Of a DNA stretch of 25,475 nucleotides, positions 1-25,475 are shown piece by piece. The DNA lies in IMG/VR virus record IMGVR_UViG_3300030047_000115, positions 1 through 25,475 of that record, one strand, 5' to 3'. This DNA is from a virus. The notes beneath the pieces are model-generated. The model was given only the letters and a program-made list of their open reading frames with translations. It did no database searches and was not told the DNA's origin. Each line of letters begins with the position of its first letter. The first letter of the stretch is position 1. A program made the translations under genes and the position numbers.

Positions 1-13
1 TATTAATTATTTA

Positions 14-160
14 TTATTTAGTTTCTTGTTCTGCTATTGCTATTCTTTTAATAGCCATTTGCAATATTGATATAGTTTCTATTCTTGATAGATTGTCGTC
101 TTCTTTTTCGACTGAAATTATTTCAAAGTCTTTTGTATATGATATTTTTATAGTTTCCAT
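14..160 (-). CDS. Small hypothetical protein, 48 aa
   Basis: An ATG at 160-158 opens a 48-codon frame ending in TAA at 14-16. Its ATG shares one base with the TAA of the upstream gene (TAATG), which suggests translational coupling. The product starts METIKISYTKDFEII and is a charged, soluble peptide with a probable helical C-terminal half (residues 24-46). I recognise no domain. It is the last complete gene of the left-end small-gene operon in this window. Confidence 0.55.
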   Translation of the reverse strand: METIKISYTKDFEIISVEKEDDNLSRIETISILQMAIKRIAIAEQETK

Positions 161-567
161 TATTGTTTTATTATTTTATTTATAAATTCATTAAATCTTT
201 CAAAACATTCGTTTTCGCAGAAAATTCCATCTTTTAACCTAAATAGATTATATTCTTTTAAAAATTCTTCTTTATCTATAAATCTATTTTTTATTGACAT
301 TTGTTTGTGAGTTTCAACGTCTATTTTATATTCTTTATGATTTAATGCTTTTTCTATTAAAATTTCAATTACGTCTTCTACTTTATCCTGTTTTGAATAT
401 GGAAAGCTAACCATCCAAAAATTAAATTTACTATTTATCATTTTTATTCTTGCGTCCATATCATCCGACAAAAATCCGTCTAAATTTAATTCTTTATTCT
501 CAAAACAATATCCTCCAGATCCGTACCAATAATTTATTTTATAGTTTTTTATATTTAATATTTTCAT
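160..567 (-). CDS. Hypothetical phage protein, 135 aa
   Basis: Open frame from ATG at 567 to TAA at 160, directly abutting the gene upstream (stop at 568) and overlapping the next start by one base. The tight packing supports a real operon gene. The protein is mixed charge and soluble-looking, with an aromatic N-terminus (around YKINYWYGSGGYCF) and a Lys/Glu-rich C-terminal half. No signal peptide, membrane segment or known motif is visible. Function unknown; by position a member of the small-gene set under the 1552-1580 promoter. Confidence 0.75.
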   Translation of the reverse strand: MKILNIKNYKINYWYGSGGYCFENKELNLDGFLSDDMDARIKMINSKFNFWMVSFPYSKQDKVEDVIEILIEKALNHKEYKIDVETHKQMSIKNRFIDKEEFLKEYNLFRLKDGIFCENECFERFNEFINKIIKQ

Positions 568-825
568 TTAGTTTAACCTTTCTCCTATCGCCATATTATC
601 GGTAGAACTTATTGAACTTCTTAATTTTACTATGTTTACGTGATCGAACATAGACATAATATACATAAAATTATCTCTAATATTTTGTATATTTTTTATT
701 CTATTTATTTTATCAGTTGCATATCCGAAAGTATCGTCATAATCATTCCAGATATTTATTACTTCATTTTTTACTTCGTCAAATACTTCTTGACTTGGCG
801 CTGTGTAATATAATTCTTGTGACAT
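568..825 (-). CDS. Hypothetical phage protein, 85 aa
   Basis: Frame from ATG at 825 to TAG at 568. It abuts the 135-aa gene with no spacer and lies 11 nt after the stop of the 57-aa gene. The product is soluble and largely helical in appearance, with Asp/Asn-rich stretches and no Cys. I recognise no family. Its role is probably linked to its operon neighbours. Confidence 0.7.
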   Translation of the reverse strand: MSQELYYTAPSQEVFDEVKNEVINIWNDYDDTFGYATDKINRIKNIQNIRDNFMYIMSMFDHVNIVKLRSSISSTDNMAIGERLN

Positions 826-836
826 AAGTTTTTTTA

Positions 837-1010
837 TTAATTGTTTAAATTTCTTATTATTGCATTTCTTGAACTATTAGCTATAGCGAAGCCATAAGAT
901 CCAATAGCCTGTGTCATTATGTCTTCAATTTTTAATCCTTTTCTTATTTGACCAACCATAAACGAACAACATCTTTTTATTTCTTCTGTGTAAAAATTTA
1001 TTTTGCTCAT
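837..1010 (-). CDS. Small hypothetical protein, 57 aa
   Basis: ATG at 1010-1008, TAA at 837-839. The product begins MSKINFYTEEIKRCCSFMVG and continues with a helical segment of Ile, Ala and Gly (about residues 29-47). The start sits in the sequence AAACGTATG, a context shared with four other small genes here. It fits the space between two neighbours with short spacers and same-strand orientation. No function recognised. Confidence 0.6.
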   Translation of the reverse strand: MSKINFYTEEIKRCCSFMVGQIRKGLKIEDIMTQAIGSYGFAIANSSRNAIIRNLNN

Positions 1011-1024
1011 ACGTTTTTATATTA

Positions 1025-1180
1025 TTATTTAACTCTTGACCCGATATAGATAGCCATTTGTTCTTGAAATGGCATATCATCAATCATTTTTTTAGCCTTT
1101 ATTGGATCTTGATTCCATTGTTTATAATAATCTTGATAAACTTTTTTACATTTTTGTAGTAATTCTTGTTTTTTATTCAT
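1025..1180 (-). CDS. Small hypothetical protein, 51 aa
   Basis: ATG at 1180-1178, TAA at 1025-1027. The product begins MNKKQELLQKCKKVYQDYYK and is Lys/Gln-rich and probably helical throughout, with a motif-like DPIKAKKMIDDMPFQEQ in the middle. The start context is AAACGTATG, as in the downstream 57-aa gene. Same strand and short spacers to both neighbours support it. No known domain. Confidence 0.6.
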   Translation of the reverse strand: MNKKQELLQKCKKVYQDYYKQWNQDPIKAKKMIDDMPFQEQMAIYIGSRVK

Positions 1181-1194
1181 ACGTTTATTTATTA

Positions 1195-1494
1195 TTATTT
1201 AGCTAATTTAATGTCAAAACTTCCACAACAGTTATAAACTTCAATCCCGTTTTCTATTTCTCTGAAACTATCTCTACTATATCCAACTAACCAAACCCCC
1301 TCATAACCTAAAGTATTTTCTGATCTATAGTAAGCTTGTTCTCCGTTGCCTTTTTTTAACTCTCTAAATCCCGCATTTTCTATTTGATCAACCATATCTT
1401 GCATACCGTCGAAAACTGATTTAACTTTTATAAGTAAATTGCCTTCGTTCTCTTTAAGGAACTTTTTGAAAGTAGCCAATGTTATTTTTTTCAT
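1195..1494 (-). CDS. Hypothetical protein with C-terminal VYNCCGSF motif, 99 aa
   Basis: First gene after the left-end promoter. The ATG at 1494 lies about 50 nt downstream of the predicted transcription start and in the context AAGCGTATG. The sequence (MKKITLATFKKFLKEN..., SVFDGMQDMV, GVWLVGYSRDSF, IEVYNCCGSFDI) resembles a small uncharacterised family I recall from phages and plasmids, with conserved FDGM, SRD and YNCCGSF segments. The family assignment is from memory and its function is not known to me. The paired Cys near the C-terminus could bind metal, but nothing here proves it. Confidence 0.75.
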   Translation of the reverse strand: MKKITLATFKKFLKENEGNLLIKVKSVFDGMQDMVDQIENAGFRELKKGNGEQAYYRSENTLGYEGVWLVGYSRDSFREIENGIEVYNCCGSFDIKLAK

Positions 1495-1551
1495 ACGCTT
1501 ATAAGTTATTTATTAGTTTTGTGACAACTTCTAACTCATCATCACAATATT

Positions 1552-1580
1552 ATTATATACCTACTTTGACACTGTGTCAA
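1552..1580 (-). promoter_or_regulatory. Consensus sigma-70 promoter with overlapping palindromic operator
   Basis: On the minus strand TTGACA (1580-1575), a 17-nt spacer, then TATAAT (1557-1552): a perfect match to both hexamers. The -35 box is embedded in the palindrome TTGACACTGTGTCAA (1566-1580; 7-bp arms around one central base), well placed for a dimeric repressor or activator. Predicted transcription starts near 1545 and reads into the gene starting at 1494. The regulator is not identifiable in the window. Confidence 0.8.
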
Positions 1581-1630
1581 TAGTAAATATAATGCAATAT
1601 AGTATTGAATTATATAATATTAATAAAAAG

Positions 1631-1639
1631 TTATGCACA
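1631..1639 (+). promoter_or_regulatory. DnaA-box-like 9-mer
   Basis: TTATGCACA matches the DnaA box consensus TTATNCACA exactly. It lies in the AT-rich intergenic region between the late-operon terminator and the left-end promoter. A single box does not make an origin, and the match may be chance in AT-rich DNA. Confidence 0.25.
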
Positions 1640-1672
1640 GCCTTTTTCTGTTATCGACGAAATTGGTTTAAA

Positions 1673-1698
1673 TAAAAAACACCCGATTAAGGGCGTTT
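1673..1698 (-). terminator. Intrinsic terminator of the late operon
   Basis: On the minus strand AAACGCCC (1698-1691), a 6-nt loop, GGGTGTTT (1684-1677) with one G-U pair, followed by a run of T. It starts 5 nt past the stop of the 64-aa gene (TAA at 1703-1705), the last gene of the structural operon. Confidence 0.85.
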
Positions 1699-1702
1699 CT
1701 TA

Positions 1703-1897
1703 TTAAGCGTTATATTCTTCTTCTGTGATTTCTTCTCCGCTTCTTATAGCTTCGTTTAAATAATTATTAGTTCCTACGGTTTCAATTTCTTTACCATTTG
1801 ACTTAATAAAATATTTTTTTTGAAAAGGATCTGATTTGAATTTATCATCATCATATTTAAAAAATATAATTCTTTTTGCAAACTCTGTTGTATCCAT
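1703..1897 (-). CDS. Small hypothetical protein at the end of the late operon, 64 aa
   Basis: ATG at 1897, TAA at 1703, four bases after the stop of the 873-aa gene and just before the operon terminator. The protein is charged, with acidic residues concentrated in the C-terminal EEITEEEYNA. No domain recognised. Because it directly follows a gene with a probable RelA/SpoT-like effector domain, a chaperone or protective partner is conceivable, but this is only context. Confidence 0.65.
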   Translation of the reverse strand: MDTTEFAKRIIFFKYDDDKFKSDPFQKKYFIKSNGKEIETVGTNNYLNEAIRSGEEITEEEYNA

Positions 1898-1901
1898 AAT
1901 T

Positions 1902-4523
1902 TTATTTTAAAAATTTAGTATAATAATTTTTAGATGTATTTTCTAGCTCTTGTATTCTACTAGAATTGTTTACGTCGTGTTTATCTAAATTTCTCCATTC
2001 TTCATAATAAACGTGACCTTTCCCACCTTCTCCATAAGTTGCTTTTAATGTTTCCGCTTTATCTTTTCCAAACATATTTACAACATCCTCCCACTTTTCT
2101 TTTGCGTAAATCATATCTGGGGTATTTATTTGCATTTCTGCTTTTGTACCGTCTTTAAAAGAAACTTTAATATTTACGCCATTATAACCTAAAGGATCAA
2201 TAGCGTGTTCTGCTTTTTTAACTGTAGCATTTATTCCATCTTTTGCAAACTCATCTGTTAAAACTTTTATTGCATTGTCAAAGTCAGCTTTTTTTTCTAC
2301 AGCAACAGTATTTCTTGCTATATCTCCAATTTTATAAACATCTCCGTTGTAGTCTTCCATAATTTTTTGGATGGCTCTTTTTGGACCTTTTAATGGAGCT
2401 ATAACTGGAGTTCCGTTTACAGCTTGAGCAATTATTCCAGCCTTATTGTCTATTATTTGTTTATTTGAATATGATTTTTGATAAAGATCAATTAATTGGT
2501 TTTCGTCCAAGTCACCTTTAAATTTTATAATATCGTCAATATAAGTTTTCAATGTTTGTTCTGGTATTTCAAAGGCTGTTTGAGTATTTTGACTCAACAT
2601 TTTTTTCAATGCTATTTTTTGAGCTTCTTCACCTTTTCCAAAAATTGCTTTTGCTTTTTCAATAAGTCCAGGAGCTTTTGTTATATCTCCACTAGCAACT
2701 TTTGCAATATCTCCGACAGCAGTTGCGCCTTCTACAGCGTTTTGAACTTGTCCACCAAGTGATCTCTGTGGGACAACTTTATAAAGTTTTTCAATTTCAT
2801 TTGCCAAAACAACTTGATTGTAAAGACTATCACCAGTTTTATAACCATTTTTTACGGATATAGCGTCCAATGTGTCCATTAAACTATTTATATCGGATGA
2901 CGCATTTGATAACATTCTGCTAGATATTTCACCAGCTTTCATTGTTTTAAATTCGTCAGTTGAAAACCTTTCTCCAGCTTTTCCAAGTTTTTTATAAAGG
3001 TCTTCTAAAACAGAATTTGATTCAGCAAATTGCTTTGCAAATTTTTGATATTCTGGATTATTAATGTCGCCAGATAAACTTGTTCTAAACGATTCTAAAA
3101 CATTTATACCTTGATCTCTCATCGCTTTGTCTAAAACTTTTGAATTTGCTTTATTTTCTAAGGCATAAATTCTTGATCTAAGCGATCTAATTGCTTTTGG
3201 TGTTAATTTACCACTCGCAGTTTTTGCATAAGCTTCTTTTATGATGTTTTGTACACCTTTATCAACTATTGTTGAGTTTCCAAAAGATAACTCTCCATTT
3301 GGTCTTATTCTAACGTTTGCTTTTTTCAAGTTATCTATAAAAGAGTTTCTTGATTTAGATATATCGTTGAAATTTTGAGCCATAGATTCAAGGGCGTCAT
3401 TCATTCCCTTTGTTGCAACTTTCTTTGAGTTTTCAATAACCTTAACACGATCAACAATACTTTTTCCGACAATATCTCTCGTATTACCTCTAAAAGATTT
3501 ATCAGTTTGCAATTTTTCAGCAATATTTATCATTTCTTGTGCTTTTGCTTTATCAGCAGTTTTAAGATCAGAAACAAATTTTACAGTTGGCTCGTCAAAA
3601 CCAGAATCTAATGCTTCTTTTACAATAGGGCTAGATTTTTTTAACACCTTTGTGCTTTCTTTTGACGCTTTTTGCTCTAATTTTTGTATCTGGTTAGTGA
3701 TATTAGAAACTTCTTTCGGATCGCTAGCATTTTCAATTAATCTTTGATTTAATGATTTTATTTTTGAATCTGTAGTATTTACTGCGTTTTGTGGAGTAAA
3801 TACGTTATCAATCTTACTTAAATCAGTATTTAAAAGCTTTTCTTCAATTGACATATTTTTAGTTATTGGAAGTTTTGCTTTTGGAGCTTCTGGAATTATT
3901 GGAGCTTTCACGTCTGGAACAGCGTTCACAACATCATCAATTTTTGATGTAGCAGTTGTAGCTCCTTTTGGTCCTAGCGCTCTCGGTATAGCTAAAGCTT
4001 GCATAGTATTCATAACTCTTTTAACGTCATATTCTCCCTGTGAAGAAGGCTCTAAAAATGAAGCAATTGCCTCGGAAGGTTTATTTTCAACCTTTTTTCC
4101 AGTAGCCGTTTCATAAATATTTGCAGGTAAATCAGCAATAGGATTTATTACTGGAGCAACAATGTTTTCTGCTAAAGATTTTAAAGTTCCAGTTACAGTT
4201 TCTTTTGGTGTATTTTCATACCCAACTGGCGCGTTATAATCTATTTTAGCTTTTTGTAATTCTTTTTGCTCTTTTGCTGTCGGTTGTCTTGATTGTCCAG
4301 GTATTGGAGCAGAAATTGTTTCTTTTTGTAACAATGATTTTCTAGGACCTAACGAAAGAGGACCAGCAGTAGTTTCTGCTGGTTTCTCTATATTAGTTTC
4401 TGTAATTTGATCTTTATAAACTGGATATTTAGCTATAAATTTATCAACAAGCGCATTATTATCTAAGCTAGAATATGCAGGATATTTTGCTTTTATTTTA
4501 ATTGCGAATTCATCTCTTGTCAT
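1902..4523 (-). CDS. Large internal virion (ejection) protein with C-terminal RelA/SpoT-like domain, 873 aa
   Basis: Last large gene of the structural operon, following the 961-aa gene by 16 nt. Residues 1-40 hold two copies of a KAKYPxY-type motif (KAKYPAY, then IAKYPVY) that I associate with large virion proteins of environmental phages. A long Lys/Asn/Ser-rich helical and low-complexity body follows (about 70-700). Residues 713-850 look like a separate enzymatic domain: GPKRAIQKI, then IGDIARNTVAV (D734, R737), LGYNGVNI (near 779-782), AEMQINT (E796, Q798) and HVYYEEWR (near 837-844). This order mirrors RelA/SpoT (p)ppGpp synthetases: basic nucleotide-binding helix, D-I-A-x-R strand, GY turn, then the catalytic ExQ strand. 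The inference is that the protein is packaged and injected with the DNA and carries a nucleotidyltransferase payload. Virion role is inferred from size and position. The domain call is by eye. Confidence 0.7.
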   Translation of the reverse strand: MTRDEFAIKIKAKYPAYSSLDNNALVDKFIAKYPVYKDQITETNIEKPAETTAGPLSLGPRKSLLQKETISAPIPGQSRQPTAKEQKELQKAKIDYNAPVGYENTPKETVTGTLKSLAENIVAPVINPIADLPANIYETATGKKVENKPSEAIASFLEPSSQGEYDVKRVMNTMQALAIPRALGPKGATTATSKIDDVVNAVPDVKAPIIPEAPKAKLPITKNMSIEEKLLNTDLSKIDNVFTPQNAVNTTDSKIKSLNQRLIENASDPKEVSNITNQIQKLEQKASKESTKVLKKSSPIVKEALDSGFDEPTVKFVSDLKTADKAKAQEMINIAEKLQTDKSFRGNTRDIVGKSIVDRVKVIENSKKVATKGMNDALESMAQNFNDISKSRNSFIDNLKKANVRIRPNGELSFGNSTIVDKGVQNIIKEAYAKTASGKLTPKAIRSLRSRIYALENKANSKVLDKAMRDQGINVLESFRTSLSGDINNPEYQKFAKQFAESNSVLEDLYKKLGKAGERFSTDEFKTMKAGEISSRMLSNASSDINSLMDTLDAISVKNGYKTGDSLYNQVVLANEIEKLYKVVPQRSLGGQVQNAVEGATAVGDIAKVASGDITKAPGLIEKAKAIFGKGEEAQKIALKKMLSQNTQTAFEIPEQTLKTYIDDIIKFKGDLDENQLIDLYQKSYSNKQIIDNKAGIIAQAVNGTPVIAPLKGPKRAIQKIMEDYNGDVYKIGDIARNTVAVEKKADFDNAIKVLTDEFAKDGINATVKKAEHAIDPLGYNGVNIKVSFKDGTKAEMQINTPDMIYAKEKWEDVVNMFGKDKAETLKATYGEGGKGHVYYEEWRNLDKHDVNNSSRIQELENTSKNYYTKFLK

Positions 4524-4539
4524 AGTTTTTGTTAATTAT

Positions 4540-7425
4540 TTATAATATTCCAGCAGGATCGTTGACACCTGGATTATTCGTTTGTGAATTAGTATTTTTT
4601 GGAGCTATTATTGAATTTAATATATTTCCTATAACAGAATCTCCTGCGCCAAACTTTGGATTAGAAACTTTGTCTATATTTTTTTGAGTTTCTATTTTCT
4701 TTAAATTTTCTGGTGATTTTTCTGCTAATTTCAATTGTTGTTGAATCAACATATCTTGAGATCTTTGTTCTAAACTTTCTAGATCTGGCAAGAAAGCGGA
4801 AACATCCCATCCAGCTTTTGCAGAAACAGATAACTTATTTTTTAATGAATTTGTAAGCATTTTTGCGGTCATAGCAAGAATAAAATTCTTTGCACTATCT
4901 GGAGTTGAAAGATTTGGAACAGTTTTCTTATAATTTTCTATATCAGCGTCAGTTAATACTCCAACCTCTCCATAAGTACCTCTAGCAAGTCCTGGAATAA
5001 GCCCAGTTATCATTGCTTTTACTTCTGCGCCAGTCTTTGAATATGGATTTTTATTTATTAATCCAGATATTGGACCAGTTTTTACGTCTTCAATACGTTT
5101 TGATAAGTCTTCAAATTGACCAAAAGTTTGAATAGTTTTTTCAATACCTGTTTGAGTAGTCATACCACCAACGGATAAAGATTTTTTACCAGCAGAGTTT
5201 TTAATAGCTAATTTAGCAGGATCAGTTTCAGTTTCTTGAGAAGTTTTTTCTTTATTTAATCTAACAACTTCTGTATTTATAACATTTTGCAAAATATCTG
5301 GCATTGTTTTTAATGTATCAATACTTCTAGTTCCATCAACAATTTCTCTTGCTATTTGTTGTATTTCTGGAGTTGCTTTGCTTCCAGTTGTTGTTGGAAT
5401 TGTTGGAGTACCAAGTAAAGATCCATTTCCGCCTTCTTTTTGATACATTGAGGCAACTACTGCTCTTTTTCCTGTAGTGTCTAATTTATCCCAAGTGGCT
5501 TTGTCCATTGCTGTATGTGTCCATCTTTGATTTCCAGATCCAGTATAGAATCCCATAGTATCGATAGCTTTTACGGTTGTATCAATTGGATCTCCAAGTA
5601 ATTTTGCTGTGTAATAAGTTTTTCCGTTAGAAGTGAAAGGGTCACCTTGAACATAGTCTACACCTTCTACTAACCCGCCGTTTTTAGCAACATCAGTTGT
5701 CATTGCAGTAGGATTATTATTTCTATCAGTTCTCATTCCAACTTTTGATGTGTCAAATTTTAGATCTCCATAATTTACTCCAGTCCCAGCACCATTTCCA
5801 TAAGTTCCAGTTTTTTTGTTGAATACTACACTAGCACCAGTTAAAGGATCGTAAGTTACTTCATAGTTTCCTTCTTGTGATTTCAAATAATCAGCTTGAT
5901 CTATAAACACTTTATCCCCAACTTTTGTTACTTTTATCCCTTTGTTTATAGCTTCGTCTATATCAGTTTGAGTCCATCCATTTACTTGTGAATATCCTTT
6001 ATCTATTGTTAATTTAGATATTAAAGACGCTTCGGCAGTGCTAGCAGTAGTTGTCGCACTTTCCTTCATATAAGTAGGTAAAAATCTTTGTAATACTTCA
6101 TTTTGTAAATCTGCTTCATAACCAGTAAACATATTTTCAGCTTTTGTTTGCATATATGTTAATTTTGCTTGCGCATTTGTTTTTGTTGCAAGACTATTTG
6201 TTATGTAAGTATTCACTTGATCAATTCCGTCGTTATAATCAGTTGTTAATTTATCAATTTTATTTGTATAACGTTGAGTTATCATATTTGCACGTCCTTG
6301 TCTTTTTGTAGAATCTAAGAAAGGATTTTCTCCAGCTTCAACTAATTCATTATTCATTTTTTCAGTTTGAGCAGATATTTCAGCTTTCTTTTTTGCAAGA
6401 TCTAACTCTTTATATTTTGCGTCATAAAGAGTTTGTACGTTTTCATCTGGAGCGAAGAAAGCTTGTTGCTCTAATTTTGAAAGTCCTAAACTATTAAAAA
6501 AAGCTTGTTTAACTGTTTCTGGGATCTTTGTTTGAGCATTCATTAAAGTAATGCTGTCATTTAAAGATAGACCACCAGTAGCCATTGATTTTGCAAGTGA
6601 ATCAATTTCATCACCAGATAAACTATTAAATCCAGCAGATTCAGCCTTTGTTATAATTGCACTATCAACAACAGTTTTAGTAAATGTTGGTTTTTCAGAT
6701 CCATAGACTCCTTTATTTATTTCTTCTTGAGTTGGCTCTACCCCATTTTTAGCTAAATAATCTTTTGAAAAAGCTAATTCTTTTGTTGCGTCTTTATACA
6801 ATTCAGATAATCCAGTTGCTATTGGATTGCCATTTGCGTCAACTTTTAATGTTGATCCTCCATTATTTACGACTGGAACTATTGGAGTTATTTCTTTTGG
6901 TTTATTTTCAGAAATAGCAGTTGCAGTTGCTTCGGATTGTTTTTTTTGTAGATCCGCAGTCGCTTGATCGGCAGAATTCATAACTTCCGTACTTAAAGCA
7001 AAACCTCTATTTAAGAAGTCTTGATATGCAGAAGAATTTTTATCAACAGTTGCAAAGTTTCCGTCTGGTCCTTTCATTGTAACCATATTTTGCACTGGTG
7101 TTGTTGGATTTTCAACTTTTGGTTGATCAACAGTTGGAGCGTTATTAAAAGTTGAATCCTGTGGACCTGGTATAAAAGGAGCAACATCATTTGCACCTCC
7201 AACACCAAAATTTGACTCTTGAGGACCTTCAATCATAGGAGCAATATCATTTGCTATCTCTGGAGCTTTTATTGCCTCTGGATTCCATCCTAAGCCTTTG
7301 GCATAGTCAACATTTTTCTTATCAGCTTCGGTATTTCCACCAGAAGTTATTTTAGCGTTTGCGTCATTCAATTGTTTTACTTCAACGTCAGAAAGTTCTC
7401 TACCGTTTGAAAGTTTTACAGGCAT
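4540..7425 (-). CDS. Large internal virion / ejection-type protein, 961 aa
   Basis: Second largest gene of the set, placed between the adaptor-like gene and the 873-aa gene, where P22-like and T7-like phages carry their ejection or internal core proteins. The N-terminal 160 residues are low complexity and include a short repeat, NDIAPMIEGPQESNF then NDVAPFIPGPQDSTF. The centre is helical with Lys/Glu/Gln-rich stretches (about 280-480). Near the C-terminus, the segment around GLARGTYGEVGVLTDADIENY resembles a motif I recall from large structural proteins of uncultured phages. No lysozyme or transglycosylase active site can be seen. Likely role: formation or delivery of the DNA ejection channel. 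A tape-measure role is less likely because no tail-tube genes are present. Confidence 0.65.
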   Translation of the reverse strand: MPVKLSNGRELSDVEVKQLNDANAKITSGGNTEADKKNVDYAKGLGWNPEAIKAPEIANDIAPMIEGPQESNFGVGGANDVAPFIPGPQDSTFNNAPTVDQPKVENPTTPVQNMVTMKGPDGNFATVDKNSSAYQDFLNRGFALSTEVMNSADQATADLQKKQSEATATAISENKPKEITPIVPVVNNGGSTLKVDANGNPIATGLSELYKDATKELAFSKDYLAKNGVEPTQEEINKGVYGSEKPTFTKTVVDSAIITKAESAGFNSLSGDEIDSLAKSMATGGLSLNDSITLMNAQTKIPETVKQAFFNSLGLSKLEQQAFFAPDENVQTLYDAKYKELDLAKKKAEISAQTEKMNNELVEAGENPFLDSTKRQGRANMITQRYTNKIDKLTTDYNDGIDQVNTYITNSLATKTNAQAKLTYMQTKAENMFTGYEADLQNEVLQRFLPTYMKESATTTASTAEASLISKLTIDKGYSQVNGWTQTDIDEAINKGIKVTKVGDKVFIDQADYLKSQEGNYEVTYDPLTGASVVFNKKTGTYGNGAGTGVNYGDLKFDTSKVGMRTDRNNNPTAMTTDVAKNGGLVEGVDYVQGDPFTSNGKTYYTAKLLGDPIDTTVKAIDTMGFYTGSGNQRWTHTAMDKATWDKLDTTGKRAVVASMYQKEGGNGSLLGTPTIPTTTGSKATPEIQQIAREIVDGTRSIDTLKTMPDILQNVINTEVVRLNKEKTSQETETDPAKLAIKNSAGKKSLSVGGMTTQTGIEKTIQTFGQFEDLSKRIEDVKTGPISGLINKNPYSKTGAEVKAMITGLIPGLARGTYGEVGVLTDADIENYKKTVPNLSTPDSAKNFILAMTAKMLTNSLKNKLSVSAKAGWDVSAFLPDLESLEQRSQDMLIQQQLKLAEKSPENLKKIETQKNIDKVSNPKFGAGDSVIGNILNSIIAPKNTNSQTNNPGVNDPAGIL

Positions 7426-7430
7426 ATTTT

Positions 7431-8153
7431 TTAAATTAAATTATTAAAGTTTCCTGGATTATTATTTTGGTAATTATTACCTATAAAATCAATATTATTA
7501 AACATAGGTGTAATTTTTCTTTTGTTTGCTTTATTGCCAGCATATTTTTTAATAAGATTTAATGCGTCTTGTTCAGCAGTAGTTTTAAAATATGGGGCGT
7601 CTTTTCTTGTAGCGTCGTCAACAACTAAATTTTCTAACGCTTTCTTTATGATTATTCTGTCAAAACTTTTGTTTGCTCCGTCAAATGCAGTCTTGTCAGT
7701 ATCAACAGTCATTGTTTTTGGCATTATTGATCCCAACGCAGAAATTTGAGAAACACTATCAGTTATTAAAGGGAAAATGAAAATGTTTCTTCCATAATCA
7801 GCAAATATTTTATTACTTGTATTATTTGCATTGTTAGGATCTTGTATGAAAGTTTTGAAATCATCATACTCAAACTTTGAATAAGGAATTCCATTCACAT
7901 ATAAACTTGATATAGAATCATCTTTAAATGCGTATGGTGAGTTTGTAACGTCTGGATATCCATAATATGGTTGACCAGAAATTGAGGATCTTGAAAACGA
8001 TTTTTCTAGTATTGAGAAGTTATATAAATCAGCTAACCAATCTTGACTATCATTTATTTCGTCTTCTATAAGATCATCCGACCAAAAATTACTATTTGCA
8101 GAAGTAACTCTTAACTTTCTTTTTATTTTATCTTTTGCGTCTAAAAGTGTCAT
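7431..8153 (-). CDS. Head-to-tail adaptor-like protein, 240 aa
   Basis: The N-terminus (MTLLDAKDKIKRKLRVTSANSNFWSDD, then DEINDSQDWLADLYNF) is the helical start typical of phage head-tail adaptors that dock under the portal. The middle is beta-rich (FADYGRNIFIFPLIT), followed by a helical segment and an Asn-rich tail (residues 215-240). Length and position beside the ejection proteins fit a P22 gp4-like or related connector. The match is by general pattern, not residue-level identity. Confidence 0.55.
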   Translation of the reverse strand: MTLLDAKDKIKRKLRVTSANSNFWSDDLIEDEINDSQDWLADLYNFSILEKSFSRSSISGQPYYGYPDVTNSPYAFKDDSISSLYVNGIPYSKFEYDDFKTFIQDPNNANNTSNKIFADYGRNIFIFPLITDSVSQISALGSIMPKTMTVDTDKTAFDGANKSFDRIIIKKALENLVVDDATRKDAPYFKTTAEQDALNLIKKYAGNKANKRKITPMFNNIDFIGNNYQNNNPGNFNNLI

Positions 8154-8172
8154 ATTATTTTTATTATATTAA

Positions 8173-8802
8173 TTATGTATGTTTAAATACTTGATATTCA
8201 ACGCCATCTTTTATCATAGATGTTGTATTGAAAACTAACGAAACAGTATGATTATGTGGATCTAAACTTCCATTTGTTGAAGTAGTAACAACCACATTCC
8301 AATTATCGTCAGGAGCAGTACCACTTTTTATAGCTTTTTTACCACCTATAATAACATCTCCACTTGAATAAATATCTTTAAATGCTTTTATTGCTGTTCC
8401 GATATCATATACGCCTCCAGTTTTTGGAACAATTACGAATCCAGATCCAAGTTTATTTGATAAAACCATTGCATTTGCAAGATCTATATTCATACCATCT
8501 GATTTTTCTTCTATATCAGTTGTATATGTTGATGTTGTATCGTCTTTCAATTGTAGTTTTGAATTTACAAGTAAAAGAGTTGATGTCAACATTGATAATA
8601 TTGATGTTGTAAAGGATAAAGTAGAATCTATTAAAGATAATATTTTATTTTTAGCAATACCAGATAATATTTTTCTAAAACTCACGTTTCTTATTTTTAA
8701 ATCTGTTATTTCTCCATCATCAATATCGTCTTCTCTTATTGGTTTTGGAGTTTCAATGTTTTCAATTTCTTCTATCTCGTAAATTTTCTTTTCTTTTGCC
8801 AT
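8173..8802 (-). CDS. Hypothetical virion-associated protein, 209 aa
   Basis: Frame from ATG at 8802 to TAA at 8173, four bases after the stop of the 458-aa gene. The first 35 residues are very acidic (repeated EIEEIENIE), followed by a helical, hydrophobic Ser/Thr/Leu-rich segment (about 42-85) and a beta-rich C-terminal half (GSGFVIVPKTGGVYDIGT, DVIIGGKKAIKSG). The C-terminal region resembles trimeric fibre or appendage-tip segments, so it may be a minor structural protein. No specific family recognised. Confidence 0.6.
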   Translation of the reverse strand: MAKEKKIYEIEEIENIETPKPIREDDIDDGEITDLKIRNVSFRKILSGIAKNKILSLIDSTLSFTTSILSMLTSTLLLVNSKLQLKDDTTSTYTTDIEEKSDGMNIDLANAMVLSNKLGSGFVIVPKTGGVYDIGTAIKAFKDIYSSGDVIIGGKKAIKSGTAPDDNWNVVVTTSTNGSLDPHNHTVSLVFNTTSMIKDGVEYQVFKHT

Positions 8803-8806
8803 ATTT

Positions 8807-10183
8807 TTAAGATATTATTAATGCGTATATTTCTGGAGTTGTTACTCCCGAAGGTGTTAATTCTGCCACTAAATTTAATATGTCATATTGAGCATTTATA
8901 GGAAAATAACAAACTTTTGCGTTCGTAGTTATTATGTATTCAATACCGCTCATATCTTTTAACCATTTAACATTATCAATATCAACTTCTTTATCTGGTA
9001 TTAATCCAATTCTAACTTTACATCCAACTGACATTTTTTTCATTACAACTTTTAAATTCTTTATAGTATTTTCTGGAGTTAAAGCATCAATTGGATAAAT
9101 GTCTAAAGTTTCATATATAGAAAGTGCTTTTAAAGCAATGTTTTCATAAAAAGTTTTATAAATTCCTCCATCGTTATAACAAACAACTAAATTATTTGAG
9201 ATAGTTGACGTCATTGATATTGTTTCTTGAGCATTATAATAAAAATCATTATTTAACGTTTTAGATTTTTCAAGAGATACTCTACCGTAAGAAAAAACCC
9301 CTTCATTTTCTAAGGTTGCCCCTGTTTTTGATATTCCTATGTGAGCAATCTTGTTTCTTGAGCAAACAGCATAATTATTTGAGTTTCCATTTAATTCTTT
9401 TAAGGCATAAACATCTGTAAGATCGCAAGAATATAAAATTCCACCAGCAAAGACTAATAAATCTTCTGGTGATTTTATTATTGCTTCTATATTTGATGTC
9501 AAAACTGGTATGGTTTTTTCTACAGCAACATCATCTCCACAGGCAACAACTTTTATATAAGTTTCTGTTTGATTTGGGGCGTAAAAACCAAGTATTAAAT
9601 AATCTTTTGTTTTTCCCATTGCACTTATAGTCGTATTTATAGGAAATAATTCAACCGCTAATTGACTTGATCCGTCTTGCTCTACCATACCTAAATTATT
9701 ACCAGTAGAAAACATCAAACGATCCATAACTTGCAACATTGGATTTATTGTTGTTGGCATATTTTGCGTCCAAGAAGTTATCAAAGATGGCACTAAAGAA
9801 ACAACTATTGTTGCTTTTTTAAGTTTTTTTGATGTAGAATCTCCAATTATATAATATAAATCTGTAGAAGTTCCACTGTCATAAATAGAAGCGCCATAAA
9901 TTATTCCGTCTGTATCTGTACAAGATAAAGACCAATTTGAGCCAGTGCTATTACCTACATAAATTTTCCCACTTTGACAAAAAGCATAAATAGCTCCGTT
10001 AGGAGTATCCACAAAAACATTCACTCTTTCGTTTGTAAGTCCAGTCACTAAAGATAAAGCATTCCCACAGGATAGACTATCAGTTTTTTTTCTAGTATCT
10101 AAATTTCTACCAATTTTATAAGCTCCTTTTATTCCTACTTGATCGTCAGAACTTTGCCCACCAGAAAAATTTTTAATTATCAT
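8807..10183 (-). CDS. Beta-propeller-like tail / DNA stabilisation protein, 458 aa
   Basis: The protein starts MIIKNFSGGQSSDDQVGIKG and is beta-strand rich throughout, with recurring blade-like segments (GAIYAFCQSGKIYVG, NLGMVEQDG, DLLVFAGGILYSCD, NNLVVCYNDGGIYKT). Length and fold impression are close to P22 gp10-type packaged-DNA stabilisation proteins, which seal the head after packaging. It lies upstream of the adaptor and ejection genes, consistent with a neck or hub role. This is an analogy by fold impression; a minor tail protein is the alternative. Confidence 0.5.
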   Translation of the reverse strand: MIIKNFSGGQSSDDQVGIKGAYKIGRNLDTRKKTDSLSCGNALSLVTGLTNERVNVFVDTPNGAIYAFCQSGKIYVGNSTGSNWSLSCTDTDGIIYGASIYDSGTSTDLYYIIGDSTSKKLKKATIVVSLVPSLITSWTQNMPTTINPMLQVMDRLMFSTGNNLGMVEQDGSSQLAVELFPINTTISAMGKTKDYLILGFYAPNQTETYIKVVACGDDVAVEKTIPVLTSNIEAIIKSPEDLLVFAGGILYSCDLTDVYALKELNGNSNNYAVCSRNKIAHIGISKTGATLENEGVFSYGRVSLEKSKTLNNDFYYNAQETISMTSTISNNLVVCYNDGGIYKTFYENIALKALSIYETLDIYPIDALTPENTIKNLKVVMKKMSVGCKVRIGLIPDKEVDIDNVKWLKDMSGIEYIITTNAKVCYFPINAQYDILNLVAELTPSGVTTPEIYALIIS

Positions 10184-10198
10184 AAAATATTATTATTT

Positions 10199-10510
10199 TT
10201 ATTCAGATATATGATCAGTTGGATCAATTTTTGGAAGATCTAACATTTCAATTCTCATTTTAGAATTAATAACTTCCCCAGGTCTTAACCATTTAAAGAA
10301 AGCTTGTAATAAGAAAACAAATACAAAAACATATAAATAAGGAAGTAAAAAACTAAAACTATTTATAGAAAAAGCAGTTTTAAATATGTTTGTTATTTGC
10401 TCTATTAATGCTTGATAAGTAACCCCCATTATTACTATAGTTGCTTTTAATCCATCATATATTGATGACTTGATTTCTTTTATATTTATTTTAAATTTTG
10501 GTGAGAACAT
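10199..10510 (-). CDS. Membrane protein, holin candidate, 103 aa
   Basis: Two hydrophobic segments are visible: residues 22-40 (LKATIVIMGVTYQALIEQI, moderate) and 53-74 (SFLLPYLYVFVFVFLLQAFF, strong). The N-terminus is basic and the C-terminus acidic and soluble. Size, membrane segments and position at the end of a block with a papain-like peptidase gene and an XhlA-like gene suggest a holin. No specific holin family was identified. Confidence 0.5.
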   Translation of the reverse strand: MFSPKFKINIKEIKSSIYDGLKATIVIMGVTYQALIEQITNIFKTAFSINSFSFLLPYLYVFVFVFLLQAFFKWLRPGEVINSKMRIEMLDLPKIDPTDHISE

Positions 10511-10537
10511 ATCTATTTTTTAAATAATTAGATAGTA

Positions 10538-10557
10538 GAAGGCTTATAAAAGCCCTC
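10538..10557 (-). other. Intergenic hairpin without U-tract
   Basis: On the minus strand GAGGGCTT, loop TTAT, AAGCCTTC: 8 bp including one G-U pair, not followed by a T run. It lies between the 57-aa cationic gene and the holin candidate. It may stabilise or process mRNA, or reduce read-through, rather than terminate strongly. Confidence 0.45.
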
Positions 10558-10566
10558 GCAATTCAA

Positions 10567-10740
10567 TTATTTCTTTGCTATTCTTTTTGCAACTCTTATT
10601 GTATTTGTTGCAGATTTTTTAACTCCAGCTTTGTAAGTTTTAACAACTTTTTTTGCGGTTACAAGTGCTTTATTGGCAACTTTATTTATTGTTTTTGTCA
10701 TTTTAGCGCCCATTTTTTTTGCAGGTGTTATTTTTTTCAT
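10567..10740 (-). CDS. Small highly cationic protein, 57 aa
   Basis: ATG at 10740-10738, TAA at 10567-10569; starts MKKITPAKKMGAKMTK. It has 17 Lys and 2 Arg in 57 residues and no acidic residue. Basic residues recur every three or four positions between Ala, Val and Ile (for example VTAKKVVKTYKAGVKK), which would make an amphipathic cationic helix. It sits four bases after the XhlA-like gene inside the putative lysis block. Two readings: a disruptin-like lysis peptide (known from phage phiKT, cationic, similar length, acts on the outer membrane), or a histone/protamine-like DNA-condensing virion protein. Context favours the first weakly. Confidence 0.65.
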   Translation of the reverse strand: MKKITPAKKMGAKMTKTINKVANKALVTAKKVVKTYKAGVKKSATNTIRVAKRIAKK

Positions 10741-10744
10741 TTTT

Positions 10745-11062
10745 TTATAAAAAATTAATTAATATTGGTATTGCTATTTGTAGGGCTATTCCTATGCCAG
10801 TTATCAACCATATAGCCTTTGTGCTTGTTTCTACTTTTTTATCTAATACGTCGTGTTCTAGCTTATGATCATCGTGTTGTTTTCCGTGAGTACATATATA
10901 AGCTTCTGCCGTTTTTATTCTTTCATCGTGACGGATTCTTTGTTCTTTTAAGAAATCCATTGTAGTGCTATTTTCTTTTCTATAATCCTCAAACGTTTTT
11001 TTTATATCGTTTGCTATTTCTCTTATATTTTCGACAGATTGTAAGATAGCTTCTTCATTCAT
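10745..11062 (-). CDS. XhlA-like coiled-coil membrane protein (holin/lysis accessory), 105 aa
   Basis: Residues 1-75 are charged and helical with heptad-like patterning (ENIREIANDIKKTFEDYRKE). Residues 82-104 form a single C-terminal membrane segment (AIWLITGIGIALQIAIPIL). This layout, soluble coiled coil then one C-terminal transmembrane helix, is that of the haemolysin XhlA family and several phage lysis accessory proteins. It follows the papain-like peptidase gene by 25 nt. A spanin-type role is a less likely alternative, since no lipoprotein partner is seen. Confidence 0.55.
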   Translation of the reverse strand: MNEEAILQSVENIREIANDIKKTFEDYRKENSTTMDFLKEQRIRHDERIKTAEAYICTHGKQHDDHKLEHDVLDKKVETSTKAIWLITGIGIALQIAIPILINFL

Positions 11063-11087
11063 TATAAAATTATTAGATTATTATTTA

Positions 11088-11993
11088 TTATATTATACCA
11101 AGTTTTTTAAAGTTTGATAAGTCGTCTTTTGAAATTCCGATACATTTTCCGTCTAATAACATTTGATGTTTTAATTCATATTCCGCGCTATTCATTGTTA
11201 TTATTTCGGAGTTTTTATTGCAGTAAAATATTTCTCCAGATGGTTTTGATCCGTCTTTTGATGGCTTTGTAATGGCTATAAATTGAGATTTACATTTCTC
11301 AATTAATTTTCTATCAAGTAATGGCTCTATGTTGTCATAGGCGAACACGTATCCGTATTTAAATATAGTATTAGATTGATATAAAGGGATTATATCTTGT
11401 ATGATGTAAGAATTTTTTATTCTTGTTTTTGGATAGTTATCAACAATAGTAATTTCATTTTTTGTTTTTGGCGTATCGTCAACGCTTGAAATACAGTGAG
11501 AGTAAGTAAACGGATTAAAATCTGTTCCAGTTATAACTCCGATCACGCTTTGCTCATTCCATTTTGAGTTTCCATTGTACCCAGTTATAACAGAATAACC
11601 TTTTTGTATTACTGAATAATATTCATCATACCCGATCGCTATTCTAAAACTAACAAATTTTCCTATATTTAAAGTATTTACATAATCCCTAACAAGATAA
11701 ACTGCTTTGTTTAAATACCAACCATATTGGTCACTAGCCCCAAGAATTTTTGCTTTTTCCCACAATTCTTTTCTTTCTGCGATTGTAAATTTATATCCTG
11801 TTAAATTAGAAAAAGCCGTTAAAGTTCCGTGAAGCGTACAGCTCATATCGCTTATATCTGGTTGATGATATTCAATTTTTAAATTTGAATATCTATTTTT
11901 TGCAACTGGGATATCTTTAATATTAATATCACCAGATAATTCGTAATCTGAATCGTTATATATTTCTGAAATAATACCGTTTTTTATTTCCAT
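11088..11993 (-). CDS. Papain-like cysteine peptidase, candidate endolysin, 301 aa
   Basis: Residues 44-60 read QPDISDMSCTLHGTLTAF, which fits the active-site helix of papain-fold (C1-type) peptidases: Q44 as possible oxyanion residue and C52 as nucleophile. SHCISSVDD around H166 fits the catalytic His, and TIVDNYPK around N186 fits the orienting Asn/Asp. The C-terminal 60 residues (EIFYCNKNSEIITMNSAEYELKHQML to the end) form a separate small module. The gene is followed by an XhlA-like membrane protein gene, so a lysis enzyme is likely, though papain-like enzymes can also be virion-associated. Catalytic assignments are by pattern only. Confidence 0.6.
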   Translation of the reverse strand: MEIKNGIISEIYNDSDYELSGDINIKDIPVAKNRYSNLKIEYHQPDISDMSCTLHGTLTAFSNLTGYKFTIAERKELWEKAKILGASDQYGWYLNKAVYLVRDYVNTLNIGKFVSFRIAIGYDEYYSVIQKGYSVITGYNGNSKWNEQSVIGVITGTDFNPFTYSHCISSVDDTPKTKNEITIVDNYPKTRIKNSYIIQDIIPLYQSNTIFKYGYVFAYDNIEPLLDRKLIEKCKSQFIAITKPSKDGSKPSGEIFYCNKNSEIITMNSAEYELKHQMLLDGKCIGISKDDLSNFKKLGII

Positions 11994-12026
11994 TTTTTAA
12001 TTAATTAATTTTAAATATTCTCTATT

Positions 12027-12046
12027 GAGAGGGCATAAACCCACTC
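12027..12046 (-). other. Intergenic hairpin without U-tract
   Basis: On the minus strand GAG-T-GGG, a 6-nt loop, CCC-T-CTC, with one internal mismatch. It is in the 63-nt gap between the fibre gene and the peptidase gene. No T run follows, so it is more likely a processing or attenuation element than a full terminator. Confidence 0.4.
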
Positions 12047-12056
12047 TAAGAAAAGA

Positions 12057-12818
12057 TTAAAAAGGTATAGAATATCCACACAATTTTAATGATGTAGATA
12101 TAGCAACCCCATCAATAGTTACATTCCCACTTCCATTTGTTACTAAACTTGTATGGAAAAATATAGCAATAAAACCATAATTAACAGCAGTAATATCAAT
12201 ATATGCTACACCATTGCCACTATAATTTAAGTTATTTATATTTGAAACCATATTTCCTGCATTATATTTCCATATAGTTTGATTTATAGAATATCCGTGT
12301 AGTTTAAATTGTGCATTTAAAGTCACCCCATCAATAGTTACATTCCCACTTCCATTTGTTACTAAACTTGTATGGAAAAATATCTGACCAAAACCATAAC
12401 TATAACTATTTTCACAATAAGCCACTCCACTTCCACTATAATTTACATTAACTAAAGCAGTCGCAGATAAAATACCACTAGAATATGTAGGAGCAGTCCA
12501 ATTTCCTCCAGAAGCATAAGTTCCAGTAACCCCAAATATATCAACTCCATTTTTAATATTACCAGCTACTAAATCAGCGTCACCAGTTACTTTTCCATCA
12601 CCAACAGCTCCTCCATAATATCCAGCAGTTATAGCAACATCTGTAGTAGTAGGAGTAAAAACAGTTGCACTTCCAACTTTATTAGTCATTGTACCTGTAA
12701 GTTTTGTATTTGGATCTGTGTTATAAAATGTTTTACCACTTAAGACATTTGCAACAACAGCATCTCCAGTTAAAGAAACTGTAGCACCGCCTTGTTTGTT
12801 TGTTCTTCCTGTTGACAT
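12057..12818 (-). CDS. Tail fibre / receptor-binding protein with tandem domain duplication, 253 aa
   Basis: Residues 1-105 contain motifs common in phage appendage proteins (VLSGKTFYNTDPNTKLTGTM, then AGNIKNGVDIFGVTGTY). Residues about 120-253 are a tandem duplication of roughly 73 residues: each unit has NYSG(S/N)GVAY, then FFHTSLVTNGSGNVTIDGV, then LxGYSI. Both units share a 59-bp perfectly identical DNA segment. Gly, Ser, Thr, Asn and Tyr richness fits a beta-structured distal fibre. It lies directly after the 738-aa fibre gene, so it may be the tip protein. Confidence 0.65.
   Translation of the reverse strand: MSTGRTNKQGGATVSLTGDAVVANVLSGKTFYNTDPNTKLTGTMTNKVGSATVFTPTTTDVAITAGYYGGAVGDGKVTGDADLVAGNIKNGVDIFGVTGTYASGGNWTAPTYSSGILSATALVNVNYSGSGVAYCENSYSYGFGQIFFHTSLVTNGSGNVTIDGVTLNAQFKLHGYSINQTIWKYNAGNMVSNINNLNYSGNGVAYIDITAVNYGFIAIFFHTSLVTNGSGNVTIDGVAISTSLKLCGYSIPF
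12106..12164. repeat. 59-bp direct repeat, copy 1
   Basis: Identical to 12325-12383, offset 219 bp (73 codons), in frame. It encodes the second copy of FFHTSLVTNGSGNVTIDGV in the receptor-binding protein. Confidence 0.9.
12325..12383. repeat. 59-bp direct repeat, copy 2
   Basis: Identical to 12106-12164 while the flanking parts of the two protein repeats have diverged. This suggests recent duplication with selection or gene conversion over the core. Confidence 0.9.
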
Positions 12819-12822
12819 AGTA

Positions 12823-15039
12823 TTAAATGTTATTTATAAAATAAGAAAAATTTACGTTTGATGTTTCTGTTTTAGTAGATGTTATTATAAAATATCCAGC
12901 ATAACTTTCTACACTCCATTGACCTATTGTTGTTCCTTGAGCATAAACATCAACTAATGAGTTTGCTGTAACAGTAGAATCTGTTTTTTGATAAGTAGTT
13001 GCTCCACTTGCAAAAATTCCTGTTTTAGGGGTTTTCAATATATTACCACTTGTTTGTTTATCAGCCAAAACAACCTTACTATCAGTAATAGCTTTAGGAG
13101 AAACATATTTAACATTATCTGTTCCTGTATCTATTTCAGAGCCAGTAGCTTTACCAATATTTAATCCAAGTGGACTAGTAACTGTTCCGTTACCTGTTAG
13201 TGTTGCATCTGTAGCAACTTCTGATAAGAAATTACCAGCGGGCGATCCAATTTGTGAATATTTGTTACCTGTAAGCAATAAAACATTTCTATAAGACCAA
13301 TTAGAGCCAGTATAAACTATTGTGACTCTTGCAATTGCGATCATTTCTGGATTGTTTATTGCTAAACTTCCTAAATTTAATGATTTTACTTCTCTTGCTT
13401 CTTCTGTATTTACAGCAGTTGTTATTTGTCCAGTACTAGATCCAGCAGATAAAGTTACCCATTGAGGTTGAACGAATACATATCTATATTTTTTAGAAGC
13501 AGTATCTCTTGCAACTGGTATTGCATAAATCCATACTGTAGCAACTGAATTATTTGCCATCAATACTTGTGTCCAGTTAGGTGTTGAAAATAAATTATAA
13601 TAAGGATTATTTCCAAGTACTGGGACTATTTCAGCAGTTTCAACAGCGAAATTACTTATACTAGCACCAGTTAAAGTCATTTTTGTATATAACTTTGAAG
13701 TCAAAGCGTCTAAAACAGAAGGACAGTCTTCATCTCTAATAGTTGTTTGATCTATATTTAATCTTCTATCTGTTGCAGTTGTTGAATTTAAGACATAACT
13801 TGCGCTAGGAATTGTACCGCCAGAATATTTGTAAGTTCCTATAGTAGTATGTTGAGCCAAATGATCATCTGGGGAAGTTATAAGACCGTGGCACTCTCTT
13901 GCGTAAAACCAAGTAGAATTTGAAGCGTCCCAAATTGCAGAAGCTATTTGAACTTTATCAAAACCAGGGAAAATATTTTCAGTCCAAGAAAAACTTATTC
14001 CATCGTAAGAAAGGAAAAAATTACTTCCTGGTGTGTTATTGTGAGCAGTAGAAACCCATCCAGAAACTAAAGCAGAAACTAAATTTCCTAAATAATAAGC
14101 AGTTGTAGTTCCTGTAAGTGTTATTATTCTATTTGTTGCGTCACCAGCAACAACAACATCTTTTGGAGAAGAAAATCCAGTTCCAAATTTAGCAACTGTT
14201 TGTATGTTTTCTATTTTATCTATTCTACCATCAAAACTAACAGCAGTTGCGTCTAATTCATCCAAAGCGTCAGCAACATTGTCAGAAGTTATATAAATAT
14301 CTCCAGTGTTATCGTGAGTTATTTGTGAAGAATTATAATCTCCATCCATTGCAACAACTATTCCCATTCTTCCAAAAACTGAATTTACAGTTGCAGAGTT
14401 TCCAGTATTAGTCCAGATTGATGTGTCATTATCCCAAACCCAAACGCTGTTTGTAGACCCAACGATCGCAAACCAACCATTTAAACCAGTTGGATAAGCA
14501 GAATTTAAAGCTGTTTGATCTAAGAAATAACCTTTATTGTTAGGATCAACATAAGGAATCCAAAAAGTATTATTAATATCTGGTTGTTTGTTTGTGTTGT
14601 TATTTGTACAGATATAAATTATTCCAGAAAAAGAAGTTATGTTACTTACAACATAAGATTTTTCATTGTCCCATTCTGCGAATACTCCGCTTGTTGCTAA
14701 AATTTCGTCTTGTAATTCTTCTAATTTTCCAGCAGTTATTGTTAACGCAAAATTATCATCAGCATTCCAGTTTTTTGCAATAGTTCCCTCTGCCCCACGT
14801 AAAACAAAGTTAAAAGTATCTCCAGTTGATCTATAACATTTTACTATTTCTCTTGTTGTGTCTTCCGCAGGTGTTTGATAAGACTTGTCCCAGAAAACAC
14901 CGATGAAAACTTGTGTTGATCCTGTAGATGGGAATTTTGTTCCTTGTGATGTTTTTAAATAGAAATTTACATCAGTGGATAAAAATCCTGTTAAGATCTC
15001 ACCTTTTGAAAAGTTTTTTATTTTTGAAAACTTAATCAT
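12823..15039 (-). CDS. Large tail fibre protein, 738 aa
   Basis: Multi-domain appendage protein. Residues about 119-163 (W123, SGIIYICTNN, then KQP and W160) look like a small carbohydrate-binding fold of the CBM5/12 type. Residues 171-211 carry the YPTGLNGWFAIVGSTNSVWVWD segment frequent in phage fibres. Residues 218-237 hold VNSVFGRMG with a following GDY, another recurrent fibre motif. The remaining 500 residues are Ser/Thr/Asn/Gly-rich beta structure, including a conserved-looking receptor or tip region around TEEAREVKSLNLGSL. It is four bases upstream of the smaller receptor-binding gene and probably forms the main host-binding fibre. Confidence 0.7.
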   Translation of the reverse strand: MIKFSKIKNFSKGEILTGFLSTDVNFYLKTSQGTKFPSTGSTQVFIGVFWDKSYQTPAEDTTREIVKCYRSTGDTFNFVLRGAEGTIAKNWNADDNFALTITAGKLEELQDEILATSGVFAEWDNEKSYVVSNITSFSGIIYICTNNNTNKQPDINNTFWIPYVDPNNKGYFLDQTALNSAYPTGLNGWFAIVGSTNSVWVWDNDTSIWTNTGNSATVNSVFGRMGIVVAMDGDYNSSQITHDNTGDIYITSDNVADALDELDATAVSFDGRIDKIENIQTVAKFGTGFSSPKDVVVAGDATNRIITLTGTTTAYYLGNLVSALVSGWVSTAHNNTPGSNFFLSYDGISFSWTENIFPGFDKVQIASAIWDASNSTWFYARECHGLITSPDDHLAQHTTIGTYKYSGGTIPSASYVLNSTTATDRRLNIDQTTIRDEDCPSVLDALTSKLYTKMTLTGASISNFAVETAEIVPVLGNNPYYNLFSTPNWTQVLMANNSVATVWIYAIPVARDTASKKYRYVFVQPQWVTLSAGSSTGQITTAVNTEEAREVKSLNLGSLAINNPEMIAIARVTIVYTGSNWSYRNVLLLTGNKYSQIGSPAGNFLSEVATDATLTGNGTVTSPLGLNIGKATGSEIDTGTDNVKYVSPKAITDSKVVLADKQTSGNILKTPKTGIFASGATTYQKTDSTVTANSLVDVYAQGTTIGQWSVESYAGYFIITSTKTETSNVNFSYFINNI

Positions 15040-15056
15040 ATTTTTTAATTAATTTT

Positions 15057-15491
15057 TTAATACCAATTATCGTTATTAGAATTTATATCATTCGACCAAC
15101 TACCTGTAGATGTAGAGATGTCATCAGTCCAATTCCCTAAAATAGCGCGTTTAAACGTAACTAAACGTGTCGCAAAACTTCTTATAACCCTTTTAAACGT
15201 TATTTTATTGGTTACAGATTGATAAATTGATCTTTGTAACGTTAAGCTATTTCTAACAGATTCATAAATTTTTCTTATTAAAGTTACTGGTAAATAAACG
15301 TAACTAATAATTTTTCTTTGAAAATTCCCAGATCTATAAATACGACCTATTATTGTTCTCTGAAGTACTAGATCATTGTAAATCCATTGTTGGATTATAC
15401 GTGGAATTTGTAATAATTTATAAACGACTGTTAAAAAAGGGGAAAAACTCCCCCCAAAAACTTTATCACCATATTTTATTTGTCCGAACAT
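15057..15491 (-). CDS. 14-residue tandem-repeat basic protein, 144 aa
   Basis: Between residues 28 and 118 an Arg recurs at exactly 14-residue intervals: R31, R45, R59, R73, R87, R101 and R115. The unit is roughly (T/V/N)-(L/F)-(Q/K)-R-x-I followed by eight variable residues ending in a hydrophobic one. The strict period suggests a solenoid or a filamentous beta structure. The C-terminus has a second short repeat of about 11 residues (NWTDDISTSTG, then SWSNDINSNND, then NWY). It lies between the virion protein gene and the fibre genes, so a structural linker or baseplate role is likely. No named family recognised. Confidence 0.65.
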   Translation of the reverse strand: MFGQIKYGDKVFGGSFSPFLTVVYKLLQIPRIIQQWIYNDLVLQRTIIGRIYRSGNFQRKIISYVYLPVTLIRKIYESVRNSLTLQRSIYQSVTNKITFKRVIRSFATRLVTFKRAILGNWTDDISTSTGSWSNDINSNNDNWY

Positions 15492-15511
15492 AGTGTTTTT
15501 TTATTATTTAA

Positions 15512-16015
15512 TTAAGGATTTGTATCCCCTCTAGTTTGTATTTCAACGCTATCTAATATAGCTTGAGTATTTGCTCCAACAATCCATTTAACCCATATAC
15601 CTTTGACTTCTCCAGGTGCTAGATTTCCGAAAGTAACAATATTTGCTTCTCCGTCAGCTAAAACAAATGTTTGAGTTGATGGTGCTGTATTTTCATTCGG
15701 CAATGATTGGATTGGTGATCCAACTTCTGTTGCTGGTGAAATTTCAACGCTTGTTGTTGCGGATGGTGTATTTGTAAGAATATACACTCCAGGATTCATT
15801 AAGGTTAATGTAGCGTGAGTGTTCTTAATATAAAATGCTCTGTATTCTGTATCACCAATTTTACTTTCTTGTCCTACGACAACGTCAAATAAATTGTTTA
15901 AAGTATTGTCAACAATTTCAGTTGTTGAAATAACACCACCCAACGAAGCGTTAGGATTAGTATTACTTGCCCCACCAGATAAATATAATTTTACGTCGCT
16001 TGAGCTTATAGGCAT
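15512..16015 (-). CDS. Minor virion protein downstream of coat gene, 167 aa
   Basis: The N-terminus MPISSSDVKLYLSGGASNTN with PNASLGGVIS, then DTEYRAFYIKN and the C-terminal APGEVKGIWVKWIV, matches a family I recall from many tailed phages, usually next to the coat gene and described as a structural or decoration protein. It is beta-rich with no membrane segment or enzymatic motif. Position right after the coat gene supports a virion role; its exact location in the particle is unknown. Confidence 0.6.
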   Translation of the reverse strand: MPISSSDVKLYLSGGASNTNPNASLGGVISTTEIVDNTLNNLFDVVVGQESKIGDTEYRAFYIKNTHATLTLMNPGVYILTNTPSATTSVEISPATEVGSPIQSLPNENTAPSTQTFVLADGEANIVTFGNLAPGEVKGIWVKWIVGANTQAILDSVEIQTRGDTNP

Positions 16016-16047
16016 AATTTTTTGTTTATTTAATTAAAGCTTTATGG

Positions 16048-16073
16048 TGGAGAGTATATTTCTATACTCTCCA
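16048..16073 (-). other. Strong hairpin after the coat gene
   Basis: TGGAGAGTATA, loop TTTC (GAAA on the minus RNA, a GNRA-type tetraloop), TATACTCTCCA: an 11-bp perfect stem about 20 nt past the coat stop codon. No T run follows on the minus strand. It probably protects the 3' end of coat mRNA or partially reduces downstream expression. Confidence 0.65.
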
Positions 16074-16092
16074 TTAAAAATCTTAATTCAGA

Positions 16093-17181
16093 TTATAATT
16101 TTAACCAAGCGTGAGCAATTGCTCCTCTGTTTACATCGGCAACTTTAGCACCGTATACCCAAAGACCTTTGTAAGCTTTTCCGAAATTTCCTATGATGTC
16201 ATTTTCAACTTGATTCTCTGTAAGAGATTCAGCGAAAGTGATACCGATAGGGTGAGAAAAGACACAATGTACTCCAGTAACTCCATCTCCGTCGCATTGT
16301 TCTGAAACGTAGATATCGAATCCAGCAACTCTACCAATTTTTGCATTAGTAATTGTTGTTGAAACTTGAGATTCTACAGCTTGAGTTAATTTGTCAGATT
16401 GTAACAATACTTCTAAAATATCAGAATTAATTGTTGCAGTTCTTCCAAGTTTAGGAATCTTATTCTTATCCAACATTTTACCCATTTTAACAAATTGTCC
16501 GTAAATAGTTGAGGCAGTAGTTTGTATTGCAGAAACAGCTTGTATTGTGTAAGTTGCTCCAGCAGTAATTGCACCACCGTCGTATGCAGAAGTTTCATCA
16601 TCAGAATCGTTTTCTATAACTATTGCAGTTGCAGAAGATTGAGATTTAACTCTGTACCATTTTGTATGACCAGTTGCCTTGAAAGATTTTCCAACCATTC
16701 CAGATGTGAAAGTTGTTCCAGATCCAGTTACAGCACCAGTTGTTACATCTACAGTAACAGTTCCAGTTGTGTAATCAGTTCCGTAATTGCTTCCAGCTCC
16801 AGCGTCAGCATAGAAACCAAGTACAAATGTGTCAACTTCTTCAACGTGAGCATTAAGTACTTGTTCTAAAACAGTACCTTCTGGGTTCTTGATGAAAGAA
16901 GCTAATTTATCAGTAGTTTTCACTTTAAAGTAGAAAGCTCTTGATTGATTAGTTAACAATATTGAGTTAGATTCTTCAAGATCATCAGCAGTCATATTTG
17001 CACCACTGTAAGCTTTAAGAGCAACTTTTTTAAATGTTAATACATTTAATTTTGTTGACTTGTCTTTTACTTCACCTTCGTAGTTGTTATTAGTAATTTT
17101 TGGAGCTACGGCAGAGTTGTAAAATTGTTTTAAAGCTTTCATTGCGAAAGCCTCGTTTAATTTTGTTGCGTAAGCGCTCAT
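16093..17181 (-). CDS. Major capsid (coat) protein with inserted beta domain, 362 aa
   Basis: Gene order (scaffold, this gene, minor virion protein), size and sequence character indicate the HK97-fold coat protein, nearest in style to P22-like/N4-like coat proteins. The N-terminus (MSAYATKLNEAFAMKALKQFY) is helical. The region YEGEVKDKSTKLNVLTFKKVALKAY and the C-terminal part (IGRVAGFDIYVSEQ, GITFAESLTENQVE, FGKAYKGLWVYGAKV) look like typical coat segments. Residues about 131-216 form a Gly/Thr-rich insertion (TGTVTVDVTTGAVTGSG, then WYRVKSQSSATAIVIE), probably a surface-exposed domain. It is preceded by the scaffold gene with a 22-nt gap and followed by a strong hairpin. Confidence 0.8.
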   Translation of the reverse strand: MSAYATKLNEAFAMKALKQFYNSAVAPKITNNNYEGEVKDKSTKLNVLTFKKVALKAYSGANMTADDLEESNSILLTNQSRAFYFKVKTTDKLASFIKNPEGTVLEQVLNAHVEEVDTFVLGFYADAGAGSNYGTDYTTGTVTVDVTTGAVTGSGTTFTSGMVGKSFKATGHTKWYRVKSQSSATAIVIENDSDDETSAYDGGAITAGATYTIQAVSAIQTTASTIYGQFVKMGKMLDKNKIPKLGRTATINSDILEVLLQSDKLTQAVESQVSTTITNAKIGRVAGFDIYVSEQCDGDGVTGVHCVFSHPIGITFAESLTENQVENDIIGNFGKAYKGLWVYGAKVADVNRGAIAHAWLKL

Positions 17182-17203
17182 ATTTTTAGCGTTATGTTAA
17201 TTA

Positions 17204-18058
17204 TTAAAAATCAACATCACTGTCTTTAATTGCACCCGACAAAACAAGTTTTCTGTATTCAGAAGGATTATTTTGTCTAAGTTTAGCCAATTGATTGATA
17301 TCAATCTTATTTTCGGCAGTGTTGAGATTTCTACCGCCATTGTTTTTTAACAATGTAGGATTTTTTGAAATATTTTTTATTTCTTTTTTTGATAGAACAA
17401 CATCCTTGAAATGGCTTACTAAAATTGATAAATCTTTTATAGTGCCTTGAGGATCTTTTTCCATCACAAATTTATAAAAAGCTTCTTCGTTTGTTGCTAT
17501 TTCTGGAACATCTTTTTTGATTAATTCCATTTGTGTTTTAAATTGAGTTGTTGCGCTAGATCTCTCTAACTCAACTTTCTCTTTTTGTCGTTCACGTCTA
17601 GCACGAACTTGATCTTTTAAAATAATCTTTGTTGCTTCACTTTCGAATTCCAAATCAATGTTTGGATATTCTACTTTTATATCGTCTTCTGTAACTTCGG
17701 CAGAATTTAGTTTTTCCAATCTCTCTTTTAATCCTTTTTCACGTTGCAAAATTAATTGTGCTTCGCGAGAACTATCAGAGTATCTTGTTTCTAAATTGTC
17801 AGCTTTCTGTTTGTATGGATTTTCTTCACTATCCCAATCAATTGAATTTTTTGGTTGCTCTTTTTTTGGTTGAATTTCTTCAACTAGTTTTTGTTCAACT
17901 TTTATTTCTTCTTGATCGTCTTCTTCGTCTAAATCAGTATTTTTGGCTTCTTCGATTTCTTCGTCAGAATCAGAGTCAATTGATTCTTCTTCTTGTTTTC
18001 CATCGAGTAATGCGTTAATAGTTTGATCGTCAACGATATTTTCTTTTTTAAAGTCCAT
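17204..18058 (-). CDS. Scaffolding protein, 284 aa
   Basis: A very acidic N-terminal third (DSDSDEEIEEAKNTDLDEED), long Glu/Lys/Gln-rich helices (about 85-200) and a more basic C-terminus (KEIKNISKNPTLLKNNGGRN, QLAKLRQNNPSEYRKL) are the usual composition of phage scaffolds, whose basic C-terminal helix-turn-helix binds coat protein. It lies directly upstream of the coat gene. An AAAGG sequence about 8 nt before the ATG is a weak ribosome site, better than most in this operon. Confidence 0.75.
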   Translation of the reverse strand: MDFKKENIVDDQTINALLDGKQEEESIDSDSDEEIEEAKNTDLDEEDDQEEIKVEQKLVEEIQPKKEQPKNSIDWDSEENPYKQKADNLETRYSDSSREAQLILQREKGLKERLEKLNSAEVTEDDIKVEYPNIDLEFESEATKIILKDQVRARRERQKEKVELERSSATTQFKTQMELIKKDVPEIATNEEAFYKFVMEKDPQGTIKDLSILVSHFKDVVLSKKEIKNISKNPTLLKNNGGRNLNTAENKIDINQLAKLRQNNPSEYRKLVLSGAIKDSDVDF

Positions 18059-18113
18059 TTTTTTATACCTTTCTTCGCCAGTCTTTTTACAGAGTTAGGC
18101 AAAATTAAGTTTA

Positions 18114-18464
18114 TTAATTGTTTTCTTCTCCTTCTTGACCTTTAGACATTTCTAAAAGTTCTAATAAAGAAGCTTTTTTATCTATCTTTTTAAAGTGTTC
18201 ACCCTCTACAAGTCCAAGAGCAACTAATTTTTCAATTATTTGATCTTTAGTTTCTTCTATTGGTGTTTCTATAACTTCCTCAACGGATGTTCTAGTAAAT
18301 TGAGCTAAAACAGATGGGATTATATAGAAAGATCTAGCCTTTAATACCGCGATAGCGTCTTCTGGAAGACCACCAATGCCGTATTCCATAGCAGATAAAA
18401 TTTGTTTTTTAATAATCTCTGGGGTTTCCAATGGACTATTAAATACATCTTTTTCGTTTAACAT
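18114..18464 (-). CDS. Hypothetical protein between portal and scaffold, 116 aa
   Basis: ATG at 18464, TAA at 18114. Mostly helical and acidic, ending in EMSKGQEGEENN. The central segment (GGLPEDAIAVLKARSFYIIPS) is hydrophobic but not a membrane helix. It lies in the capsid-assembly block just before the scaffold gene and may act in head assembly. No family recognised. Confidence 0.65.
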   Translation of the reverse strand: MLNEKDVFNSPLETPEIIKKQILSAMEYGIGGLPEDAIAVLKARSFYIIPSVLAQFTRTSVEEVIETPIEETKDQIIEKLVALGLVEGEHFKKIDKKASLLELLEMSKGQEGEENN

Positions 18465-18477
18465 ATATTTTTTATTA

Positions 18478-18813
18478 TTAATCTTCTAAATCTACATTAT
18501 GTAGTTTACTTAAATTTTTGATTGCGACTTCTTTTTCGATTTTAAAGTTAGTAATATATTTTACCAACTTATTACAAATTCTTATGTGCGCAGAATAAAA
18601 TATTCTAGCGTCATTTGATAATTCGTAATACTTTTCTGAAAGCTCATTAATCGACCTCTCTTTTTCAGCTTTCACAAATTCAGCAATTGTTTCAACGGTT
18701 ATCTCGCGTTCGAGTAAGCGCTTGAAAGTGTCATACGTTTGCTGTTCTTCCTGGGTCATATCGGTTATATCCGTTATGCCTCTTTTTCCTAATATCTTGT
18801 CTAATAATGACAT
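18478..18813 (-). CDS. Hypothetical helical protein downstream of portal, 111 aa
   Basis: ATG at 18813, TAA at 18478; starts MSLLDKILGKRGITDITDMT. Nearly all helical with Lys/Glu patterning, no Trp, one Cys. It is the first gene after a promoter-like motif at 18842-18847 in the portal-downstream gap. Function unknown; the position suggests head assembly. Confidence 0.65.
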   Translation of the reverse strand: MSLLDKILGKRGITDITDMTQEEQQTYDTFKRLLEREITVETIAEFVKAEKERSINELSEKYYELSNDARIFYSAHIRICNKLVKYITNFKIEKEVAIKNLSKLHNVDLED

Positions 18814-18841
18814 AATATTTTTTTTAATTATTTACACATAT

Positions 18842-18847
18842 ATTATA
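18842..18847 (-). promoter_or_regulatory. Probable promoter, -10 box in conserved 12-mer
   Basis: The minus strand carries TATAATATATGT, identical over 12 nt to sequences at two other promoters here (24101 and 20775). No good -35 hexamer is present 16-18 nt upstream (TAGCAT at 17 nt), so activity would need an activator or the extended motif. It lies in the 49-nt gap between portal and the 111-aa gene. Confidence 0.45.
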
Positions 18848-18862
18848 ACAATGTTTTTTATT

Positions 18863-20650
18863 TTATGCTACTGTTTTTTGTGTTTGTAACTCTGGCATTT
18901 GTTTTGCTAGACCTTGCACAGATTCCATTGCCCCAGTTTCTGGCATAGCGCTTGCTGGATTATCTTTGATATTTTGATCTTCATCCATAACCTGCGACAT
19001 TTCGTCTTGTGTAAGATTTAAAATGTCTAACATCTTATTTTTTATAATCTTATCGAAAGTTGAATTGCCAGCAAATAATTTTTTGGCAACTGTTAATCTT
19101 TGAATTGATGTTATTGCGTCTTTTTCTTGTTCAAAAGCAGAAACAACTTCAACTGAATATCCTTTTTCAGAACTTAATTCTCCAGGATTTACGTTTTCAG
19201 TATAAACTCTATCTTTTACTGTTTTGCTTACTGGGATATCGTTTAAATCTGGATTATAATCAACGATCATTGACCATAAATTACCCAATTGCTTCATATT
19301 ATCTCTATAATATATAGAAATTGTTGATAATCTCTCCTCTAAATTAGATTGTATAACTTCAACCTCTCCAAGTGTTGCAATGCCTTTTTCTGCTTGTCCT
19401 TTTATTTGAGAACTTGTTGCAGTTGCTCCATCGGCAAGAGTGTTTAAATAATTCATCAAATCAGTGTCGAAAGGAACGTCAGCAACATCAACTCTTTTCA
19501 AAATATCGTTTGGTTTTCCTGGTAAAGGATAAAATCCAAATGGCTGTGGTGTAAATGATTGAGGATCAAATGTGTCGCTTGCAGTACTATCATAGAAATT
19601 CATTCCGAATCCTCTGATAATACTCATTTCAAGATCTTGAGAAATTTTTATTGATAATGCTTTATGAATTGGTCTAACAACGTCAGAAGCTCCATCGCTC
19701 CAGAAGTCAGTCATTTCTATATCATCACCCCAAGAAGTGAAAGGATAAAAGTCATTCATAAATATAGGAAGCTTTTTGTATAAGATATTTCTTAATGGTG
19801 CTTCGTATAAAATTTGATTTTCACATAATACATAGTATTTTATTTCAAAGAATCCATTGTCTAAATATTCTTTTCTGTAATGTTCTTTTAATTGTACAAT
19901 AGTTTCTCCAGTCAAATAAGATAAAGTATTGTCATATCCCAATTCTTTTAATCTCTCTTGTTTTTTTGAAAATTCTTCGTTAAAAGTTTTCATTGCAATA
20001 GCTCCTTCTGATGTTTTTGTAAGATATTCGACTATTTTATCAACGGCTTGTTTGTTGAATCTAGGATCTTTTTTTAATGATTTTAACGGTCTAAATATAT
20101 TTACTTTTGACATATAGCTAGCAGATTGTAAATCGTTAGGATCTGTCAAAGGATCTACCAATATATCGTAAGGATCGCAAACGTCGATCAAAGGATAACC
20201 ATTTTCAACGTTTACCTCGTAAAACGATCTACCATACAAAGCAACTTGCTTTTTGTCTGTTAAATCTTTTATAGTCATTTTACTTTCTGTCATTGTCCAA
20301 TCCCAAATAGAATTTTTGTAAATAGTTTTAACGTGATCGTTGTCTTTATTTCTAAACTTTATTTGAGGGAAGTCATCTATTCTTGATAAAATAGTTTTTA
20401 CTGTTGTTTTTGTTAAAGGAAAAGAAATTGTTTGTCTTTGAGTAAGACGATTCATAAATGGCTTATTTCTATAATTTGCATAGTTTTCATCCCACTCAGT
20501 AAGTCTTCTTTCTTTATATTTTTGACCTTCTTTAATTTCAAGGTCGCAAATAGTATAGTCGTCTTGTTCCATTAATTCTTGTTTAATGTTTTCGACTTCT
20601 TTTTCTACATTGATATCGATATATCTCTTTTGTGATTTTTCAATTATCAT
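18863..20650 (-). CDS. Portal protein, 595 aa
   Basis: Long helical protein of typical P22-type portal length, directly after large terminase. Segments include a charged N-terminal helix region (EKEVENIKQELMEQ), TISFPLTKTTVKTILSRI, a wing/stem-like DLEMSIIRGFGMNFYD, and a Gln/Met/Pro-rich C-terminal tail that could form the barrel. A longer frame opens at GTG 20674, but I chose ATG 20650 because the GTG follows immediately after the U-tract of a terminator and would need initiation almost at the hairpin; neither start has a clear SD. The portal forms the dodecameric DNA channel and docks terminase. Confidence 0.8.
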   Translation of the reverse strand: MIIEKSQKRYIDINVEKEVENIKQELMEQDDYTICDLEIKEGQKYKERRLTEWDENYANYRNKPFMNRLTQRQTISFPLTKTTVKTILSRIDDFPQIKFRNKDNDHVKTIYKNSIWDWTMTESKMTIKDLTDKKQVALYGRSFYEVNVENGYPLIDVCDPYDILVDPLTDPNDLQSASYMSKVNIFRPLKSLKKDPRFNKQAVDKIVEYLTKTSEGAIAMKTFNEEFSKKQERLKELGYDNTLSYLTGETIVQLKEHYRKEYLDNGFFEIKYYVLCENQILYEAPLRNILYKKLPIFMNDFYPFTSWGDDIEMTDFWSDGASDVVRPIHKALSIKISQDLEMSIIRGFGMNFYDSTASDTFDPQSFTPQPFGFYPLPGKPNDILKRVDVADVPFDTDLMNYLNTLADGATATSSQIKGQAEKGIATLGEVEVIQSNLEERLSTISIYYRDNMKQLGNLWSMIVDYNPDLNDIPVSKTVKDRVYTENVNPGELSSEKGYSVEVVSAFEQEKDAITSIQRLTVAKKLFAGNSTFDKIIKNKMLDILNLTQDEMSQVMDEDQNIKDNPASAMPETGAMESVQGLAKQMPELQTQKTVA

Positions 20651-20676
20651 AATTTTTTGGTTAATTACCCCCACTT

Positions 20677-20742
20677 AAAAAAATAAAGCTAGATAACATT
20701 AAATTCTGGCGGGAATAGAATTTTTTGCTATCCAGCTTTATT
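20677..20742 (-). terminator. Attenuator-like terminator in the portal leader
   Basis: Minus strand: AATAAAGCTGGATA (742-729) pairs with TATCTAGCTTTATT (695-682), 14 bp with one G-U pair that would be a mismatch on the other strand. An inner AAATTCT/AGAATTT stem lies inside, and seven T follow. It lies 26-118 nt downstream of the promoter at 20775-20803 and before the portal start, so it may attenuate portal expression or end a short RNA. Confidence 0.75.
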
Positions 20743-20774
20743 GTATTAAATAAAGGTTAGGATTCGTTACATAT

Positions 20775-20803
20775 ATTATAAATCTTTTTTTATTATATGA
20801 CAA
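20775..20803 (-). promoter_or_regulatory. Sigma-70 promoter upstream of portal
   Basis: TTGTCA (20803-20798), 17-nt spacer, TATAAT (20780-20775) on the minus strand. The -35 box overlaps the final codons of the large terminase gene. The -10 box is the start of the 12-mer TATAATATATGT shared with two other sites. Confidence 0.75.
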
Positions 20804-22232
20804 GATCTCTCATTTTTGGCGTTGTCATTGTGTAAGATTTATTATTGTTTTTCAATCTTTTAGCAAGTTCAAAATAAATTCTCATCATAATATTATCGGC
20901 AATATCTGGAGAACGTCCTAAAAATTCCTTAACTTTGTCTTTAGATCTTATTTTATATTTACCTTCTTTTTCGATATCGTCAGCTTTCAATTGTATGTCT
21001 AATTCAGAAATTAAATTTTCTTTTACAGTTTCAGATATAGTTTTAATCTTTATTGCTATTTTATGTTGATCAATCATTTCTGCTAATTCATAATAACATT
21101 GATCCTTTAAAGAATTATAATTCGCTATACTTTTTGTAACGTTTAAATTGATATTGTCGGGCTGTTTTAGTTCAAAAGGGGAACTGTTACCAATAAAACC
21201 TTTTGCACCGTTAATTTGATCAATAACGCCTCCACCGACACCGTTTTCATCTATTAATATGTGAGAATAAGGCACAAGATTCTCTCTTGATATTTCTTTT
21301 ATTCTTTGTTGAGTAAAATCTGTTGATTTCTTCTCATAAATTTCAAGACTTGTCATATTTAATCCAAACCAAACAGAAATTGTTGTTGTATCTTTTCCAA
21401 AACGAGCGGGATCGCATATTATATAACGATCAGATATTTTTTCAGTTTCTTCTATGGTGTTTGTGAATAGATCAATAATGTTTTCATAATCACAGATTGA
21501 ATTGTCGTCATTGTCATATTCCCAATTGCCGAACATCATTCTCTCTTTTGTTGCTCGATCTTTAATTTCTGAAAGCATTTTTCCATATTCTTCGGCTGTA
21601 TGTGGATTGTCAGTGTATAAAGCTTGAATTAAACAAGCGTTTACTGGCAGAGAGCCAGCTTTCCAATTCTTATAAATATCTTTAAATAACCATCCTTTGT
21701 TAGGATTGAAAGTAAAAAGAATTTTAACTATTAAATTATATTCTTTATTTTTCCAACGTCCACATCTTATTTTTAATATATCAACACATTTAGATTTTAT
21801 TTCTCCAGATTCATCAACTCCTCCCCCTGTAAACTCTAATGACCCAAAACGTTCAAACTCTGGATCAGATGGCATATATTTAAGATCTAGTAAATCAATT
21901 CTTGATCCGTTTATAAACTCTACGAAATTATATTTAGAATTTAATTTAAAGTCTGATCTAGGTATTTCATAATAAGAAACAACTCTTAAAAATGTTAGAA
22001 AAGTCGTACTCATTAATCTTTTTAATTCATTTCTTCCAAGAAACCAACGAGTGCCAGGGTACATATAACAATTTGTTAATAGCCATTCGCACAAGATCCA
22101 ACTCTTGCCTCCACCAGCACCACCACCAAAATAAACAAAATTTGTTACAGTGTCCCGTAACTTTTGCCAACAAATAAATTGTTTATTTGTTGGATGTATA
22201 TTTATTTGTCCATTTTGGTTAGTTTCCGACAT
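20793..22232 (-). CDS. terL: Terminase large subunit, 479 aa
   Basis: The packaging motor ATPase plus headful or end-cutting nuclease. Walker A is GGGAGGGKS at residues 36-44, Walker B is GGGVDE ending at D140-E141, and the coupling segment FTFNP is at 173-177. The nuclease domain carries three acidic positions of the RNase H fold: ICDPARFGKDTT (D274), ILIDENGVGGG (D328) and SPDIADN near residue 447. Length is normal for the family. The start ATG overlaps the TAA of the 61-aa gene (TAATG). It has no Shine-Dalgarno site, so coupling is likely. Confidence 0.95.
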   Translation of the reverse strand: MSETNQNGQINIHPTNKQFICWQKLRDTVTNFVYFGGGAGGGKSWILCEWLLTNCYMYPGTRWFLGRNELKRLMSTTFLTFLRVVSYYEIPRSDFKLNSKYNFVEFINGSRIDLLDLKYMPSDPEFERFGSLEFTGGGVDESGEIKSKCVDILKIRCGRWKNKEYNLIVKILFTFNPNKGWLFKDIYKNWKAGSLPVNACLIQALYTDNPHTAEEYGKMLSEIKDRATKERMMFGNWEYDNDDNSICDYENIIDLFTNTIEETEKISDRYIICDPARFGKDTTTISVWFGLNMTSLEIYEKKSTDFTQQRIKEISRENLVPYSHILIDENGVGGGVIDQINGAKGFIGNSSPFELKQPDNINLNVTKSIANYNSLKDQCYYELAEMIDQHKIAIKIKTISETVKENLISELDIQLKADDIEKEGKYKIRSKDKVKEFLGRSPDIADNIMMRIYFELAKRLKNNNKSYTMTTPKMRDLVI

Positions 22233-22417
22233 TATTTAGTTTTAATGTTTATGAAAAAAGAGAAGTTTATCAATGTCAATCTTATAGTATAATCTATTGA
22301 AACGTCTTGTTTTTTGAATCGTGTGATGTCGTATAATACATCAAAGCTAATAAATGTAACGCCTTTTATAATTTTCCATAGATTTACAACGTCAAACTTA
22401 ATTTTTGGTATTTTCAT
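22232..22417 (-). CDS. Small hypothetical protein upstream of terL, 61 aa
   Basis: ATG at 22417, TAA sharing one base with the terL start. Basic and rich in Ile, Phe and Lys (MKIPKIKFDVVNLWKII to NFSFFINIKTK), with possibly one weak hydrophobic stretch. Same strand and overlapping stop/start support a real coupled gene. No homology recognised; could be a spurious frame in AT-rich DNA. Confidence 0.45.
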   Translation of the reverse strand: MKIPKIKFDVVNLWKIIKGVTFISFDVLYDITRFKKQDVSIDYTIRLTLINFSFFINIKTK

Positions 22418-22421
22418 ATTT

Positions 22422-22481
22422 TTAACTTAAAAGTCTTATTATTACTATTATTAAAATTACTATTAATAAAAATGTTATCAT
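22422..22481 (-). CDS. 19-residue membrane peptide ORF
   Basis: The product MITFLLIVILIIVIIRLLS is a single hydrophobic helix with one Arg near the end. Its ATG overlaps the upstream TGA stop as ATGA, the tightest coupling arrangement, and the start lies in AAACGTATG, a context repeated at other small genes here. It could be a tiny membrane protein. Its shortness and AT-richness mean it might also be chance. Confidence 0.35.
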   Translation of the reverse strand: MITFLLIVILIIVIIRLLS

Positions 22482-22699
22482 ACGTTTAGGGTTAAATTAT
22501 TTAATTCTTTTGATAAAATAAAATCTATTCTTTTGATAGATATTCCAAGATCGTTTGAAATTGATAATCTTGTTTTGTTTCGCATTAATCGTTCTTCTAA
22601 AATATATTGAGATGAAATAGACATTTGATTTACTTTTCGCTTATTATTTAGATAAATATTTTTAGCAGTTTCAAATTTTCTCAATTCTAATTTTGTCAT
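22478..22699 (-). CDS. Small HTH-like protein, 73 aa
   Basis: Start overlaps the small terminase stop as ATGA, and its own TGA stop overlaps the next ORF as ATGA. The C-terminal half (TRLSISNDLGISIKRIDFIL) has the pattern of a helix-turn-helix, similar in style to the small terminase HTH. It could be a DNA-binding partner in packaging or a small regulator. The family is not identified. Confidence 0.55.
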   Translation of the reverse strand: MTKLELRKFETAKNIYLNNKRKVNQMSISSQYILEERLMRNKTRLSISNDLGISIKRIDFILSKELNNLTLNV

Positions 22700-23142
22700 T
22701 CAATTTTTTTATTATTTTGATCAGATGGCACAATTATATTAAAACCAATTACGCTTTTACTTTCTCCGTTGTTTTGGATATTAAAGTTTGGTGGCAATTC
22801 TCCGAATTCATCTCTTTTCTTTTTGCTCATAAACTTATAAGCATTTGAATCATCATCCAGAGTTCTGAATATAGTTTCTCTAGCCCTATAAAACGGCATA
22901 TTCATATAACCTTCTAATAACTGAAATTCTTCATTGTTAGCCTTTTTCCAATTATAATAAGTCCGTTCTGTAATACCAGCATAGCAACAAGCCTCCGACA
23001 CTGTACAACCTATTGTAAAAGCGTGTTCTAACTTTTTCATAGTTTCATCTGTTTTTTTAGACACAGCCAAGCCAATTTTTTTATGTAATAATTCTTTTTT
23101 TGTTTTCCTTCCAGTTTTCTTTTTTTCTTTTTTTACTTCCAT
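22696..23142 (-). CDS. terS: Terminase small subunit, 148 aa
   Basis: A basic N-terminus (MEVKKEKKKTGRKTKKELL) is followed by a helix-turn-helix (GCTVSEACCYAGITERTYYNWK) that recognises the packaging site, then a helical oligomerisation segment and an Asn-rich tail (NNGESKSVIG). It lies two small genes upstream of terL. A longer frame starts at 23202, but its extra 20 residues (METLCYTKYYYNYF...) are an out-of-frame reading of the preceding membrane protein gene. I prefer ATG 23142, which overlaps that gene by only 10 bases. Confidence 0.8.
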   Translation of the reverse strand: MEVKKEKKKTGRKTKKELLHKKIGLAVSKKTDETMKKLEHAFTIGCTVSEACCYAGITERTYYNWKKANNEEFQLLEGYMNMPFYRARETIFRTLDDDSNAYKFMSKKKRDEFGELPPNFNIQNNGESKSVIGFNIIVPSDQNNKKIE

Positions 23143-23318
23143 ATTATTATTGCTATTAATAAAATAATTATAATAGTATTTAGTATAGCATAAAGTTTCC
23201 AACGATTTAATCTTTTATGTTTTCTTTGCAATGCTCCTTTTAAAAATTCAATCGTTCTGTTTTCTTCTCTTGCTTTTAAGTTTATCATTTTTTGATCTGA
23301 TATTTGAGGCATATTCAT
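23133..23318 (-). CDS. Small C-terminally anchored membrane protein, 61 aa
   Basis: A charged N-terminal part (SDQKMINLKAREENRTIEFLKG) is followed by a strong transmembrane segment at residues 43-60 (YAILNTIIIILLIAIII). It overlaps the metallopeptidase-like gene by 71 nt from ATG 23318, or by 41 nt from an internal ATG at 23288, so the exact start is uncertain. The layout (soluble helix then one C-terminal helix) resembles XhlA-like or other tail-anchored phage proteins. Function unknown. Confidence 0.5.
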   Translation of the reverse strand: MNMPQISDQKMINLKAREENRTIEFLKGALQRKHKRLNRWKLYAILNTIIIILLIAIIIWK

Positions 23319-23703
23319 TTTCTTTATTTGTTAAATCTTCTATTAAGTCAGCCAACATATAGCAAGGTAATTCAGATGTATCGTGACCAATTGGTTGTCC
23401 CACTTCTTCTAATGTATAAATTATTGCGTGTAGTAATTCGTGAGCTAGAGTTGATAAAGATCCTTTAAAGTTATAAATAACTAAAAAATTATAATCTTTG
23501 TGAGTTAAATATCTAAAATGTCCTTTGACTTCATTTTGTTTTTTTGTAGGCTCTAATATCCTTTCAAAAAATTCTTCTGGAGCTATTAGTTTAATTTCTT
23601 TTATATATTCTTTTAAAAGTTTTAATTCTTTTTCAAGATCTTTTCCTTTTCCTTTAAGATATAATAAATTAAATGGAAACGGTTTTACTGTTTTTATTAT
23701 CAT
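23248..23703 (-). CDS. HELLH zinc metallopeptidase-like protein, 151 aa
   Basis: Residues 86-92 (LAHELLH) contain the HExxH zinc motif (H88, E89, H92), followed after about 14 residues by GHDTSELPCYMLADL, where H107 or E111 could supply the third ligand. I recall this arrangement from a small phage family with a conserved HExxH and a downstream acidic/aromatic motif, encoded near packaging or lysis genes; its role is unknown to me. The N-terminal half is helical and Lys-rich. It starts in the AAGCGTATG context. A protease acting on host or virion proteins is possible. Confidence 0.6.
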   Translation of the reverse strand: MIIKTVKPFPFNLLYLKGKGKDLEKELKLLKEYIKEIKLIAPEEFFERILEPTKKQNEVKGHFRYLTHKDYNFLVIYNFKGSLSTLAHELLHAIIYTLEEVGQPIGHDTSELPCYMLADLIEDLTNKENEYASNIRSKNDKLKSKRRKQND

Positions 23704-23716
23704 ACGCTTTTTTTAT

Positions 23717-23863
23717 TTAACTATTTAAAATTTCGTCTTCTCTTTTTTCAATGTCGTCTGCCATTTCTTTTACTTGTTCAGATGATAAAATTAAAACTGG
23801 GTGATTCCTAGATTTCTTTACTAATTCGACCTGGCTTTTAGTAAGTTTTAATTTTATTTGCAT
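23717..23863 (-). CDS. Small hypothetical protein, first gene of late operon, 48 aa
   Basis: ATG at 23863, TAA at 23717. Starts MQIKLKLTKSQVELVKKSRN, then HPVLILSSEQVKEMADDIEK. Basic N-terminal half and acidic helical C-terminal half. It is the first frame after the promoter at 23891-23919, with a roughly 20-nt leader and no clear SD. Unknown function. Confidence 0.6.
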   Translation of the reverse strand: MQIKLKLTKSQVELVKKSRNHPVLILSSEQVKEMADDIEKREDEILNS

Positions 23864-23890
23864 TAATTAAAGATACTTTTTTATAATATA

Positions 23891-23919
23891 ATTATACCAT
23901 AGTTTTTGTTTTTTGACAA
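23891..23919 (-). promoter_or_regulatory. Promoter P3, late operon
   Basis: TTGTCA (23919-23914), 17-nt spacer, TATAAT (23896-23891) on the minus strand, with TGG just before the -10 (extended -10 style). The -35 lies immediately after the U-tract of a terminator. Start predicted near 23884. Confidence 0.8.
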
Positions 23920-23920
23920 T

Positions 23921-23958
23921 AAAAAAATACACAAAAAGCGTATGACAAATTGTGTATT
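23921..23958 (-). terminator. Intrinsic terminator T3
   Basis: AAATACACAA/TTGTGTATTT, a 10-bp stem (959-950 and 934-925) with a 15-nt loop, followed by a run of T on the minus strand. It ends the predicted short RNA that starts near 24005. Confidence 0.75.
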
Positions 23959-24005
23959 TATTTATAGAGATAAACACCCTTTCGGGGATCGACCTTTTTA
24001 TCTCC
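23921..24005 (-). ncRNA. Predicted short RNA 2 (about 85 nt)
   Basis: Between promoter P2 (24012-24041) and terminator T3. The 5' part forms a hairpin GAGATAAA/TTTATCTC (24004-23997 with 23974-23967) containing an inner CCC-GAAA-GGG stem-loop with a GNRA tetraloop on this strand. No credible protein is encoded on this strand. It could be a regulatory RNA, a leader remnant or packaging-related RNA. Transcription has not been shown. Confidence 0.5.
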
Positions 24006-24011
24006 ACAATC

Positions 24012-24041
24012 ATTATAGCAAAAAAATAGCGCTAGTGTAAA
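24012..24041 (-). promoter_or_regulatory. Promoter P2, -35 inside a terminator stem
   Basis: TTTACA (24041-24036), 18-nt spacer, TATAAT (24017-24012) on the minus strand. The -35 lies in the loop-proximal part of terminator T2. Start predicted near 24005. Confidence 0.6.
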
Positions 24042-24094
24042 GCGTTCAATACACTAGCGCTATCCTTTTTAAACCAAACATAGAACATTTATCC
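24019..24094 (-). ncRNA. Predicted short RNA 1 (about 75 nt)
   Basis: From promoter P1 (24101-24129) to the U-tract of T2. It begins with TGTGGATAA-containing sequence and ends in a 14-bp terminator stem. A possible 18-codon leader ORF (24088 to 24032, MFYVWFKKDSASVLNALH, stop in the terminator stem) has no good SD, so it may be a leader peptide or chance. Confidence 0.4.
24020..24063 (-). terminator. Intrinsic terminator T2 (14-bp perfect stem)
   Basis: ATAGCGCTAGTGTA (24026-24039) and its exact reverse complement (24050-24063), 10-nt loop, seven T on the minus strand. A shorter T run on the plus side means it may work in both directions. Confidence 0.9.
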
Positions 24095-24097
24095 ACA
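24089..24097 (+). promoter_or_regulatory. DnaA-box 9-mer in the P1 initial transcribed region
   Basis: TTATCCACA is the strongest-type DnaA box sequence. It overlaps the predicted transcription start of P1, where bound DnaA could repress. A single copy; may be chance. Confidence 0.3.
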
Positions 24098-24100
24098 TAT

Positions 24101-24129
24101 ATTATATCATAAAATAAAAGCGCTGGCAA
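24101..24129 (-). promoter_or_regulatory. Promoter P1, -35 inside a terminator stem
   Basis: TTGCCA (24129-24124), 17-nt spacer, TATAAT (24106-24101) on the minus strand, continuing as the shared 12-mer TATAATATATGT. The -35 is part of the T1 terminator stem. Confidence 0.75.
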
Positions 24130-24143
24130 ATTGTTTGTCAGCG
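24110..24143 (-). terminator. Intrinsic terminator T1
   Basis: Minus strand CGCTGACAAA, loop CAA, TTTGCCAGCG (one internal mismatch), followed by CTTTTATTTT. It begins eight nt past the TAA (24151) of the 61-aa acidic gene and ends the right-hand small-gene operon. Confidence 0.75.
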
Positions 24144-24150
24144 TTATTTC

Positions 24151-24336
24151 TTAAAGTGATTCATATTGAGTTGGTACAATTATTTCATACCCTAAGAGCC
24201 AATAGTCGTTATGCTTTTCTGCTATTTGAGGCTCTGAAACGATATGATCTGAAATATACCAGTCAAAATCTTTTATATCCACTTCTTTGTCGTTGATTAT
24301 TATTTCAACTATCTCGTTGCTTATTTTTTCAAACAT
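24151..24336 (-). CDS. Small acidic hypothetical protein, 61 aa
   Basis: ATG at 24336 preceded by AGGAGG (24348-24343) at a 6-nt spacing, one of the best ribosome sites in the window. The SD is inside the last codons of the preceding cysteine-cluster gene, whose TGA stop lies between SD and ATG. The protein is acidic (EIVEIIINDKEVDIKDFDWYI), with no known domain. Small acidic phage proteins are often inhibitors of host enzymes, but nothing specific supports that here. Confidence 0.75.
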   Translation of the reverse strand: MFEKISNEIVEIIINDKEVDIKDFDWYISDHIVSEPQIAEKHNDYWLLGYEIIVPTQYESL

Positions 24337-24339
24337 TAT

Positions 24340-24510
24340 TCACCTCCTAAGTTTAAACATTCTGTTTATTCTTTCTTGATGTTCTTTTTTAGCCTGTTTA
24401 TAATATGCACAACTCATATAAAATTTTTCTATATGAAGTGTACATTCTCCTCGATCTGTTACGTTTTGGACACAAGATGATTCAAATGGACAAATATTTC
24501 CTTGATTCAT
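24340..24510 (-). CDS. Small four-cysteine protein, 56 aa (paralogue 2)
   Basis: ATG at 24510, TGA at 24340; AAGGGGG lies 6 nt upstream as a ribosome site. Cysteines are spaced C-x5-C-x9-C-x10-C (residues 7-34: CPFESSC, then GEC, then MSC), followed by AYY and a basic helical tail. The spacing is identical to that of the adjacent 57-aa protein, so the two are tandem paralogues. Four Cys in this arrangement suggest a zinc or Fe-S site. No named family recognised. Confidence 0.7.
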   Translation of the reverse strand: MNQGNICPFESSCVQNVTDRGECTLHIEKFYMSCAYYKQAKKEHQERINRMFKLRR

Positions 24511-24513
24511 TTT

Positions 24514-24687
24514 CTACCCCCTTACTAAAGGTTCTTTGTTTTCAAGAATCTTTAATTTCTTTTTTTCCACATCTTCCATTAAAACATAAAGTAAACATTT
24601 TTCAACGGGTTGAGGTATTTGTTCTTGGCAATATACCAAACTCATTGAATTATGGTTACAACGACTAGAGAATTTACATTTTTCCAT
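24514..24687 (-). CDS. Small four-cysteine protein, 57 aa (paralogue 1)
   Basis: ATG at 24687, TAG at 24514-24516. AGGAGG at 24700-24695, 7 nt before the ATG, is an ideal Shine-Dalgarno site. The N-terminus (MEKCKFSSRCNHNSMSLVYC) gives C-x5-C-x9-C, and a fourth Cys ten residues on completes the same C-x5-C-x9-C-x10-C spacing as the next gene. The rest is a Lys/Glu helical tail. Its leader contains a hairpin with an anti-SD loop, so translation may be controlled. Metal binding is inferred. Confidence 0.7.
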   Translation of the reverse strand: MEKCKFSSRCNHNSMSLVYCQEQIPQPVEKCLLYVLMEDVEKKKLKILENKEPLVRG

Positions 24688-24714
24688 TTTAATACCTCCT
24701 ATATTAATTTGTTG

Positions 24715-24755
24715 GTAGACAACTAAATGAAGGAGGAGGACATTCAGCTGTCTAC
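24715..24755 (-). promoter_or_regulatory. RNA hairpin with anti-Shine-Dalgarno loop
   Basis: On the minus-strand RNA a 15-bp stem (24755-24741 with 24729-24715) closes an 11-nt loop UCCUCCUCCUU. Two positions that mismatch on the plus strand become G-U pairs on the minus strand, so the fold is favoured in the sense of the genes. The loop complements the AGGAGG site that starts 14 nt downstream. Confidence 0.75.
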
Positions 24756-24778
24756 TAATAAATTAATTTATAAAGTAG

Positions 24779-24867
24779 GTTAAATAAATATGTGCTTGTC
24801 GGCATACGTGTGAAATGGCGATAACTCACGTATAACATATTTATTTAACTCACATTATAAGTGAGTT
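24779..24867 (-). promoter_or_regulatory. Complex structured leader with alternative pairings
   Basis: A 15-bp perfect stem (24779-24793 with 24835-24849) encloses a 7-bp stem (24804-24810 with 24827-24833). A separate 7-bp hairpin AACTCAC/GTGAGTT (24847-24853 with 24861-24867) shares three bases with the first stem, and a second AACTCAC copy lies at 24823-24829, so alternative folds compete. The last hairpin also flanks a TATAAT (24859-24854) that might be a -10 box, so a DNA operator is an alternative explanation. No protein is encoded here. Confidence 0.55.
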
Positions 24868-24872
24868 TAAAT

Positions 24873-25124
24873 TTATTTCTTAAAATCTGGGTTTTGCTCA
24901 AATAAAGTTATAAATTTTGAAATATTTTCTTCGGATAATTCTATTTGTTTTGCAACAGATATAAAATCAACCATTGTTTGAGTGTCTATCTCTCCATATC
25001 TGCTTTCATTCAATAATACTTCCCTACAAATATTAGTAACGTTAGCCATTATTGATTTGCTAAACATTGAATTTAATATTTGATCTAAGAACTCAACTCC
25101 ACTTGCTTTAAAATCAATTATCAT
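24873..25124 (-). CDS. Hypothetical protein, 83 aa
   Basis: ATG at 25124 overlaps the TGA of the HNH gene (ATGA). Helical and soluble, with segments such as SIMANVTNICREVLLNES and ISKFITLFEQNPDF. No domain recognised. Coupled expression with the nuclease gene suggests a related role in DNA metabolism. Confidence 0.7.
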   Translation of the reverse strand: MIIDFKASGVEFLDQILNSMFSKSIMANVTNICREVLLNESRYGEIDTQTMVDFISVAKQIELSEENISKFITLFEQNPDFKK

Positions 25125-25405
25125 ATATTTTTTTTAATTCTTAAATTATTATACCACTCTTTGCCTTTTTTGTTTATTATAATTTCTTCTAATTCTTTTC
25201 TTTGTTTATTATGAATTAATAAATGGCAATTATTACAAACTGGTATTAAATTTTCTTCTGTATATCTTAATTGTGTATTTGATCCTTTATGAAAAAAATG
25301 ATGATGGCACACTGTTAAATCTCCACATAATAAACAATAAGGATTTTTTTTTATTAAATATTCTTGAAATTTTTTATCAGTCCACTTATTTTTTATTTTT
25401 AGCAT
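25121..25405 (-). CDS. HNH / NinG-like endonuclease, 94 aa
   Basis: Zinc-stabilised ββα-metal style motif: C24-x2-C27, a His cluster (C33 to H36 and H39), R47 in LRYTEENLIPVC, and C57-x2-C60-H61 followed by H65. The block LRxxEENLxPVCxxCH is shared by HNH nucleases and by the phage NinG/Rap recombination nucleases. Its product would cut or resolve DNA. Small size and location in the non-structural region suit a recombination or packaging-associated nuclease; which of the two is unresolved. Confidence 0.75.
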   Translation of the reverse strand: MLKIKNKWTDKKFQEYLIKKNPYCLLCGDLTVCHHHFFHKGSNTQLRYTEENLIPVCNNCHLLIHNKQRKELEEIIINKKGKEWYNNLRIKKNI

Positions 25406-25425
25406 ATTTTTTTAAATTCCCACTT

Positions 25426-25443
25426 AAAACCTCCTGAGGTTTT
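25426..25443 (-). promoter_or_regulatory. Leader hairpin containing AGGAGG
   Basis: AAAACCTC, two bases, GAGGTTTT: an 8-bp stem upstream of the nuclease gene. On the minus RNA the AGGAGG within it is 20 nt from the ATG, too far to be its ribosome site, and is locked in the stem. It could be a weak terminator or an RNA switch. A possible -10 box (TATAAT at 25450-25445) precedes it, but its -35 is poor. Confidence 0.4.
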
Positions 25444-25475
25444 TATTATATGGTTGCAACATCTAGAAATAGAAG

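Follow-up and report, generated by a model that had tools for sequence, protein, structure and literature searches.

The window, as we call the whole stretch of DNA analyzed here, comprises 25,475 nucleotides (positions 1 to 25,475) of the viral record IMGVR_UViG_3300030047_000115. Its minus strand carries an operon of three small genes spaced 3 nt apart, each with its own Shine-Dalgarno (SD) sequence. Gene 1 (24514..24687, minus strand) encodes a cysteine protein of 57 aa with the pattern CxFxSxCx9Cx10C, and its start codon, AUG at 24687, follows the SD AGGAGGU (24700-24694). Gene 2 (24340..24510, minus strand; SD AGGGGGU) encodes a protein of 56 aa, whereas the product of gene 3 (24151..24336, minus strand; SD AGGAGGUGA) is an acidic protein of 61 aa for which no relatives were found. 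The products of genes 1 and 2 have the element C-x-F-x-S-x-C in common, together with two more cysteines at equal spacing (E = 0.015 in a single comparison), and by sequence the two genes are probably paralogues. None of the three operon proteins had a match above the cut-off in Pfam or PHROGs. In tblastn searches, genes 1 and 2 against annotated phages and the three operon proteins plus the upstream gene against viral contigs recovered only the phage itself, and a two-row profile of the cysteine proteins, for which there was no positive control, found no relatives in 296 Bacteroidota genomes. A structure model of gene 1 built from the two-row alignment was unusable (pLDDT of 49.7) and was discarded. 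The G+C content of the operon (0.300) is that of the window (0.301).

Downstream of the operon, a hairpin of 20 bp with a terminal T run (24020..24069, minus strand) is likely to be its terminator. This hairpin adjoins a cluster of three close promoter matches of the E. coli type (23890-24130, minus strand; 11/12, with TG) in the stretch that separates the operon from the packaging genes; this promoter type is unusual for Bacteroidota. Upstream of the operon, a candidate promoter, TTAAGA-18-TATAAT (24854..24883, minus strand; 10/12, a consensus match only), may begin the mRNA near the foot of a hairpin with a 15-bp outer stem, an inner 8-bp stem, and a bulge (24779..24849, minus strand), which folds on both strands. 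The TATAAT matches near the operon are E. coli-like and differ from the Bacteroidota type; the coding strand of the window gave no match to the promoter motif of Bacteroidota.

The hairpin in front of gene 1

Between the hairpin at 24849-24779 and gene 1, the same leader contains another hairpin (24715..24755, minus strand), the loop of which mimics the anti-SD (ASD) sequence of 16S rRNA. Its 5' arm GUAGACAGCUGAAUG (24755-24741) and 3' arm CAUUUAGUUGUCUAC (24729-24715) form a 15-bp stem on the minus strand, with all 15 of the 15 pairs made, two of them as G-U, and a core energy of -18.9 kcal/mol. The 11-nt loop UCCUCCUCCUU (24740-24730), which reads AAGGAGGAGGA on the plus strand, includes CCUCCUU, a 7-nt copy of the assumed 16S tail CCUCCUU. 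A 14-nt linker CAACAAAUUAAUAU (24714-24701, minus strand) leads from the stem to the SD of gene 1, and the loop lies 29 nt before that SD. The initial annotation of this DNA, which had described a 15-bp stem, an anti-SD loop, and an ideal SD 14 nt downstream, is confirmed in all of these elements on the minus strand. It had also called the loop complementary to AGGAGGU; this holds for AGGAGG, which forms 6 bp with CCUCCU (-9.8 kcal/mol), but not for the final U, which is left unpaired. The hairpin was also considered as an intrinsic terminator and dropped, because no U run follows it on the 3' side.

Function as RNA had been argued from the two imperfect stem positions, which were said to become G-U pairs on this strand only. 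This is true of the upper 15 bp taken alone (-18.9 kcal/mol on the minus strand versus -9.9 kcal/mol on the plus strand), but it does not hold for the whole hairpin, which extends over 24703..24767 (minus strand) with a lower stem of 12 nt per side (24767-24756 and 24714-24703). The two A.C mismatches of the lower stem become G-U pairs on the plus strand, so that the argument is cancelled: the whole hairpin is equally stable on both strands (-22.8 kcal/mol on the minus and -22.1 kcal/mol on the plus strand). The strand must be argued from the gene context instead, as the genes lie on the minus strand and the loop opposes SDs only there.

Because the lower stem occupies 12 of the 14 linker nucleotides, it and a pseudoknot between the loop and the SD are mutually exclusive. 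Such a pseudoknot would be of the H type, with a geometry of 15 bp in S1, 1 nt in L1, 6 bp in S2, and a linker of 14 nt. In a rough estimate that combines constraint folding with a pseudoknot penalty of 9.6 kcal/mol, which reportedly comes from the Dirks-Pierce model, the pseudoknot has about -23.0 kcal/mol and the extended hairpin -24.3 kcal/mol; the two exclusive states are thus within ~1-2 kcal/mol of each other and equal within an error that exceeds the difference. By this modeling, the pseudoknot appears sterically and energetically feasible, and the pairing is a possible one. The suggestion that it would block translation is supported as to the feasibility of the pairing, and a context that the initial annotation had not foreseen makes a function more likely.

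The stem and its loop exceed chance expectation. The 231-nt intergenic leader RNA has a fold z-score of -6.05, with none of 200 shuffles folding equally well. Hairpins of at least 15 bp are expected 0.1 times per shuffled window (60 dinucleotide shuffles), and one with a CCTCC loop is observed; across the same number of shuffles, CCTCC-loop hairpins did not occur at all, even with stems of at least 9 bp. The motif CCUCC as such is expected ~1.8 times per shuffled window, and because it is rare by composition, it is its place, not its count, that is telling.

Shine-Dalgarno sequences in the phage and its relatives

A second contig, IMGVR_UViG_3300030943_000091 (35,620 bases), represents the same phage, with a leader and operon that are 100% identical. 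Its ends repeat 127 bases, and the genome is therefore a circle of about 35.5 kb. All accepted genes of the phage are on the minus strand. The terminase is closest to those of Bacteroidota phages and prophages, and its relatives are nearly all from Bacteroidota; we infer from these relatives that the phage is affiliated with this phylum. Gene leaders in the phage are A/T-rich and have no SDs, as is the case in Bacteroidota, and the start contexts in the operon are A-rich like those of the other genes. When the 60 called genes were surveyed for duplex energy with an assumed 16S tail, AUCACCUCCUUUCU, strong SDs were confined to the three operon genes (-11.6, -12.4, and -16.1 kcal/mol for genes 1, 2, and 3, respectively); the next-strongest had -8.2 and -8.1 kcal/mol, and most were near 0. 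Across the circular genome, the coding strand has CCUCC in this loop only, as two overlapping copies, and AGGAGG nowhere but in two of the operon SDs and once inside a gene. The presence of the only SD operon and the only CCUCC in an otherwise SD-less phage makes coincidence much less likely. No bS21 gene was detected in the phage above the family cut-off, the one sub-threshold match being inside a large protein.

Every copy of the element that we found is 100% identical and belongs to this single phage, so that stem covariation cannot be judged. Conservation of the stem and of the CCUCC loop in related phages, to which the initial annotation had looked, was not borne out: both are absent from the relatives, and the only other copy is the identical one. 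A hairpin with a CCUCC loop before an SD gene was seen at none of 80 viral terminase-family loci. A complete scan of the viral contigs for an anti-SD followed by a spacer, an A/T-flanked AGGAGGU, and an ATG yielded 77 stretches; of these, none outside this phage had a stem longer than 9 bp. Searches of Rfam gave no match at the gathering score, and none of the sub-threshold matches (E up to 10) was a riboswitch; distant blastn searches, with the leader against phages and with the leader plus operon against plasmids, gave only short matches without shared context. One locus (L160) had been considered a relative that also has an SD operon; it was dropped because the sites in it that resemble SDs are weak or internal. 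Evidence from conservation is missing, not contrary: the operon is known in one variant only.

Among the matches listed by the pattern scans, the only other noteworthy case is an unrelated phage group with 39-40% G+C (L026, L028, L065, and L074). In this group (e.g., L028:9150-9260), an 11-bp hairpin with the loop UUCCUCCUCCUU is followed by CCUCCUAAAGGAGG and ATG, and one of the stem pairs is U-A in some members and U-G in others.

In a broader survey of 127 terminase-family loci from viral and bacterial contigs, a sample in which some loci are redundant, a few bacterial ones are distant, and genes were called crudely, the median ASD pairing of 1,917 genes was weaker than in a control window (-1.7 versus -2.6). 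On the other hand, very strong SDs were in excess over the control, both at or below -14.5 kcal/mol (21 versus 3) and at or below -16 kcal/mol (17 versus 0). These counts suggest a general avoidance of SDs in this phage group, with very strong ones provided for a few genes. Selective SD use may be general among phages of these hosts, whereas no phage but this one is so far known to have the anti-SD hairpin.

In a Sphingobacterium-type phage clade (L184/L302, L293, L188, L189, L183, L193, and L181), the small-terminase gene terS has strong SDs (-12.7 to -17.9 kcal/mol), and several of these loci are otherwise without SDs (median of about -1.3). Two other terminase-family loci contain pairs of very small open reading frames (L305:1534 and 2996; L194:11070 and 11262) with extended SDs resembling that of rpsU, to -21.6 kcal/mol.

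Possible roles of the leader

In Flavobacterium johnsoniae ribosomes, a pocket of bS21, bS18, and bS6 holds the 16S tail, and SDs are ignored; ribosomes that lack bS21 translate strong-SD messages, above all rpsU (PMC9976891). Most Flavobacteriales have one strong-SD gene, and rpsU is often the only one (PMC9976891). The SDs of the rpsU class pair at less than -13 kcal/mol (PMC9976891); by this criterion for an extended SD, gene 3 of the phage operon falls under the limit and genes 1 and 2 just short of it, with the reservation that the energy method differs and the 16S tail is assumed. Some Bacteroidota phages encode bS21, and Tyr54 of bS21 stacks on A1534, which adjoins the ASD (PMC9723584).

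Against this background, we propose that the leader acts as a cis translational gate for a predicted SD-dependent operon of a Bacteroidota phage, a reading to which we assign a probability of roughly 43%. On ordinary Bacteroidota ribosomes, with the 16S tail held by the three proteins, the operon SDs would go unread, and the loop would either pair with AGGAGG (the pseudoknot, off) or be kept apart from it while the extended hairpin is formed. Should ribosomes with a free ASD become common, for example when bS21 is scarce owing to assembly state, stress, or infection, they might prevail over the loop in the competition for the first SD (-11.6 versus about -9.8 kcal/mol). Gene 1 would then be translated first, genes 2 and 3 would follow by means of their own SDs and the 3-nt spacing, and the loop would determine how large a share of the ribosomes must be ASD-exposed. 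In this scheme we infer the host group, the ribosome state as the signal, and the direction of the switch. The gate is supported by the confinement of SDs to the operon, the unique CCUCC in the loop, a stem and loop beyond chance, the near-equal exclusive states, the Bacteroidota affinity of the terminase, SD-specific translation by F. johnsoniae ribosomes lacking bS21 (PMC9976891), and strong SDs on few genes in related phages. What counts against it is that the element is known in identical copies from a single phage, that the SD of gene 1 (-11.6 kcal/mol) is short of the < -13 class, that the pseudoknot energies have large errors, that the few Bacteroidota rpsU leaders read do without such a hairpin, that the TATAAT matches are E. 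coli-like, and that the host and its 16S tail are assigned indirectly.

The closest known system is rpsU autoregulation (PMC9976891), also a case of a rare strong-SD message in an otherwise SD-less genome, presumably read by ASD-exposed ribosomes. Here, however, the message is a phage operon of unrelated small proteins, and its first SD is weaker than that of rpsU; the few Bacteroidota rpsU leaders that were read have no such hairpin and thus offer no precedent. In translational preQ1 and SAM-II riboswitches (PMC10622847, PMC11625349), a loop closed by a leader stem is likewise able to pair with the downstream SD, an H-type pseudoknot competing with the ribosome. The phage leader differs in that it has no Rfam match, a stem of 15 bp, and a loop that is a near-copy of the 16S tail. 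The signal proposed here is also the state of the ribosome, not a metabolite. Staphylococcal RNAIII and other small RNAs with C-rich loops (PMC2837412) are separate RNAs that act in trans. They too expose a pyrimidine loop complementary to SDs, but the loop described here is part of the leader that precedes its own SD operon. Finally, phage-encoded bS21 (PMC9723584) is another instance of phage involvement in the ASD-bS21 system of Bacteroidota ribosomes, although the phage described here lacks a bS21 gene at the family cut-off.

The main rival explanation is that the operon and its leader form an imported cassette, a moron from an SD-using donor. Its SDs and hairpin would then be relics, or an ordinary SD-sequestering leader of that donor, without any tuning to the ribosomes of Bacteroidota. 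The unit is self-contained, from a promoter-like site to a strong terminator; SD use is confined to it; and its cysteine proteins have no relatives in the 296 Bacteroidota genomes. However, its G+C content matches the window (0.300 versus 0.301), no relatives were found in SD-using phages either, and its A-rich start contexts resemble those of other phage genes; we regard such an import as unlikely. A structural role in mRNA stability, or that of an inverted repeat serving as a protein site in DNA, with an incidental loop sequence, fits with the full repeat folding equally well on both strands and with the other long hairpins that flank it. This is less likely again, given that CCTCC is very improbable by chance in a loop of this kind and that the coding strand's only CCUCC stands before the only SD operon.

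Two further alternatives give the loop a different partner. It might act as a decoy for the pocket, binding bS21, bS18, and bS6 on an approaching 30S subunit, displacing the real tail, and thereby licensing SD pairing in cis. The 7-nt match of CCUCCUU to the assumed 16S tail and the tail-holding pocket described in Bacteroidota (PMC9976891) argue for this, but A1534, on which Tyr54 of bS21 stacks (PMC9723584), has no counterpart before CCUCC in the loop, and a hairpin loop may not fit the pocket, which makes the decoy improbable. More improbable still is action in trans, which the initial annotation had also raised, whereby the leader or a processed piece of it would pair with the SDs of other mRNAs. 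In Bacteroidota the target would chiefly be rpsU of the host, so that bS21 would fall and ASDs would become free for the phage operon; such an effect would be limited. Among the few rpsU leaders read, the loop pairs with the AAAGGAGGU-type SDs of two (-10.5 kcal/mol), and rpsU is often alone among the genes of a Flavobacteriales genome in having a strong SD (PMC9976891); two others, however, read AAAGUGGGU and pair poorly (-4.5 kcal/mol), and a separate small RNA is hypothetical.

Beyond the cis gate as such, the leader could be viewed as a sensor of ribosome state, in which a copy of the 16S tail measures, or even creates, the pool of exposed ASDs and restricts the operon to specialized ribosomes that lack bS21, in a host whose ribosomes as a rule ignore SDs; this wider view is doubtful. 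Bacteroidota retain the anti-SD in a hidden state; the worked-out use of its exposure is rpsU autoregulation, and the phage operon, if the proposal is true, would be the second. Phage infection would then be tied to ribosome specialization.
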